NCBI RefSeq assembly: GCF_902726565.1
Contig: NZ_CACVAF010000002.1
Coordinates: 1-64,000 of the forward strand
Origin: Yersinia vastinensis
Lineage (GTDB): Bacteria; Pseudomonadota; Gammaproteobacteria; Enterobacterales; Enterobacteriaceae
Direction: 5' to 3'
DNA: 64,000 nt
Below, piece by piece: positions 1-64,000 of the stretch (positions are counted from its first letter, which is position 1; each line of letters begins with the position of its first letter). The notes beneath the pieces were generated by a model. The model saw only the letters and a program-made list of their open reading frames with translations, was not told the DNA's origin and did no database searches. The position numbers and the translations under genes were made by a program.

Positions 1-2404
1 CGCTTTGTATCTCACCCCCGGCAATCTGCCGTTGTAGCTGCTCCTGTGCCTGACGTTGTGACTCAGCGGCGCTGCGGAAAGGGTCTGACGCAATCGCTGC
101 ATTGTGATCTTCCCAACGCTGCTTTGACTCTGCGAGGGTTTTATTCAGCCGCTCCAGTTCAGCGCGCTGACCATCAGTATATTTCGCACCAGTTTCAATT
201 GATGCGGCAAATAATGATGCAGCAGCCTCACCCTGCGCCAATCGAACAGACTCAATCTGTATTTCTTTATTCAGGTTAGCAACAGCTTGCTCATAAGCCT
301 TGGTTGCGCTTTCAGCCGCTTTAGTTGCACTGGCCGCCTTACTCTTTGCTTGCTCATTCGCCTTATTCTGCTCGGACTGATCGTAGTTCCTGAGTTCACC
401 GCTTACGAACTTTGATACCTCGGTGGGATCGGTGATTTTGAGCCGTTCAGCTTCCTGCCTGGCGATTTCAGTCGCCTGCGCCCTGCCCGACAGTTTCAAT
501 ATAGCAAGCTTATCATCCTGCACCTTTTGCGCGTTTTTAAGCTCTTCACTGACAGGCAGAATCAGACTAGTTGAGTTAAAGGCGGTTTTGGCTTGGGTAG
601 CAATATTCAGAGAGTTGGTAAAATTAGCCATCATTCCGGCTGCAATGCCCACCTCAACTTGTTCCAGCTTGAGGATGCCTACGCCCTCCTGAAGCGTCCC
701 ATTTAACTGAGCACTCAGAACATTGGCACCATTTACCGCCCTGCTTTTATTGTCCTGCGCATCAGTCAGTTCATTGAGTGCTATCGCCTGATTATTGAGA
801 GAGATATTCAATTCTTCATTGGCTTGCTTCCCAATGGTTGAACCTTCCCCCCACAAATAAATCTGCCGGCGGTTTCGCTCAACGGCTTCAGTCGCTTTGT
901 CGTAATTTTTTTGTGCATCAGCGACAACAGACGAAAGTGCCGGTAATGAGTTATTCAGCTTGCCGATTTCAGCCGCTAACTGAACATTCCCCATTTCCCG
1001 CATTTTATCAATCAGCCCACCGACTCCACCCGCCAGCTCTGTCGCTGACCGTTTTGCCTGTTCTGATTTTTCGTAGAAATAATAGATTGCACCGGCTGCC
1101 AGCATTGCGGCCCCGACTGGGCCACCCACCAGACCCAGCGCCTTACTTGCCAGCCCGGAAGCAATATTTAAGCGGCTCTGTGCTGCTGCAAGAGCATCGG
1201 TTGCAGCAACTTCGGCGCGGGATGCCGCCGCAACAGCAGCAGAGTTAACTGCAAGTTGCGCACGAATACTCGCGCGGGCCTTTTCTGTTTGTGCCAACTG
1301 TAATTGAGCGACCAATGAACGTTGCGCCGCAACCGCCGACTCTCGTTCTGTCCGGATCTGTAACAATGATGCCTGAACACCTTCTACCTGCGCTGCTGCA
1401 AGAGCAAGTTGTGAGCGAGTGGCATTAATGACTTCTTTGGTGGCTGTAGTGACATTATCAGCCATGCCGCCAAAGTATCGCGCTAATCCAAGTCCCACTA
1501 AGCCGGTACCGGCTGCAACAAGCACATCGATATTATCCGCAGCGGTACCAATCACGCCGGAGATCGCCGCCGTCACACCCATTGCACTATTGGCATCACC
1601 AATATAGGCTTTCCAATGGTTTGACAGCTTAGTGATGGCATCCCCGACCGTGGTCGGCATAGCCTCGGCAAGTTCGGCATTACGGTCTTTTGCAGCGATC
1701 ACTGCCTTGGAAAAGGTATCCATTGATAACTTTCCAGCCGCGCCAAGTTTTTTCACTTCAAGCTCAGTGGTCCCCAAATAACGGGCAATATCACCGATAA
1801 CGGTCGGCATAATCTCCATGACGGCATGCCACTGATCACCTGCCACCTTGCCATTTACCATGGATTTAGACAGTGCATTAATCGCGCTTTCGCCCTTTTC
1901 AGCGCTGGCGGCGTTAATGGTTAATGCGCTGGAAATTGAATCGATAAAATCAATCGTACTGGCCGTGGAGAAACCCAGCTCTTTCATCGAGTTGGCGCTG
2001 CGAATATACAGCTCGGATTGTTCCTCAATGCTTTTATAAGTGCGGTCGCTGATCTCCATCAGGCGTTGCTGAACGCTGTTATATTCCTCTTGTGAGCCGG
2101 TTGCCATTTTGATACGGGATGATATTTGCCCGTATTGGTCAGCCGTGCTGATCAGGCTACCCACCGCAAATGCCCCGGCAAACATGCCCACCATGCCACT
2201 GGCCGACTCTTTCACCGTGACCAATTCGTTATTCAGTTCTGCTAATGCACGTTTGCTCTGGCGTGTCGCCGCTTCTGCCTTACGCGAACCGCCCTCCATG
2301 GTTTTATAATATTCAGCCCCCATACGTGAGGCTCGGGCCATCTCCGTTTGATAAGAGGACGAGTTAGCCGTGATTTTGACGATGAGTTCACGTAAGGTTG
2401 CCAT
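1..2404 (-). CDS. Phage tail tape measure protein (3' end outside window)
   Basis: The reading frame is open from an ATG at 2404 to the window edge, giving more than 800 residues with no stop. The N-terminus (MATLRELIVKITANSSSY) and the following segment resemble the N-terminal domain of lambda-type tape measure proteins. Long Ala/Glu/Lys/Gln-rich coiled-coil stretches follow, with a hydrophobic segment around residues 410-430. It would set tail length and be ejected during infection. It directly follows the two tail-assembly chaperone ORFs, as is usual in siphoviruses. The start has only a weak ribosome binding site, just after a stem-loop at 2421-2438. Confidence 0.9.
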   Translation of the reverse strand, partial: MATLRELIVKITANSSSYQTEMARASRMGAEYYKTMEGGSRKAEAATRQSKRALAELNNELVTVKESASGMVGMFAGAFAVGSLISTADQYGQISSRIKMATGSQEEYNSVQQRLMEISDRTYKSIEEQSELYIRSANSMKELGFSTASTIDFIDSISSALTINAASAEKGESAINALSKSMVNGKVAGDQWHAVMEIMPTVIGDIARYLGTTELEVKKLGAAGKLSMDTFSKAVIAAKDRNAELAEAMPTTVGDAITKLSNHWKAYIGDANSAMGVTAAISGVIGTAADNIDVLVAAGTGLVGLGLARYFGGMADNVTTATKEVINATRSQLALAAAQVEGVQASLLQIRTERESAVAAQRSLVAQLQLAQTEKARASIRAQLAVNSAAVAAASRAEVAATDALAAAQSRLNIASGLASKALGLVGGPVGAAMLAAGAIYYFYEKSEQAKRSATELAGGVGGLIDKMREMGNVQLAAEIGKLNNSLPALSSVVADAQKNYDKATEAVERNRRQIYLWGEGSTIGKQANEELNISLNNQAIALNELTDAQDNKSRAVNGANVLSAQLNGTLQEGVGILKLEQVEVGIAAGMMANFTNSLNIATQAKTAFNSTSLILPVSEELKNAQKVQDDKLAILKLSGRAQATEIARQEAERLKITDPTEVSKFVSGELRNYDQSEQNKANEQAKSKAASATKAAESATKAYEQAVANLNKEIQIESVRLAQGEAAASLFAASIETGAKYTDGQRAELERLNKTLAESKQRWEDHNAAIASDPFRSAAESQRQAQEQLQRQIAGGEIQS

Positions 2405-2420
2405 ATCAGTACCAATAAAA

Positions 2421-2438
2421 AACCCGCCGAAGCGGGTT
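2421..2438 (-). terminator. Stem-loop between chaperone and tape measure genes
   Basis: On the - strand a perfect 7-bp stem (AACCCGC/GCGGGTT) closes a TTCG loop and is followed by a run of Ts. It overlaps the stop codon of the upstream ORF and lies about 17 bp before the tape measure start. It looks like a rho-independent terminator or RNA-stabilising hairpin; antitermination by Q would be needed for read-through. Confidence 0.6.
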
Positions 2439-2736
2439 ATGTCATGAGGGATTCAAAGAAAGATTCCAAAGCAGCGGTATCTTCTTCTGTCTCTTCCGGT
2501 TCTTTCCATTGCAGCAATAAATCTTCAAGGCCGACATTACTGCCCTGCGACCGATATACCGCACTGGCTATTTGTGCGGCATGGATATCCCCACGCCGAT
2601 CCCCAATTGGGCTACCCGCATCAAACTCAATCCACAGCGCCAACTCACGCGCGGTCATGGTGGTTTCAAGTTCATGCAGGGTTCGCCCCAGCCGCAATGC
2701 CAACGACATGAGAAAAGACATACCCGGCGCATTTAC
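2437..2736 (-). CDS. Tail assembly chaperone, -1 frameshift extension (GT-like)
   Basis: This ORF carries 94 residues from a possible ATG at 2721, but it is open further upstream in the -1 frame back to the slippery site at 2736-2742. Read as an extension of the preceding gene it gives a fusion of about 228 residues, as lambda G/GT and HK97 gp13/gp14 do. It is acidic toward the C-terminus (EEPEETEEDTAALESFFESL region). It probably recruits tail tube subunits to the tape measure. Independent initiation at the internal ATG cannot be excluded. Confidence 0.7.
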   Translation of the reverse strand, partial: VNAPGMSFLMSLALRLGRTLHELETTMTARELALWIEFDAGSPIGDRRGDIHAAQIASAVYRSQGSNVGLEDLLLQWKEPEETEEDTAALESFFESLMT

Positions 2737-3122
2737 TTTTTTTCGGCAGTTTCAATATCCTGCTTACTGAGACTTAGCGCTTCTTTAAGCAAGCGAGCAT
2801 GCACCGGCCCATAACTTTCAGCGACAAGGGGAATATCTTCATTAGAAAACGCCTGAAGACCACTCTCATCAAGCAACACATCAACAAACAATGTGACATC
2901 TGAGAGAATATTGTTGGTGATCTGGTCCTCAATCGAGGCTTTTACCGCTTCATCTGGGTTCGCCTCGCCTTTTACCGCCACCTCTCGCCAACGTAGCCAA
3001 GCACCCGAAGAGGGTTCTCGCAGTATCACCGTGGTGCCATCCCATTCAGGAACGACCACCGTTTTATGTCGAAACCCTGCGCGGGGCGCAATAGCCAGCG
3101 CTCGTAAATCCTTTTTAGCCAT
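2733..3122 (-). CDS. Tail assembly chaperone (G-like)
   Basis: The product has 129 residues and sits between the major tail protein and the tape measure gene, the conserved place for the tail assembly chaperone. It ends in lysines encoded by an A-rich slippery sequence that can fuse it to the next ORF. No enzymatic motif is visible. The short form would be the majority product and the frameshifted form the minority product, both needed to load tail tube subunits along the tape measure and absent from mature particles in related phages. Assignment rests on position, size and the frameshift signal rather than on sequence recognition. Confidence 0.75.
   Translation of the reverse strand: MAKKDLRALAIAPRAGFRHKTVVVPEWDGTTVILREPSSGAWLRWREVAVKGEANPDEAVKASIEDQITNNILSDVTLFVDVLLDESGLQAFSNEDIPLVAESYGPVHARLLKEALSLSKQDIETAEKK
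2736..2742 (-). promoter_or_regulatory. A_AAA_AAG slippery heptamer for -1 frameshifting
   Basis: In the zero frame the upstream ORF ends GCC GAA AAA AAG TAA. The heptamer A AAA AAG is the classic bacterial -1 slip site. After the slip the ribosome reads GTA AAT GCG CCG GGT ATG, which runs straight into the 94-residue downstream ORF without a stop. Confidence 0.75.
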
Positions 3123-3124
3123 GA

Positions 3125-3835
3125 TTATCCGGCCTCAGTCACAGTAAAGTTACAGGTTGCAGTAAAGCCGCCATCCGCAGTGGTAAAGGTAACAATGGCC
3201 GCGCCATCATCCAGCCCTTCATACTGACCCGTTACCGGATCAACGCTCACAATCGCAGGCGCAGATGAAATAAAGGTGCCGGTTTTGTTGGTGGCATTAG
3301 CCGGTAAGAATGTCGGGATTAACACGCCGGTATCACCCACCTCAACAGCGGCGGTCGATTTGTTTAAGGTGACGCTGGTCACAGGAACCTCAGTGGCAGC
3401 AATGCGAACCGGTTTACCTTTAATGCGCAGGGTGAATGACGCAGACACCACGCCGGATGTGCCAGCACTCCAACTGTTCTGACGCACTTCGGCAAGATAG
3501 GCATAACCATTGCCGCTGGGGAAGACGACCTTGATAGAGCGAAGTGTGTCGGTTTCGTAGGCTTCATAGAGCGAATATTGGGCCTCTTCGTCCGGACTCC
3601 AGTTGCGCGAAATGGTCATTTCTGATGGTGCAGGTAAACCATTCGTCATTTCCTGTTCTTCAGAACACAGCGTGGTGACGTCGATATCCGCTTTTTGTCC
3701 ACCAGTGAAACTGATCTCTTTGGTAGCACAAGCCGCAGACAACCACACAACAGATCCTGTTGGTAAAGGCTGAGTCGTCACGCCAGCCGAAACATAAATT
3801 TTCGTGCCCTGCGTTTTTTCATAAATACTGGTCAT
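3125..3835 (-). CDS. Major tail tube protein with Ig-like domain
   Basis: The ATG at 3835 follows a GGAG site and gives 236 residues; the frame is open upstream but lacks a better start. The N-terminal two-thirds looks like a siphovirus tail tube protein (starts MTSIYEKTQGTKIYVSAGV). From about residue 155 there is a bacterial Ig-like (Big_2) domain, with VTSVTLNKSTAAVEVGDTG and a YEGLDDGAAIVTFTTADGG segment. Such C-terminal domains decorate the outside of the tail, as in lambda gpV. A strong hairpin at 3859-3872 separates it from the preceding tail completion gene. Confidence 0.85.
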   Translation of the reverse strand: MTSIYEKTQGTKIYVSAGVTTQPLPTGSVVWLSAACATKEISFTGGQKADIDVTTLCSEEQEMTNGLPAPSEMTISRNWSPDEEAQYSLYEAYETDTLRSIKVVFPSGNGYAYLAEVRQNSWSAGTSGVVSASFTLRIKGKPVRIAATEVPVTSVTLNKSTAAVEVGDTGVLIPTFLPANATNKTGTFISSAPAIVSVDPVTGQYEGLDDGAAIVTFTTADGGFTATCNFTVTEAG

Positions 3836-3858
3836 ATTTTTCTCCAGACATAAAAAAA

Positions 3859-3872
3859 CCGCCCGTAGGCGG
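3859..3872 (-). terminator. Rho-independent terminator-like hairpin upstream of tail tube gene
   Basis: On the - strand CCGCC-TACG-GGCGG is followed by seven Ts. It lies in the gap between the tail completion gene (ends 3892) and the major tail protein start (3835). The very abundant tail tube protein thus begins just after a stem-loop that could act as partial terminator or 5' stabiliser. Confidence 0.65.
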
Positions 3873-3891
3873 CTGGTGACTTTCTTGGGGG

Positions 3892-4242
3892 TTATTCCCA
3901 CACCTGAACTTCAAGCAGGGCGCGGAAAAGGGAGGTGTCTGATTCAAAGTGGGTGATTTCATTCATCTGAACCGGTGAAAGTGGCCTAATAAGCGCCCTC
4001 ACTTCGTGACGAATGGCGCGAGCATCGTCAATGGTTCTGGCGTAGACATCAATTTGAAGCATCGATGCGGTGGCTGATTGTCCGTCTATCACATCATCAG
4101 TCACATCTGATGGAAGCGAAAACACCACCCAAGGCGGTAATATGGCCGGACCGCTGCCATCAGGTTTCTGAGGGGCAATATAGGGGTATACCTGCCCACC
4201 TGCCAAGTGCTTGATTAAGGGGTAAACATCAGCTTCGGTCAT
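3892..4242 (-). CDS. Tail completion / tail terminator protein
   Basis: The 116-residue product starts MTEADVYPLIKHLAGGQVYPY and has the size, position and character of gp17-like (DUF3168) tail completion proteins. These cap the tail tube and help join it to the head. It overlaps the upstream HK97 gp10-like gene by four bases and is followed by the tail tube gene. Assignment rests on N-terminal pattern and gene order. Confidence 0.7.
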   Translation of the reverse strand: MTEADVYPLIKHLAGGQVYPYIAPQKPDGSGPAILPPWVVFSLPSDVTDDVIDGQSATASMLQIDVYARTIDDARAIRHEVRALIRPLSPVQMNEITHFESDTSLFRALLEVQVWE

Positions 4243-4685
4243 TTTGCCAATACCTCATCAATGGCCTGAATTGCTCGGTCAATCGTAACCCGTGCCGCCT
4301 CATCGGTTTTGGCATCAAAAGCCGGACGCATAAACGGAATAGCGGCCATATTAGAGGTGCCCAACTCCACAAAGCGCCAATAAAACGAGTTATTACTGCG
4401 GATCGCTTTCTTGGTGTTGTCACTGTTGGTACCGGATGGGTTAGTTCCCCTGACGCGGATACCGGCACTGGCCTGTGTCGCATCCCCTTTACCATTGGCG
4501 ATAATGATGTTGCGTTTCAGTTTGCCGGTACGCTCTGGTGCACGGTTTCGTGCTTCAGCCTGAATAACAGCCGCACCGGCCCGAACAGCCTGCCGCAAAA
4601 CCGTGCGACTCTCGGCCTTACTGAGCAACTCCAGCTCTCTATCCAGATCCAGCATGCCGGAGAAGTCGAGATGGGCATCAATCAC
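4239..4685 (-). CDS. HK97 gp10-family tail component
   Basis: I chose the GTG at 4685 because it overlaps the previous stop (GTGA) and has an AAGAGGGG site seven bases upstream; an ATG at 4706 would overlap more. The product of 148 residues has the family's typical features: an N-terminal helix, RAGAAVIQAEARNRAPERTGKL near residues 45-65, and FYWRFVELGTSNMAAIPFMRPAFD. That arrangement is characteristic of HK97 gp10-type minor tail proteins at the head-tail joint. Confidence 0.85.
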   Translation of the reverse strand: MIDAHLDFSGMLDLDRELELLSKAESRTVLRQAVRAGAAVIQAEARNRAPERTGKLKRNIIIANGKGDATQASAGIRVRGTNPSGTNSDNTKKAIRSNNSFYWRFVELGTSNMAAIPFMRPAFDAKTDEAARVTIDRAIQAIDEVLAK

Positions 4686-5023
4686 GTTTTCACCCCTCTT
4701 TTGCATAGCAGTTCAAGTCGTGTGTTATTTTCGCCGCCAATCACCGATACAATGTCATAAATTTCACCGGTTCCGGTCGGTGGCTCATGCAAGATTCGAT
4801 TAGCTGACGTCACAGGAAAGGCGGGATAACGGCGCATCCAGATCCTGACGGTGGTTTCCGACAGTTCAGCGCCGGAGGACACAAGCTCCCGACCCGAGAT
4901 ATCAGTAATATCCGCTCTGACAGACAATAATGTCTCCCAGTCAGTCACCGGTTGACCAGAGGGAAGTGTACCTGATGCTCGTTTTTGAATAGTCACACGG
5001 TATCGAAGTTTGCCTGCTTTCAT
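4682..5023 (-). CDS. Head closure / head-tail adaptor protein
   Basis: The 113-residue protein begins MKAGKLRYRVTIQKRASGTLP and continues WETLLSVRADITDISGREL, the pattern of SPP1 gp16-like head closure proteins (phage head-tail joining family). It would plug the portal channel after packaging and provide the docking surface for the tail. It shares ATGA overlap with the upstream connector gene and GTGA overlap with the downstream gene, so the four genes are probably translationally coupled. Confidence 0.85.
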   Translation of the reverse strand: MKAGKLRYRVTIQKRASGTLPSGQPVTDWETLLSVRADITDISGRELVSSGAELSETTVRIWMRRYPAFPVTSANRILHEPPTGTGEIYDIVSVIGGENNTRLELLCKRGVKT

Positions 5024-5343
5024 ACGCCGTAAATCCTATAAGGCTGCAACAGAGAATCGACCGTAAACTCAAGCTGCTTTGATGTAACACCAATGACCGT
5101 GGCCTCTCGGTTGGTGTACCAGTGTCCGATCAGTAGCAGCATGGCGGTTTCAATATCTTCGCCATAAAGCAACCCATCCTCTTCTGAATACCCCTCATCG
5201 CTGGCTTGATCGAACAACATGCGGCGGGTGTAGTTCTCGACAAAGCGTTTACTGGCTTTGATTCTGGCTTCTAGCCAATCATCATCCTCTGTGAACTCCG
5301 GTTCAATGTTGCAGTGATGCTTCACCTGATCCAGTTCCAGCAT
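5020..5343 (-). CDS. Head-tail connector protein (gp6-like)
   Basis: The 107-residue product starts MLELDQVKHHCNIEPEFTED and includes DWLEARIKASKRFVENYT and a TAMLLLIGHWYTNREA segment. These are hallmarks of the HK97 gp6-like connector family, in which a small helical protein forms a ring under the portal. It lies after a small capsid-adjacent gene and before the head closure gene, the expected order. Confidence 0.85.
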   Translation of the reverse strand: MLELDQVKHHCNIEPEFTEDDDWLEARIKASKRFVENYTRRMLFDQASDEGYSEEDGLLYGEDIETAMLLLIGHWYTNREATVIGVTSKQLEFTVDSLLQPYRIYGV

Positions 5344-5352
5344 GGGTTCGCC

Positions 5353-5571
5353 TTATTTAGCTTTAGTTTTCTTACCACCAGCGTTAGCTTCTGGCGTTGG
5401 CTCCGTTGGCTCCGTTGGCTCCGTTGGCTCCGCAGGTTGTGATTCATCCAGCCGCTTTGCATAGCCTTTTTTCAGGAGTTCCCGCCCATGCTGCTCACCC
5501 GTTTCAAATTCCTGACCGTGATCAAGAACGCTACCACCGAAATAAATCTGCTTTAGTGCTATCAGTTTCAT
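5353..5571 (-). CDS. Small capsid-adjacent phage protein with PTE repeat
   Basis: I do not recognise a family with certainty. The likely start is ATG 5571 (72 residues), because the residues upstream in the frame are encoded by a stem-loop region. The N-terminus, MKLIALKQIYFGGSVLDHG, has the look of short beta-rich phage proteins near capsid genes. The C-terminal third carries a repeat of Glu-Pro-Thr (PAEPTEPTEPTEPT) and then a Lys-rich tail. The repeat is matched by a run of GGCTCC/GTT triplets in the DNA and may vary in length. Confidence 0.6.
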   Translation of the reverse strand: MKLIALKQIYFGGSVLDHGQEFETGEQHGRELLKKGYAKRLDESQPAEPTEPTEPTEPTPEANAGGKKTKAK

Positions 5572-5589
5572 GATGTTATCTCTGATAAA

Positions 5590-5605
5590 GCGGCCCGTAG
5601 GCCGC
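5590..5605 (-). terminator. Stem-loop downstream of capsid gene
   Basis: On the - strand GCGGCC-TACG-GGCCGC forms a perfect 6-bp stem with a TACG loop followed by TTTATC. It lies between the major capsid gene stop (5622) and the next start (5571). It could terminate partially or protect the capsid mRNA 3' end. Confidence 0.55.
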
Positions 5606-5621
5606 TCAGTGAAGGGAGTCA

Positions 5622-6839
5622 TTAGCCGCCGACAGGTGCAGGGACCGTAAACGCACCAGTAACAAACGCTTCAGGACGATACACCGCCAGTGCAAGACGT
5701 TCCTCGCAACGGATGGTGATCATGTTTTTCTCGAAGTCGTCGGAGTTCTCAGTACTGATCACCACGTTTGCATCTTCTCGGTCGAAGATTTGAGCACCCG
5801 CATTAAATGCACCGGTCAGGAACTTACCTTTGAATGCCGCCGCTTCTGTAGCGACAACAGGCAAGCCCCATAAGGTCGGTGTAGTCAATGCTGACGGATT
5901 ACCCAAGATGTAACGGCCCAATGTGTCTTTGGTCAGTTCGATCTTGGCCCAATCAATAAAGTGCAACACATGACCGGAAGCAGAGAAACGAGCTAATTGA
6001 GACTGCAGCATAGCCAGACGCAAATCATCAATGCCGTTCTGTTGGGCAACTTCAAATGATGGGTCGAATACTGATGCCTGCGGCATAATCCCTTCAAGAT
6101 GAACACCGGTACCATCACCAAACAAGATTTCTTGCTCTTCGGCATATTTCAGACCAAAGCGCATTTCAGTATCAATCGTTGATTGTAACTGTGAGAAATC
6201 ATCAAGGATCTGTTTCGCGGCTTTGAACAAGTGGGCAATCGTGCGAACTGGCGTGATTTTTTCACCGAACTGAATATCGCTGTAAGGCTTTTGCGTACCC
6301 TCAGCAACGACCCGTGCATTATTGGTGAATCCGGTCTGCTGAACCCAATAAATGGTGCTGGATTCAGTACGACCCGGCGCAAGTAAATCACGAATAAACA
6401 GGCGCTGTTTAGGCGCGACATCGATACCCGGCAAACGATGCGGTGCCACAATTTGCCCCGGCACATCGACTGACAAGAGTGCCGCTTTCACCGGAATACT
6501 GATCCGCTGACTAGCTGCCAACCCTGAGACAAAACCTTTTAACGCCTCGGCTGACACAACTTGCTGGCCAATCGTCTCAACAGTCTGTACGGCATTATTC
6601 AATGGCATTTGGGCGACATGCTGCTCGAGTTCGCCCAAGGCCACTTTGAGGGTTTTCTCTGCGGCGGTCAGCGCGTTAAATTCTAACGCCATTTTGTCTA
6701 CAGCGTCTTTAGTCGAGGCAGAGAGCTGGCCCGCGCTTTTAGCTTCTTTCAGTGCTTCTTCTGCCTTGGCGTTAAACTTGCCAGTGGCCTCTTCCAGTGC
6801 TGCGGAAACCTTTTTCAGTACATCGTTTACATCAGACAT
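5622..6839 (-). CDS. HK97-type major capsid protein
   Basis: The protein has 405 residues. The first 105 or so are helical, Ala/Lys/Glu-rich (delta domain, scaffold-like) and are expected to be removed by the upstream protease. The rest has the HK97-fold pattern, including a QTGFTNNARVVAEGTQKPYS segment, FGEKITPVRTIAHLFKAAKQ and a C-terminal ITIRCEERLALAVYRPEAFV. An AGGAG-like site precedes ATG 6839. It sits between the protease and connector genes and forms the icosahedral shell. Confidence 0.95.
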   Translation of the reverse strand: MSDVNDVLKKVSAALEEATGKFNAKAEEALKEAKSAGQLSASTKDAVDKMALEFNALTAAEKTLKVALGELEQHVAQMPLNNAVQTVETIGQQVVSAEALKGFVSGLAASQRISIPVKAALLSVDVPGQIVAPHRLPGIDVAPKQRLFIRDLLAPGRTESSTIYWVQQTGFTNNARVVAEGTQKPYSDIQFGEKITPVRTIAHLFKAAKQILDDFSQLQSTIDTEMRFGLKYAEEQEILFGDGTGVHLEGIMPQASVFDPSFEVAQQNGIDDLRLAMLQSQLARFSASGHVLHFIDWAKIELTKDTLGRYILGNPSALTTPTLWGLPVVATEAAAFKGKFLTGAFNAGAQIFDREDANVVISTENSDDFEKNMITIRCEERLALAVYRPEAFVTGAFTVPAPVGG

Positions 6840-6851
6840 ATATTCTCCAGA

Positions 6852-7709
6852 TTATTGGCACGCCGCTTTCAGTCCGCTTAATGCAGACTCGAAGCTAGCT
6901 AAAGTTTCAGTATTAATTTCATTGGTAGCGCTTGGCGTACCGGGAGGAGTAACAGCAGCGCCCGGCATGCTGTCGGTTAAGGCTTTAAGTAATTTTCGAC
7001 GCTCAGAGCGCGGGGTATTGGCTTTTGCCAGCAGCGCATCGAGTTTGCGAATGGCTGCTGACGGGCTTTGGTCGTCATTGGTAATCTCATCAGCCGATAA
7101 CAAACTATCCGCAAAACCTTTTTCGACGGCATCACTACCCGCAATGTAGGTTTCATTGTCCATCATGGCCGCAATGTCTGCCGCTGGCAGGCCGGTACGA
7201 GCTGAATAGATATCACCCATTGCCCGATCAAAAGGCTCTATATCGATGGCTGCTTTCGCCAGATCGTGGCGGTTGCCCATCATCACAATCCAACAGTTGT
7301 GGATCATCAGAAACGCCCCGCGCCCGACCTGAATCTCATCACCGGCCATGGCAATAATGGAAGCTGCTGAGGCGGCAATACCCAGTACTTTCACCGTGAC
7401 TTTGCCGCTGTATTCGCGCAGCAGGTTATAGATAGCCAATCCCTCGAACATGTCCCCACCGGGCGAGTTAATGTTAACCGTCACATCCTCGCCGCCCATC
7501 GACCGCAACGCGGCGGCAATGCGTTTGGTGCTAACTCCCTCGCCCCAGTAGTCCTGCCCGATCACGTCAAAGATTGAAATGCTGTTCTCGCCTGTCGCAG
7601 CGGCTTTTAACCCACCGTTCCAGCGCTCTACCGCACTTGGCGAAACCTCACAGGAAACACCCGCGCACGGGCGTCCCACCGGCGCTGCCGGAAGGCTTTT
7701 AATTGTCAT
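6852..7709 (-). CDS. Prohead maturation protease, ClpP-like
   Basis: The 285-residue protein matches the ClpP-type prohead protease family. INSPGGDMFEGLAIYN lies near residues 80-95, the nucleophile is expected at Ser114 in LGIAASAAS, and the general base His137 is in FLMIHNCW. It would cleave the capsid delta domain and itself inside the prohead. The C-terminal 90 residues are less conserved and may help package it with the capsid protein. It lies 12 bases after the portal gene and 12 bases before the capsid gene. Confidence 0.93.
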   Translation of the reverse strand: MTIKSLPAAPVGRPCAGVSCEVSPSAVERWNGGLKAAATGENSISIFDVIGQDYWGEGVSTKRIAAALRSMGGEDVTVNINSPGGDMFEGLAIYNLLREYSGKVTVKVLGIAASAASIIAMAGDEIQVGRGAFLMIHNCWIVMMGNRHDLAKAAIDIEPFDRAMGDIYSARTGLPAADIAAMMDNETYIAGSDAVEKGFADSLLSADEITNDDQSPSAAIRKLDALLAKANTPRSERRKLLKALTDSMPGAAVTPPGTPSATNEINTETLASFESALSGLKAACQ

Positions 7710-7721
7710 TAGGCTTTACTC

Positions 7722-9026
7722 CTAGGCGGCTTGTTTTAGCGGTGACTGTTCAAGCGGGATGTCAGGGAACAGATATCCGTGAAGCTCAGTAATGGCTTTC
7801 GCTTTAACAACAGCGTTATGTGATTTCAGGTCTTCAAGTGCAACAAGGTTAAGTTGCACGGTATAGATATCGCCGCCCGGTATCGGAGGCAGATTTTCAA
7901 GGCGGCGAACATCGTTGCGGTTCATCCAGCCATTTTGCAATGCTGTGGTGTAGTATGCAGAGCGTCCTGCACTGTCGGCACGCAATAGACCTTCAACAGA
8001 AAACTCCGCAAAGTAATCCTCATCACCCGCCAGCAGGCAGCGCACAATCTCTTGCTCAATATTAACCAGTAGTGGACGAAGCGTATTGCTCAGGAAAAGA
8101 AGGTTCATTCCCTCAACGCTAGAAGCCCAACTGCTTTGTTTGGTCATGTGTCCCACCATGAATGGCGGCACCCTAAACCAGCGGCAAATCTCTTCGATAC
8201 TGAATGCCCGACTCTCCAACATCTGAGCGTCTTCTGGATTCATGGTCACGCTTTGATAGGTCAAATCAGCCTCGAGCACCATGACTTTACCGGCATTTTT
8301 TGAGCCAGTGAATGCAGAAATACTCTTGCGTAATGCTTCTCGCTGATTTTCTTTCAGTGCTGTTTTACTGGAAAGAAAACCCGAATTTTGCATACCATTT
8401 TCGAAAACTTTCGCGGCTGACTCTTCGATAGCCATGGCTGAACCAAACACATCTCGACCAGTATTCATCGGCATTAACCCACACATACCATCCAGACCAA
8501 ACCCTCGGATGTGCATCATGGTTTTAACCGGAATAACCCGCTTCTTGCCGTTCTCGGTATAGGTATATTCGAGCTGTCCGCTATCAAGGCGCTTAACGAC
8601 CATATTCTGTGGCAGTAACGGAATAAGAGAGACTACGCGATCGCCGATCATTCTCTTTTCTATGAACGCATTGCCCCGTAAACAGATACTGGCCACCAGC
8701 ATCAACATAAAGCGCGAGGGCGTCATTTCTGAATTGGGGCTTCGACATAACACGGGATACAGTGGGTGATCGGTTGCTGTACCTCGGGAGCCGTCCGGCA
8801 TTCTCTTATACAATTTCAGTGGGAGAGTTGAAACTGACTCACTGATAAGCCGGACACATGCCCAAGCTGCGGCTAGCTGAATCACTTTATCCGCCGTGAC
8901 CACTTTACCGCTGCTGCTGGTGCCGAACCATTCCTGAAAGAATGTGCCAGTGGTAAGGCTAATTGGCACACCAAGCCAGTTTAGGAGCGCACTTTTGACG
9001 CGCCCCGGATGTTTATTTTGTGCCAT
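7722..9026 (-). CDS. HK97-family portal protein
   Basis: The 434-residue protein has the HK97 portal signature: WACVRLISESVSTLPLKLYK near residue 55, DHPLYPVLCRSPNSEMT, then SIEEICRWFRVPPFMVG and a DVRRLENLPPIPGGD segment near the C-terminus. Twelve copies would form the DNA channel at one capsid vertex. It overlaps the large terminase stop by one base and is followed by the prohead protease. Confidence 0.95.
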   Translation of the reverse strand: MAQNKHPGRVKSALLNWLGVPISLTTGTFFQEWFGTSSSGKVVTADKVIQLAAAWACVRLISESVSTLPLKLYKRMPDGSRGTATDHPLYPVLCRSPNSEMTPSRFMLMLVASICLRGNAFIEKRMIGDRVVSLIPLLPQNMVVKRLDSGQLEYTYTENGKKRVIPVKTMMHIRGFGLDGMCGLMPMNTGRDVFGSAMAIEESAAKVFENGMQNSGFLSSKTALKENQREALRKSISAFTGSKNAGKVMVLEADLTYQSVTMNPEDAQMLESRAFSIEEICRWFRVPPFMVGHMTKQSSWASSVEGMNLLFLSNTLRPLLVNIEQEIVRCLLAGDEDYFAEFSVEGLLRADSAGRSAYYTTALQNGWMNRNDVRRLENLPPIPGGDIYTVQLNLVALEDLKSHNAVVKAKAITELHGYLFPDIPLEQSPLKQAA

Positions 9027-10771
9027 TAGATACCTACTATGATTGGGTTATCAAAGAAACCGTCCAGATCGCCCTCTTCCTCAATATCGGCATCTTCAGC
9101 AGCGCCGATGGCCATTGCAGAAGCAACCACGCCATCAATACGGCCGGTGCTCTTCTTCTTGGCAAAGATGCGATTATCTTTCTGGTCTGCCTCGAGTACT
9201 GCCGAGGCTGCATTCCAACGCAGGCAAGGGTTACGTTTGATAACCAACTCTTTGTTATTGAGTTTTTCCTCAAACAGTTCAATTGAGCGCGGCATCCATA
9301 AGCCGGATTCCTGCGCTTTGTAATAGCCCTGCCCATGAGGTACCAAAACGACACTGACCGAATTGCTTTCCAGTTCAGGCTCAAGGTACTTGATGCGGTA
9401 TTGGTCAAAAGCGATGCATTGAATATCGAACAAGGCTGTCAGCTCACCGATTCGGTGGGCCACAAAACCATAGTTCACAGCCATGCCCGGTGGCGCGTGG
9501 ATAAAGCCAGCCTTTAACCATTTGTCGTAAGGCACCCGATCGGTTTTGGCGCGCTCGAGCAGACTGTCTTTAGGTGTCCAGAATTCGACAAACAAGCGGT
9601 TACGCTTGGGGAAATAGAGCGCCAGCGAGGTTAAATCGCGAGATCCCGACAAATCAAGACCGCCGTAACATACCTCGCCGGCGAGTTCCTCAATATCGAA
9701 CTCTTCTTCGCAATCCATCCACGTATCGCCACTGATCCACGGCGTGGCAGACTCCACCCATTCACAGAAGTTAAGACGGCGCACGATACTTTCTTTCGAC
9801 GGGATACCCCGCGCAGAAGTCACTTGCTCACGAAGGTATTTGAGCTCAAAGGTTTGGCCCAGCGAGGGGTTAGCTTTACCCCAGCAAGACTCGTCTTTAA
9901 ATGGATCGTCACCCTCATCCAGTGAACAAATGAAGCTAAAGAAGCTGTCATCCTCCAAATCACCGTTAGCCACTTTTCTGCCATATTCGTGATAGTCATA
10001 GCAAACGCTGGTCTTATCATGGCCGCTATTGGTGATCAGGAATATCAGAGCCTGACGCCGCCCTTTCGTACCCGCGCGCATCATTTCAACGACGGTGTTG
10101 TTCTTGTGTTCGTGCACTTCGTCAATTAGCGCACAGTGGGGACGTGGACCTGATTGCCCATCATCAGAACTAATAGGCCGGAAGAATGAGCCGTTTTGCA
10201 AAAAAGCGAGATTCCACTCTTTCCCTGCCCCACCTGATGGCTCTATTCGTTGAGATAACGCTGGTGACTGCTTAACCATCGCCACGGCATCACGAAACAG
10301 GATCATGGCCTGGTCTTTTTTGGTCGCTGCTGCATAGACCTCTGCGCGAGGCTCTTTATCAGCAACCATGCAGTACAAACCAACACCACCCGCTAAAGGT
10401 GATTTACCCGAACCCTTGCCAGACTCGACATACACCATGCGAAAGCGACGGGTGCCATCGCTGGATTTCCAGCCGAATATCGACCCCACAACAAAGCATT
10501 GCCACGACAGCAAAATGAAGGGTTTCCCCTCATGCTCACCGCCATTCAATTTCAAGACTCTTGCAAAAAAGTCTATCGCTCTACTCGCTGACTCCACATC
10601 CCACACCAAACCTCTTGCGGGACCAAACTCCAGATCACGCAAATGTCGGGCGCAAGCATGACGAATATCGGGGCCAGCAAGAATTATTCCCGCTGTTACA
10701 TCCATCGCATATTGAGTTGCAGGGTCAACCGAAGAACTGGGCGAGCGGGTCTTCTTCTTTTTCTCCGCCAT
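9026..10771 (-). CDS. Terminase large subunit
   Basis: The 581-residue protein has an N-terminal ATPase with Walker A GKGSGKS at 118-124 and Walker B ALIDEVH at 214-220. A C-terminal nuclease starts at GGLDLSGSRDLTSLAL near residue 365. It belongs to the HK97/lactophage type of large terminases that cut and translocate DNA. ATG 10771 has an AAAGGTGA site and overlaps the small subunit gene by 47 bases, so the two are probably coupled. Confidence 0.96.
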   Translation of the reverse strand: MAEKKKKTRSPSSSVDPATQYAMDVTAGIILAGPDIRHACARHLRDLEFGPARGLVWDVESASRAIDFFARVLKLNGGEHEGKPFILLSWQCFVVGSIFGWKSSDGTRRFRMVYVESGKGSGKSPLAGGVGLYCMVADKEPRAEVYAAATKKDQAMILFRDAVAMVKQSPALSQRIEPSGGAGKEWNLAFLQNGSFFRPISSDDGQSGPRPHCALIDEVHEHKNNTVVEMMRAGTKGRRQALIFLITNSGHDKTSVCYDYHEYGRKVANGDLEDDSFFSFICSLDEGDDPFKDESCWGKANPSLGQTFELKYLREQVTSARGIPSKESIVRRLNFCEWVESATPWISGDTWMDCEEEFDIEELAGEVCYGGLDLSGSRDLTSLALYFPKRNRLFVEFWTPKDSLLERAKTDRVPYDKWLKAGFIHAPPGMAVNYGFVAHRIGELTALFDIQCIAFDQYRIKYLEPELESNSVSVVLVPHGQGYYKAQESGLWMPRSIELFEEKLNNKELVIKRNPCLRWNAASAVLEADQKDNRIFAKKKSTGRIDGVVASAMAIGAAEDADIEEEGDLDGFFDNPIIVGI

Positions 10772-11192
10772 TCACATTCACCTTTGATCTTGCGGCTGGG
10801 GTAAGTCCGAATTCAATTAAGTAACCTTTGAAGCGGCGATCCGCATCGGCAAGCTGCCCTACGGCGGGATGCCCTTTGATAAGGAAATCACCCATTTGGG
10901 TTTTGGTCGTGTAGGTGTTGCCCTCATCAAGAACCTGCTGGCGCAACCGTAGAATTTCCGCATACAGATCACAAAGGCGTTCCAGCGCCATAGTATCGGC
11001 AACGGTCAACACGCCCATCTGATCTAGCAGTAAAGTAAGACGCCCCCAAGCCGCCTTGCCCCAGTCAGTTAAATGAGCTGGAGGGCTTGGAATTTCTCGG
11101 GCTGGCTGAGGTTCTTTTTTGTTCAGTGGGCGCTTGCCCGGATTGCCGGTGACCACCTTCAAGTGGGTCGGTTTTGGTCGGCGTCCAGCCAT
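10725..11192 (-). CDS. Terminase small subunit, P27 family
   Basis: The 155-residue protein begins MAGRRPKPTHLKVVTGNPGK and continues NKKEPQPAREIPSPP, the signature start of P27-type small terminases. The rest is helical, with DWGKAAWGRLTLLLDQMGVL. It would recognise the packaging site and load the large subunit. The roughly 140-bp gap upstream, between HNH and this gene, is where cos sites lie in several HK97-like phages, but I cannot identify one. Confidence 0.93.
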   Translation of the reverse strand: MAGRRPKPTHLKVVTGNPGKRPLNKKEPQPAREIPSPPAHLTDWGKAAWGRLTLLLDQMGVLTVADTMALERLCDLYAEILRLRQQVLDEGNTYTTKTQMGDFLIKGHPAVGQLADADRRFKGYLIEFGLTPAARSKVNVNGGEKEEDPLAQFFG

Positions 11193-11334
11193 GGAAAACC
11201 TCCCAAAAAAAAGTTTTCAATTCGCGGTTGTGCACAGAAATGACGATGATAGGTCTTTGGGGATCAAAGCCCTGAACTTTCACCCCACCCTCCCCCTTGA
11301 GAGTCATTCTCATTTGAGGTGATGGGATTCATTA

Positions 11335-11673
11335 TCATTTGTTCCAGTGTGAGTTAGGGTCAATCGGCATGCCATCATCGGTACACCCCGTTACACGACC
11401 GCTCTTCTCTTGCCGTTGCTTCGTTGAGCTATGGTGTGGAGTGCATAATGATTGCCAGTTCTTTCTGTTCCAGAATAGTTTCTGAGCCTTGGCTATCTGG
11501 ACTAAGTTGCCAGACATCAAGGCTTCTTTGAGTCGATGCGGCTCGATGTGGTCAACGACTGTTGCGGCTTCTATCCGTCCCTGTTGTTGGCACATCACAC
11601 ACAGGGGATTAACACGTAGGAAAGAGGCCCGAGCCTTAGCCCATCGGCTACCGTATACCCTTGGCTCTTTCAT
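11335..11673 (-). CDS. HNH endonuclease next to terminase
   Basis: The 112-residue protein has the HNH pattern: CVMC near residue 25, VVDHIEPHRL near 40 with the catalytic His, WNRKNWQSLCTPHHSSTKQ near 68-86. HNH proteins encoded just upstream of terminase are needed for cos cleavage in HK97-type phages, where they work with both terminase subunits. The gene starts 4 bases after the preceding unknown gene ends, so it belongs to the late operon. Confidence 0.93.
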   Translation of the reverse strand: MKEPRVYGSRWAKARASFLRVNPLCVMCQQQGRIEAATVVDHIEPHRLKEALMSGNLVQIAKAQKLFWNRKNWQSLCTPHHSSTKQRQEKSGRVTGCTDDGMPIDPNSHWNK

Positions 11674-11676
11674 GGG

Positions 11677-12051
11677 TTACCTGATGAATGAGTCGCGTGA
11701 GCTGAGTCGGCTGATACTTTCCTCTAATGCCCGAATATTCTTATACAAAACAGCAAAGTCTTGTTCACGCTGATAGTTAACCTGCTCAACCAGATGCCGA
11801 GTATCAGTGGCATTAGTGATGATGGCAGCAACGTTATCCTGAAGCTCCTTGATAGAAGCTAGAGAGGGGCCAATCCCTGCCTCTATCTTTCCACTGAATA
11901 CACATCCATCAATATTAATGCCATCATTGAAAACAACAGATGATGGCGTGTGGGTTAGCTGCTTTTGCAACTCAACAGCCCGCTCTAACTTGGTAATCAA
12001 GCTATCTAATGGTGCCGTATCAACGTTAACTTTAATCTCAATCGTATTCAT
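11677..12051 (-). CDS. Unknown phage protein, coiled-coil
   Basis: I do not recognise this 124-residue protein. It starts MNTIEIKVNVDTAPLDSLITK after a GCAGGAAA site, and much of it is predicted helical (LITKLERAVELQKQL near 20; VNYQREQDFAVLYKNIRALEESISRL near the C-terminus). It is acidic and soluble with no signal peptide. It lies between the lysis genes and the HNH/terminase block. A packaging or virion role is possible from position only. Confidence 0.65.
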   Translation of the reverse strand: MNTIEIKVNVDTAPLDSLITKLERAVELQKQLTHTPSSVVFNDGINIDGCVFSGKIEAGIGPSLASIKELQDNVAAIITNATDTRHLVEQVNYQREQDFAVLYKNIRALEESISRLSSRDSFIR

Positions 12052-12435
12052 TTAGAGTTTCCTGCTGGTGGGTAAAATATAGACCGGCATATTTCGAAGC
12101 CCACTCGATACCAATACAGCGTGTTTGTGCTGTTTTTCTCGCTGGCCAATCGCCGATTTCAGAATTAAATAAAATGCCACCAGCCTGTTAATGCTCAGGG
12201 TGAGCGGCGGGAAACAGGTGGTAGCATTACTTATCGTGTATTGTCGCAATCACTCATTGAATGACTGCTGCAATACAGGTCGTCTCTCCGACTGTCACAT
12301 CGCTTCGCCTACAACGGCTGATGTTGCCGCCAATGCCCGACTACAGGGTGTATTGGTTGTTTTTGATTCCAAGGGTACGCTCGATAGAGAGGTACTACGT
12401 CAGGGCTAATACCTTTGGACTGCGACAACCCAGCG
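12052..12435 (-). other. 384-bp gap after Rz with no convincing gene
   Basis: The gap lies in the late operon between the Rz stop and the next start. The only - strand ORF (12249-12052, 65 codons) needs a TTG start without a ribosome site. A + strand ORF (12191-12409, 72 codons) opposes the operon and has no ribosome site. No tRNA, strong terminator or repeat was seen. The stretch may be a decayed gene. Confidence 0.5.
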
Positions 12436-12957
12436 CTATTGATGTGGGGTGCTGTTGATGATTAACCGGTCGTCAGTGACTACCTTCTGCAGTGCGGTGA
12501 CCTTCTCAACTAGCTTGTCGGCTCGTTCAGCGATTGAAATAAGAAATCCGACATCTGCGTCTGAAAATCCGCAATCTCTGGCTGCATCAGTGAGCTGTCC
12601 ACTGGCGGGAGTAACGGACATATCCCCAACTGAAGCGGAGAGACACTCGAAGCGCTTTTGCAGCTTGATATTGCCAGCACGGTAAGCAGCAATAGTGCCT
12701 TTTGCTTTATTCTCAGCATCTACTACCCCTTGTTGATATGCCTTTAATCCTGCTGATTGGGCAGCCTGAAGTTGATCCTCTTTTTCGGTGGCGCTCTTTC
12801 TGGCGGCTATTTCTGCCTCTAGGTCTGATTTATCGCGCTTAGTCCACTTGAGTAACCATTCCGAATCTTTACTATCGCTACCCCACCAGTACCCGCCACC
12901 GACTAAAACTGAAATCGTCAGTACGATGGCTATCAATCTCAATAGGGTTTCTTTCAT
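12436..12957 (-). CDS. Rz-like inner membrane spanin
   Basis: The 173-residue protein has one N-terminal membrane anchor (IAIVLTISVLVGGGYWWG, residues 9-26). A long coiled-coil periplasmic part follows, rich in Lys, Glu, Ala and Gln. That is the layout of Rz i-spanins, which pair with an outer-membrane Rz1 lipoprotein and fuse the two membranes at the end of lysis. It shares an ATGA overlap with the endolysin gene. A Rz1-like ORF is embedded in another frame at 12510-12719. Confidence 0.88.
   Translation of the reverse strand: MKETLLRLIAIVLTISVLVGGGYWWGSDSKDSEWLLKWTKRDKSDLEAEIAARKSATEKEDQLQAAQSAGLKAYQQGVVDAENKAKGTIAAYRAGNIKLQKRFECLSASVGDMSVTPASGQLTDAARDCGFSDADVGFLISIAERADKLVEKVTALQKVVTDDRLIINSTPHQ
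12510..12719 (-). CDS. Rz1-like outer membrane spanin lipoprotein, embedded in Rz
   Basis: This 69-codon ORF lies wholly inside Rz in a different frame. It starts MLRIKQKALLLLTVLAISSC, a lipoprotein signal peptide with the lipobox ISSC and Cys20 as the lipidated residue. The mature part is short and contains a small Pro cluster (PLLPPVD). Lambda Rz1 has the same architecture and is likewise embedded in Rz. Nested position plus lipobox make it a good o-spanin candidate. Confidence 0.8.
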   Translation of the reverse strand: MLRIKQKALLLLTVLAISSCKSASSVSPLQLGICPLLPPVDSSLMQPEIADFQTQMSDFLFQSLNEPTS

Positions 12958-13352
12958 GCGGGTATCTCAATATGAGGCGCATCCAGAAACTTAGCGGGCT
13001 TATCATTCGGGCTATCTGTCCACGTAATACCGAAACGCAGCTTAACGCCTAACTCTTTACCAGCGCGGTGCATGGCATCCAATACCGGCAACCAGCATTT
13101 ATAATCATTCCAGTCGGCACCAGTGGGGAGCAGATCAACCGCATTGCCGGAGATATGACGGCTATTCATGGTCTGGCTTTTACCAGTGGCCACCAGCTCT
13201 TTTTGCCGTTCTACCGTGCGGACTCCTTCGATAACGCCGAAATCAACAGCCGAAAGCTCAAGGGCGCGGCGAACCACTCTCACCAGGCTAGCGTTAACGC
13301 CTTTCAGGTTATTCTCGCTTCGCTGGCTAAATCGAAAATTAGTTGTTTGCAT
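12954..13352 (-). CDS. Endolysin, M15-family peptidase
   Basis: From ATG 13352 the protein has 132 residues. The zinc-binding motifs of M15 L-alanyl-D-glutamate/D-Ala-D-Ala-type peptidases are present: SRHISGNAVD with His66 and Asp73, and APHIEIP with His127. GVIEGVRTVERQKELVATGK precedes them, as in T5-like and many lambdoid endolysins. There is no signal peptide, so access to the wall depends on the holin, whose gene overlaps by 14 bases. Confidence 0.92.
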   Translation of the reverse strand: MQTTNFRFSQRSENNLKGVNASLVRVVRRALELSAVDFGVIEGVRTVERQKELVATGKSQTMNSRHISGNAVDLLPTGADWNDYKCWLPVLDAMHRAGKELGVKLRFGITWTDSPNDKPAKFLDAPHIEIPA

Positions 13353-13656
13353 TCTTAAACCCCGTAATCCGCTCCCAGAAGAATGAGAGAGCCACACTAC
13401 CCATAGTTCCGCTCATGCCAGCAACAACCAGAACGTAGTAAATACTGAGTCCTGACTCGATGCTGATCAGTCCGCCGATTAACCCAGCGAACCCGGACAC
13501 AGCAACCTGAGCGAATGCCGCCACCCAGCTCCATGTGGTTTTATTCGTTCTGGTATCGATGATGTATTTAACAAAGCCGCCATAAATTGACATGGCAGCA
13601 ATAAGCACCCAAACGATAAGACCGTATGAGCCAGGGTCATTTTTTGGCATTTTCAT
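13339..13656 (-). CDS. Holin, with possible dual start
   Basis: The 105-residue protein starts at ATG 13656 behind an AGGGGGAG site; the open frame upstream covers a terminator and is not translated. It has three hydrophobic segments (about 12-30, 44-62, 66-92) and lies directly before the endolysin, so it is the holin. The start MKMPKND has Met at 1 and 3 separated by Lys, as in lambda S107/S105, where the longer form is an antiholin. It may belong to the LydA/holin III superfamily. Confidence 0.82.
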   Translation of the reverse strand: MKMPKNDPGSYGLIVWVLIAAMSIYGGFVKYIIDTRTNKTTWSWVAAFAQVAVSGFAGLIGGLISIESGLSIYYVLVVAGMSGTMGSVALSFFWERITGFKNANN

Positions 13657-13700
13657 ATCTCCCCCTCCCATACGGGCTGGGCGTGTAGTGGAAATAAAAA

Positions 13701-13722
13701 AAGGCCCACCGGAGTGAGCCTT
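13701..13722 (-). terminator. Rho-independent terminator before the holin
   Basis: On the - strand AAGGCTCAC-TCCG-GTGGGCCTT forms a 9-bp stem (one G-U) with a TCCG loop, followed by six Ts. It lies between the membrane-protein gene (ends 13940) and the holin. Late transcription must pass it, consistent with Q antitermination. Confidence 0.85.
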
Positions 13723-13815
13723 AAAATTGGTGCCAGAGTAAGCATCTGGTTGCACATTCCCACATCTGGTATTGTTAAATCGCCAGAAATAACCACATCA
13801 AATATGGAGAATTAA

Positions 13816-13959
13816 ATGAGTGAATCAAACAAACCCACGAATGAAAGCAAGCCTCAACCACCAGCGCCACAAAAACCCACGCCAGCTAAAGATGGTTTTT
13901 CTGTTGGGCGAACGATAGTTGGCGATTCTGCTGACGGTCTCAGGAAAAAAAGTAAGTAA
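13816..13959 (+). CDS. Small proline-rich protein, opposite strand
   Basis: This 47-codon ORF starts at ATG 13816 behind a GGAGA site, on the strand opposite to the late operon. It begins MSESNKPTNESKPQPPAP and ends basic (GLRKKSK). The middle has DGFSVGRTIVGDSADG. I do not recognise it. Its 3' end overlaps the 3' end of the convergent membrane-protein gene by 20 bases. Own-strand transcription in a late region is typical of lysogeny-expressed extra genes (morons). Confidence 0.55.
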   Translation: MSESNKPTNESKPQPPAPQKPTPAKDGFSVGRTIVGDSADGLRKKSK

Positions 13960-14509
13960 TTACTGAGACGAAAATAGCACAAGCAGGGGTGAGGATGGTT
14001 GCTATCCTCGCCCTTGTTAATCTGGTTCTTATTTTTATATTATCGCAAAGCAACTCATCAGCGGTCATACACAGCGCCTTTAGTCTGAATCGCCTCATTA
14101 CGGCCAAGCGGTTACATTCACCAACGAACCCATTACTTTTTAGTTCGTCAAATCCATCATTGCTGAGGGATTTATAACTTTCTGTGTAAAGTGTGTTCGG
14201 GGGAGCAGAGGCAAGCCCATGCATACTGACAGATAGCACTCTCGTAACTAAATATATTGCGCATGCAGACCAGTACAGAGTGAAAACTATTAGTCCTGCA
14301 CTTAAAAAGTCTATATTCGGCCTTTGCGTTAACAGCAAAAAAGAAGAACCAACACCTACAATTAGAATACTTAACAGCTTGTATCCGTTTTCTTTATTAA
14401 CGGTGTTTGACTGGTAGACATCCTTTATACACTCTTCGCCCTGCGCCTCTAGAAACCCGAGCAGGTCATCATCAGCATCCAGAAAATAATCATCAGGTAG
14501 ATTCTTCAT
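13940..14509 (-). CDS. Unknown membrane protein between Q and lysis genes
   Basis: The 189-residue protein has hydrophobic segments near residues 45-62 (LLSILIVGVGSSFLLL), 69-92 and 170-188 (TILTPACAIFVSVITYFF). An acidic N-terminus precedes them (MKNLPDDYFLDADDDLLGFL). ATG 14509 has a GAGAGGGG site. It sits just after the terminator at 14631-14649 and before the holin terminator. Position suggests a lysis accessory or a lysogenic conversion gene; there is no family match I can name. Confidence 0.7.
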   Translation of the reverse strand: MKNLPDDYFLDADDDLLGFLEAQGEECIKDVYQSNTVNKENGYKLLSILIVGVGSSFLLLTQRPNIDFLSAGLIVFTLYWSACAIYLVTRVLSVSMHGLASAPPNTLYTESYKSLSNDGFDELKSNGFVGECNRLAVMRRFRLKALCMTADELLCDNIKIRTRLTRARIATILTPACAIFVSVITYFFS

Positions 14510-14630
14510 TTAATCCCCTCTCTTATGCTGTTTTATAGCAGTTGGATTTTCCAACCTAGGCATCCATGCAAATACAGACTTATTTTCTTTTGGATGATTT
14601 TACATAAGGGATTATCACACATGTAAAAAA

Positions 14631-14649
14631 GCCCCGCGATATGCGAGGC
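14631..14649 (-). terminator. Terminator downstream of Q (tR'-like)
   Basis: On the - strand GCCTCGC-ATATC-GCGGGGC (one U-G pair) is followed by six Ts. It lies about 120 bases after the Q gene, where lambdoid phages place the late promoter pR' and terminator tR'. A weak promoter pair TTGCAT-17-TAATTT on the - strand at about 14,710-14,740 is a possible pR', but the -10 match is poor. Confidence 0.8.
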
Positions 14650-14769
14650 CTTAATTGTTTCGAGTGAGGCTTGTATGTAAGTACCCCACTATTTAAAGAA
14701 ATTACGCCAGGTTCGGACAAAATGCAAGTTAATAATCAAACTTTGTCGCTAATGGCACCAATCATGACG

Positions 14770-15549
14770 CTATCGTGTTATTCGCTGAAACTCATCCTCA
14801 GCATAACTCTCTTCAATGTCGCATTTAGCCACCAGCGACTCATAGAATGGTTTCCAATTACGCCGCCATGTCCTTTCGTTGAGTTCTGGAAGCAACGCTG
14901 TAATCGCTCTGTAAGCTGTTGTTGAGGGTGTCCGTTTGTATCCAATTCCTGAGCAGCGTTCACACTCTTTCTCTACTGGCGCGCCAAGCCGTTTGGATTT
15001 CTCAAGGTCACGCACTTTACCGGTACCATTACAGCGGCAGCGAATAGAAATAGCACCCTTACCGTTACAGGATTGGCACAACTCCCGCACTTGTTCATTT
15101 TTGATGGCCGGGGATATCTTTTCTTCGCCATCTGCACCGATGTAACCAGAGTAAGTAACAACATCCCGAGTGACAGTGATAAATCGACGCCCACCGCAAC
15201 ATTTGCATGGGATGGTTGCCGCTGCTGAACTGCTGTATTCCTCGTAGGCAAATTTAGCCAGAATGACCATGCATTGAGCCATTCGGCGACCCGATGCTTT
15301 GCCGACATGTTTCGGGGCATTCTTCATTGCAAACTTGGTAAGCTGTTCGACGGTTCTGATCCGGTCCTCTTTGCTGATGCCAACCTTGCCAAGATATGCA
15401 GCCATTCCGAAACTGGCCCGAGCCTCAACCATTCCCATTGCAGCAGCTAAATCCGGTCCCTTAAGTGAATCGGAAGAGGTCGCGCGGGAAGAATCGGTAA
15501 TCATCTGGCTCTTGGCGCTGAACTGTTTCATTGCTGATTCTAGTTTCAC
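14770..15549 (-). CDS. Late gene antiterminator Q, phage 82 type
   Basis: The GTG at 15549 has a GAGAGGG site and gives 259 residues; an internal ATG at 15531 is possible. The middle contains DnaJ-like zinc motifs (CKCCGG, CQSCNGKG, CRCNGTG, CERCSGIGY, about residues 115-200) typical of the phage 82/21-type Q antiterminators. It would bind at the late promoter and let RNA polymerase read through the terminators into the lysis and structural genes. Position after the replication genes and before the lysis cassette fits. Confidence 0.88.
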   Translation of the reverse strand: MKLESAMKQFSAKSQMITDSSRATSSDSLKGPDLAAAMGMVEARASFGMAAYLGKVGISKEDRIRTVEQLTKFAMKNAPKHVGKASGRRMAQCMVILAKFAYEEYSSSAAATIPCKCCGGRRFITVTRDVVTYSGYIGADGEEKISPAIKNEQVRELCQSCNGKGAISIRCRCNGTGKVRDLEKSKRLGAPVEKECERCSGIGYKRTPSTTAYRAITALLPELNERTWRRNWKPFYESLVAKCDIEESYAEDEFQRITR

Positions 15550-15564
15550 TGTGCCGCCCTCTCT

Positions 15565-16926
15565 TTAAATTTTGTGCATGGTTGAGTATTTTCGGGTCTT
15601 TTGTTCCGGTTGTTGCTGGCTGCGCTGTGCGGCTTCTTCCTGATTGATTGGCATAAAATGACCGTAACGGAATTGACGATAAATTACCCCCTGTGGGCCG
15701 TTGCGGTTTTTGGTCAGGTTAATTTCTGCAATACCTTTGGCGAGGCTGTTCTCGTCATAAAGTTCGTCGCGATATAACATCATGATCAAATCAGCGTCGG
15801 CCTCAATGCTGCCTGAGTCTTTCAAGTCGGCATTCACAGGGCGCTTGTTCATGCGCTGCTCCACACCTCGGGATAACTGGCTTAATGCTATTACGGGGGT
15901 TTTATTGCGCTTGGCTAATGCCTTAAGACCACTGGATACCTCACCCACGGCGATATCATGGCGCTGGCGCTCGTTAACAGATATCAGCCCAAGGTAATCA
16001 ACAAAGACAGCGGCCAATTCAGGGTGCTTGCGCTTATGGGCAATTGCTGATTGCTTGATTTGTTCAAGGGTTAACTCGCTAGCGTCAATAACCCAAATAG
16101 GCCGATTGATCATGCGACCGATACCGGCTGATATTCTGGCCCAATCCTCATCTTCCAATTGTCCTGGTGATTTAAGTTTGGAAGTGGATAAGCCACCTGC
16201 GCCAGCAACTTGCCGTTCCGCTATCTGGATGCCGGACATTTCCATACTGAATAGCAGTACACCGCCGCCCAGTTCGGTAATTTTATCAATCAGGTTAAGC
16301 GCAAACTCTGTCTTGCCTACCGATGGCCGTGCCGCTATCAACACTAAATCCGTCAGATCAAAGCCACCGGTTAAAGCGTCTAACTCATCAATACCCGTCA
16401 GCAGTGTGCGCCCTTCGCCTACGCCAGCCATTCTCTCTTCTAGCCGAGTTTCTACCCCCGCCAGCAGATCATTAATATGAACGGCCACCAGTTCACCCGA
16501 GTTCAGTTCCATGTGTTGGAGGCTTTCACGTAACTCAGCAATGGCAGTCATAGACTCGTCGCCAGTTCGTGCGCCGTCTAACGCCGTTATCGCATTGGCT
16601 ACCACCTCTTCAGCACTGCGAATGAAATGATTCTTCACCACCAGCGAGGCGTACTGCTCCAGATTGGCGATCGCCCATGAGAGTTTTACCGATGCGGACA
16701 TGATCGCCTGATACTCGCCGCCCAAGGCTTCACCCACCAGCACTGGATCAATCACATTCTTGCTCAGTGCCTGCCGCATAATTTCACGATAAATATCGCG
16801 ATATTGTCGGGTACCGAATGCCTCCACCGGTAGCGTAGAAAACACGTCGAACGTCTGTGGATATGCATCCAAATTACGCAACAACAGCGCCCCAATCACC
16901 GCGCCTTCAATCTCTTCGTGTGTCAT
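15565..16926 (-). CDS. Replicative DNA helicase, DnaB-like
   Basis: The 453-residue protein has the two DnaB domains: an N-terminal helical domain (EEIEGAVIGALLL near 4-16) and a RecA-like ATPase with Walker A ARPSVGKTE at 199-207. VFVDYLGLI (Walker B) and a DLKDSGSIEADADLIMMLYR motif follow. It is like P22 gp12, so the phage carries its own replicative helicase. A gene for a DnaC-like loader overlaps just upstream. Confidence 0.95.
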   Translation of the reverse strand: MTHEEIEGAVIGALLLRNLDAYPQTFDVFSTLPVEAFGTRQYRDIYREIMRQALSKNVIDPVLVGEALGGEYQAIMSASVKLSWAIANLEQYASLVVKNHFIRSAEEVVANAITALDGARTGDESMTAIAELRESLQHMELNSGELVAVHINDLLAGVETRLEERMAGVGEGRTLLTGIDELDALTGGFDLTDLVLIAARPSVGKTEFALNLIDKITELGGGVLLFSMEMSGIQIAERQVAGAGGLSTSKLKSPGQLEDEDWARISAGIGRMINRPIWVIDASELTLEQIKQSAIAHKRKHPELAAVFVDYLGLISVNERQRHDIAVGEVSSGLKALAKRNKTPVIALSQLSRGVEQRMNKRPVNADLKDSGSIEADADLIMMLYRDELYDENSLAKGIAEINLTKNRNGPQGVIYRQFRYGHFMPINQEEAAQRSQQQPEQKTRKYSTMHKI

Positions 16927-17798
16927 GCCGCGCCATCCTTGCGGAAACTGTCCCAGTTAAATACCAGCGTTGCCCCACCACCTTCACTCATCCGGTCAAC
17001 GATGCGCTCCCCGATAACGTCGGTAAGCTCACTAACGGTTAAGTTGCTTATCAGAATGGTTGGCCTGAAATTCTCATACCGTGTGTTGATGATTTCGAAC
17101 AGGATCAGCTTTTCTGCTTCGCTTCCGAACTGAACACCGACCTCATCAATAATCAGCAAGTCCAACGAGCTGTACAGGTGATAAATATCATCTTCTGTGT
17201 TCTCAGAGTCCTTTTGCCATGTACGCTTGATGGCGCGGGTGATGCGCATTACGGAGGTCAGTAAAACGCTATCCTGGTGCTCGTTGATGATTTGCTTGGT
17301 CATGGCAACCGCCAGATGGTTCTTACCTGTTCCGCACGAACCACACAGTAGCAAGCTGGTACCCGATTCTTTCACCTGAGGCCAGTGCGTAGCGTAGCTC
17401 TTGCAAACCTCAAGGTTGCTGGCGGCTTTCTCGTTGACGGGCTGATAGTTATCAAAATTACAATGCTCAAACCGTGGGCTGATATGGGCCTCGGCGGTCA
17501 GTCGCTTGATCCGAATATCTTGGATTTGCCCGCCCACCTGATTAATTTCATCCGAAATACAGTCAGGGCAACGAGAACGGCGCTCAACAACACGATCCGA
17601 AAACTGGCAGGTCAGGCCAATACTGGTGTAATTACCGTGTGTAGGACAATTTTGGGCTTCATCAAAACCTCGGGTGAAGTGGCGATCCTCAGTGGCAATA
17701 ACGCCAGAGGAAAAACTCAGTTCGGCTTCAAGGTCGCGGGCTTTATTGTTCAGTTCCCGCATGGATTGCTCCCAGATAGTGGGCATGCCGTTGATCAT
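16923..17798 (-). CDS. DnaC-like helicase loader ATPase
   Basis: The 291-residue protein has Walker A GSCGTGKNH at 153-161, the GKNH form seen in DnaC, and Walker B LLIIDEVG near 215. The N-terminal part has Cys51, Cys64, Cys77 and Cys80 (CPTHG...CPDC), a possible zinc site. It would load the phage or host DnaB helicase at the origin. It overlaps the O-like gene by ATGA and the helicase gene by four bases. Confidence 0.92.
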   Translation of the reverse strand: MINGMPTIWEQSMRELNNKARDLEAELSFSSGVIATEDRHFTRGFDEAQNCPTHGNYTSIGLTCQFSDRVVERRSRCPDCISDEINQVGGQIQDIRIKRLTAEAHISPRFEHCNFDNYQPVNEKAASNLEVCKSYATHWPQVKESGTSLLLCGSCGTGKNHLAVAMTKQIINEHQDSVLLTSVMRITRAIKRTWQKDSENTEDDIYHLYSSLDLLIIDEVGVQFGSEAEKLILFEIINTRYENFRPTILISNLTVSELTDVIGERIVDRMSEGGGATLVFNWDSFRKDGAA

Positions 17799-18790
17799 TT
17801 GTTAAACCTCGCCATGAATGGGGCTGTAGTTGCGCCGTAATCGCGATTGGCGAACCCGGCATGCGTGTTTTGTTTGTGGTTGCTGGCTGACTGTGGCGCC
17901 ATAGCTGACCATGTATTTTCATACTCACAACCAGGGCCAAAGAAACGTGTAGCCTGCATGACATATGCGGTGTTGGTCTGGCCTTTGGCTTGGCAGAACT
18001 TGGCGTAGCGCTCTACCCCTGCCAATAAAACCTTACTGGCTACCCCCTCTTTGATTCGGGCATTCCAGCACTTGAACGCAGCGGGTTTAGAATTGCTCCC
18101 CTCGCGTTTTGGGTAATTGGCCCACGCTGTTTCGAATTCTGCTGAATAATCGTTTTTAATTCGCTTAGCAGGGGCATCATCGCCAGATGGTGCAAGTGTG
18201 TTTGTATTCTCTGTAGTGATCTCTGTATGTGTAGTCTCTGTAGTAATCTCTGTATACGTCTCACTTTTCAACGTAGGAGGGGTTACGTCAGAACGTAAGG
18301 GGGTGTTCCGTTTCAACGTAGGAGGGGTTACGTCAGAACGTAATACCTGTTCCGCTTCTACGTGGGTAGTAATCTCAGCGATACGCTCCGCCACAGGCTC
18401 AACGAACAGGACATTACTTAGCGTTACGCCGGTTTGAGTCTGAACCGTGCGCAACTCAAGATTAATCAGACCTGCGCCACGTAAGCGCTTTAGTGCGTCA
18501 GTAGTTTCACGCTTGGAAAAACCAAACTGATCAGCAAATGCCTGGTAACTTCGCTGCAATTTGTCCCCATGAAAACGCTTGCGCTGCCCAACAAGGACGC
18601 CGCTATTTTCATCCCGAACATCTACAGGTCGATACCAGTAAACGATGTCAGAAAGCAGCATGATGGCGGTACTGTCTGGCTTCCCACTTGGCAGCACAAC
18701 ATGACGCCACCAATTGGCGGGGATAACGTTCCCGCTGATGTTTATGCTGCCAATTGCCGTTACGGTTGGTGTGGGGGTGGTGATACTCAT
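17795..18790 (-). CDS. Replication initiator, O-like, with internal origin repeats
   Basis: I use ATG 18790, which follows the previous stop by one base and has a GGGGGC stretch upstream; it gives 331 residues. The N-terminal domain is winged-helix-like (FGFSKRETTDALKRLRGAGL near residue 95-115). A low-complexity linker (about 140-205) is encoded by direct DNA repeats, and a C-terminal domain (FETAWANYPKREG) resembles helicase-recruiting modules of phage replication proteins. Lambda O likewise contains ori iterons within its gene. Confidence 0.87.
   Translation of the reverse strand: MSITTPTPTVTAIGSINISGNVIPANWWRHVVLPSGKPDSTAIMLLSDIVYWYRPVDVRDENSGVLVGQRKRFHGDKLQRSYQAFADQFGFSKRETTDALKRLRGAGLINLELRTVQTQTGVTLSNVLFVEPVAERIAEITTHVEAEQVLRSDVTPPTLKRNTPLRSDVTPPTLKSETYTEITTETTHTEITTENTNTLAPSGDDAPAKRIKNDYSAEFETAWANYPKREGSNSKPAAFKCWNARIKEGVASKVLLAGVERYAKFCQAKGQTNTAYVMQATRFFGPGCEYENTWSAMAPQSASNHKQNTHAGFANRDYGATTAPFMARFNK
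18202..18255. repeat. Tandem 27-bp repeat in O-like gene
   Basis: Two adjacent 27-bp copies (18202-18228 and 18229-18255) share the ATCTCTGTA and CTCTGTAGT motifs with a few mismatches. They encode a repeated TEITTE segment in the linker. They lie next to the larger 33-bp repeats and are probably part of the origin region or a DNA-unwinding element. Confidence 0.7.
18266..18343. other. Probable phage replication origin: two identical 33-bp iterons
   Basis: Positions 18266-18298 and 18311-18343 are identical 33-bp direct repeats spaced 45 bp apart, start to start. Each contains an internal dyad TTACGT-CAGA-ACGTAA plus an upstream CAACGTAGG. A degenerate partial copy (TTCTACGTGGG) follows near 18356. 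Being in the linker of the O-like initiator, they are the likely initiator-binding iterons, as in oriLambda. Confidence 0.75.
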
Positions 18791-18791
18791 A

Positions 18792-19103
18792 CTAAGCCCC
18801 CACTTTCGGAGTGATGGTGTAACCACGCGCTGACTCAAGGCGAACCTTTAGATCAGTGGTGAGCGCTCCAATTTTTCGGACTTTCAGACACCCTGCTCGC
18901 TCAAGATTTTTTACTTCTTTGAACATCGCCTGCTTGGTACAGCAGCAGAATTGGCTAAGAACATCATTATCGAAAATTCGTTCACCCTCACCATCACAAC
19001 TGCCATTAGACAAGATACGCATCATAATCAGGCGCTGTAGCGGGTTATCGAACGGGTATTCGAAAACGAAACTTGATGGGGAAAAATAGATTTTACCGTT
19101 CAT
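18792..19103 (-). CDS. Unknown phage early protein, possible winged helix
   Basis: The ATG at 19103 overlaps the previous stop (ATGA) and gives 103 residues. The sequence LSQFCCCTKQAMFKEVKNLERAGCLKVRKIG near 50-80 has the pattern of a helix-turn-helix followed by a wing. The N-terminus is aromatic-rich (MNGKIYFSPSSFVFEYPFD). It lies directly upstream of the O-like gene, suggesting a regulatory or replication role, but I cannot name a family. Confidence 0.6.
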   Translation of the reverse strand: MNGKIYFSPSSFVFEYPFDNPLQRLIMMRILSNGSCDGEGERIFDNDVLSQFCCCTKQAMFKEVKNLERAGCLKVRKIGALTTDLKVRLESARGYTITPKVGA

Positions 19104-19810
19104 GCGGCACCTGCCCAGCCAATAGCTTGGAATATCCCCATTTTCGGGTGATACCAACGTGTGCCGCGTGGTTCCGCTTCGGACATCATCTTGCGAAATG
19201 CAGCCATGAAATCAGCTTCCAAGACGATAGCCATCGGGCGTGGCTGTCCGTCAGGTGTCATGATGGTGATGGTGTCTGTGGGGATGCGGCACGCATTAAC
19301 AAGATTCTTGCACTTGGGAACGGTCATGCCGGATTTGGTCTTAAGCAGTGAATAACCCGCCCAACCAACCGGAATGGAACCACGTTTGATTTTCTCGATG
19401 GTTTCGGTAACAGCTACCACCCGATCCTCAACATGATTCAGGCGGCGCTCTTGTTCGAGGTTAGCCATTGCCATTGCCGCGATAAGTTCAGCTTGTGATT
19501 TTGGGCGACAACGTTCTTCTTCCAGTTCACGCCAGCGATCAACTAAACTTGCTGTGAACTCTGGGCAGAGTTGAGCTACTACTACAATGCTGTCACGCTT
19601 GCCTTGGTCGCCTTCAAATACGTACATCCATTCTTGCTGCTCTAATCCTAACCCATTGATTCTTGCACAAACCTTTGTCTCAGGGCGGTGGATAACACCG
19701 CGATCTGCTAATCGCTCAATAGATACTTTGACGTTATCAGGGCGAGAGCCAACCAGGTCAGCGATCTCTTTATGGGTCATTGATGGCTTATTGTTAATCA
19801 ACTGATTCAT
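19100..19810 (-). CDS. Phage regulatory/antirepressor-like protein
   Basis: ATG 19810 gives 236 residues. The N-terminus, SMTHKEIADLVGSRPDNVKV followed by SIERLADRGVI, is a helix-turn-helix like that of Rha-type phage regulators; YVFEGDQGKRDSIVVVAQL and VDRWRELEEE follow. The C-terminal half (FMAAFRKMMSEAEPRG, FQAIGWAGAA) resembles domains on phage antirepressors. It overlaps the preceding shorter paralogue by four bases. Role inferred: control of early genes. Family name is uncertain. Confidence 0.65.
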   Translation of the reverse strand: MNQLINNKPSMTHKEIADLVGSRPDNVKVSIERLADRGVIHRPETKVCARINGLGLEQQEWMYVFEGDQGKRDSIVVVAQLCPEFTASLVDRWRELEEERCRPKSQAELIAAMAMANLEQERRLNHVEDRVVAVTETIEKIKRGSIPVGWAGYSLLKTKSGMTVPKCKNLVNACRIPTDTITIMTPDGQPRPMAIVLEADFMAAFRKMMSEAEPRGTRWYHPKMGIFQAIGWAGAA

Positions 19811-20133
19811 ACCGCTACCTCTTGGCTGATTGCTTGAAGGAAAGTGATTTTTGCACCATGGTAAGGCGGTAATTTCGGTGTGAATTCTTTGCACAATCGA
19901 GCAAGAACCACGGCAATATCATGCTGCGCACCAGCACCCTCAAAAAAATAAACAGTACGCTTAACTGTAAAACCCAAGTTGTTGACATACCCAACGAGGC
20001 GGATGGCTGGGGCTTGAATAGCGCCTCGACTCGCCAATCGCTCAATGCTTCTCTTGGCATCATAGTGACGAGCATCTGCCAGTTCTGCGATTGCGAGACT
20101 GTCCATAGGGAGTTTATTAATCAGGTTATTCAT
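19807..20133 (-). CDS. Short paralogue of the adjacent regulator
   Basis: The ATG at 20133 has a strong AGGAGG site and gives 108 residues. Its first half, MNNLINKLPMDSLAIAELAD and KRSIERLASRGAI, is clearly related to the N-terminal domain of the next gene (MNQLINNKPSMTHKEIADLV and VSIERLADRGVI). The shared pattern continues through YFFEGAGAQHDIAVVLARL. It lacks the C-terminal domain. It occupies the position of cII after cro. A tandem duplication followed by truncation is the simplest origin. Confidence 0.7.
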   Translation of the reverse strand: MNNLINKLPMDSLAIAELADARHYDAKRSIERLASRGAIQAPAIRLVGYVNNLGFTVKRTVYFFEGAGAQHDIAVVLARLCKEFTPKLPPYHGAKITFLQAISQEVAV

Positions 20134-20152
20134 CACTGCCTCCTGTTGTGAG

Positions 20153-20347
20153 TTAGTCTTGGGTAGGAGCTGAACGGTAGAGAGATTCGTCGTATGCCAA
20201 CTTTCCATCGGTAAGCTGACTCAAACGGAGGGCGTTCTTTTCAGGGATGATGTTTCCCCACTGACAAACCGCCTGCTCTGATATGCCAAGCTTTTCAGCC
20301 GTGCTACGCTGTGTTCCGAAAAACGTGATGACATCATTTTTTTTCAT
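20153..20347 (-). CDS. Cro-like repressor
   Basis: The 64-residue protein starts MKKNDVITFFGTQRSTAEKL and continues GISEQAVCQWGNIIPEKNAL, a helix-turn-helix of the Cro/DicC/YdaS type. It is divergent from the cI-like gene with shared operators between. It would repress the repressor promoter and tune early transcription after induction. A GAGG site precedes ATG 20347. Confidence 0.88.
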   Translation of the reverse strand: MKKNDVITFFGTQRSTAEKLGISEQAVCQWGNIIPEKNALRLSQLTDGKLAYDESLYRSAPTQD

Positions 20348-20366
20348 TGCAGAATTCGCCTCATTA

Positions 20367-20407
20367 AAGTTTAATTTAATTCTGCATTTAAATTTAAATT
20401 AAGTCAA
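20367..20407 (-). promoter_or_regulatory. pR-like promoter and operators before cro
   Basis: On the - strand TTGACT (20407-20402), a 17-bp spacer and CAGAAT (20384-20379) form a good promoter for cro. The spacer and flanks are AT-rich dyads (TTAATTTAAATTTAAATG; AAGTTTAATTTAATT at 20367-20381). The 15-mer AAGTTTAATTTAATT recurs exactly at 20970-20984 in the opposite early promoter, so it is probably the repressor operator. Confidence 0.7.
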
Positions 20408-20414
20408 ACGGGGT

Positions 20415-20427
20415 TAGAATACTTTCA
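20415..20427 (+). promoter_or_regulatory. pRM-like -10 element; leaderless cI transcript predicted
   Basis: TAGAAT at 20415-20420 lies 6 bases before the cI ATG at 20427, so transcription would start at or next to the start codon. No ribosome binding site precedes that ATG. The -35 is poor, as expected for a promoter needing activation by the bound repressor. Confidence 0.55.
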
Positions 20428-20834
20428 TGAAAAAAGAAACCGATAAAATCAGCGTAGGACTCAGGATCAAGCAGCGTCGTACTGCCCTTGGGTTTACTCA
20501 AAGTGATGTCTCGCGCTTAATGGGTGTGTCCCATGTAGCCATATCCCTATGGGAGAGAGGTGATGCCGAACCTAGCGGAGCAAAATTACATAGTCTTGCG
20601 GATGTTCTAACTTGCGATCCTGCATGGTTGCTATATGGAGAATCCTCAGCACCAGCTCCAACATCAAATGAGCAAGGGTTAAGCCAATACGAGAGGGAAT
20701 TGCTGGATCTAGTGTCCCAACTTCCAGCTACAGAAAAAGATAAATTGATTGATTACATTAAGGATAAGGTTGTTTTTTATGACAATCTATTCATGGAACT
20801 CAAAGATTCAAGAAAGCGCAAAGGTAAAGAGTAA
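20427..20834 (+). CDS. CI-like repressor without peptidase domain
   Basis: The 135-residue protein has an XRE helix-turn-helix (GLRIKQRRTALGFTQSDVSR and GVSHVAISLWERGDAEPSG, residues 10-60). A short helical C-terminus follows (LSQYERELLDLVSQLPATEK). Lambda-like CI repressors are over 200 residues with a LexA-type S24 autoprotease; that domain is absent here, as in DicA-type repressors. Induction must therefore use something other than RecA-stimulated self-cleavage, possibly an antirepressor from one of the Rha-like genes. Confidence 0.85.
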   Translation: MKKETDKISVGLRIKQRRTALGFTQSDVSRLMGVSHVAISLWERGDAEPSGAKLHSLADVLTCDPAWLLYGESSAPAPTSNEQGLSQYERELLDLVSQLPATEKDKLIDYIKDKVVFYDNLFMELKDSRKRKGKE

Positions 20835-20852
20835 ACCCTCCAATCAGCTTAC

Positions 20853-20884
20853 CTAGGGGTACGCAATTAACCGCTTACCCCTAG
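20853..20884 (+). terminator. Inverted repeat after the repressor gene
   Basis: CTAGGGGTA (20853-20861) and TACCCCTAG (20876-20884) form a perfect 9-bp stem with a 14-base loop, 18 bases after the repressor stop. There is no T-run, so it may be a weak terminator or processing hairpin. Confidence 0.45.
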
Positions 20885-20961
20885 CTTCATTATACGACCA
20901 CCTCCAATTCACTTAAAAATCATAAACTTGAAAATTAATTAAATTAAAATTAAATTTAACC

Positions 20962-20989
20962 TTGAATTTAAGTTTAATTTAATTAGAAT
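20962..20989 (+). promoter_or_regulatory. pL-like promoter for early-left operon
   Basis: TTGAAT (20962-20967), a 16-bp spacer and TAGAAT (20984-20989) form a promoter 43 bases before the first early-left gene. The 15-mer AAGTTTAATTTAATT shared with the cro-side operator sits inside the spacer. More AT-rich dyads precede it (20933-20960). Repressor binding there would block the promoter. Confidence 0.7.
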
Positions 20990-21031
20990 CAACTCTATCA
21001 CTTAAGCACAAAACGATAGAGGGGTTGGGAA

Positions 21032-21232
21032 ATGTTAAACTTCAGCGAAGAGATTGAAAGAGCCATGTTCATGGCTCGTCAAATTAATATCCTGCAATCA
21101 TTAAGCATCACTCAGTCACAGGATGATCGTCCATTCCTCGATGAGTTAATTATTGATAAATCATCAGAACTCAACTCTAAATTACTTTACATACTTGAGT
21201 CGTCAAAAACCACCACCCAGCCACGCACCTAA
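21032..21232 (+). CDS. Unknown small early-left protein
   Basis: This is the first gene of the early-left operon: 66 residues starting MLNFSEEIERAMFMARQINI, mostly helical and acidic. The ATG follows GGGGTTGGG. No family recognised. First-position genes in such operons often encode antitermination or host-takeover factors; nothing in the sequence proves that here. Confidence 0.55.
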   Translation: MLNFSEEIERAMFMARQINILQSLSITQSQDDRPFLDELIIDKSSELNSKLLYILESSKTTTQPRT

Positions 21233-21245
21233 TAACGAGGTAGAT

Positions 21246-21551
21246 ATGATCAGAGCTCAAGACTTGTTTATTGACTCAAGCCACATCAAGAAACAACAAG
21301 AGGACTTAAAAGATATTTCAAGTATTGCCGGTTCAACAAGAGAATGTTTCATTGATGGATTCAAGGCTATTGGCAATCTAATGTTTTGGGCCTGTGATAA
21401 TGAAAAATACCCCGATAATGAAATGCGCGGTGATATGGCTAATATAGGTCTTTTATTAACTCGCGGCTCAGAAGTTATCGAAGCAATTATAGAGATTGAA
21501 GATATAACTGAATTTTATTCAAAAAAAGAAACCGGTGAGGCTAAATCATGA
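21246..21551 (+). CDS. Unknown early-left protein
   Basis: ATG 21246 behind ACGAGG gives 101 residues (MIRAQDLFIDSSHIKKQQED). The product is acidic and helical, with AIGNLMFWACDNEKYPDNEM in the middle. I do not recognise a family. It overlaps the next start by ATGA. Confidence 0.6.
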   Translation: MIRAQDLFIDSSHIKKQQEDLKDISSIAGSTRECFIDGFKAIGNLMFWACDNEKYPDNEMRGDMANIGLLLTRGSEVIEAIIEIEDITEFYSKKETGEAKS

Positions 21552-21835
21552 ATAACGTGACATGTCACAGCAATGCGGCTCTGGTAATGACGCCAATCGA
21601 ATACCAGAGCCTAGCCTTAAATAACTTCAGCGATGACATTAATAAGGTTGAAGCGGATTCTATCTTAACGGTATTCATCTTTGCAACCATTAAGCGCTCT
21701 GACGTTAAAGCTAAGCCAGTCATGATGCGAGTAACTGCCCGAAGCTATAAAGAAGCTCGGCAACAATTGATTCGCGATTACGTTATTTCATTCGCGGGTA
21801 AAGTTCCAGTTCGGGAGGTGAATCATGGCGCATGA
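21548..21835 (+). CDS. Icd/Ash-like small phage protein
   Basis: The 95-residue protein ends KPVMMRVTARSYKEARQQLI followed by RDYVISFAGKVPVREV. This closing pattern, with an R-D/E-Y-V/I-L-SFAG-R/K-P core, recalls small enterobacterial phage proteins annotated as Icd-like host cell division inhibitors or Ash family. I recall the pattern rather than having aligned it, so the assignment is tentative. Neighbouring genes overlap on both sides. Confidence 0.5.
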   Translation: MNNVTCHSNAALVMTPIEYQSLALNNFSDDINKVEADSILTVFIFATIKRSDVKAKPVMMRVTARSYKEARQQLIRDYVISFAGKVPVREVNHGA

Positions 21836-22025
21836 AATCACATTAGAAAAAGCGGAAGAAATGGCGTATCAGGCTGAGTTAGTTTGTCTCTTGCTTGAGA
21901 GTCACCCCCGTGAATTACAGAGTGGTGATGTCTCAGCCATTGCAAGCCTATTAGCAAAACTAACGGGTCATGTTGGCGGGTGGTTACGGGAAGAAATGGC
22001 ACAGAGGGCAGCTAATCGTGAATAA
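21825..22025 (+). CDS. Unknown small early-left protein
   Basis: The 66-residue protein starts MAHEITLEKAEEMAYQAELV after a GGGAGGTG site and is helical throughout. It overlaps the preceding gene by 11 bases and the next by 8. It resembles in style, not in clear sequence, the next two products (short helical proteins of 66-72 residues). Function unknown. Confidence 0.55.
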   Translation: MAHEITLEKAEEMAYQAELVCLLLESHPRELQSGDVSAIASLLAKLTGHVGGWLREEMAQRAANRE

Positions 22026-22224
22026 GGTAGATAATCCATGCACCGACCAAGCATTGACTGATGTACTGAGTGATATCGCGGTGTATCTGGAAGCGGCGCA
22101 AAGGCTAACTCAAGACCCCGGGCAAGGCGTTCAACTGGCAGATTGCATCATTAGCTACTGTGCTGATTACGCTAAAACTATGGCTGGACGTGCTGCGCTG
22201 GAAGGAACTGACCATGAAATCTAA
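22018..22224 (+). CDS. Unknown small early-left protein, GTG start
   Basis: The best start is GTG 22018, inside the end of the preceding gene (GTGAATAA), giving 68 residues. The product is helical: ALTDVLSDIAVYLEAAQRLT, then QLADCIISYCADYAKTMAGR. I do not recognise it. An upstream ATG in the same frame at 21970 would overlap the previous gene by more than 50 bases and is less likely. Confidence 0.5.
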   Translation: MNKVDNPCTDQALTDVLSDIAVYLEAAQRLTQDPGQGVQLADCIISYCADYAKTMAGRAALEGTDHEI

Positions 22225-22432
22225 TCAATTGGAAGATGTCACCCATCAGGTAAAGCAAGCGCAAGCGGTCTTGGCAATGTGGCTTGAACTTGCCACTAGC
22301 AACAAGAACGATGTATCTGACAAGATCGGCGCAATCATAACGTTATTAGACGGCGTTCCAGAAGTGATGATCGCAGCTAATAGTAAACTAGCCGATTACG
22401 ATTATGAGAAATATAAAGAAGGCAAAAAATGA
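22214..22432 (+). CDS. Unknown small early-left protein
   Basis: ATG 22214 lies within an overlap with the previous stop and gives 72 residues. It begins MKSNQLEDVTHQVKQAQAVL and is helical. An AAGGAACTG site precedes it. No family recognised. Confidence 0.5.
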   Translation: MKSNQLEDVTHQVKQAQAVLAMWLELATSNKNDVSDKIGAIITLLDGVPEVMIAANSKLADYDYEKYKEGKK

Positions 22433-22842
22433 AACCTGAAAAAATTGATTACGAACGAATGGGTGATAATTTCATTGTCGATGATGGCGGTATAAATCGT
22501 GCATTAATAAAAGTGCTCGCACAAATATATATTGTTAATCGCCACGGTGTTTATAAGCGCTATCTAAGCCGTAGTGCTGCAATTAATAAATTAGCTCAAG
22601 TTATGGCAACCTCTGTTTATCAGCGCCTTGGATTGCCTATACGTGAAGATGATGTTTATGACACTGAGCGCAAGGCATGGATTCGCGGTGACTTACTTCA
22701 TGATTATATCCACTGCCGTGAAAGAGCAGTTCATCATCTTCGTCGCCTGTTAGCTAAACAGCGCAAAATCGATAAATGGAACAAAGAATATCAGCGATGG
22801 GTTGAAACACGTGACGAGTTATATAAACGCAAACCTTATTAA
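22429..22842 (+). CDS. Unknown early-left protein, basic helical
   Basis: The 137-residue protein (MKPEKIDYERMGDNFIVDDG) overlaps the previous stop by ATGA. The C-terminal half is strongly basic and helical (CRERAVHHLRRLLAKQRKID, then KWNKEYQRWVETRDELYKRK), which suggests nucleic-acid binding. I cannot place it in a family. Confidence 0.55.
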   Translation: MKPEKIDYERMGDNFIVDDGGINRALIKVLAQIYIVNRHGVYKRYLSRSAAINKLAQVMATSVYQRLGLPIREDDVYDTERKAWIRGDLLHDYIHCRERAVHHLRRLLAKQRKIDKWNKEYQRWVETRDELYKRKPY

Positions 22843-22926
22843 TTAAGTAATCGTAAAAAATATTAACTATGGCCTTCGGGTTAGGACTACCTACACCTAA
22901 AGGCCGAAAAGTAAGGTAATTCAAAT

Positions 22927-23274
22927 ATGAGCAACATTGAATTAATTAATAAGAGACGCAAGCACATTGTTGACGCAAAGCTCGAATCCATGATGCGCAA
23001 AACAAATAGCCATTGCGTCATTGTCAGCTTGAAAGATGGCGGCATGTACACCGTGGAATTATCCGAGAGAGTACTGATCGAAGCCTTAATAGATTTCGAA
23101 GCGGAAATTTACGGGGAATACAAACGGCTCGAAGCTGGGGAATTCATTATTAACACCTATGACAGCTTCTTATCTAAAAGCAGCGATCACCTTACCGAGG
23201 TGGGAAAAGATTTCATGAATTCACTCGTTAAAAATATTGCCGAAATGGCTAAAGCAAAAGGAAAGGCAAAGTGA
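22927..23274 (+). CDS. Unknown early-left protein
   Basis: The 115-residue protein starts MSNIELINKRRKHIVDAKLE after an 84-bp gap that contains a GGCCT/AGGCC stem-loop (22869-22909). The middle, VSLKDGGMYTVELSERVLIE, may form a small beta sheet; the C-terminus is a basic helix. No family recognised. Confidence 0.55.
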   Translation: MSNIELINKRRKHIVDAKLESMMRKTNSHCVIVSLKDGGMYTVELSERVLIEALIDFEAEIYGEYKRLEAGEFIINTYDSFLSKSSDHLTEVGKDFMNSLVKNIAEMAKAKGKAK

Positions 23275-23489
23275 ACCTATCAGGAAACCGAATCCCGCTT
23301 CGGATCTACATCGGGGCCACTCAGATTTTAAACCGGTACCGCCGTGGAGCCGTTCGCCCTCGCCGCACGTATCAGTATGGCTATCTGTCTTTACGCATTA
23401 CCCACCGCTGGCGGTTGTTATCGAAAGACGGTGGGCAGCACTGGGAGGCCATGAGCCACCAGCGATACAACAAAGAATTGGGGGTGTAG
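23271..23489 (+). CDS. Unknown small basic protein, GTG start
   Basis: GTG 23271 overlaps the preceding stop (GTGA) and gives 72 residues. The product is rich in Arg and Tyr (IYIGATQILNRYRRGAVRPR, then YGYLSLRITHRWRLLS) with likely beta strands, unlike its helical neighbours. Basic charge suggests binding to nucleic acid or to an acidic protein. Function unknown. Confidence 0.5.
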   Translation: MNLSGNRIPLRIYIGATQILNRYRRGAVRPRRTYQYGYLSLRITHRWRLLSKDGGQHWEAMSHQRYNKELGV

Positions 23490-23492
23490 GTG

Positions 23493-23891
23493 ATGGGAAT
23501 AAGCAAAGCAAACAACCAGGAGCGCATTGATGTTGGGTCGCTACTGACGATTACAGACCACCTTGAGGCATTGAATGTTGCTAACGCCACTCTGGACAGA
23601 ATTGAGTCACAACTAACTAAAGCCAGTGATAAGGCCAGTGATTGGTATATCCGAGCCACTACCGCACATAAAACGTGGCATTGGATCAGGACTCAGATTT
23701 GCGGGCAGCTATCTGTTTTAAGGCAGAAGGAAAAAGAAAGGAATATCAATCTGCATATTTCGAAAGACCACTTTTTGATTCAAGCATTACGGCAACGGGT
23801 AACAGCGGAAGAATTTGAACAGTGCGTTCTGATTGCTAATGAAAAGGCCACTTCGGTGCATAGCGGGTTTATTCAGGATAATGAGGACTAA
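23493..23891 (+). CDS. Unknown early-left protein
   Basis: I use ATG 23493 (132 residues); the GTG just before it at 23490 is equally placed relative to GGGGGTG. The product is helical with a Trp-rich centre (DWYIRATTAHKTWHWIRTQI) and a C-terminal segment ALRQRVTAEEFEQCVLIANE. Not recognised. Confidence 0.5.
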   Translation: MGISKANNQERIDVGSLLTITDHLEALNVANATLDRIESQLTKASDKASDWYIRATTAHKTWHWIRTQICGQLSVLRQKEKERNINLHISKDHFLIQALRQRVTAEEFEQCVLIANEKATSVHSGFIQDNED

Positions 23892-23895
23892 CAAA

Positions 23896-24738
23896 ATGAG
23901 TCAGTTAATTAGCACCAATAGCAATAATCCAATGATGGGAAGCCGTGAAATAGCGGTGGTAGTCCTTAAAGAACACAAAGAAGTCTGTCGTGATATTCGC
24001 GTCATGCTTGTGCAGCTTTACGGGGGCGAAGAGAAGGACTACATCCGTAGCGCAAATCTGCTCAACCTTACGAATCAAGGGGTTAGTTGCGTTCATTACG
24101 ATATGAATAATCCTAATGCCTGGGAATACTTTCTTGACTTTGAACACTCGCAATGCCTTGCGACTGGCTATGACGCCCTCCGTCGTATGTCGATGGTTAA
24201 ACAATGGCGAACTATGAAGGAAGAACTGGAGCAACCACGCATCGCAGTACAGTCAGCACCCCAGGAAAACAGCATGAACAATGACATTCTTTCCCTGGCT
24301 CGCGTTGTGGCAGAAGCAACCGCATCGGCAACCATGAAGGCGGTGATCGATATTGTTGGTATTCAAAAGTATCAGCCAGTAGCTGAACCAATTGTAGCTA
24401 TCGCGCCACCAGCACCAGAAGCCTTGCAGGTCAGCCACCACACGCCAGATAGCGGACAATCTGAATATGCCCTTGTGTCTGATCTGTCGTGGGCTTGTGG
24501 GTTATCAGATGATGCCTGCCGCCGATTGACTACGTTCTCGAAGCTACCTACCCGCCTGACCAATGGTGAGCGAGGCCATTTACTGATTCACCGTGATTCG
24601 TTTATGTCGGCAGCTCAAACCTTGCTTGATGAGTCCACACCACCCACCGGCAAACTTAAGCGCTGGCAGCATCCAGAGTTCGGCGGCTTCACCTTGCGCC
24701 TGAAATCTGGAAATAACGATGGGGAGAAGGCTCAATGA
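23896..24738 (+). CDS. Rha-family phage regulatory protein
   Basis: ATG 23896 gives 280 residues. The N-terminal segment SREIAVVVLKEHKEVCRDIR followed by VMLVQLYGGEE fits the Rha regulator family (start near residue 15). A central linker rich in Ala/Pro leads to a C-terminal domain (LSWACGLSDDACRRLTTFSK, FGGFTLRLKSG). Rha-type proteins in lambdoid prophages are regulatory and some act as antirepressors. Being in the operon controlled by the CI-like repressor, it may feed back on induction. A 12-base overlap into the previous ORF frame was rejected in favour of this start. Confidence 0.75.
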   Translation: MSQLISTNSNNPMMGSREIAVVVLKEHKEVCRDIRVMLVQLYGGEEKDYIRSANLLNLTNQGVSCVHYDMNNPNAWEYFLDFEHSQCLATGYDALRRMSMVKQWRTMKEELEQPRIAVQSAPQENSMNNDILSLARVVAEATASATMKAVIDIVGIQKYQPVAEPIVAIAPPAPEALQVSHHTPDSGQSEYALVSDLSWACGLSDDACRRLTTFSKLPTRLTNGERGHLLIHRDSFMSAAQTLLDESTPPTGKLKRWQHPEFGGFTLRLKSGNNDGEKAQ

Positions 24739-24959
24739 ATATCAGCTATATCGATCATGGCGTAACCGCATCACTGACACTTACTAGCTGGTTGCCTCAT
24801 GTTCGCCAGCATAACCGCTGCGTGGATGTTGTTTTGCTGCGTATCGGCAGTGTTCAGGCAAAAAATAAAGGCTTCATTCGTCGCACAACCGTTATTACCG
24901 GACGTACGCCGCTGATCATGCATGCCTATAAGGTGGTTCTGGCTGAGGTGAAACGATGA
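24735..24959 (+). CDS. Unknown small early-left protein
   Basis: The 74-residue protein overlaps the previous stop by ATGA and begins MNISYIDHGVTASLTLTSWL. It is basic and beta-rich (VDVVLLRIGSVQAKNKGFIR). Not recognised. Confidence 0.5.
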   Translation: MNISYIDHGVTASLTLTSWLPHVRQHNRCVDVVLLRIGSVQAKNKGFIRRTTVITGRTPLIMHAYKVVLAEVKR

Positions 24960-25366
24960 TTTGGGATGAAAATTTAACTACTGAAGAAAGTCATCAATAT
25001 GCCCTCTGCTGGATTAGCGAAGCATTCATTATTCATCAAACGGCAATTCACAGGCGGCCTGTTTATCGCCATAAATTTGGAGATATATCTCTAACTTTTA
25101 TTGGTTTGCGCGGTTTGATTGATGGGTATCTAGAGCAGGCTGGAAAATCACTTTTCCAGCGAGGTGCTTATTACGTGTCACTTATCGATTGGGAAGCCAA
25201 AGAAAAACCACAGCATGGACTTCTGTTTGATCAGGGCAATATACCGCCGCTTACAGAGTTTGGTTTGAAGTGGATTACCTGTCAGCTCGACCAATTCGGA
25301 GACATGGTGCAGGACCTCGGGGTAGATAAAGCCGCTCAATTGATGGGGGTAACAATCGATGACTGA
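24956..25366 (+). CDS. Unknown early-left protein
   Basis: The 136-residue protein (MIWDENLTTEESHQYALCWI) overlaps both neighbours by 4-8 bases. It has a mixed composition with SLIDWEAKEKPQHGLLFDQG in the middle and a helical end. No motif recognised. Confidence 0.5.
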   Translation: MIWDENLTTEESHQYALCWISEAFIIHQTAIHRRPVYRHKFGDISLTFIGLRGLIDGYLEQAGKSLFQRGAYYVSLIDWEAKEKPQHGLLFDQGNIPPLTEFGLKWITCQLDQFGDMVQDLGVDKAAQLMGVTIDD

Positions 25367-25823
25367 TAGCAACATTTTCCAACTGGCTAACATCATCAAA
25401 TCAGCCGGCAGTGATCCAGGTGATATCACAACCGCTATCTGGGTAGCTCACTACCGTAAGCCAGAACGCGGTGCGGATGAAATTACTGATTTGACGATGA
25501 ACATTATCGGTAACCACTGCATGGATTTTCTACCTCCAGATGTCTGGCCGGAAACGTTGGATGGAGTGCTTAAATTTGAACTTGGTGTGTTGGTTGATGA
25601 ATTCTACTCGGTAAACCCACTTCCGGGCAAAATCGCTAAAGCAGTATTGGCAGCCGGTTACCGTCTGAATGAAAACATTGCAGCACAGGAAGCTACCGAA
25701 AGAGATATAGCGGTCGATGAAATGCACGTCATGTATGTCAATGCGCCTGATACCACCAGCGTTCGACAGTACCTTGAAATGCTATATGACGCCGGGTATC
25801 GCAAGGGGGCTACCAATGGGTAA
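25359..25823 (+). CDS. Unknown early-left protein
   Basis: The 154-residue acidic protein (MTDSNIFQLANIIKSAGSDP) contains PPDVWPETLDGVLKFELGVL and ends LEMLYDAGYRKGATNG. It is soluble and mainly helical. I do not recognise a family. It overlaps the next start by 8 bases. Confidence 0.5.
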   Translation: MTDSNIFQLANIIKSAGSDPGDITTAIWVAHYRKPERGADEITDLTMNIIGNHCMDFLPPDVWPETLDGVLKFELGVLVDEFYSVNPLPGKIAKAVLAAGYRLNENIAAQEATERDIAVDEMHVMYVNAPDTTSVRQYLEMLYDAGYRKGATNG

Positions 25824-26052
25824 GCAAGCCGATATTCATGACACCGAAGTGCGGGCCACTGTGATTGTTGACGATGGGTGCGACTGGACTAAATACCTTA
25901 ACTGGTTAGCCAAAGCAAAGTACCGCATCCGAAACGGGATAAATGAAGCGCCACCAGCTAGACCACAAGTAGCACCGGTAAGTTTCAAGTCGATTAATCA
26001 GCCCCGTAAAAAGGGCTATCGAGTGGTTCAGAAAGCGATAGGGGCGGTGTGA
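25816..26052 (+). CDS. Unknown small early-left protein
   Basis: ATG 25816 behind AAGGGGG gives 78 residues (MGKQADIHDTEVRATVIVDD). The C-terminal half is basic and Pro-rich (APPARPQVAPVSFKSINQPR). Not recognised. Confidence 0.5.
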   Translation: MGKQADIHDTEVRATVIVDDGCDWTKYLNWLAKAKYRIRNGINEAPPARPQVAPVSFKSINQPRKKGYRVVQKAIGAV

Positions 26053-26303
26053 AAATGGGAATGATTAAAACCAATAATCCAACGATGCTACAGCTCAAAA
26101 GTTTAATGACTGTCACATACGGATTTTCCCGTTGGCATGTTGCCTGTGCTGTTGAAGCGTACCGAGATGAGCCATCGATTGACCCCACATCAGCCTCGTA
26201 TATCTATGCTGGACGGGCCATGAAGCAAGGCATCAAAGATGGTGAGATTGATAAATTGCATAACGGTGGCCGCTATTATTGCTTCGTGGAGGTGAAACCG
26301 TGA
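26049..26303 (+). CDS. Unknown small early-left protein
   Basis: A GTG at 26049 overlaps the previous stop; ATG 26055 is an alternative. About 82-84 residues, with YGFSRWHVACAVEAYRDEPS and YAGRAMKQGIKDGEIDKLHN, a pattern like a small winged helix. Function unknown. Confidence 0.5.
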   Translation: MKMGMIKTNNPTMLQLKSLMTVTYGFSRWHVACAVEAYRDEPSIDPTSASYIYAGRAMKQGIKDGEIDKLHNGGRYYCFVEVKP

Positions 26304-26458
26304 AATTTAAATGTACAGGCAAGTGGAACGGTGAACCATTCGAGCGCATTACCGAAGCGGAAGATGAAGCTGATTGCTACGGGCATTGGCACTGGTGGGC
26401 GGCAATGGGTGAAGCCACTATTACTGATTTTGTTATGGAGGTATGCGCCAATGACTAA
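26300..26458 (+). CDS. Small Trp/acid-rich protein, 52 residues
   Basis: GTG 26300 overlaps the previous stop (GTGA) and runs 52 codons to TAA at 26456. The product, with KFKCTGKWNGEPFERITEAE then CYGHWHWWAAMGEAT, is acidic and Trp-rich. It overlaps the next gene start by 8 bases. The tight overlaps on both sides support it as real. Confidence 0.55.
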   Translation: MKFKCTGKWNGEPFERITEAEDEADCYGHWHWWAAMGEATITDFVMEVCAND

Positions 26459-26750
26459 CAAAAAATCATTCGAAGAATGGGCCATAACCGATCGCGATAT
26501 GTGGATCACTTTCCAGCATGACGGCACCGCTAAATATTATGCCAAGTCAGCATGGCAAGCGGCCACCAAAACACCGGTTATCCTCCCTCCAATGATTGAT
26601 ATCACTGGTCTGGAGGGTGAACACCTGAACGCCGCGAACCATTTCAACGCCGCCATTGCTATGTGCTCTATAGCGATCCGGCAGGCGGGCTATCCGTCAG
26701 AGTGTTCAACAATGTTTTACCCACCTAACAAAGAGGTGTCAGATGGCTAG
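26451..26750 (+). CDS. Unknown early-left protein
   Basis: ATG 26451, preceded by GGAGGT, gives 99 residues. The start MTNKKSFEEWAITDRDMWIT followed by FQHDGTAKYYAKSAWQAA is a pattern shared by many small enterobacterial phage proteins with an FEEWA...AWQAA core, of unknown function. It overlaps the excisionase gene by 8 bases. Confidence 0.6.
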   Translation: MTNKKSFEEWAITDRDMWITFQHDGTAKYYAKSAWQAATKTPVILPPMIDITGLEGEHLNAANHFNAAIAMCSIAIRQAGYPSECSTMFYPPNKEVSDG

Positions 26751-26985
26751 AACACAGACACTTAAGGACTGGGCCGCTGATGAGTTCGATGAACCCATCC
26801 CCAGCTATCCCACATTACTAAAATATGCACAACATGGCATGATATCGCCGCCACCTTTTAAAGCTGGCAGGTGCTGGCGGGTTGACAAGAATGCCCGATT
26901 CGTCGGTGTGACCGTCAAGCCGGTAGTGAGAAAAGATGATGACCCACGCTTGAAGAGGATAATGGAAGATGGCCAGACCTCGTAA
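26743..26985 (+). CDS. Excisionase (Xis)
   Basis: The 80-residue protein contains PSYPTLLKYAQHGMISPPPF and RCWRVDKNARFVG, matching the winged-helix core of lambda-type excisionases. It would bind the att arm and steer the integrase to excision. It overlaps int by 17 bases, as xis and int overlap in lambda. Confidence 0.88.
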   Translation: MARTQTLKDWAADEFDEPIPSYPTLLKYAQHGMISPPPFKAGRCWRVDKNARFVGVTVKPVVRKDDDPRLKRIMEDGQTS

Positions 26986-28093
26986 GTACAACATAAATGT
27001 ACCAGGTCTATCGTGCTACACAGACGCCAGAACCAAAAAGGTCTACTGGCGTTATAAGCACCCTGTATCAGGGAAATTTCATGGGTTAGGTGATGATGAG
27101 GCAGCGGCAAAGGCTATCGCTATTGAAGCTAATAGTCGCTTTGCTAGTCAGCAAATGGGGCAATTACTAAAGGCGCGAGATGAAATCAGTCTCAAAACCG
27201 GTAAGGCCATAACGGTAACAACTTGGTTAGATCGTTATCTCGCAATCCAGCAAGAACGTTACGATAGTGAGGAAATAAAACTCAACACACTTAAGCAAAA
27301 AAGTGCGCCTGTTGAGGCATTCAGGCGTCATTGTGGAATGTTGCTCCTTCCTGATGTTGGGGCTAGAGATATAGCTTCTGTAATTGAAGAATATAAAGAC
27401 AAAGGACAAAAACGGATGGCGCAGGTTGTCCGGATGGTTCTTATCGATGTGTACAAGGAGGCCCAGCACGCCGGGGAAGTTCCACCTGGTTACAATCCGG
27501 CGTTGGCCACCAAGCAGCCAGCAAACAAAGTTACCCGTGTTCGTTTGAATTTTGATGAATGGGAATCAATTTTTAATGCCGCCGCTAATATGCAAGGTTA
27601 TATCCAAAATGCAATGCTCCTTGCTTTGGTTACTGGTCAGCGTTTAGGGGATATCGCTGACATGAAATTTAGCGATGTTTGGGATAATCACCTCCATATC
27701 GTGCAAGGAAAAACTGGCACCAGAATAGCAATACCAATAAGCCTGAAGTGTGAGTCTGTTGGTTATACGCTGCAAGATGTTATCGCACGATGCCGTGACA
27801 TGATAGTCAGCCCATACATGCTTCACTATCACCATACAACATCAATGGCTAAGCGCGGGGGGCAAGTATCAAGTAATGCGATCACTACGGGCTTCTCATC
27901 AGCAAGGGATAAAAGTGATTTGGATTGGAAAGACGGCACCCCACCAACATTTCACGAACAACGATCATTATCTGAGAGGCTATATCGCGAACAAGGGGTA
28001 GACACTAAGACATTGCTTGGACATAAAAACCAAGCGATGACCGACAAATATAATGATGACAGAGGCAAAGAATGGATAGTTTTAGCTGTGTAA
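26969..28093 (+). CDS. Lambda-type tyrosine recombinase (integrase)
   Basis: The 374-residue protein has the lambda Int layout: N-terminal arm-binding domain (MARPRKYNINVPGLSCYTDA), core-binding domain, and catalytic domain. The catalytic set is complete: Arg225 (TGQRLGD), Lys248, His329/Arg332 (TFHEQRS), His352 (LLGHK) and nucleophile Tyr361 (DKYND). It reads toward icd. The adjacent 3x GTTTTGCAG repeats may be its arm sites. Confidence 0.95.
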   Translation: MARPRKYNINVPGLSCYTDARTKKVYWRYKHPVSGKFHGLGDDEAAAKAIAIEANSRFASQQMGQLLKARDEISLKTGKAITVTTWLDRYLAIQQERYDSEEIKLNTLKQKSAPVEAFRRHCGMLLLPDVGARDIASVIEEYKDKGQKRMAQVVRMVLIDVYKEAQHAGEVPPGYNPALATKQPANKVTRVRLNFDEWESIFNAAANMQGYIQNAMLLALVTGQRLGDIADMKFSDVWDNHLHIVQGKTGTRIAIPISLKCESVGYTLQDVIARCRDMIVSPYMLHYHHTTSMAKRGGQVSSNAITTGFSSARDKSDLDWKDGTPPTFHEQRSLSERLYREQGVDTKTLLGHKNQAMTDKYNDDRGKEWIVLAV

Positions 28094-28113
28094 TTTGGGT
28101 TGTTTTTTGTACG

Positions 28114-28149
28114 GTTTTGCAGAAGGGTTTTGCAGGAGTTTTGCAGAAG
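28114..28149. repeat. Three tandem GTTTTGCAG(A/G)AG repeats after int
   Basis: GTTTTGCAGAAG (28114-28125), GTTTTGCAGGAG (28127-28138) and GTTTTGCAGAAG (28138-28149) follow each other 20-60 bases after the int stop. Arm-type integrase sites in lambda-like att regions are short tandem repeats in just this place. Confidence 0.6.
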
Positions 28150-28164
28150 AAACATAAGAAGGTT

Positions 28165-28194
28165 GAAAAAATCACGGAAGCCGAAGCCTCCGTG
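28165..28194 (-). terminator. Terminator of icd
   Basis: On the - strand CACGGAGGC-TTCG-GCTTCCGTG (9-bp stem, one G-U) is followed by ATTTTTTC. It lies 23 bases after the icd stop, with a smaller TTGCAC/GTGCAA stem between. If the phage crossover is inside icd, this terminator is also phage-supplied. Confidence 0.88.
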
Positions 28195-28216
28195 AGATAT
28201 TGCACTAATCGTGCAA

Positions 28217-29470
28217 TTACATGTGCTGAATAATGGCGTCGCCAAATTCACTGCATTTCAATAGTTTAGCGCCATCCATTAAGCGCTCGAAATCATAAGT
28301 CACAGTCTTGGCCTGAATTGCGCCTTCGGTGCCTTTGATAATCAAGTCGGCCGCTTCGAACCAGCCCATATGACGCAGCATCATTTCTGCGGACAGAATA
28401 ATTGAGCCAGGGTTCACTTTATCCTGACCCGCATATTTTGGCGCAGTGCCGTGTGTGGCTTCAAACAAAGCACACTCGTCACCAATGTTGGCACCTGGGG
28501 CAATACCAATACCGCCGACTTGTGCAGCTAATGCATCAGAAATGTAATCGCCGTTCAGGTTCATACAGGCAATAACATCATATTCAGCAGGACGCAGCAG
28601 GATCTGTTGCAAGAAAGCATCAGCAATGACGTCTTTCACAATGATATCTTTGCCATTGTTTGGGTTTTTGATTTTAACCCAAGGACCACCATCGATCAGC
28701 TCACCACCAAATTCCTCGCGCGCTAACTGGTAACCCCAGTCTTTGAATGCGCCTTCGGTGAATTTCATAATGTTGCCTTTATGAACCAGAGTGACTGATT
28801 CACGATCATTGGTAATAGCGTACTCAATCGCTGCACGTACCAAACGTTTAGTCCCTTCTTCCGAGCAAGGTTTTACACCAATACCACATTGCTCAGGGAA
28901 GCGAATTTTCTTCACGCCCATCTCTTCACGCAGGAACTTGATGACTTTCTCAGCTTCTGGTGAACCGGCTTTCCATTCAATGCCCGCATAGATATCTTCT
29001 GCGTTTTCGCGGAAAATCACCATGTTAGTCAATTCAGGATGTTTTACCGGGCTAGGAGTCCCTTCGTAATAACGAACTGGGCGCAGGCACACATACAGGT
29101 CGAGTTGTTGACGCAAAGCCACATTCAGAGAACGAATACCACCACCCACTGGCGTGGTTAGCGGGCCTTTAATTGCCACACGGTAATCACGAATCAGATC
29201 CAATGTTTCTTCTGGCAACCAAACATCTTTACCATAAACATGTGTTGATTTCTCGCCGGTGTAGATTTCCATCCAGGAGATTTTACGCTCACCTTTATAG
29301 GCTTTCTTAACCGCAGCATCCACCACGTTGATCATGGCTGGAGTCACATCAACACCAATGCCGTCACCTTCAATAAATGGAATGATCGGATTATGCGGAA
29401 CAACCAGTTTACCCTGAGCATCGACAGTAATTTTCTTACCTTCTGCCGGAACAACTACTTTGCTTTCCAT
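28217..29470 (-). CDS. icd: Isocitrate dehydrogenase (NADP+)
   Basis: Catalyses oxidative decarboxylation of isocitrate to 2-oxoglutarate in the TCA cycle. ATG 29470 with a GGAGAGG site gives 417 residues, matching the E. coli start MESKVVVPA; the frame is open 17 codons further upstream. Conserved segments include [17 protein letters not shown], the phospho-Ser loop [12 protein letters not shown], and [17 protein letters not shown]. The C-terminus, [10 protein letters not shown], differs from E. coli only at the last residues. The prophage abuts its 3' end, so the last codons may come from the phage while the enzyme stays intact. Confidence 0.98.
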
Positions 29471-29566
29471 CAACCTCTCCTTCAGCGCAATTTTGTTAAT
29501 GCCTTGTAAGATTCGTGTCAATACTACTTGAATATTCGTTCCACGCCAATCCGAAACGGATTGAGG

Positions 29567-29572
29567 TATAAT
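29567..29572 (+). promoter_or_regulatory. -10 element upstream of rluE
   Basis: A perfect TATAAT lies 29 bases before the rluE ATG in the 130-bp divergent region with icd. No good -35 is seen at standard spacing. Confidence 0.4.
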
Positions 29573-29600
29573 GCGCTAATCATTCGGAATCGCAATAATC

Positions 29601-30227
29601 ATGAATAAATTCTCTGTTAAAAATCACAACGTTAACCGATTCAGCACCAAGACGCCGGCTAAGTCGGGGAAGCCTATCGCCCCGCGGAGAGTACTGTTAT
29701 TCAACAAGCCTTTTGACGTATTACCTCAATTTACTGATGAGTCCGGGCGCACAACATTGAAGGAATTTATCCCCTTTAATGATGTTTATGCCGCTGGTCG
29801 GCTTGATCGTGATAGTGAAGGTTTGCTGGTATTAACCAACGATGGAAAATTACAAGCCAAACTCACCCAGCCCGCGCAGAAAACCGGGAAAGTCTATTTC
29901 GTCCAAGTAGAAGGCGTACCTGGAGATGATGCGTTGGCTCAACTCCGACGGGGAATAACCCTAAAAGATGGCCCTACTTTACCTGCCGGGGCTGAGTTGG
30001 TTGATGAGCCAGAGTGGTTGTGGCCACGAAATCCACCTATCCGGGAGCGTAAAAATATTCCGACAACTTGGGTAAAGATCACACTTTTTGAAGGCCGTAA
30101 CCGACAAGTTCGCAGAATGACAGCCCATGTTGGCTTCCCAACTCTGCGCCTGATACGTTTTAGTATGGGAAATTTGAGCCTTGGCAACCTACAGCCCGGC
30201 GAATGGAAGGAGATAAACCATGTTTAA
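29601..30227 (+). CDS. rluE: 23S rRNA pseudouridine(2457) synthase
   Basis: The 208-residue protein is of the RsuA/RluB/E/F type of pseudouridine synthases. The catalytic motif is [19 protein letters not shown] with the Asp in [22 protein letters not shown] and [19 protein letters not shown] are also typical. E. coli RluE modifies U2457 of 23S rRNA. It overlaps nudJ by eight bases, the same arrangement as in E. coli. Confidence 0.95.
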
Positions 30228-30666
30228 GCCGCACGTAACTGTCGCTTGTGTTGTACATGCTCAAGGGAAGTTTTTAGTGGTCGAAGAGACGATTAATGGG
30301 AAAAAATTATGGAATCAGCCTGCTGGTCATTTGGAAGCAGATGAGACTTTACTGCAAGCCGCAGAGAGAGAACTGTGGGAAGAAACTGGCATTCGTGCTA
30401 TCCCACAATCTTTTCTGCGCATGCATCAATGGTTAGCGCCGGACAAAACACCATTTTTACGTTTCGCTTTTGTCGTAGAATTGGCAGATCAATTGCCGAC
30501 CGAACCGCATGACAGCGATATTGATTGTTGTCTGTGGCTCACCGCCGATGAAATATTACAGGCGCCTAACTTACGCTCCCCTTTGGTTGCGGAAAGTATC
30601 CGCTGTTACCAGCAACCAGAGCGTTATTCCCTTGATCTGGTTGGCACATTTAATTGGCCTTTATAA
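30220..30666 (+). CDS. nudJ: Nudix phosphatase NudJ
   Basis: The 148-residue protein has the Nudix box [20 protein letters not shown] followed by TGI (from about residue 37). NudJ in E. coli hydrolyses nucleoside di- and triphosphates and HMP-PP. It lies between rluE and mnmA as in other enterobacteria. A gap of 173 bp before mnmA contains a TATAAT at 30760-30765. Confidence 0.94.
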
Positions 30667-30839
30667 AAGACAGATTTGATTTACTCAGGTAATTTGGCCA
30701 AAGCACCGATTCTGCGATGCGCGCAGACAACCAACGTGATAAAATCCGGCGCTTGTTTTTATAATGCTTTGTTTGCCGCGCAATGTAATACGGATAATCC
30801 GTATTTGGCACACCCGGCGTTTAAGTTAGTGAGACTCCC

Positions 30840-31961
30840 ATGTCAGATAACAGCCAGAAAAAAGTCATCGTCGGTATGTCCGGCGGTGTTGATTCTTCCG
30901 TTTCCGCCTACCTGCTCCAGCAACAGGGTTACCAAGTTGCTGGTTTGTTCATGAAGAACTGGGAAGAGGATGATGACGAAGAGTATTGTTCAGCAGCGAC
31001 CGATCTGGCCGATGCTCAAGCAGTATGTGACAAACTGGGCATGGAGTTGCACACCGTCAATTTTGCAGCAGAATACTGGGATAATGTGTTTGAACTGTTC
31101 CTGGCAGAATATAAAGCTGGGCGCACTCCCAACCCCGATATTCTGTGCAATAAAGAAATTAAATTTAAAGCTTTCCTTGAGTTTGCAGCCGAAGACTTGG
31201 GCGCAGACTACATTGCTACCGGCCATTATGTTCGTCGCCAAGACGTGAATGGTAAAAGCCGCTTGTTGCGCGGTTTAGATGGCAATAAAGATCAAAGTTA
31301 CTTCCTTTATACTTTGAGCCACGAACAACTCGCCCAAAGTTTGTTCCCTGTGGGCGAGTTAGAGAAACCAGAAGTTCGCCGCATCGCTGAACAATTAGAA
31401 CTCGTTACCGCGAAGAAAAAAGATTCCACCGGCATCTGCTTTATTGGTGAGCGCAAATTCCGGGATTTCCTGGGGCGCTATCTGCCAGCTCAACCCGGCC
31501 CAATTATGACTGTAGATGGTCAGCATATGGGTGAACATCAGGGCTTGATGTACCACACGCTAGGCCAGCGTAAAGGTTTAGGCATCGGTGGTACTAAAGA
31601 CGGTGGTGATGACCCGTGGTATGTCGTAGACAAAGACGTGGCTAATAACATTTTGTTGGTTGCTCAAGGGCATGAACATCCACGTTTAATGTCTGTTGGC
31701 CTAATTGCCCAACAGCTACATTGGGTTGACAGAGAACCGGTCACGGCGGCTTTCCGCTGTGTAGTGAAAACCCGTTATCGTCAACAAGACATTCCTTGCA
31801 CCGTGACGCCACTGGATGACGATCGCGTTGAGGTTCGGTTTGATGACCCCGTTGCGGCGGTCACGCCGGGACAGTCTGCGGTCTTCTACCAAGGTGAGGT
31901 CTGTCTTGGTGGTGGTATCATTGAAGCGCGTTATCCACTGACCGACTCGGTAATCAACTAA
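30840..31961 (+). CDS. mnmA: tRNA-specific 2-thiouridylase
   Basis: Catalyses s2 thiolation of U34 in tRNA for Lys, Glu and Gln, taking sulfur from the Tus relay. The 373-residue protein has the PP-loop [15 protein letters not shown] (13-27), the catalytic Cys in [12 protein letters not shown] and a second in [13 protein letters not shown]. It is about the normal family length. hflD follows 31 bases downstream. Confidence 0.97.
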
Positions 31962-31992
31962 ATCAGTCATCAGAACGTTTACAGGAGTGATC

Positions 31993-32619
31993 GTGGCGAA
32001 AAATTATTACGATATTACGTTAGCACTGGCGGGGATCTGCCAGTCTGCTCGCTTAGTACAGCAATTGGCTCATGAAGGCCAATGCGATAATGATGCATTG
32101 AACACGGTACTGGGCGGGCTGCTACAAACCAATCCGCCTTCAACCTTGGCGGTATATGGTGGAAACGAACAGTCTCTGAAAATGGGATTGGAAACATTGC
32201 AAAGTGTCTTAAACGCCAACCGTCAGGGGCCGGCTGCTGAACTCACTCGCTATACCCTAAGTTTGATGGTGCTGGAAAGAAAGCTCCATGCCAACAAGTC
32301 AGCCATGAATACCTTAGGAGATCGTATTAGTCAGCTTGATCGCCAGTTGGCACATTTCGATCTTGAATCCGAAACCATGATGAGTTCGCTGGCGGCGATT
32401 TATACTGATGTCATCAGCCCGCTTGGCCCGCGCATTCAGGTGACAGGTTCACCTGCTATTTTACAAAGCACATTGGTGCAGGCAAAAGTCCGTGCTGCCC
32501 TGCTGGCGGGTATCCGTTCTGCCGTGCTTTGGCAACAAGTCGGCGGAAGCCGTTTGCAGTTAATGTTCTCGCGAAATCGTCTGTTTAAACAGGCGCAGAG
32601 TATTCTTGCTCATAATTGA
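31993..32619 (+). CDS. hflD: High-frequency lysogenization protein HflD
   Basis: GTG 31993 with AGGAG six bases upstream gives the family start (M)[13 protein letters not shown] and 208 residues; a GTG two codons earlier lacks spacing. HflD is a peripheral inner-membrane protein that in E. coli binds lambda CII and lowers lysogeny. [16 protein letters not shown] and [17 protein letters not shown] are conserved. It lies between mnmA and purB. The resident prophage has no recognisable CII. Confidence 0.96.
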
Positions 32620-32626
32620 AATCTGA

Positions 32627-34015
<1,389 letters not shown>

Positions 34016-34029
34016 TGTTGTAATCTTAA

Positions 34030-34059
34030 ACACAGGTGGCAGATCAATGTCACCTGTGT
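34030..34059 (+). terminator. purB terminator hairpin
   Basis: ACACAGGTG (34030-34038) pairs perfectly with CACCTGTGT (34051-34059) around a 12-base loop; a pyrimidine-rich stretch with T-runs follows. Confidence 0.6.
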
Positions 34060-34096
34060 ATCCCCTCTCTTTTCTTATTCCTTTACGTACTGCCCC

Positions 34097-34131
34097 TGTT
34101 TAGCCCCGGTTTAGCCGTTATCATTGATAAT
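34097..34131 (+). promoter_or_regulatory. PhoP box and -10 element
   Basis: TGTTTA (34097-34102), five bases, GGTTTA (34108-34113) is a perfect match to the direct-repeat PhoP box. GATAAT (34126-34131) lies 12 bases after it, the spacing of class-I PhoP-activated promoters where the box replaces the -35. The first gene downstream is the outer-membrane protein at 34179, then phoP. Confidence 0.85.
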
Positions 34132-34178
34132 ATCGGCAATGTCAAAAGGACGTTACAACCGCAGGAGCTATTATTTTT

Positions 34179-34802
34179 ATGTTGAAGCAAACACTACTTT
34201 CCGTTGCCCTGATGGGTACCTGTACTGCCACAATGGCGGCTGATTACAACTACGTAGCAGGTGGGTTGCAATACGGTTCCATCAGCAGCAATTCGCGTTT
34301 CGACAAGCAATTTGACCAAAGTAATTACAGCCATATCGGCAAACGCGACATGGGTGGGCTTTACCTGAACGGCGGTTATGGTTTTGATAATGATCTATTT
34401 ATTGATGCTCGCATCAGCAGCATTGCCAATAATGATCGTGGGCTTGCCGAAGCCGTCCTTGGCCTGGGCTACCATTTTGCTTTCTCTCCTAATGTTGATT
34501 TTTATACCTTAGTGGGTGGCAGTCGCCACGCAATGGTATTTGATGCCAGCAAAGATGGTAAAAAGACTAATACGTATAATAGCGCTACCGGTGAAGTCGG
34601 AATTAAAAGCAAGTTATCACAGGATATTGGTCTGGATGTTGCCTACCGTTTAGCGAACTATGATGGCCGTGCATTCCATGAAGCACGAGTCATGACAGAT
34701 TATTCGCTAACACAAAATCTTGCTGCTGAAGTCGGTTATACCTACCATAATTGGAAAGTGAACGATCAGGCAATGCAAGTAGGTTTACGTTATAACTTCT
34801 AA
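34179..34802 (+). CDS. Outer membrane beta-barrel protein, probably PhoP-regulated
   Basis: The 207-residue protein has a Sec signal peptide (MLKQTLLSVALMGTCTATMA, cleaved before Ala21). The rest alternates short beta strands with turns and ends in Phe (GLRYNF), the outer-membrane insertion signal. Repeated motifs like YGFDNDLFIDARIS, LGLGYHFAFS and EVGYTYHNWKV support a barrel of 8-10 strands. I do not know its exact name. It sits between purB and phoP, a place empty in E. coli, behind a perfect PhoP box, and may be cotranscribed with phoPQ. Confidence 0.85.
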   Translation: MLKQTLLSVALMGTCTATMAADYNYVAGGLQYGSISSNSRFDKQFDQSNYSHIGKRDMGGLYLNGGYGFDNDLFIDARISSIANNDRGLAEAVLGLGYHFAFSPNVDFYTLVGGSRHAMVFDASKDGKKTNTYNSATGEVGIKSKLSQDIGLDVAYRLANYDGRAFHEARVMTDYSLTQNLAAEVGYTYHNWKVNDQAMQVGLRYNF

Positions 34803-34824
34803 GTCACTGTTTTAATTTTGACTT

Positions 34825-34849
34825 GTCGGGTAATATTAAATTACCCGAC
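34825..34849 (+). terminator. Stem-loop between outer-membrane gene and phoP
   Basis: GTCGGGTAAT and ATTACCCGAC form a perfect 10-bp stem with loop ATTAA, 24 bases before phoP. No T-run follows, so attenuation or mRNA processing is more likely than full termination. Confidence 0.55.
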
Positions 34850-34872
34850 TAACGAATATCGAGGAATGTGGT

Positions 34873-35544
34873 ATGCGGGTTCTGGTTGTTGAAGATAATG
34901 CTTTGTTGCGTCACCATCTTACGGTGCAAATGCGTGAAATGGGCCATCAAGTTGATGCTGCAGAAGATGCCAAAGAGGCAGACTATTTCTTGCAGGAACA
35001 TGCTCCTGATATCGCAATTATCGATCTTGGCTTACCGGGTGAGGATGGATTGAGTCTTATCCGCCGCTGGCGTAGCCATCAGACAAACCTACCCATTCTA
35101 GTGTTGACCGCAAGGGAAAGTTGGCAAGATAAAGTCGCGGTACTAGAAGCCGGTGCAGATGATTACGTGACCAAGCCTTTTCATCTGGAGGAAGTCATCG
35201 CACGGATACAGGCTTTGATGCGACGTAATATTGGCCTCGCATCACAAGTTATTGAATTCCCTCCTTTTCAGATTGATCTCTCTCGCAGAGAACTGTGCGT
35301 TAATCAGCAACAAATTAAACTGACAGCTTTCGAGTACACCATTATTGAAACGCTTATTCGCAATGCTGGTAAAGTGGTCAGCAAAGATACATTAATGCTG
35401 CAACTGTATCCGGATGCCGAGCTGCGTGAAAGTCATACTATTGATGTATTAATGGGCCGTTTGCGTAAAAAACTGCAAGCAGAACATGAAGGCGAAGTGA
35501 TTATGACCATCCGTGGTCAGGGATACCGTTTTGACGCCAACTAG
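34873..35544 (+). CDS. phoP: Response regulator PhoP
   Basis: OmpR-type response regulator of the Mg2+/cationic peptide/acid-sensing PhoPQ system. The 223-residue protein has the receiver domain ([14 protein letters not shown]) with phospho-acceptor Asp51 ([11 protein letters not shown]) and Lys in DYVTKPF, then a winged-helix domain ([35 protein letters not shown]). phoQ starts 5 bases after its stop. A stem-loop and the PhoP box upstream of the preceding gene suggest autoregulation. Confidence 0.98.
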
Positions 35545-35549
35545 ACACC

Positions 35550-37004
35550 ATGTTCAGAAAAAATAGCAAACCATTCTCCCTTCGTGCACGTTTTCTTATG
35601 GCGACAGCCGGTGTCATTTTAGCGCTGTCGCTATCTTATGGTATGGTCGCTGTAGTGGGTTATATTGTCAGCTTTCAAAAAAATACTTTTAGTGCGCATC
35701 GCAGTGAAAGTAATCTGTTTTTCAGTCTGGCTCAGTGGCATAACAATAAACTCAGCATCTCGGTCCCCCCAGAACTCGAACTGAACATTCCCACACAGGT
35801 TCTGATTTACGATAAAGATGGCAATATCCTATGGCGTCAACGCCATGTACCTGAACTTGAATCTCACATCGAAAAAAGCTGGTTGCAAAAACCGGGCATT
35901 CACGAGCTTGATACTGGAACTCATATCAGCAGTATGATGCTAGGGGATAATCCCAAGGCCCAAGATCAGCTAAAAAAATACGATGACACCGACAGCAGCG
36001 CATTAACCCACACTGTTTCGGTTAATACTTATCCAGCAACGTCCCGCTTACCACAACTGACTATTGTGGTCGTCGATACCATTCCACAGGAATTACAACG
36101 TTCAGACTTGGTTTGGAACTGGTTCAGCTACGTCCTACTGGCTAACTTATTGTTAGTATTACCATTACTGTGGTTAGCCGCATATTGGAGCCTCAGGCCA
36201 ATTAAAGCTCTCGTCAGTCAGATAAGTCAGTTAGAAAAAGGCGAGCGTGAACAGTTAGATGAGAATCCACCGCGTGAATTGCAAAGTTTAGTGCGAAATC
36301 TCAATATTTTGCTCACAAATGAACGCCAACGTTATACCAAGTACCGCACAACACTATCAGACCTAACTCATAGCCTCAAAACCCCACTAGCAGTGTTACA
36401 AACAACGCTTCGCTCTTTACGTACCGGTAAACAGACCACCATTGAAGAAGTAGAACCTATCATGCTTGAGCAGATAAGCCGTATTTCTCAGCAGATTGGC
36501 TATTACCTACACCGTGCTAGTATGCGTTCCGAACATAATGTCCTCATTCGTGAAATTCACTCTGTGCCCGCGCTGCTAGACAGCCTATGCAGTGCACTAA
36601 ATAAGGTTTATCAGCGCAAAGGCGTAGTACTTACACTGGATATCTCACCCGAGGTGACTTTCCTTGGTGAGCAAAATGACTTCATGGAAGTCATGGGAAA
36701 TGTACTGGAAAATGCTTGCAAGTACTGCCTCGAATTCGTCGAGATAACCGCCCTGCACTCTGAAAAACAACTTACCATTGTCGTTGACGACGATGGACCG
36801 GGTATTCCCGAAAGTAAACGACAGTTAATCTTTCAACGAGGCCAGCGCGTCGATACTTTACGTCCAGGGCAAGGGCTTGGGCTATCTGTTGCCGCAGAAA
36901 TTATTGAACAGTATCAAGGTAAGATAACCATCACTGAAAGTCCTTTGGGCGGTGCCAGAATGATGGTGACTTTTGGCCAGCAACATGATTATCACACTGA
37001 TTAA
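35550..37004 (+). CDS. phoQ: Sensor histidine kinase PhoQ
   Basis: The 484-residue inner-membrane sensor has two membrane segments (about 17-40 and 192-214) flanking a periplasmic sensor. HAMP follows, then the kinase with phospho-accepting His274 ([10 protein letters not shown]), N box ENACKYC and G boxes DDDGPGIP and GQGLGLSVA. Near residue 145 the acidic cluster that binds divalent cations in E. coli is short (YDDTD), with three Asp rather than a long Glu/Asp run. Periplasmic [21 protein letters not shown] is conserved. Confidence 0.97.
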
Positions 37005-37086
37005 TAAAATTTGCCTGTCAGCCCCTGATACTGTTGGCTGGCATCCGTTATAATCACTGGCAAGCTCACCCCTATCTGGAATAAAC

Positions 37087-38208
37087 ATGGATTACCAACT
37101 CGATCTCGACTGGCCTGATTTTCTGCAACGCTATTGGCAGAAACGCCCTGTTATCCTCAAACGTGGCTTTAAAAACTTTATTGACCCACTTTCGCCTGAT
37201 GAACTGGCTGGCTTGGCGATGGAGAATGAAGTAGATAGCCGTCTGGTTAGTCATGAGGAGGGTCGCTGGCAAGTCAGTCATGGTCCATTTGAGAGCTTTG
37301 ATCATTTAGGTGAAACCAACTGGTCTCTTCTCGTGCAAGCAGTTGATCACTGGCATGAGCCTGCCGCCGCATTAATGCGCCCATTCCGCCCTCTGTCAGA
37401 CTGGCGCATGGATGATTTAATGGTCTCCTTCTCAGTACCTGGTGGTGGTGTTGGCCCACACTTTGACCAGTATGATGTCTTTATTATTCAAGGTACTGGC
37501 CGTCGTCGCTGGCGAGTCGGCGAAAAAACAGAAATGAAGCAGCATTGTCCACACCCCGATTTGCTGCAAGTAGGGCCTTTCGATGCCATTATTGATGAAG
37601 AAATGGAGCCGGGTGACATTCTCTATATCCCACCAGGTTTTCCACATGAAGGCTATGCGCTTGAAAATGCGTTGAATTATTCGGTTGGTTTCCGTGCACC
37701 TAATGCACGAGAACTGGTCAGTGGTTTTGCCGACTATGTGCTTTCTCGTGAGCTAGGCAGCTACCGCTACAGCGATCCTGATTTGCAATTGCGGGAACAC
37801 CCAGCAGAAATTAAGTCACAAGAGGTCGATAAACTACGGACGATGATGTTGGAGTTAGTCCAACAACCAGAAGATTTCCAAAGCTGGTTTGGTGAATTTA
37901 TTTCTCAATCTCGCCATGAATTGGACCTTGCACCACCTGAGCCACCATATCCGGCTGGAGATGTATATCAATTACTCTTGCAAGGTGAAGAATTACAACG
38001 ACTTAGTGGTCTTCGTGTGCTGCGCATTGGCAACCAATGCTTCGTTAACGGTGAGTTAATTGACACACCACATTTCCAGGCAGCAGATGCACTGTGCCAG
38101 CACTTCAGTGTTGATGCAGAAAAACTCGGTGACGCGCTGGAAGACCCTTCATTCTTGGCAATGTTAACTGCGTTAGTGAATAGTGGTTATTGGTATTTTA
38201 ACGACTAA
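37087..38208 (+). CDS. roxA: 50S ribosomal protein L16 arginine hydroxylase
   Basis: JmjC-type 2-oxoglutarate/Fe(II) oxygenase that hydroxylates an Arg of L16 (E. coli YcfD/RoxA). The 373-residue protein has the iron triad in VGPHFDQYDVF (His, Asp) and the distal His in FPHEGYALENALNYS. Downstream, a 10-11 bp stem (38228-38254) ends the gene and faces the convergent pepT. Confidence 0.95.
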   Translation: MDYQLDLDWPDFLQRYWQKRPVILKRGFKNFIDPLSPDELAGLAMENEVDSRLVSHEEGRWQVSHGPFESFDHLGETNWSLLVQAVDHWHEPAAALMRPFRPLSDWRMDDLMVSFSVPGGGVGPHFDQYDVFIIQGTGRRRWRVGEKTEMKQHCPHPDLLQVGPFDAIIDEEMEPGDILYIPPGFPHEGYALENALNYSVGFRAPNARELVSGFADYVLSRELGSYRYSDPDLQLREHPAEIKSQEVDKLRTMMLELVQQPEDFQSWFGEFISQSRHELDLAPPEPPYPAGDVYQLLLQGEELQRLSGLRVLRIGNQCFVNGELIDTPHFQAADALCQHFSVDAEKLGDALEDPSFLAMLTALVNSGYWYFND

Positions 38209-38227
38209 TATCTCCAGCTTACGATGC

Positions 38228-38254
38228 AAAACGCCCCGATAAACGGGGCGTTTT
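38228..38254. terminator. Bidirectional terminator between roxA and pepT
   Basis: AAAACGCCCCG-ATAAA-CGGGGCGTTTT is a perfect 11-bp stem with A/T runs on both sides, between convergent genes. Confidence 0.93.
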
Positions 38255-38271
38255 TAATTACACAACTAATC

Positions 38272-39507
38272 TCATGCCTCTTTGGCTCGTCTAGCGGTCA
38301 GTTCGGCAATTCGCATGATAACCGCAACTGCTTTCTCCATCCCCTCCAGCGTAATAAACTCATGTTTACCATGGTAGTTATAACCGCCAGTAAAGATATT
38401 CGGGCAAGGTAGCCCCATGAAAGACAACTGTGCACCATCAGTGCCACCGCGGATCGGCTTCATAATTGGCGTAATATCACAATCGCGCATCGCCTGCTGC
38501 GCCAGTTCAATAATATGCGGGTGCTTAATGATATGCTCACGCATATTGTAATAACTATCATCCATAACGATTTCGATATAGCAGTCTCGGTGTAAACCTT
38601 TACCTACCCGCTTGGCGATATCGACCATATTTTTCTTGCGTGCTTCAAAACCATCACGGCTAAAATCTCGCACAATGTAGTGCATTTCTGCACGCTCAAC
38701 GGTACCTTTAATACTTTGTAGATGATAAAAACCGTCATAGCCTTCGGTACATTCTGGGGTTTCATCTACCGGTAATTCCTGATGGAAACGGGTTGCCAAT
38801 GATAACGCATTCACCATAACCCCTTTGGCTGTGCCGGGATGAACATTATTCCCCACAATTTTTATTGTCACTGATGCCGCATTAAAGTTTTCAAATTCCA
38901 GCTCACCGACGCCACCGCCATCTACGGTATAGGCCCACTGAGCATCAAACTCCTCCACATTGAAGAAACGCGCACCTTTCCCCACTTCTTCATCTGGCGT
39001 AAATGCAATGCGGATATTCCCATGAGGGACATGACTGTGCTTTAGGCGCACCATCGCGGTAATAATCTCGGCAATACCGGCTTTATCATCGGCACCCAGT
39101 AACGTTTTACCGTCAGTGGTAATTAAAGTGTGTCCAAGTAACTGATGTAGCACTGGGAACATGACTGGAGACAGCACTTCATCCCCCATTCCCAAGGCAA
39201 TGTCGCCACCACGATAGTTTTCAACAATCTGTGGATTAACATTTTTACCCGAGAAATCGGGAGAGGTATCAAGATGGGCAATAAAGCCAATGGTGGGGAC
39301 CGGCCAGGCAACATTGGCAGGCAAAGTTGCCATTACGCAGCCATGGTCGCTCAAGCTAACCTGAGAAAAGCCCAACGCCTGTAACTCATGTTGTAACGCC
39401 TGAGCAAGCTTACGCTGCCCTTCAGTGCTCGGCACGGATTTTACATTGGCTTTTGCTTGTGTATCAAAAGAAACATAGTTGAAAAAGCGGTCGAGTAATT
39501 TGTCCAT
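38272..39507 (-). CDS. pepT: Peptidase T (tripeptidase)
   Basis: Zinc metallopeptidase that removes the N-terminal residue from tripeptides. ATG 39507 behind GGGTGGGA gives 411 residues, starting [19 protein letters not shown]. Metal ligands lie in [24 protein letters not shown] (Asp) and [14 protein letters not shown] (Glu-Glu). [19 protein letters not shown] near the C-terminus is also conserved. It stands alone on the - strand with a 205-bp gap to cobB. Confidence 0.97.
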
Positions 39508-39712
39508 GGTTCCCACCCTCATAATAGTGAATATCATTATGGGGAAGTGATCATGATCAAATATTGCGTCAGGTCAGCTTTAGACAAACTTAAGCCAGAA
39601 TAATAAGGTGCAATGCAGAAAACTCTGCCGGGTGATTTATTCATCAACCGACAGAGGATATTGCTTATTTATACATCAACCTGACTTAAATATGCCAATT
39701 AAGCAGGATAAA
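39508..39712. other. 205-bp gap between cobB and pepT
   Basis: No gene or strong hairpin is seen. The stretch is AT-rich and should contain the pepT promoter; a CRP/FNR-like site was not found. Confidence 0.4.
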
Positions 39713-40549
39713 TTAATCGCCCTGACGATTCTCCCCCCGCGTGGTGAGAAACTCACGCACATATTCCGGCACCACTTTACTGGCTAAACCATAATGTTTT
39801 TCATCAAACTGACTTTCCACCTGACTGGGTTCCAGATTCAACTCGACAGTATGAGCGCCATGCAAACTTGACTCATGAACAAACCCAGCAGCAGGATAAA
39901 CGTGGCCGGAGGTTCCAATCGAAATAAAGAAGTCAGCCTCAGCCAGTGCCTTGTAAATTTCATCCATTCCCATTGGCATCTCACCAAACCACACAATATG
40001 TGGCCGAAGCGGCGAAGGGAATTGACAACAATGGCAACGTTCCTCAGGACTGAGGTCGCCAGGCCAGTCCAACACTTGACCAGACTGCGTGCAACGCACT
40101 TTCAGTAACTCACCATGCATGTGAATAACTCGCTTACTACCGGCTCTTTCATGCAAGTTATCAATGTTTTGTGTCACTAGCACAAAATTATCACCTAGCA
40201 CTGCTTCCAAATCAGCCAGTGCGAAATGGGCAGCATTTGGTGCAATCTCCGGCTGCTGTAGCTGGCGGCGGCGCGCATTATAAAAAGACTGAACTAGCTC
40301 AGGATCCCGACGATACCCTTCAGGCGTGGCCACATCTTCCACCTGATGCTCTTCCCACAAACCATCAGCAGCACGAAAAGTTCGAATACCGGATTCTGCC
40401 GAAATACCGGCACCAGTAAGAACCACCACAAACGGTTTCTTCATTTCAGATGTTACCGCACTGTCTCGATGAAAAATGCGGGAGCGAAAACGTTGATGCC
40501 GCAAATGCTTATTCTTGCGAAACCGACATAGCCGATGGCGAATGCGCAT
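39713..40549 (-). CDS. cobB: NAD-dependent protein deacylase (sirtuin)
   Basis: Removes acetyl and other acyl groups from lysines using NAD+. The 278-residue protein has sirtuin motifs [34 protein letters not shown] (catalytic His) and a zinc site (CTQ...CHCC). Its first 35 residues are very basic ([20 protein letters not shown]), matching the long CobB isoform of E. coli/Salmonella. An internal Met36 (MKKPFVVV, base 40444) would give the short isoform. Confidence 0.97.
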
Positions 40550-40604
40550 AACTTTTTCCTTTTTTGATACCCTTTCAACTCAACGTTTGGATATTGTCAT
40601 TATA

Positions 40605-41516
40605 TTATTTAGATAGATGCAAAAACGCAGCGCCACGCACGCCACCTGCATCACCATAACGCGCTTTTTCAATGCGTGGCAATCGGGCTACACGTAATAA
40701 ATGCTGCGGCAAACGTTTTGGCAGTTCCTGATAGATCTGTTCGAAGTTTGATAACCCACCGCCAATCACCACTAAATGGGGATCAAGCATTGTCAGCAAA
40801 TTGCCCAGACACACCGCCAGCACATCCATAAAGCGTTCGACATGCGCCACAGCCTTAGATTCACCCGCATTATAGTGAGCAATAATCTCTACGGCTGGCA
40901 AGGATTGTTGATTGAAATGTTTGTACATCCATTCAAAACCACGCCCAGAAATATAATTTTCAATGCAGCCATGATGACCACAACCGCAGGGCACTCGCGG
41001 AATATCAGCCCCCAAAATATCCAGTGCATCTACCGGTAGACGAAAATGGCCGAATTCACCCGTAATATGATTACGTCCACCAACAATACTGCCATTGACA
41101 ATAAGCCCACCGCCAACACCCGTACCCAGAATCAAACCCAAGACGGTGGGATAGTGGCGAAACTCAGGATCCCAAGCTTCAGATAGTGCAAAGCAGTTAG
41201 CGTCATTATCAATTTTAACTTCACGCCCAATCCGTTGCGAAAGATCGCCCTGCAACGATTGCCCCATTGCCGCAGGAACATTGGCGGTGAACACCGTTCC
41301 ATCATCTGCGTTGGGTAAGCCGGGAATGCCAATACCTACACTGCCCTGCACTTTACAATATCCGTCTGCTTCCAGCGTCAAGTCCTGTAATGTTTGGAGT
41401 AATTGCTGATAATCTTCACGCGGTGTAGGGACTCGCTTATGCCAGATTCTTTGCAGGTTGGCATCAAAAACACCTAGCTCAATTTTGGTGCCGCCCATAT
41501 CAAAACCGTAATACAT
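40605..41516 (-). CDS. nagK: N-acetylglucosamine kinase
   Basis: ROK-family sugar kinase that phosphorylates GlcNAc from cell-wall recycling. The 303-residue protein has the ATP-binding start [16 protein letters not shown], substrate loop [12 protein letters not shown] and the zinc motif [15 protein letters not shown]. It follows lolE by 26 bases, giving the operon lolCDE-nagK-cobB on the - strand, as in E. coli. Confidence 0.97.
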
Positions 41517-41542
41517 AAGTTTGCCCTTATTAAAGATGAAAT

Positions 41543-42790
41543 CTATTGCCCACTCAGTACCCGTGCCGGATCAATACGGCTGGCTCGGCGAGCAGGATAC
41601 CAACTGGCAATCAAACTCAATACCAGCGCAGTTGCCAACACGCAGGCCACATCAAACCAGTGCAATTCTGACGGTAAAAAGTCAATGAAGTAGATATCGC
41701 CTGATAAAAATTGATGCCCGATCAACTTTTCTAACCCACGAATAATGTTGGTCAATTGCAAAGAGACTATCACGCCCACCACCGCCCCACTGACACTACC
41801 GATAAGACCGGCCAGCAAGCCATACCAGATAAAAATCGCGCGGATCAGGCCATCTTTGGCCCCGAGCGTACGAAGTACCGCAATATCGCTACTTTTATCT
41901 TTAACCGCCATGACCAGCGTGGACACAATATTAAAACTGGCGACGCCAATCACGAGTATCATAGCTAAGTACATGATTGTACGGATCATTTGGATATCTC
42001 GGTACATATAGCCATAAGTACCAATCCAGCTACTGATGTACACATAGGCATTCGTGACTTCACCAGCACTGCGTACCAGTTTGTTCGCGTTGTAGACGTC
42101 ATCAACTTTTATGGCTATACCAGTGACACTGTCACCCATATCTAAATATTGTTGAGCATCTGCTAATGGCACTAATGCCAGACTATGATCTAACTGCCCA
42201 CTCAATTCAAAAATGCCAGCAACCTGTAAACGAATGCGCTTAGCTTGCAGCAATTTATTCTCAGGATCGCTATTGGGAATCATCACTGTCAGCCATGATC
42301 CCTGCTTGACCCCCAAAGCCTCTGCCAGACCTTTACCCAAAATAATCTGCTGCTGACCCGCTTTGAAATTATCCCAAGCATGGTCAAGCACAAAACCTGG
42401 CAATGCACTCAGACGCGACTCTGCCTGTGGGTCAACACCTTTGACTGATACTGCACGCAATTGCGTCGCGTTTTCAATCAAGCCCGTAAAATTGATATAA
42501 GGTGCCGCTGCCACAATGCCGGGAACTTTTTCAATGCGCTGCAAGGTTTGGGGCCAGCCGCTGAACGGTTGATTAACCACAGCAATCTCACCGTGGGGTA
42601 CGACGGCCAAAATACGGTTTTTTAGCTCACGTTCGAAACCATTCATTGCACTTAAACCGACGATCAATACCGCAACACCCAAAGCAATACCCAATGTTGA
42701 AATGACCGAGATTAACGACACCATACCGCCGCGGCGGCGGCCACGGCTAAAACGCAAACCGATTAACAGTGACAGTGGCGAAACGCCCAT
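41543..42790 (-). CDS. lolE: Lipoprotein-releasing ABC permease LolE
   Basis: Inner-membrane subunit of LolCDE, which extracts outer-membrane lipoproteins and hands them to LolA. The 415-residue protein has the MacB/FtsX layout: one N-terminal membrane helix ([20 protein letters not shown]), a periplasmic domain and three C-terminal helices. It starts at the lolD stop (one-base overlap). Confidence 0.97.
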
Positions 42791-43494
42791 TACTCTGCCC
42801 CCACCAACGTCAAGTGCTGCTGTAGCTGACCATCACGCATTTCTAACTGGCGACTCATTCGCTTAGCCAAATGTAAATCATGAGTCACCACTAAAAATGC
42901 TGTCCCTTGGCGAACATTCAGTTCACCCAGCAAATTAAAGATGCTATCGGCATTACGCTGATCGAGGTTGCCCGTCGGTTCATCAGCCAGAACCAAAGAG
43001 GGGTCATTGACTAATGAACGCGCGATAGCGACTCGTTGACGTTCCCCGCCCGATAATTCTGATGGACGGTGTTTACTGCGTTTTTCCAAACCAACCGCCG
43101 CTAACATAGCGCGCGCTTTTTCTTGCGCTTCACTCGGTTTAGCGCCACCAATTAACAGTGGCATGGCGACATTTTCCAACGCGGTAAAATCGGGCAGTAA
43201 ATGGTGGAATTGATAGATAAAACCTAATTCTCGATTACGTAACTCTGCCTTTGCAGTAGAAGAAAGCTGGTTTAGTGAGCGCCCTTGATAAATAACCTCG
43301 CCAGAGGTAGGGGAATCCAACCCCCCCAGCAGGTGCAATAAGGTACTTTTGCCCGAACCAGAACTACCAACAATCGCCATCAGCTCGCCAGCTTCGATAG
43401 TAAACGACACATTGCGCAATACATCGGTATGTAGTTGGCCTTCCTGATAGCGTTTGCACAGGTTTAAACACTGTAATAAAGGATGGTTACTCAT
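42790..43494 (-). CDS. lolD: Lipoprotein-releasing ABC ATPase LolD
   Basis: ATPase of LolCDE, 234 residues. Walker [15 protein letters not shown], signature [15 protein letters not shown], Walker [12 protein letters not shown] are all present. It overlaps lolC by eight bases and lolE by one, so the three proteins are probably made in fixed ratio. Confidence 0.98.
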
Positions 43495-44689
43495 AGCGTA
43501 AAGCCTCAGCAGGTTGTGCGGCGGCAGCGCGCCAGGAAGGGTAAAGCGTAGACAGCAAAGCTATCGCCATTGCTACCAGAGCAATAACAATGACCTGAAC
43601 AGGGTTAATCTCAACCGGTAATGTGGCACCATCAATCAATATACCGAGAACCGGAATTAGGGTATTCAATTGGCTGGCCAGTAAAATACCTAACCCAGCA
43701 CCAAGCAACGCGCCAATGACCCCAGCAGTAGCCCCCTGCACCATAAACACCAACATGATTTGGCGGCGACTTAACCCCTGAGTTTGCAAAATAGCGACTT
43801 CGCCCTGTTTTTCCATGACTAACAGGCCTAGCGAGGTAATAATATTAAAGGCCGCGACAGCGATGATAAGACTCAGCAGCAGCCCCATCATATTTTTCTC
43901 CATCCTCACGGCTTGGAAAAGCTCGCCTTTGCGCTCACGCCAATCTTTCCACACCGTGCCTTCCGGCAAAGTCTGCTGGCTCAAGCTATCAACGCTCAGT
44001 GGTTGAGAAAGGAATAAACGCCAACCGGTAATATTACCTGCGGGATAGCGCATCAGCCGCGACGCATCCTGTTGATTAACCAACATTTGGTAACCATCAA
44101 CTTCACTGTCTGCGGCAAATGTCCCGATAATATTAAACAGGCGCTGACTGGGAATGCGGCCCATCGGAGTAAACTGGCTGGCACTCGGCACCATTAAGCG
44201 CAATGTCTCACCCCGTTTAACCCCCAATTGACCCGCCAGTTTCTCACCGAGAATCATATTGTAGCTTCCCGGCTGCAAATCCTTTAGTTTCACATTGACC
44301 AAATAGTCTGCTAGCGGTTCATGCTGTTCTGGATCAACGCCCAGCATGACGCCAGCGGCTAAATTATGTGCACTTTGTAACACCACATCCGCCGTGGTCA
44401 AGGGCACAACATCAGTGACTCCCGCCAATGATTTCAATGTTGAAGCAGGAATTTTGTTTGGGTCGAGAGAACCTTGTGGCGTGGTGATCAGCGCCTGTGG
44501 CATCAGCCCCAAAATATTATTCTGCAAATCGCGCTCAAAACCATTCATCACAGACAACACTGTAATTAATGCCATCACGCCCAGCGTAATGCCAATGGTA
44601 GAAAGCCACGAGACAAACCGACCAAAACGGTCAGATGCACGCCCGCGCATATAACGCAGGCCAATAAATAGTGCGACAGGTTGATACAT
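43487..44689 (-). CDS. lolC: Lipoprotein-releasing ABC permease LolC
   Basis: Partner of LolE that recruits LolA. The 400-residue protein has the same fold: TM1 near [20 protein letters not shown], a long periplasmic domain, and three C-terminal helices ending [18 protein letters not shown]. The start is 290 bases from divergent mfd. In E. coli comR and bhsA lie in the interval toward ycfJ/mfd; none are here. Confidence 0.97.
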
Positions 44690-44979
44690 GAAATCTGTTT
44701 AGATCCTGTTGCTAAAGCAAAGTGATCGAGGATAATAAAGGGTACAACCGCTTTATGGAACCATTAACCGTCTATATCTCCGGCTTTTATTCCAAATCAG
44801 AGCACCAATCTGTGGCTATCCCCTCGCACGTGCTAGGATAGCCGCCGAGAATTATGCTGATATTGAAACTCGGGTCAATGATACCCCAGTGATTGGTGTT
44901 GCAGGTTGGTCGCTATCAAGCATCCCTGCGGCGTCAAGGACGAAAGGTAAACCACATAGAAGAGACTGTTTAACTGCTT
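44690..44979. other. 290-bp divergent region lolC/mfd
   Basis: No gene is supported. A short + strand ORF covering 44889-45086 overlaps mfd and has no ribosome site. The region should contain both promoters; I could not define them. Confidence 0.4.
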
Positions 44980-47900
44980 ATGTCCCAACAACATCGTTAT
45001 TCATTACCGACACGGCGTGGCGATACACGTCAGTTAGGCCAGTTGACCGGATCGGCTTGTGCAGTCGAATGCGCAGAAATCATTGAGCGCCATGATGGCC
45101 CGGTAATGTTAATTACCCCTGACATGCAAACGGCACTGCGCCTGCGTGATGAGATTCAACAATTCTCTCCGCGCCCAGTGAGCACCCTCTCTGATTGGGA
45201 AACTCTGCCTTACGACAGCTTCTCGCCTCATCAGGATATCATCTCAGCCCGTCTTTCTTGCTTGTATCATCTTCCATCGATGGAACGCGGCGTTATTATT
45301 CTTCCAATTAATACCCTGATGCAACGGGTTTGCCCGCATGAATTCCTGCATGGTCACGCGTTGGTCATGAAAAAGGGCCAGCATCTGTCACGCGATAAGT
45401 TGCGTGCACAACTTGAGCAAGCAGGATACCGCAGTGTTGATCAGGTGATGGAACACGGTGAGTTTGCCACTCGTGGGGCACTGCTAGATCTCTACCCGAT
45501 GGGCAGCGAAGAACCGTATCGAATTGATTTTTTTGATGATGATATTGATAGCCTGCGTGTATTCGATGTTGATTCACAGCGCACACTGTCGGAAGTTGAG
45601 CAGATAAACTTACTGCCCGCCCATGAATTCCCGATAGACAAAACTGCGATAGAGCTGTTCCGTAGCCAGTGGCGCGAGCAATTTGACGTTCGTCGCGATG
45701 CTGAACATATTTATCAGCAAGTGAGTAAAGGCATCTGGCCTGCGGGTATTGAATACTGGCAGCCATTGTTTTTCAGCAAGCCATTGCCGACACTCTTTAG
45801 CTATTTACCTGAAAATACCTTACTGATTAATACCGGCGATCTGGAGCACTCAGCAGAACGTTTTTGGCTGGATGTTAACCAACGTTTTGAAAGCCGCCGC
45901 ATTGACCCAATGCGGCCATTACTTGCACCTGAAACTCTGTGGTTGCGCGTTGATTCACTCTTTAGTGAGCTAAAATCTTGGCCACGCGTGCAGTTTAAGA
46001 CGGATGTATTGCCAGCCAAAACCGCTAATACCAACTTGGATTATCAGGCATTACCTGATTTAGCCGTGCAGGCCCAGCAAAAGTCCCCGTTGGATAATCT
46101 GCGGCGTTTTATTGAGTCATTCAGCGGCAGTATTGTGTTCTCGGTTGAAAGTGAAGGCCGGCGTGAAACACTGCAAGACCTACTGGCACGAATAAAAATC
46201 AGCCCAACGCTGATAGCCCAGCTATCTCAAGCCAAGGCTCCTGGTCATTATCTGATGATTGGTGCTGCTGAACGCGGTTTTCTTGATACCGATAAACAGT
46301 TAGCGCTGATTTGTGAAAGTGATTTATTGGGCGAGCGCGTCAGCCGCCGCCGTCAGGATAATCGCCGGACGATTAATACTGACACGCTGATCCGCAACTT
46401 GGCAGAGCTGCGCCCCGGTCAGCCAGTGGTTCATCTAGAACACGGTGTTGGCCGCTATTTGGGTTTGACCACACTTGAAGCTGGCGGCATCAAAGCTGAA
46501 TACCTAATATTGACCTATGCTGGCGAAGATAAGCTGTATGTCCCAGTATCCTCATTACATCTGATTAGCCGTTATTCTGGCGGGGCCGATGAGAATGCGC
46601 CACTGCATAAACTAGGCGGCGATGCCTGGAGTCGAGCACGCCAAAAAGCGGCAGAAAAAGTACGCGACGTGGCAGCAGAGCTGCTGGACATCTATGCGCA
46701 ACGTGCGGCTAAATCTGGTTTTAAATTTAAACTCGATCGTGAGCAATACCAGTTATTCTGCCAAAGTTTCCCTTTTGAGACGACCCCGGATCAAGAACAG
46801 GCAATTAATGCCGTTATCAGCGATATGTGTCAACCATTAGCGATGGATCGCTTGGTGTGTGGCGATGTGGGCTTTGGTAAAACCGAAGTCGCCATGCGAG
46901 CGGCCTTCCTTGCAGTGGCGAATAATAAACAAGTTGCGGTATTGGTACCGACCACCCTGCTCGCCCAACAGCATTTTGACAACTTCCGTGACCGCTTTGC
47001 AACCTGGCCGGTACGGATAGAAATGATGTCCCGTTTCCGTAGCGCCAAAGAGCAACAAGTGATTCTGGAGCAAGCCGCCGAAGGGAAAGTCGATATTATT
47101 ATCGGCACTCATAAATTGCTGCAAAGTGACCTTCGTTGGCAAGATCTTGGCCTATTGATTGTTGATGAAGAACACCGCTTCGGGGTTCGCCATAAAGAAC
47201 GAATCAAAGCCATGCGCGCCGATGTGGATATCTTGACGCTGACTGCCACGCCTATCCCGCGCACACTGAATATGGCGATGAGCGGCATGCGCGACTTGTC
47301 GATTATTGCCACGCCACCGGCACGCCGCCTGGCAGTAAAAACCTTTGTTCGTGAGTACGACAGCTTAGTGGTGCGAGAGGCAATTCTGCGTGAGGTTCTG
47401 CGTGGCGGGCAAGTTTATTATCTCTATAATGATGTGGAAAATATCGAAAAAGCCGCACAACGGCTGGCAGAGTTAGTCCCCGAGGCGCGCATTGCCATCG
47501 GCCACGGCCAGATGCGTGAGCGAGACCTTGAACGAGTGATGAATGATTTCCATCATCAGCGCTTTAACGTTCTGGTCTGCACTACGATTATCGAAACTGG
47601 GATTGATATTCCTAGTGCCAATACCATTATCATCGAACGAGCTGATCATTTTGGTCTGGCGCAGTTACATCAATTACGAGGCCGAGTTGGGCGCTCTCAT
47701 CATCAAGCCTATGCTTACCTGCTCACTCCGAACCCAAAAGCGATGACCACCGATGCCAAAAAACGGTTAGAGGCCATTGCATCACTGGAAGATCTTGGTG
47801 CCGGCTTTGCATTAGCGACCCATGATTTGGAGATTCGTGGTGCCGGCGAGCTATTAGGCGAAGATCAAAGTGGCCAGATGACCACTATTGGTTTCTCACT

Positions 47901-48429
47901 GTATATGGAGCTACTGGAAAGCGCGGTTGACGCACTGAAAGAAGGCCGGGAGCCATCGCTGGAAGATTTGACCAGCAATCAAACCGAAATTGAAATGCGC
48001 ATGCCGGTTTTACTGCCAGAAGACTTTATTCCAGATGTGAATGTCCGTCTTTCGTTCTATAAGCGTATTGCTAGTGCACGTAATGAAACCGAGCTTGATG
48101 AGTTAAAAGTTGAGCTTATCGACCGCTTTGGCAAACTGCCGGATGCGGCCCGTTACCTACTCCATACTGCACAGTTGCGCCAACAAGCTCAGTCGTTAGG
48201 TATCAAGCGCATTGAAGGTAATGAGCGCGGTGGTTTCATCGAGTTTGGTGACAAAAACAAAGTGGATCCGGTTTATTTGATTGGTTTGTTACAGCGCCAA
48301 CCACAGATATACCGATTAGAAGGGCCAACCAAACTGAAGTTTATGCAGGACTTGAGTGATCGGACACAGCGGCTGAAATTTATCAGTGAACTGTTAGCCG
48401 CTTTTGCTCAACATCGCGTGGCTCAATAA
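44980..48429 (+). CDS. mfd: Transcription-repair coupling factor
   Basis: Removes RNA polymerase stalled at DNA damage and recruits UvrA. The 1149-residue protein has the UvrB-like N-terminal module (LADWETLPYDSF-type segment SDWETLPYDSFSPHQD), the polymerase-interacting domain around VVHLEHGVGRYLGLTTLE, and the RecG-like translocase: Walker A CGDVGFGKTEVAMRA, DEEH box LLIVDEEHRFG, and QLRGRVGRSHHQAYAYLL. The C-terminal TRCF domain is intact. Length equals the E. coli protein. Confidence 0.98.
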   Translation: MSQQHRYSLPTRRGDTRQLGQLTGSACAVECAEIIERHDGPVMLITPDMQTALRLRDEIQQFSPRPVSTLSDWETLPYDSFSPHQDIISARLSCLYHLPSMERGVIILPINTLMQRVCPHEFLHGHALVMKKGQHLSRDKLRAQLEQAGYRSVDQVMEHGEFATRGALLDLYPMGSEEPYRIDFFDDDIDSLRVFDVDSQRTLSEVEQINLLPAHEFPIDKTAIELFRSQWREQFDVRRDAEHIYQQVSKGIWPAGIEYWQPLFFSKPLPTLFSYLPENTLLINTGDLEHSAERFWLDVNQRFESRRIDPMRPLLAPETLWLRVDSLFSELKSWPRVQFKTDVLPAKTANTNLDYQALPDLAVQAQQKSPLDNLRRFIESFSGSIVFSVESEGRRETLQDLLARIKISPTLIAQLSQAKAPGHYLMIGAAERGFLDTDKQLALICESDLLGERVSRRRQDNRRTINTDTLIRNLAELRPGQPVVHLEHGVGRYLGLTTLEAGGIKAEYLILTYAGEDKLYVPVSSLHLISRYSGGADENAPLHKLGGDAWSRARQKAAEKVRDVAAELLDIYAQRAAKSGFKFKLDREQYQLFCQSFPFETTPDQEQAINAVISDMCQPLAMDRLVCGDVGFGKTEVAMRAAFLAVANNKQVAVLVPTTLLAQQHFDNFRDRFATWPVRIEMMSRFRSAKEQQVILEQAAEGKVDIIIGTHKLLQSDLRWQDLGLLIVDEEHRFGVRHKERIKAMRADVDILTLTATPIPRTLNMAMSGMRDLSIIATPPARRLAVKTFVREYDSLVVREAILREVLRGGQVYYLYNDVENIEKAAQRLAELVPEARIAIGHGQMRERDLERVMNDFHHQRFNVLVCTTIIETGIDIPSANTIIIERADHFGLAQLHQLRGRVGRSHHQAYAYLLTPNPKAMTTDAKKRLEAIASLEDLGAGFALATHDLEIRGAGELLGEDQSGQMTTIGFSLYMELLESAVDALKEGREPSLEDLTSNQTEIEMRMPVLLPEDFIPDVNVRLSFYKRIASARNETELDELKVELIDRFGKLPDAARYLLHTAQLRQQAQSLGIKRIEGNERGGFIEFGDKNKVDPVYLIGLLQRQPQIYRLEGPTKLKFMQDLSDRTQRLKFISELLAAFAQHRVAQ

Positions 48430-48432
48430 GCT

Positions 48433-48472
48433 CATTAACACGGGTTTCAGCAAGGAGAAACCCGTGTTAATG
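48433..48472. terminator. Perfect 16-bp stem-loop after mfd
   Basis: CATTAACACGGGTTTC (48433-48448) and GAAACCCGTGTTAATG (48457-48472) are perfectly complementary around AGCAAGGA. No long T-run. It lies between convergent mfd and ycfJ. AACACGGGTT recurs at 48522-48531 inside a second dyad with GAATTAA/TTAATTC arms. Confidence 0.75.
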
Positions 48473-48564
48473 CTAATGCCACTCGCTTATCAAGCACGTT
48501 AAACGATCAGAATTAACACTAAACACGGGTTCTTAATTCAAGGTTTTGGACAACAGATTTTGTA

Positions 48565-49104
48565 TTATGCTCGGTTATTCAGTATCAGTTGACCATTTTT
48601 ATCGATTGGAATCTGCGTGCCTGGATCACGATCCATGCGAATTTTTCCCTGCTGATCACCAATTTTGTAGGTTACGTCATATCCCAACATTTTCTGTGAC
48701 TTATCGTAAACAGTTTGGCAACGTTGCTGAGTTGTTGTGTAAGTATCACCCTCTTGCATATTACTTTGGACGCGATTACCGGCGTATCCGCCCGCCAATG
48801 CGCCAGCAACCGTAGCAATATCTTTACCTCGACCTCCGCCAACCTGATGGCCCAGCACCCCACCAGCCACGGCACCCAAAACCGAACCGGCTATCTGATG
48901 CTCATCCTGAACCGGCTTACGGTGCGTGACGGTCACATTACGACATTCCTGACGAGGTGTTTTAATCGTCTCTTTAATCGGTGTCGCAGTAAGAACTTGT
49001 GCATATTGCGGTGCGCCAGAGAAGACATTCATACTCGCGACAGCGGCAATTCCCAGAGCAGCCGCAATACCGATACCCACACCTGCTAACATTGATTTGT
49101 TCAC
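48565..49104 (-). CDS. ycfJ: Glycine-zipper envelope protein YcfJ
   Basis: The GTG at 49104 behind AGGAGGA gives 179 residues matching E. coli YcfJ (start (M)NKSMLAGVGIGIAAALGIAA). An N-terminal membrane segment is followed by a glycine-zipper region (SVLGAVAGGVLGHQVGGGRG) and a conserved C-terminus (GYDVTYKIGDQQGKIRMDRD). Function is not established; glycine-zipper proteins associate with membranes. Confidence 0.93.
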   Translation of the reverse strand: MNKSMLAGVGIGIAAALGIAAVASMNVFSGAPQYAQVLTATPIKETIKTPRQECRNVTVTHRKPVQDEHQIAGSVLGAVAGGVLGHQVGGGRGKDIATVAGALAGGYAGNRVQSNMQEGDTYTTTQQRCQTVYDKSQKMLGYDVTYKIGDQQGKIRMDRDPGTQIPIDKNGQLILNNRA

Positions 49105-49432
49105 AGGAAATCCTCCTGAAAGTGTTACCACGCATCTTATGCCCCAGAATTCCAAGGTAAAAAATGAAAATCTGACAGCGTCCGGCAGTTGAGGGATTGC
49201 CTCTTATTTCCGGAATACGGCGTGCATGACTTGCCGTCTGTAAACACATGTGAGTCTGCACAATCTACTTTGACCTAGCAATAAGACGAATGGACTAAAC
49301 ACCCAGATAATAGGTGTGAATGAATGTGTTTAGGAGTAATCCGACTGCTGAGATTTGTTATTGCGGAGTTTTATGCTGAAAATTTAGCATTACGTGCGAA
49401 TGACTTTAGCTTTCCGTGCGCTGATAAACGTA
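49105..49432. other. Upstream region of ycfJ
   Basis: No gene supported. The frame of ycfJ is open for 17 codons upstream of the GTG start but has no ribosome site there. The remainder is unremarkable AT-rich sequence that should contain the ycfJ promoter. Confidence 0.4.
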
Positions 49433-49433
49433 A

Positions 49434-49464
49434 AAGCCGCCACCATCAACAATGGTAGCGGCTT
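49434..49464 (-). terminator. Likely ndh terminator
   Basis: AAGCCGCTACCAT and ATGGTGGCGGCTT (on the - strand) form a 12 of 13 bp stem followed by TTTTA. It lies about 140 bases after the ndh stop, beyond an intergenic repeat, suggesting the repeat was inserted between gene and terminator. Confidence 0.8.
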
Positions 49465-49472
49465 GTTTACCT

Positions 49473-49589
49473 GTCATACTTCAAGTTGCATGTGCGTTAG
49501 TTACGCTCAATAACCCGAATCACTGACCACCGTCAACCCATCGGGCTTCTCTTGTTTACCGCCTTCCAGTAACTCGAATTATTTGGGTA
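49473..49589. repeat. MITE-like intergenic repeat of Yersinia type
   Basis: The ends read TACCCAAATAATTCGAGTTA (- strand, from 49589) and CATGCAACTTGAAGTATGA (- strand, to 49473), matching the ends of a roughly 120-bp palindromic repeat that I know from many yersinial and other enterobacterial intergenic regions. GGAAGGCGG and AACGCACATGCAACTTGAAG are the recognisable internal parts. The copy is diverged and non-coding. Confidence 0.75.
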
Positions 49590-49606
49590 TCGAATAATAA
49601 AAGTCA

Positions 49607-50911
49607 TTAATGGAGCTTTAATCGTGGCCGAATAACCCGATTAATCCCGCCCACTAACATCATCAAGCCGGTCTTAGTATAACCATGCAATGCCACCTGA
49701 TGCATACGATACAGTGAGATATAGACAACACGGGCGACACGCCCTTCTACCATCATTGAACCGCGCATCAGGTTACCCATCAAGCTACCGACGGTACTGA
49801 ATTTCGACAGTGAAACCAGTGAACCGTGATCCTTATAAATATAAGGTTTCAGCGGCTGATCATTGAGCAAGGCCAGAATGTTGCTGTAGCAGCGGCTAGC
49901 CATCTGATGTGCAGATTGCGCACGCGGTGGTACGAAACCACCACTTGGTTGTGGGCAAGAAGCACAATCACCAATCGCAAAAATATTCGGATCACGGGTT
50001 GTTTGCAGGGTCGGCTCAACCACCAATTGATTAATGCGGTTGGTTTCCAGCCCAGCGATATCTTTCATAAAGTCTGGCGCTTTGATACCCGCCGCCCACA
50101 CCATCAGATCAGCATTGATGAACTCACCCTCTTTGGTATTCAGGCCTTTCTCATCTGCGCTGGTCACCATGGTTTTGGTCAATACACGAACACCCAGTTT
50201 AATCAGTTCCTGATGAGCAGCCGCTGAAATACGCGGTGGCAAGGCTGGCAAAATACGTTCACCGGCCTCAACTAGCGTGACATTCAGCGCCTGATTGTCC
50301 AAGCCCTCAAAACCGTAGCTATGCAACTGTTTCACTGCATTGTGCAGTTCAGCAGACAGCTCAACACCAGTGGCCCCACCGCCGACGATGGCGATATTAA
50401 CTTTGCCCTTTTCACCCGGTTGCGCTGAATATTTCAGGAATAGGTTAAGCATCTCATTATGGAAGCGGTGCGCCTGATGTGGGTTATCAAGGAAGATACA
50501 GTGCTCTTTTACACCTGGCGTCCCAAAATCATTCGAGGTACTGCCCAACGCCATCACCAGAATGTCATAGGTCAATTCACGTTGCGTCACCAGCACATCG
50601 CCATGTTCGTCGCAAATTTCAGCCAAACTAAGGGTTTTGGTTTCACGATTAATATCGGTCAAAGAACCCAATTGGAAATTAAAATAGTGGTTACGGGCAT
50701 GAGCAAGATAGCTCAGTGCATCAACACCATCATCCAGAGAGCCGGTGGCCACTTCATGTAACAACGGCTTCCACAAGTGACTATGGTTACGATCCACTAA
50801 AACGATCTCGGCTTTTTTGCTACGGCCCAGCTTGTGACCCAGACTGGTTGCCAGCTCAAGACCGCCAGCACCACCACCAATAATAACGATTTTTTTCTTC
50901 GGCGTTGTCAA
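49607..50911 (-). CDS. ndh: NADH dehydrogenase II
   Basis: Single-subunit, non-proton-pumping NADH:quinone oxidoreductase on the inner membrane. The 434-residue protein has FAD-binding [22 protein letters not shown]-binding [19 protein letters not shown] and [20 protein letters not shown]. The C-terminus has the amphipathic, basic membrane-binding segment ([20 protein letters not shown]). A perfect FNR dyad lies 136 bases upstream. Confidence 0.97.
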
Positions 50912-51046
50912 AATGACCCCCTAAATGTGAACCAATTGTTAGCTAAGGGTAAACTAATAATATCCTTAGATAACATAGGGTTCGCTGATGCTAATTCAAT
51001 AATCTGCTGTCAGAATATCATGCAGGGTTATTTGGTCATACCAAAA

Positions 51047-51060
51047 TTGATATATATCAA
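51047..51060. promoter_or_regulatory. FNR-binding site upstream of ndh
   Basis: TTGATATATATCAA is a perfect match to the FNR consensus TTGAT-N4-ATCAA. In E. coli FNR represses ndh in anaerobic conditions, so the same control is expected. Confidence 0.85.
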
Positions 51061-51194
51061 CTTTTTTTGATTAAAGTGGCAGCAGAGAGAATTTTTCTGG
51101 AAGAGGATTCAAATAGTTAGCACTTAGTCACAGTTTGCGATTTTTCTATTTGATGTGGAATAAAAAACCATTCTAGCGCTTTAAGTCATAAAAA

Positions 51195-51233
51195 TGGCCT
51201 GAAAAAAGTCTATTGCTACCTTTTTTCAAGCCA
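51195..51233 (-). terminator. Terminator after ycfP
   Basis: TGGCTTGAAAAAAG and CTTTTTTCAGGCCA (- strand) pair at 13 of 14 positions and are followed by TTTTTA. It would end the hinT...ycfP operon. The rest of the 409-bp gap to ndh holds the ndh promoter region. Confidence 0.8.
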
Positions 51234-51320
51234 AGTCATAAAGTCTACGCCGCACTACAATTAACCAATCATTAACAAAAAGTCCGTTTGATTGTGAATT
51301 GTTGACCCACTCTGCGTTGA

Positions 51321-51863
51321 CTAACCGAGTGTTTTAAACGCCTTGATTCGCTGCAGATGAGGAGAAAGATCCTTAAACTTGTGTGTCTGTTTATCATCCC
51401 AGACAATTTCATAATAAGGATGCAAATCACCGGCTGTCCGTTGGCTATCGAGCATTTCATCATGACGTGAGAGTACAACCAAACAGCGATCGCGATTTTT
51501 CTCACGAAAATCAGTAATACACTTACTGGCGATATCGACATACTCTTCGGGGCGATCAATTTTACCGCTCATATTGTCCTGCGGATAAAGGTTTGGATTG
51601 AAAGCCACCTGACGGATCCCACACAGGAAACCAATACGTTCAGCCCAAAAACCACCTAAACCCACACCGCAAATCAGCGACTTAGCATCGCCACCCTGCT
51701 GGATGGCTTTATCAACTTCTTTCAGTAAATGCTGCATGTCATGGCGCGGATGCAATGTGCTGTAACTGATAAAACGCACATCCGGGTCGATAAATTGCAG
51801 TTGCAGGACTTTCTCATGATTACCCGGGCTGTTGGAATCAAAACCATGTAAATAGACGATCAT
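51321..51863 (-). CDS. ycfP: YcfP family esterase-like protein
   Basis: The 180-residue protein belongs to the UPF0227/YqiA-like alpha/beta hydrolase group: [20 protein letters not shown] at the start, a nucleophile-like [15 protein letters not shown] (with Gly instead of the usual Ser), [13 protein letters not shown] and [15 protein letters not shown]. The missing elbow Ser is normal for this family. It follows nagZ by 11 bases. Confidence 0.93.
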
Positions 51864-51874
51864 ATTTATCCTCG

Positions 51875-52900
51875 CTACGACATTTGTTTATGCGCATCCC
51901 AACGCTCACTGAGTGCTGTTAATGCCTTATTCGCCTGCTGCCAACGCGATGATGCCATCAACACTTGGCGGCTGAACTGCCCAGAATGATACAAGCGCGC
52001 CACTTGGTCTGCTTTGACCGGAGACAGGTTATCTAGCACACTTACCGCGCCCTTGCGGTTATTACACACCAGAATCATATCGCAGCCCGCATCCAAAGAG
52101 GCTTGCCCACGCTCGGCATAACTGCCCATGATTGCAGCACCTTCCATCGATAAATCATCGGAGAAAATGATGCCATCGAATCCTAACTCTTGACGCAGTA
52201 TGTTTTGCAGCCAGTAGGATGAACCACTGGCAGGCCGCGCATCTGCTTCAGTATAAATCACATGCGCCGGCATAATGGCATCAAGTAATCCTCGTGCAAT
52301 CAGTTCGCGAAATATAACCATATCATGAGTACGGATTTCTGCCAGTGGTCGATTATCACGTGGCGTTTCTTTATGTGAGTCTGCCGTCACTGCACCATGA
52401 CCTGGGAAGTGTTTGCCTGTGGTTTTCATGCCAGCACTGTGCATCCCTCGGATAAAACACTCAGCCATATTCAGCGCCTGCTGCGGGTCACTGTGAAATG
52501 AACGCTCACCGATGGCTGCACTGACATGACCAATATCCAATACCGGGGCAAAACTAATGTCGATATCCATAGATATCATTTCAGCCGCCATCAACCACCC
52601 CGCCTCTTGCGCCAATTGAGCCGCCGTCGCTGCATCATTAATAGCTGCAAACGACTGAGCCGCGGGTAGGCGAGTAAAACCCTCACGAAAACGTTGGACT
52701 CTGCCACCTTCCTGATCAACGGCCACCACCAGACGCTCATGAGATGCCGCCCTAATTTGGCGAACTAACTCACATAGCTGTTCGGCATCATGAAAATTAC
52801 GGCTAAATAAAATCAAACCGCCCACCAGCGGGTGTTTTAAAATTTCGCGTTCTTCAGCATCCAGCTCGTAGCTGGCAACGTCTAACATCACTGGACCCAC
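51875..52900 (-). CDS. nagZ: Beta-N-acetylhexosaminidase (cell wall recycling)
   Basis: Removes GlcNAc from muropeptides in the cytoplasm during cell-wall recycling and so feeds AmpC-type regulation. GTG 52900 behind GGAG gives 341 residues and the family start (M)[17 protein letters not shown]; the open frame upstream overlaps thiK. GH3 motif [18 protein letters not shown] contains the catalytic dyad His, and [17 protein letters not shown] the nucleophile Asp. Confidence 0.96.
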
Positions 52901-52928
52901 GGCAACTCCATAAATTTTATTTTTAACA

Positions 52929-53810
52929 TCAGAAAGACAGATTAAATCGCTGACGCAGCGGCGCAGCCCATTGTAAAAATTCACTGTTCCCAGTCTGCTG
53001 CCAGCGCACTTCAAACCACATCAGCATCAGATAATCAATCCATGACATCCAGCGCAGTATCTGGCGCGATAGGCGCTCAATGTCATGATAACCCTGCTCA
53101 CAACGGCAATAGTGCTGTAAAAAAGTTTGCTGCTGTTGCACTGACCAACCATTCCCACAAAACAACGCGGCAATATCAAGTGCAATATCACCATCCGCGG
53201 CGTATTCCCAATCAATTAATTTCAGCCCCGTTGGGGTGTCTAAGAGATTACCGGGATGAATGTCCATATGCAGAGGTGCGAGTTTCACCGGTTGTGGTAA
53301 TGGACTGCGGATAAAATGATGGTGAAGGCGCAGCCATTCCGGCGAACGACGCCGCGAATCAATCAGGCAACCATAACGCATGAGCTGGGTGCGCAAATCC
53401 AGACGATAGCCACTAGCGGGCAAATGGTGCAAGCGAGCCAGTAATAGCGACAACTGACCATTGTCTGATAATTCAATGAATTGCTCTTGAGTGACAACGT
53501 CACCTTCAAGCCAATTGACCACCAACCAACGTGGGTTGGCTGCAATAACTGTTGGTGATACATGGCAATTGGCCACATGTCGCAGCAACTTACGCTCTTG
53601 TCTCCGGTTCACACCCAACTGCGTTTTCTGCACTGACTGTTCGCGCGCCAGCCAGTCAATATTCGGGGCGGTATTTGACCGGTGAGAAATACGCCAACTC
53701 TCGCCGGTCAGGCCAGACACCGGACTAATTTGACAATCGGCGATTTTCACCGCCGGATGAATGCTTTCTATCAACGCATACAGCGAGGGATCAACGCTTG
53801 ACTGGGCCAT
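52929..53810 (-). CDS. thiK: Thiamine kinase
   Basis: The 293-residue protein is of the choline/ethanolamine kinase-like fold: catalytic loop [14 protein letters not shown] (Asp near 197) and [20 protein letters not shown] for metal binding. ThiK phosphorylates thiamine in salvage. It is about 20 residues longer than in E. coli and its start overlaps lpoB by 20 bases. Position between lpoB and nagZ is conserved. Confidence 0.92.
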
Positions 53811-54372
53811 TACCTGACCAGATGATTTCGCCAGTTTGCACTTGCATCAATTGCATTTCGATAGTCGGTGATTTCACATCACCACTCACATCGCTGTACA
53901 GCACATATTGAGCGCTGACATAACGAGCCAGACCAATCGCTTTGCTACGCGAACCTAGGCTATCTTCTTCCGATAATCCCAATGTTTGTTTGGCAACTGC
54001 CAACTGCTGTGGCGAGATCAAGACAAACTTTTTATTGGATGTCAGCACTTGGTGCAATGCTGAGGTGGCCTTTGCCGTTTGTAGCGCACCATTGGTGTTA
54101 TTTTTGACGCTATCAAGCAGCAATATGCTGCCATTGGCCACATCATTGCTATTAACCATTTGGGCAACTAAAGGCTCGACACTGGCAGTCCAGTCAATCG
54201 ACTGCTGCATCTTGGGTGGCTGTGGCACAGTGTCTACAGGGGGGGGTGTCTCAATGACGGGCGGAGTCACCGGTTCGATAGTGACAGGTGGCGTTGTTGG
54301 CTCAACAGGGGGGCGCGTGATACACCCCGTCAGCACTAAGGCTGCCAGAGCCACAGATAAATACCTTTTCAT
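53791..54372 (-). CDS. lpoB: Penicillin-binding protein activator LpoB
   Basis: Outer-membrane lipoprotein that activates PBP1B from the periplasm. The 193-residue precursor starts MKRYLSVALAALVLTGC with lipobox LTGC (Cys17). A Pro-rich linker of about 35 residues (EPTTPPVTIEPVTPP...) follows, then the globular domain (ALHQVLTSNKKFVLISPQQL). The linker lets the domain reach through peptidoglycan. Confidence 0.95.
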   Translation of the reverse strand: MKRYLSVALAALVLTGCITRPPVEPTTPPVTIEPVTPPVIETPPPVDTVPQPPKMQQSIDWTASVEPLVAQMVNSNDVANGSILLLDSVKNNTNGALQTAKATSALHQVLTSNKKFVLISPQQLAVAKQTLGLSEEDSLGSRSKAIGLARYVSAQYVLYSDVSGDVKSPTIEMQLMQVQTGEIIWSGNGPVKR

Positions 54373-54478
54373 TGTTTCACTCCAACGGCACGATTATATC
54401 CCCTTCTTCCTGACATTGCAGGGCGTTCACTTACTGGCTATCTGCAACGCCAATTCTTCGGGTATAAAAATCTAGCGG

Positions 54479-54868
54479 TTATAAAAATAGATGTAGGCGC
54501 GCACTCTGCGCATTAAAATTATTATTAACTGATTGAATATTAACATCATTATCTGGTGCAATAACAATCGAGCGCGGCGCTTCCAGCGGCGGAACATCCA
54601 AGCCCTGCGCATCATACCAATAAAAGCGGTAGTTTATTTTTATCGGCTTATTCTGACTGTTGGTAAGAACCGAACGTGCAACATTATCACCTGAGGATGT
54701 TGAAACTGCTGGCTGAGAGGCCAAAATGCCCGCAGTCAGTACCGACGAATCCATTACTACAGTTTGCTGTTTATTCACCGCAATCCCTTTCGGGCTGCTA
54801 CACCCCAGCAACGTTGCTATGCCCACGCACGCAATCACCGGTAATAAAAACGCCTTTGTGCGGCGCAT
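54479..54868 (-). CDS. ycfL: YcfL lipoprotein
   Basis: The 129-residue precursor has signal and lipobox IATLLGC (Cys23) and a small domain including INYRFYWYDAQGLDVPPLEA. This is the DUF1425 family of unknown function, encoded between hinT and lpoB in enterobacteria. YcfL is followed by a 106-base gap with no gene before lpoB. Confidence 0.92.
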   Translation of the reverse strand: MRRTKAFLLPVIACVGIATLLGCSSPKGIAVNKQQTVVMDSSVLTAGILASQPAVSTSSGDNVARSVLTNSQNKPIKINYRFYWYDAQGLDVPPLEAPRSIVIAPDNDVNIQSVNNNFNAQSARLHLFL

Positions 54869-54891
54869 AGGCTTACCTCAGTTAAATGTCG

Positions 54892-55245
54892 TTATTCATG
54901 AGACAACAAAGTGCCTAGCTCACGACCACCAACCAAATGCATATGGATATGGTAGACCACCTGCCCAGCATGGCGATTGCAGTTGATAATGAGGCGATAG
55001 CCATCTTCAGCAATACCTTCTTGCTCTGCAAGTTTAGCAGCCACGGTGATCATTCGGCCTAGTGTTGCCTCGTGTTCTACCGTGACATCATTCACAGTTG
55101 GAATAAGAATGTTGGGAATGATTAAGATATGGGTGGGTGCCTGCGGGGCGATATCACGAAACGCGGTGACCAGCTCATCTTGGTAAACCACGTCGGCAGG
55201 AATTTCACGGCGGATAATTTTGCTGAAAATCGTTTCTTCGGCCAT
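54892..55245 (-). CDS. hinT: Purine nucleoside phosphoramidase HinT
   Basis: HIT-family hydrolase of nucleoside phosphoramidates. The 117-residue protein has the triad [13 protein letters not shown] at residues 97-109 and [16 protein letters not shown]. It begins the hinT-ycfL-lpoB-thiK-nagZ-ycfP series on the - strand. Confidence 0.96.
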
Positions 55246-55323
55246 AACGCATTTCCTTGATCATGATAAAAATAGGGAATGCGTAGTATGAGCGACAATT
55301 TCTATTGATTTCAACCTCAATCA

Positions 55324-56145
55324 TCAGCCACGGGCATAAGCCGCTGCTTTTTCAAACAAAGCCTGATCCGGACGAATACCGGTATACAACACAAATTGCT
55401 CAACTGCCTGAATAGCAAAGACTTCAGCACCAGTAATTACCGTTTTATTTTGTGCTTTGGCATCGCTTATTAATGGCGTAATGGCGGGCAGTGCCACAAC
55501 ATCAAAAATAACCTCCGCTTGATTGACTTCGCTCTGGGTAAAAGCCATGTTGTCGGCATCTTTGCCACCAGCCATGCCCACAGGGGTAGCGTTAATAAGC
55601 ATATCGGCCTGCACACCTTGCATATCAGGCTGATAGATGTAGCCAGATTGTTCAGCAAGTTGCTTACCGGTCTTTTCATTGGTCGCGATAATAAATCCCT
55701 GTTTAAAACCGGCATTTTTCAGCGCAAAAGCCACCGCCTTCGCCATTCCACCACTGCCGCGCAAAGCAAAAACTTTGTTGGGTGATACCTGATAGGTCTG
55801 GAGCAGTTTCGCAATAGCGATATAGTCGGTGTTGTACGCTTTCAGATATCCATCCGTATTAACCAAGGTATTAACTGAATTAATTGCTGCGGCTGATGGA
55901 TCCATCTCATCCACCATCGGGATAACCGCCTCTTTGAATGGCATTGAGATGGCACAACCACGAAATCCTAGCGCCCTCACCCCACCAATTGCCGCTGTCA
56001 GATCTGTCGTGGTAAAGGCTTTATACAGATAGTCGAGATCCAGGGCATCGTACAAAAAATTGTGGAAACGAGTGCCAAAATTACTGGGTCTGGCAGCCAA
56101 AGAAATACACACCTTGGTGTCTTTGTTTAAATATCGGGTCATCAT
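55324..56145 (-). CDS. Shikimate dehydrogenase-like protein (SDH-L, HI0607 type)
   Basis: The 273-residue protein (or 272 from Met2) has the SDH fold. RPSNFGTRFHNFLYDALDLD, GCAISMPFKEAVIP (catalytic Lys), INSVNTLVN and YLKAYNTDY (catalytic Asp) are in order, with NADP-binding LRGSGGMAKAVAFAL. The substrate-binding ISLAARPSNFG differs from the SxSxxxHN of AroE and matches the SDH-L protein of Haemophilus. Real substrate unknown. It is transcribed divergently from an SgrR-like regulator. Confidence 0.9.
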   Translation of the reverse strand: MMTRYLNKDTKVCISLAARPSNFGTRFHNFLYDALDLDYLYKAFTTTDLTAAIGGVRALGFRGCAISMPFKEAVIPMVDEMDPSAAAINSVNTLVNTDGYLKAYNTDYIAIAKLLQTYQVSPNKVFALRGSGGMAKAVAFALKNAGFKQGFIIATNEKTGKQLAEQSGYIYQPDMQGVQADMLINATPVGMAGGKDADNMAFTQSEVNQAEVIFDVVALPAITPLISDAKAQNKTVITGAEVFAIQAVEQFVLYTGIRPDQALFEKAAAYARG

Positions 56146-56241
56146 CTCACCTTAAATAATTAAGCTTGCTGTGATAAAAATTATCGGCTAAAAAGATGAT
56201 ATTAAAAACTGCTGACTTTTCGTCAATTGAGTTCCTTTTTT

Positions 56242-58029
56242 ATGACCAGCCGACGTCTTGAACAACAATATTTACGATTATTGAACCTGGTCGGTAGACA
56301 GCCGGTTGAGATTACATTGCAAGAACTCGCCGATAAACTCAGTTGTTCCAAGCGCCACATGCGGACATTATTAGTTCAGATGCAGCAAGCTGGCTGGTTA
56401 ATCTGGCAGGCGGAAGCTGGTCGTGGCCGTCGGTCACATCTGCAACTATTGCGGAACACTCATCAATTATTGATCGAAAAAGCGGAACAGTTGCTTGATG
56501 CGGGTGATTTTAATGGCGCTATTGCACTACTCGGAAAAGATAAACAGCTTATCACTCCGTTGCTGCGAACTAAGCTGGGATATCGGGTGCGGGATGACTA
56601 TCAAGCATTACGTATTCCTTACTATCGAACCATGCCAAACCTTTGTCCCGGCACGCCACTGCGTCGCTCCGAACGGCATTTAGTACGGCAGATTTTTAAT
56701 GGGCTGACGCGAATAGACGAGGAAACCGGTGAGGTAACGACAGATTTAGCTCATCGTTGGCGTAGATTAGACCCTCTGCACTGGCGCTTTTATTTACGCC
56801 CTGCGGTGCAGTTCCACGATGGAAGAGAGCTTTCCAGCCGTGATGTCGTCAGCTCATTAACCCGCTGCGCCAAGCTGCCTCTGTTTTCACATATCCGCCA
56901 AGTTAGTCAACATGGGTTGCTGGGGGTGGTTATTGAGCTTAATCAGCCAGATTCTCAGCTTCCCTTATTGCTGGCCCATCATAGCGCACTGATTTTGCCT
57001 GAAGACTCTGTTTCACAACCAGATTTTGCCAAGCACCCTGTAGGAACCGGCCCCTATCGGGTCGCCGAAAACGATGACTGGCATTTGCAGATGAAATCTT
57101 TTGACCACTATTTTGGTTTTCGTGGTCTGTTAGACGAAGTTGAAGTCCTTATCTTTCCTGATCTAGCCCGTCAGCCAAGTACCTCCCCACAGGCATTATC
57201 CGAGCAACTGAGCATAGCGAATATCCAAAGTGCGACTTGGCTGAGTTCCAGTATCAGTGATATTGATTATGTCTCTGGTTTTGCTGCTGGCCTGACCGGT
57301 AAACCATCCGATGCAACGCAAGAAATGTTTCTGGAGCGAGGCGGATACTTTTTACTGTGTGATAGCCGCTCGCCACACTGGCGTAGCATTAAGCAGCGCT
57401 GCTGGTTACGAGAAACCCTCAATCCCTATAATCTCATTCAACGTTTAATTGACCCTATTCGTCCTTTCTGGGTCCCTGCGAGTAGTGTGTTACCCACATG
57501 GTTTCACGGCATTGATTCCGGGGATAAATGCTCTCCTTTCACTACTCCTCCCGTTACTCCCGATGAAATGCCGGTACTGACGCTGGCTTATCATGCACAA
57601 CACCCAGAATATGCCATGTTAGTGACGGAAATGACGCACATTCTGGCGACACAAGGCATCCGTCTGGAAGCATCCGAGCTTGATTACACCACTTGGGCCA
57701 GCGGTGATGCGAATATTGATTTGTGGTTGGGGACAGTCAATTTTGCTATTCCCGAAGAGTGGAATGTCACGGCTTGGTTATTGGGTTCCCCATTACTGCG
57801 CCAATCCATCACTGGTGGTGATGAAGATCGTTTACAAGCCTACCTCAATGATTGGCGCAACCAATCCCTCAACGCCGAACAATTGATCAGAGATGTCATT
57901 GCCACTGGCTGGTTGCAGCCATTATTCCACCACTGGATGCGCCTCAAAGCCCCCGAGCAAGCCCAAGGTGCTCACTTGAATAACCTCGGTTGGTTTGATT
58001 TCCAAACCACTTGGCTAGAGCCAGAATAA
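56242..58029 (+). CDS. SgrR-family transcriptional regulator
   Basis: ATG 56242 gives 595 residues; a TTG at 56227 is possible. The N-terminus is a winged helix (LEQQYLRLLNLVGRQPVEIT; LSCSKRHMRTLLVQMQQAGW). The rest resembles periplasmic oligopeptide/solute-binding proteins (LHWRFYLRPAVQFHDGRELS, HPVGTGPYRV) and ends NNLGWFDFQTTWLEPE. E. coli SgrR (551 residues) controls sgrS and thiamine-transport genes; this one is longer, has no sgrS-like gap and is probably a paralogue. Confidence 0.85.
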   Translation: MTSRRLEQQYLRLLNLVGRQPVEITLQELADKLSCSKRHMRTLLVQMQQAGWLIWQAEAGRGRRSHLQLLRNTHQLLIEKAEQLLDAGDFNGAIALLGKDKQLITPLLRTKLGYRVRDDYQALRIPYYRTMPNLCPGTPLRRSERHLVRQIFNGLTRIDEETGEVTTDLAHRWRRLDPLHWRFYLRPAVQFHDGRELSSRDVVSSLTRCAKLPLFSHIRQVSQHGLLGVVIELNQPDSQLPLLLAHHSALILPEDSVSQPDFAKHPVGTGPYRVAENDDWHLQMKSFDHYFGFRGLLDEVEVLIFPDLARQPSTSPQALSEQLSIANIQSATWLSSSISDIDYVSGFAAGLTGKPSDATQEMFLERGGYFLLCDSRSPHWRSIKQRCWLRETLNPYNLIQRLIDPIRPFWVPASSVLPTWFHGIDSGDKCSPFTTPPVTPDEMPVLTLAYHAQHPEYAMLVTEMTHILATQGIRLEASELDYTTWASGDANIDLWLGTVNFAIPEEWNVTAWLLGSPLLRQSITGGDEDRLQAYLNDWRNQSLNAEQLIRDVIATGWLQPLFHHWMRLKAPEQAQGAHLNNLGWFDFQTTWLEPE

Positions 58030-58422
58030 CAATGACTGATATTAACAAGGTAGAATCAATTAAGAGCAAATATTAATATTGCAGAAAATAGCGAGTGGTT
58101 TTATATAAATATTTAATTTAAGTTCCATTTAAAAATATCATTTAAACTAACGCGTAAAATTAACTTCATGATTTAACAACGACCTTTAGCAACAGCCGTT
58201 AACCAGGGCGAAATCTCGTTATTATTTCTTGACGGCGATCATGGTTGAATGGTATTTACTCTTCAAGGGAAGTAAGAGTATTGGTTATTAAATTACAACA
58301 TTAAACATACATAATTAAAATAAATTCATAGCTTAAAATAAATAATAACAAGAAATACTTTCCTTAATGGACTAAACCAAGAAATGATTTCTTGGCATAA
58401 GTAATCAATGGAGGAGTACACT
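58030..58422 (+). promoter_or_regulatory. AT-rich leader of the RiPP precursor gene
   Basis: This 393-bp gap has no ORF of note. It contains a perfect dyad CCAAGAAA-TGA-TTTCTTGG (58377-58395), 27 bases before the precursor ATG, and a TACTCTT/AAGAGTA dyad (58257-58280). Many TA-rich stretches could serve as -10. Much lower GC than the neighbouring chromosome. Confidence 0.6.
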
Positions 58423-58578
58423 ATGTCTCGTTTAAAAAAAGAAATCACTGAAACTAAAACTGCAATTGGCACCAATAAAGCTAAAAAAAATCAACCTCAA
58501 CATCTCGCTGATGATCTCCTTGATCAGATCGCTGGTGGCTGGGTAAATGCGTTCTTAAACTGGTCTAGAAGCTTTTAG
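58423..58578 (+). CDS. xyeA: XYE-type RiPP precursor (double-glycine leader, 12-residue core)
   Basis: The 51-residue ORF starts at ATG 58423 behind TGGAGGAG. Residues 1-39 form a leader ending HLADDLLDQIAGG, a double-glycine cleavage site of the type cut by C39 peptidases. The core, residues 40-51, is WVNAFLNWSRSF. It holds three aromatic-X-X units: WVN, FLN and WSR. In the XYE group radical SAM enzymes link an aromatic ring to the third residue of each unit, making three-residue cyclophanes. The maturase and exporter genes follow. A hairpin after the stop separates it from them. Confidence 0.92.
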   Translation: MSRLKKEITETKTAIGTNKAKKNQPQHLADDLLDQIAGGWVNAFLNWSRSF

Positions 58579-58596
58579 ATTTAAATGCTAAACGAC

Positions 58597-58618
58597 GGGG
58601 CTACCAATTGGTGGCCCC
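58597..58618 (+). terminator. Stem-loop between precursor and maturase genes
   Basis: GGGGCTACC-AATT-GGTGGCCCC is a 9-bp stem (one U-G) followed by TATTTAAC. Such hairpins after RiPP precursor genes let the precursor be made in excess over the enzymes. A second small stem, CCAGAA/TTCTGG (58639-58657), touches the maturase ribosome site (AAGGAG). Confidence 0.75.
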
Positions 58619-58672
58619 TATTTAACTTGCTTTACAGTCCAGAATTTCAATTTCTGGAAGGAGTGTAGAGGT

Positions 58673-59857
58673 ATGGGTCATTTACTAACAAAAAAAAGGA
58701 TTAAACATTTTGAAATAATCTTAAAAATAAGTGAGCGCTGTAATATAAATTGTGATTATTGCTATGTATTTAACAAAGGAAACTCAGATGCTGATAACAA
58801 TCCAGCTAGAATTTCCAATAAAAACATTGGTCATCTAGCCAATTTTTTACAACGAGCCTGTTTGGAGTATGAGATTGATACTTTACAAATTGATTTTCAT
58901 GGTGGAGAACCACTACTAATGAAAAAAGAACACTTCGCCAATATGTGTATTCAATTAATTTCAGGTAACTATTGTGGCTCAAATATCAGGCTCGCATTGC
59001 AAACCAACGGCATACTTATTGACGATGAATGGATATCGTTATTCGAAAAGTATTCAGTGAATGTCAGTCTCTCAATTGACGGCCCTAAACATATTAATGA
59101 TCGTCATCGCCTAGACACCAAAGGGCGTAGCACTTATGAAGGCACTGTTCGTGGCCTCCGTCTGCTTCAAAGTGCTTATCAACAAGGTAGGCTCCCCTCC
59201 GCCCCTGGAATTTTGTGTGTCGCTAATGCTCAGGCAAACGGCGCTGAAATCTATCGACACTTCGTTGACGATTTGGGTGTTTACGGTTTTGATTTTCTAA
59301 TACCTGATGACTCTTACAACGATGTGAATATTGATCCTATCGGAATTGGTCGATTTCTCAATGAGGCGTTGGATGAGTGGGTGAAGGACAATAATCCCAA
59401 GATGTTTGTTCGCCACTTCCAAACGCACTTTGCCAGCCTACTCGGTGTAAAAAATATTGGTATTTTAGGGCAGTCATCAAATATCACTGGGATATATGCC
59501 TTTACTGTCGGCTCAGATGGCTCTATACGTGTGGATGATACCTTACGATCAACATCAGACCGAATATTCAATACTATTGGCCATATTTCTGAAATCAATC
59601 TGTCTGATGTATTAAATAGTCCACAAGCCCAAGAATATTCTTCCATTGGACAATGCCTGCCAAACGAATGTAAAGGTTGTATTTGGGAAAACATCTGTAC
59701 CGGTGGGCGTTTAGTCAATCGATTTTCATCTGAAGAGCGCTTTAAGCACAAGTCCGTTTATTGTTATTCCATAAGAAGTTTTCTAAGCCGCGCATCTGCC
59801 CATCTACTGAATATGGGCATCAAGGAAGAACGTATTATGACATCAATTTGCCAATAA
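58673..59857 (+). CDS. xyeB: Radical SAM/SPASM peptide maturase (three-residue cyclophane former)
   Basis: The 394-residue protein has the radical SAM motif C-x3-C-x2-C at Cys23, Cys27, Cys30 (ERCNINCDYCYVF), GGEP-like FHGGEPLL, and QTNGILID. The C-terminal SPASM domain has Cys328, Cys333, Cys336, Cys342 and Cys364 (CLPNECKGCIWENICTGG), for extra Fe-S clusters. ATG 58673 follows AAGGAG. It lies directly after the precursor gene. XyeB enzymes make C-C bonds between an aromatic residue and a residue two places on. Confidence 0.92.
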   Translation: MGHLLTKKRIKHFEIILKISERCNINCDYCYVFNKGNSDADNNPARISNKNIGHLANFLQRACLEYEIDTLQIDFHGGEPLLMKKEHFANMCIQLISGNYCGSNIRLALQTNGILIDDEWISLFEKYSVNVSLSIDGPKHINDRHRLDTKGRSTYEGTVRGLRLLQSAYQQGRLPSAPGILCVANAQANGAEIYRHFVDDLGVYGFDFLIPDDSYNDVNIDPIGIGRFLNEALDEWVKDNNPKMFVRHFQTHFASLLGVKNIGILGQSSNITGIYAFTVGSDGSIRVDDTLRSTSDRIFNTIGHISEINLSDVLNSPQAQEYSSIGQCLPNECKGCIWENICTGGRLVNRFSSEERFKHKSVYCYSIRSFLSRASAHLLNMGIKEERIMTSICQ

Positions 59858-59887
59858 CTGGATACATGGTGAAGGAGCGCCTTCAAA

Positions 59888-61171
59888 TTGATTAATAGAC
59901 ACCCTATTTTCAGACCGGAAGCTATAGAACATAGTTTTCATCATTGGCTAGGTAGCCCGCAAGTCATTACCCCTGTTGGCGCGTCTATTTGGGTCATGCT
60001 CGCACTGGCGCTTATTATCGGCCTCATTGCATTTTTGGTCGTAGGTGATTACACGCAAAGAGTCACTCTGACCGGTACCGTTATTCACCACCCTGCCGTG
60101 GCGCGAATAACCCCCTCTCATGATGGAGTTATTGTCAGCAGCTTCGCTGCGGAGGGGAAAATGGTTCGTGCAGGGGAGGTGATTTTTATCGTGAACATGG
60201 AAACGCAAACAGCGAATGGCGGCACAAAACATCAAATAACTTCATCATTAAAATCTCAGAAAGCCACCATTGAGCGAGAAATAAAACTCAAATCAGCGGC
60301 AGCAGATACCGAGAAAAGCTTTCTTGCCCAGAACCTAAAAAATAAAGAAGTTGAACTGCAAAAAATGAATGGTTTGCTTACTCAATCAGCACAACAAACA
60401 TCATGGTTACTGAAAAAAGCAGAGCACTTCAAGAGATTAGTTCACAAAGGGATAGCCCTTGAAACAGAACATATGAGCCGCCGCTCCGAGTATTACAATG
60501 CCTCAATTCAGCTTGCTGCCTTCCAACGAGAAAAGGTGAAACTACAGGGGGAAATTATCAGCATCAAAGCTAGGCTAGCAGTAATTCGCAACGAGGTTGA
60601 GTCCTCACTAGAGATGTTACTCCGGCAGACTGCACGGTTGGACCAAGATTTAGTATCGGTTGAAGAGCGACGAGAATTGCATGTAACATCGCCTATTACT
60701 GGCACATTAACCGGTATTACAGGATTAACCGGCCACACTGTTCAGGCAACCCAAGAATTGGCAAGTGTTGTACCAGCATCGGGGCACGCCGAAGTGGAGA
60801 TTTTTGCCACTGCCGAAGCTATCGGTGAATTACGTGAGGGCCAGTCAGTAAGATTGCGCTTCGACGCCTACCCCTACCAATGGTTTGGGCAATATAGCGG
60901 CACAGTAAAGTCAATTTCGGCTACCTCAATCGAGCAAAACTTAGATGTAAATAGAGGGCAGGCTCGTCAGTTGCCACTGCGGTATTTCCAAGTGCGAGTG
61001 AGTCCTAAAAATAACGGGGTACTTCTGGCAGGGAAAACCTATCCTCTACGTCCAGGAATCGGTGTTGAAACTGATATCTTCATCAGGAAACGACCACTCT
61101 ACCAATGGTTACTTTTTCCCCTCAAAAATAGTCATATCACCACTCAAAGTAAGCCGAGAGATGCCGCATGA
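59888..61171 (+). CDS. HlyD-type membrane fusion protein
   Basis: TTG 59888 with AAGGAG ten bases upstream gives 427 residues; no better ATG is near the start. One N-terminal membrane segment (MLALALIIGLIAFLVVGDYT, about 37-56), a lipoyl-like half (HPAVARITPSHDGVIVSS), long coiled coil (about 110-240), then LHVTSPITGTLTGITGLTG and a C-terminal beta domain. It would link the ABC exporter to an outer-membrane channel. It overlaps the exporter gene by ATGA. Confidence 0.9.
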   Translation: MINRHPIFRPEAIEHSFHHWLGSPQVITPVGASIWVMLALALIIGLIAFLVVGDYTQRVTLTGTVIHHPAVARITPSHDGVIVSSFAAEGKMVRAGEVIFIVNMETQTANGGTKHQITSSLKSQKATIEREIKLKSAAADTEKSFLAQNLKNKEVELQKMNGLLTQSAQQTSWLLKKAEHFKRLVHKGIALETEHMSRRSEYYNASIQLAAFQREKVKLQGEIISIKARLAVIRNEVESSLEMLLRQTARLDQDLVSVEERRELHVTSPITGTLTGITGLTGHTVQATQELASVVPASGHAEVEIFATAEAIGELREGQSVRLRFDAYPYQWFGQYSGTVKSISATSIEQNLDVNRGQARQLPLRYFQVRVSPKNNGVLLAGKTYPLRPGIGVETDIFIRKRPLYQWLLFPLKNSHITTQSKPRDAA

Positions 61172-63291
61172 AAAGTTACTTTTCTCCTCTCCGACAACGC
61201 TTGCCACTAGTGATGCAAACCGAGGCAACAGAGTGCGGGCTGGCCTGTATGGCGATGATTGCAAGCTATTATGGTCTTAACATGGATCTCCATGCCCTGC
61301 GTAAACACTTTCAAGTGTCGCTGAAAGGGATGAGTTTGCGGAATCTTATCGTGCTTGCCGATCGCTTATCCTTAGGTTCGCGTCCCGTGCAGGCTGATAT
61401 GGACAGCGCTCATCAGCTAAGAACCCCCTGTATCCTGCATTGGTCATTTAACCACTTTGTGGTACTGAAAAAATTTTCTCGCCACGGAGCCATCATCCTA
61501 GACCCAGCCAAAGGTGAACGCCGAATTTCTTTTACTGAGTTATCCCAGCATTTTACCGGTATCGCACTTGAAGTTTGGCCTAATCAGAATTTTCAGCGCC
61601 GGACTGAAAAAAAAACCATTCGGCTGCTGGATATGTTCAAAAATGTATCAGGGTTGCCACGGGCTTTAACCCAAGTATTAACCCTTTCGCTATGCATCGA
61701 ACTTCTTGCTATGGTCGTACCGATGGCAGCTCAATTCACTATCGATATGGTGTTAAAGTCTGGCGATATTGATTTGGTATCACTGATAACTTGGGGAATT
61801 ATTGCTTTATTGCTCTTTAGAGCCTTGTTCAGCCTAGTTCGAGCTTGGGCGGTTATCTCTGTTAAATACACATTGGGCATCCAATGGAACTCTGGACTTT
61901 TTAGTCATTTGATCCGATTACCTGTGTCCTATTTCGAAAAGCGCCATATTGGTGATGTCAGTTCACGCTTTAACTCGCTGTCAGTTGTGCAAGATGCTTT
62001 TACCGCGGAAATGGTGGCATCGCTGCTGGATATTGTGGTGATCATTGGGCTGTTCTTTCTGATGTGGGCCTATAATGGCCAGCTCGTAGTCATTGTTGTA
62101 TTGATATCCGTTCTCTATGCTGCCATCAAATTCTTTCTTTTTGGTGCCTATCGTTCTGCCAATCTGGAAGCTATTGCTCACGAAGCTAAACAACAGTCGC
62201 ATTTCCTCGAAACCATTCGCGGAATCGCGTGCGTCAAAATCTTTGATCTAGTTGAACGTCGGCGATCTGATTGGCTCAATTTAGTTATCGATGAAGCTAA
62301 TGCCAAAGCCTACCTTTTTAAAATAGATCTGGCGACACAGACTATAGGTCTTTTGTTAATCGGCTTGTCCTCGGCGATAACATTATGGTTAGGAGCTAAA
62401 CTGATCGGTGAAGGCACAGCGACTACAGGCATGCTGTTTGCTTTCTTGATTTATTCGGATATGTACATCACTCGAACCATACGAGTCATTGATTCTATTA
62501 TCAAACTACGTTTGATTGATATGCACAGTGAGCATCTCTCCGACGTCGCGCTTGCCCTTCCAGAGCTTGAAATAGGTGAGAAAAATGTGGCTACGCCCAA
62601 TACCATTGCTGGCGACATTGAAGTTAAGGGCCTGAGTTATCGCTATGGCGACGGTGAACCCGCCGTATTTGAAAATGTGTTTCTGTCTATCAAGGCCGGG
62701 GAAAGCATTGCCATAATCGGGCCATCGGGTTGCGGTAAATCAACCCTCCTTAAAATAATGGGGGGTTTAGCGCCTCAGGAAAGTGGCTCTATTTTATTAG
62801 ATGGCGTAGATGTACAACGATTGGGTTTAGGCGTCTACCGTAAAAGCATTGCCTATGTATTACAAGAGGATAGGCTCTTTGCCGGATCCTTGCTTGATAA
62901 CATCAGTTCATTTGATATTCATCCTGAAAATGAATGGGTATTTGAATGTGCTCGCATGGCATCAATTCATTCTGAGATTGAAGCCATGCCAATGAAGTAT
63001 GAAACGATGGTCGGCGACATGGGGAACACTCTATCCGGTGGGCAGCGCCAACGTATCTCTCTGGCTCGAGCTTTATATAAACGCCCACGAATATTATTTC
63101 TTGACGAAGCAACCAGTGACTTGGATATCGACAACGAAACTCGAATTAATGATTCGATACGTGCGTTGAACATAACCCGGGTTTTTATCGCCCACCGCCC
63201 AACAATGATTGCCATGGCGGATAGGGTATTTGATCTCAGCAAAAATGTTGAAATGGAAAAGGATAATCCTCATGCTTTTTTTATCCAATAA
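61168..63291 (+). CDS. Peptidase-containing ABC exporter (C39)
   Basis: The 707-residue protein has all three bacteriocin-exporter modules. The N-terminal C39 peptidase has Cys23 (TECGLACMAM), His96 (WSFNHFVVL) and Asp112 (ILDPAKG). Six membrane segments span about 160-430. The ATPase has GPSGCGKSTLLK, LSGGQRQRISLARAL and ILFLDEATSDLD. It would cut the precursor after Gly-Gly and export the core. An adaptor gene precedes it. Confidence 0.95.
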   Translation: MKSYFSPLRQRLPLVMQTEATECGLACMAMIASYYGLNMDLHALRKHFQVSLKGMSLRNLIVLADRLSLGSRPVQADMDSAHQLRTPCILHWSFNHFVVLKKFSRHGAIILDPAKGERRISFTELSQHFTGIALEVWPNQNFQRRTEKKTIRLLDMFKNVSGLPRALTQVLTLSLCIELLAMVVPMAAQFTIDMVLKSGDIDLVSLITWGIIALLLFRALFSLVRAWAVISVKYTLGIQWNSGLFSHLIRLPVSYFEKRHIGDVSSRFNSLSVVQDAFTAEMVASLLDIVVIIGLFFLMWAYNGQLVVIVVLISVLYAAIKFFLFGAYRSANLEAIAHEAKQQSHFLETIRGIACVKIFDLVERRRSDWLNLVIDEANAKAYLFKIDLATQTIGLLLIGLSSAITLWLGAKLIGEGTATTGMLFAFLIYSDMYITRTIRVIDSIIKLRLIDMHSEHLSDVALALPELEIGEKNVATPNTIAGDIEVKGLSYRYGDGEPAVFENVFLSIKAGESIAIIGPSGCGKSTLLKIMGGLAPQESGSILLDGVDVQRLGLGVYRKSIAYVLQEDRLFAGSLLDNISSFDIHPENEWVFECARMASIHSEIEAMPMKYETMVGDMGNTLSGGQRQRISLARALYKRPRILFLDEATSDLDIDNETRINDSIRALNITRVFIAHRPTMIAMADRVFDLSKNVEMEKDNPHAFFIQ

Positions 63292-64000
63292 ATATATCAG
63301 AACGATGATAATTAGCCTCTTATTCTCCGTATTTTCACTGGCGGCTCCCGCAGCTCACACTGCCGACTCGGTCATGCATATGCCTTTTGAATGGGATGAC
63401 ACTTCAGTACCAGTGGTCAATGTTGAAATCAACGGCATGCGACAAACTTTTATGATCGATACTGGCGCCACCATTGCCCTACATTTATTCAAGGATGTCA
63501 TGGCGCAACTTCCCGGCTTAATACCAGAACCCGGTAAACAGCGCACGACTGACTTGACAGGGAAAATATTTTTAAACGATAAATTCCATATTCCACAACT
63601 TTCGATTAATGGCATGACATTTAAGGATGTGAAAGGAATATCATTGGCTACCCCTCGAGGAATGCCTCTCACATCAGATAGCATCATTCCTCATACCATG
63701 ATGATTGGGTTGGATTTATTCAAGGAAAAGGCGGTGCTTATTGATTACAAAAATCAGCGGCTGTCGGTTGCTGATACTACCCAAGCGTTAGGCATTAATA
63801 TGGCTGATGGATGGATCTCACTGCCGTTACGAATGACGCAAGAAGGGATTGCAATCAACGTGTTGAAGAATTTAAAAGAATACAACATGGTGGTTGATAC
63901 TGGCGCAACCGTCTCTGTATTTTGGAAAGAAAGAATTAAAAACCCGTTTGTTAGCATATCCTGCCAAGAAGTCATGACGGGGATGAAACATGAAGGATGT
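63272..64000 (+). CDS. Tandem retropepsin-like aspartic protease (3' end outside window)
   Basis: ATG 63272, 20 bases inside the exporter end with AAGGA upstream, is open to the window edge (243 codons seen). It has a signal peptide (about 1-31, MIISLLFSVFSLAAPAAHTA) and two aspartic protease loops: IDTGATIAL at 62-70 and VDTGATVSV at 208-216, each in a half-like domain. The first is followed by IGLDLF. A periplasmic protease with two active-site loops in one chain is expected. In the cluster it could process or degrade the exported peptide or provide immunity. Substrate unknown. Confidence 0.85.
   Translation, partial: MLFLSNKYIRTMIISLLFSVFSLAAPAAHTADSVMHMPFEWDDTSVPVVNVEINGMRQTFMIDTGATIALHLFKDVMAQLPGLIPEPGKQRTTDLTGKIFLNDKFHIPQLSINGMTFKDVKGISLATPRGMPLTSDSIIPHTMMIGLDLFKEKAVLIDYKNQRLSVADTTQALGINMADGWISLPLRMTQEGIAINVLKNLKEYNMVVDTGATVSVFWKERIKNPFVSISCQEVMTGMKHEGC

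Follow-up and report, generated by a model that had tools for sequence, protein, structure and literature searches.

Gene organization and distribution of the xye operon

At the end of the window, by which we mean the whole 64,000-nucleotide stretch of Yersinia vastinensis DNA that was analysed, five genes follow one another in the order xyeA, the radical SAM gene xyeB, a HlyD gene, a C39-ABC gene and the aspartic protease gene aspP (Table 1). All five are open and full length once aspP is read past the window edge, and they very probably constitute a xenorceptide-type (XyeA/XyeB) triceptide operon of Yersinia, a kind that is already known. The series radical SAM, HlyD, C39-ABC and aspartic protease named in an earlier note on this DNA was recovered in full through Pfam and NCBIfam families. 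Its description of the locus as complete-looking was right in that all five genes are intact, but the window alone cuts aspP at position 64000; because this gene extends for another 189 bases, to contig position 64189, the operon is complete only beyond the window edge.

Table 1. Features of the xye operon, with positions in the window.
Feature	Position	Strand	Basis
Putative sigma-70 promoter of the operon, TTGACG, 17-nt spacer, GTATTT	58229..58257	+	inferred
Candidate structured 5' leader	58265..58395	+	helices 58265-58274/58356-58365, and hairpin 58377-58384/58388-58395
xyeA precursor peptide, 39-residue leader ending in GG, 12-residue core	58423..58578	+	TIGR04495, 97.9 bits (cut-off 33)
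Core peptide WVNAFLNWSRSF, three ring motifs WVN, FLN, WSR	58540..58575	+	sequence
Stem-loop in the xyeA/xyeB gap, 9 bp then TATTT	58597..58618	+	folding and shuffle control
xyeB radical SAM maturase with putative SPASM part, CNINCDYC cluster motif	58673..59857	+	TIGR04496, 742.6 bits (cut-off 450)
HlyD-type periplasmic adaptor	59888..61171	+	Pfam PF13437, 4.8e-14; orthologues share the operon
C39 peptidase-ABC exporter	61168..63291	+	Pfam PF03412 (6.9e-38), PF00664, PF00005
aspP, secreted-looking two-lobed aspartic protease	63272..64000 (window part)	+	Pfam PF13650, 3.1e-11 on the window part

The operon is flanked by an sgrR paralogue on one side and ptsG on the other, and its G+C content is 43% versus 47% for the window; a foreign origin would fit. 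An identical arrangement of five genes recurs in the intact operons of Yersinia and Photorhabdus, including those of Y. thracica, Y. aleksiciae, the nematode symbiont Photorhabdus heterorhabditis and P. australis, whose core residues differ from those of the window. The XyeB proteins of these four loci and of Y. aldovae are 76% identical to that of the window where full length. Within Yersinia, a single chromosomal site is where XYE operons have been retained or lost, and no near match of xyeA-xyeB was found in E. coli genomes. Damaged xye loci in four relatives (G300, G305, G311 and Y. aldovae G295) indicate that the system is dispensable.

Precursor, maturase and transcript signals

The 51-residue ORF with a Gly-Gly leader and WVN, FLN and WSR units that the earlier note had described was confirmed. 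The check proposed there, a comparison of the precursor with XyeA and TIGR models, returned the equivalog model TIGR04495 above its curated cut-off, with a match covering profile positions 1-50 of 50 (NCBIfam, E 2.7e-28). A ribosome site, GGAGG, lies just 5' of the start codon. Among the 15 xyeA pairs that six loci provide, dN/dS is defined for 14; it falls below 0.3 in 13 of these and is 0.72 in the remaining one, with dS near saturation. The full-length match, the GGAGG and the low dN/dS together argue that this small ORF is not a chance one. A start at 58408, which would give 56 aa, is unlikely: that ATG directly precedes the ribosome site serving the start at 58423. The idea that gene calling misses such an ORF does not hold for every copy, since the annotation of Xenorhabdus bovienii (NZ_FO818638) includes a corresponding xyeA of 51 aa.

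In the cleavage region, DQIAGG is followed directly by WVNAFLNWSRSF, and the aromatic-x-N/R/K motifs after Gly-Gly are laid out as WVN A FLN WSR SF. Conservation was examined in a precursor alignment of 20 rows, of which the first 15 (the main group) were counted, one (L131, wrong strand) was excluded and four are divergent relatives; G300, G311, Y. aldovae, L045 and L057 (damaged or unclear) as well as L052, L058 and L059 were left out. W[VI]N and [FY]x[NR] occur in all 15 counted precursors and Wx[KR] in 13. As to the suggestion that the exact core may be new, Y. aldovae ATCC 35236 encodes the identical 12 residues beside a broken maturase, in a locus lacking most of the maturase and the adaptor, which weakens any claim to novelty. 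The core is also a point of difference from the XncA-XncB (XyeA-XyeB) system of Xenorhabdus, as judged from sequences other than XncA itself. That system shares with the window the precursor and maturase equivalogs, the GG leader, the W-x-N, F-x-N/R and W-x-R/K motifs and HlyD plus C39-ABC export, and an aspartic protease gene is present in most of the Xenorhabdus operons examined.

The maturase scored far above the cut-off of the XyeB model, whereas the next best family, YhhB, reached 255.8 bits against a cut-off of 445, and the DarE model 74.4 against 650, so that it is not a DarE-family maturase. With XyeA and XyeB both matched at the equivalog level, the assignment to the XYE family stands. 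The three cysteines of the radical SAM CX3CX2C motif, present as CNINCDYC, are invariant in all 20 maturases compared, in which Cys is invariant at eight positions. The SPASM half of the proposed radical SAM/SPASM label is weaker: the Pfam SPASM model gave 15.8 bits, under its gathering score of 21.5, and a strict SPASM Cys-spacing pattern matched the window copy alone (1/20), while C333, C336, C342 and C364 are invariant in 20/20. The window XyeB shares 52-60% identity with five Xenorhabdus copies and 43% with the X. griffiniae protein. For maturase, adaptor and exporter, all defined pairwise dN/dS values lay within 0.04-0.20.

Upstream of the operon, seven Yersinia loci share a TTGAC placed 194-201 nt ahead of the start codon of the precursor; the window site failed a consensus scan and has a weak -10. 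The transcript would then begin with a candidate structured RNA. RNAalifold found both of its helices, with nine and six pairs, the second forming the hairpin immediately upstream of the ribosome site. Their pairing is far superior to that of slid versions. When the genus was scanned with a model of this leader, 8 of 25 genomes gave a hit with E < 1e-28; every hit fell on the xye site, and seven of the eight genomes were the model's own source. Covariation was not significant against shuffles, its score being reached by 89/500 and, in a second run of nine rows that included one spurious minus-strand match (L124), by 49/500; Rfam gave no match near gathering score for the leader. Between xyeA and xyeB, where GGAAGGAG also lies upstream of xyeB, the strongest local stem-loop lies 9-24 nt after the xyeA stop in all 18 gaps folded, and at most 2 of 100 shuffles were as stable in 17 of them (10/100 in G298). 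This stem-loop is a probable leaky terminator or processing site, and it would most likely keep the precursor in excess over the maturase.

The weak -10 and the damaged loci of the four relatives raise the question of whether the locus is silent in this strain, makes nothing and is heading for the same decay. We regard this as unlikely, given the five open, full-length genes, the low dN/dS of the four genes tested and a precursor that retains the GG and all three motifs.

Predicted product and its probable target

According to the available part of a review (PMC11002830), XncB bonds Trp to Asn or Arg and Phe to Asn, in each case joining residue i to residue i+2, and the WVN, FLN and WSR motifs of the window core comprise all three types that it reportedly cyclises. 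On the pattern of this published chemistry, XyeB would make three carbon-carbon bonds, Trp1-Asn3, Phe5-Asn7 and Trp8-Arg10, each with the loss of two hydrogens; ring number and positions are predicted by analogy. The C39 domain would then cut after Gly-Gly, and the exporter would release a 12-residue three-ring peptide with a calculated monoisotopic mass of 1519.70 (linear form, 1525.75). A double glycine directly before the first Trp (IAGG/W) and an exporter with a PF03412 domain in the same operon fit such export of the core by a C39 peptidase.

Once outside, the peptide may insert at the BamA lateral gate of competing Gram-negative bacteria and block outer-membrane protein assembly, a weaker part of the proposal. 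Xenorceptide A2 is described, in the part available of a review, as a bactericidal blocker of this gate (PMC12971899), and the window core ends in WSRSF, the same tail as that of the Y. intermedia daropeptide WNWSRSF in the excerpt of PMC9055067. By analogy, BamA is probably the target, and activity against Gram-negative bacteria can fairly be inferred. The proposed target draws on the excerpt of the xenorceptide A2 review (PMC12971899) and the short shared tail WS[KR]SF.

It is improbable, in our estimation, that an XyeA-family cyclophane forms with the third ring absent and serves signalling or metal handling rather than killing. Wx[KR] is indeed broken in 2 of the 15 main-group precursors (WTN in L044, FTK in L048), the wider relatives L053 and L130 carry fewer ring motifs, and the operon holds no obvious immunity gene; against this stand the three XncB-type motifs of the window core, the daropeptide-like tail and the reported bactericidal action of xenorceptide A2. 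The branch offers triceptide leads against Gram-negative bacteria, and every natural core is informative about the residues tolerated by maturase and target.

The protease AspP and possible self-protection

The same genome carries a darobactin locus whose precursor contains the core WNWSKSF, and thus one cell encodes two BamA-type peptides. Darobactin (DarABCDE) is likewise a radical SAM RiPP, with a C-C ring at W-x-K/R and the tail WS[KR]SF, and its target is BamA in the available text of PMC12971899; DarE, unlike XyeB, adds an ether ring (excerpt of PMC9055067), and the exporter proteins of the darobactin locus differ from those of the window. How two BamA-blocking-type peptides are tolerated in one genome, and why one cell keeps both, is the question that this raises. 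Mutual exclusion of the two systems was not borne out: among 25 Yersinia genomes, scored for darobactin by DarE above cut-off alone and for xye where intact, two have both, three xye only, 12 DarE only and eight neither (Fisher p = 0.62).

Self-protection through a changed BamA was considered as well. None of 803 columns separated five genomes with intact xye from 16 without, four with damaged xye loci being set aside, and none separated 17 genomes with intact xye or DarE above cut-off from eight with neither. A fixed BamA change in producers is thus not supported by these sequences; individual producers may have changes of their own. Since the BamA of producers is indistinguishable from that of non-producers, protection would have to come from elsewhere, and one candidate is the co-inherited, secreted pepsin-like protease. 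In this doubtful scenario, one Yersinia cell makes darobactin (WNWSKSF) and a three-ring xenorceptide (WVNAFLNWSRSF) that meet at BamA with the shared WS[KR]SF tail sitting at the gate, and AspP confers immunity by destroying peptide that leaks back. If true, AspP would be a new kind of RiPP immunity protein.

The start codon of aspP was taken from the Y. thracica orthologue. The protein has two lobes, each with a catalytic Asp-Thr-Gly, as in pepsin-like enzymes; the two D-T-[GA] sites line up in 13 orthologues, and the AlphaFold model of the Y. thracica orthologue (mean pLDDT 86.6) predicts a bilobed pepsin fold. AspP would probably act on the peptide in the periplasm, through final trimming or by destroying product that leaks back. 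A protease accompanies 22 of the 28 related loci; the other six show none, and the contig carrying one of them (L051) is just 5.9 kb long. In view of these six, the core chemistry probably does not depend on the protease.

It seems improbable that leader removal or completion of the N-terminus is the work of this protease instead of the C39 domain. Its presence in 22 of the 28 related loci, its predicted pepsin fold and its place directly after xyeB in those Xenorhabdus and Serratia loci where it occurs would suit such a role, but the exporter carries a C39 domain of its own, the leader ends in GG, and six loci show no protease. We found no role for an XYE-operon protease in the available portions of the literature on triceptides, xenorceptides and darobactin, and those of PMC12281569, PMC12971899, PMC9484694, PMC11002830, PMC10885120, PMC9055067, PMC10107326 and PMC11531245 mention neither the protease, nor the core, nor a two-locus genome. 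That a secreted-looking pepsin-like protease travels with most XYE operons examined is one of three testable points that are more useful than the core itself, the others being the retention or loss of XYE operons at one site in Yersinia and the darobactin encoded in the same genome.

The position of the gene varies, being right after xyeB in Xenorhabdus and last in the window. In X. bovienii, the NCBI annotation reads xyeA-xyeB-hypothetical protein-HlyD-ABC, and the protease match falls on the hypothetical protein. The stops reported inside three protease copies fall ahead of the likely start, where the reading frame overlaps the ABC gene.

The xye operon and its core peptide

The locus is of an already known kind. 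A 51-residue precursor with a Gly-Gly leader, a radical SAM enzyme, an HlyD adaptor, a C39-ABC exporter and an aspartic protease had been proposed in the earlier note; all were present, with family matches for each, confirming the observation and supporting its interpretation. Against a cut-off of 33, the xyeA ORF scored 97.9 bits on TIGR04495, an NCBIfam equivalog model named "XyeA family cyclophane-containing RiPP triceptide"; the gene after it scored 742.6 bits on TIGR04496 (XyeB), whose cut-off is 450. For this maturase gene the runner-up family, YhhB, reached 255.8 bits, below its cut-off of 445. Pfam domains were HlyD_3 in the adaptor and Peptidase_C39, ABC_membrane and ABC_tran in the exporter. 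The CX3CX2C motif is kept in the window XyeB, and eight Cys overall are invariant in 20/20 maturase copies; the Pfam SPASM model scored below its gathering score.

Features of the xye and darobactin loci and of related maturases (the window contig is C2 of genome G000, which comprises 44 contigs and 4.52 Mb; L005 is C9:100000-116000 of G000)
Feature	Position	Strand	Remarks
Second SgrR-like regulator	window 56227-58029		600 aa; additional to a 561-aa-frame SgrR elsewhere
Conserved xyeA leader	window 58258-58425		two possible helices
GGAGG ribosome site	window 58410-58414	+	ahead of xyeA ORF
xyeA precursor ORF	window 58423-58578	+	51 residues; C-terminus IAGG, then WVNAFLNWSRSF
Aspartic protease gene	window 63272-64000, to contig 64189	+	final in operon; truncated by window edge; then convergent ptsG
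Darobactin locus	L005 7263-13306 = C9:107262-113305	-	DarC, DarD, DarE, DarB-position ORF, candidate precursor
Long permease-like ORF	L005 10529-12916	-	in the DarB position
Candidate precursor, 70 aa	L005 13094-13306	-	WNWSKSF close to C-terminus; judged from sequence
XyeB maturase, Yersinia aleksiciae 159 (G296, NZ_CP011975)	3863413-3864564
Family relative (G112)	L129 8078-9587		XyeB 65% identical

The suggestion that the core may be new is weakened, since Yersinia aldovae ATCC 35236 (locus L074) encodes GGWVNAFLNWSRSF, with an identical core. The window core is not unique, and by sequence comparison it belongs to a natural series. In the 20-row precursor alignment, motifs were counted over the first 15 rows (the main group), the other five being four divergent relatives and one wrong-strand row, L131: W[VI]N and [FY]x[NR] occurred in 15/15 precursors each and Wx[KR] in 13/15, the exceptions being WTN (P. 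australis) and FTK (Vibrio sagamiensis).

According to a review (PMC11002830), XncB bonds residue i to residue i+2, coupling C6 of Trp with the beta carbon of Arg or Asn and C4 of Phe with that of an Asn. Since the motifs W-x-N, F-x-N and W-x-R each occur once in the window core, a three-ring product would be expected by analogy, with a calculated monoisotopic mass of 1519.70 (linear form, 1525.75). A review (PMC12971899) reports that xenorceptide A2 contributes an additional strand between strands 1 and 16 of BamA, shutting the lateral gate. The window core ends in WSRSF, a tail common to the Y. intermedia daropeptide core WNWSRSF (PMC9055067). This analogy with xenorceptide A2, together with the common tail, hints that BamA might be the target. 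Among 803 BamA columns, none separated producers from non-producers.

A darobactin locus in the same genome

In the darobactin region L005, DarC scored 714.8 bits (cut-off 450), DarD 439.2 (375) and DarE 840.9 (650), and the candidate precursor carries WNWSKSF, the core sequence of darobactin A. Taken with the xye operon, these scores and WNWSKSF indicate that one genome encodes two BamA-type peptides, xenorceptide-type and darobactin. WNWSKSF agrees with the darobactin core pattern WNWxKxF given in PMC9055067. DarE was above cut-off in 14/25 genus genomes and accompanied an intact xye locus in 2/25, with no association between xye and DarE among the 25 (Fisher p 0.62). Added interest lies in this co-resident locus and in the conserved protease of XYE loci, a two-lobed, pepsin-like, secreted-looking protein present at 22/28 loci examined, whose relative in X. 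bovienii NZ_FO818638 is annotated as a hypothetical protein.

Distribution, chromosomal site and decay

XyeB exceeded the cut-off in 7/25 genus genomes and in 5/295 genomes sampled from the family. Six Yersinia copies grouped together in the 20-row maturase tree with support of 89/91, under the strict mark; the placement of Photorhabdus was not resolved by this tree (fork 50/6). At the family relative L129, an ORF upstream of XyeB has a XyeA-like leader but lacks the GG-W core, and no adaptor, exporter or protease match was found within the 18 kb examined.

The sgrR paralogue is full-length in 17/25 genus genomes, mostly adjoining ptsG, and 10 of these 17 are without any xye part. The distance between the two genes is 64-114 bases in seven of the ten (G040, G176, G301, G303, G299, G310 and G307), 398 in G312 and 1070 in G306, while in G297 they lie on separate contigs. 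The window interval is 6.3 kb and contains the xye operon; G296 and G315 have additional DNA between xye and ptsG.

Precursor and maturase are seemingly intact in 5/25 genomes (G000, G296, G298, G308 and G315). G305 retains the leader region, protease fragments and a precursor frame that is interrupted by a stop; G300 has a stop within the maturase and partial adaptor and exporter matches; in G311 the precursor match is split over two frames. In Y. aldovae only maturase residues 1-68 match, most of the gene being missing, and an adaptor search of L074 gave no match; the locus shares contig C175 with bamA, and ptsG is on another contig.

Predicted RNA elements around xyeA

The leader model matched 8/25 genus genomes (E < 1e-28), every time at a xye site; it was built from seven of these, G305 being the independent match, and gave no match in Y. 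aldovae. Nothing in Rfam came near gathering score for the leader. Its RNA structure is a candidate only, because covariation was not significantly above shuffles. TTGAC lies 194-201 bases ahead of the xyeA start in the seven Yersinia loci compared.

In 18/18 xyeA-xyeB gaps folded, the most stable local stem-loop was located 9-24 bases past the xyeA stop (-11.9 to -21.7 kcal/mol). With 100 dinucleotide shuffles per gap, at most two were as stable in 17/18 gaps, and 10 were in G298; whole-gap folding of 12 of the 18 gave z-scores of -0.88 to -4.31. The stem-loop probably limits read-through into xyeB.
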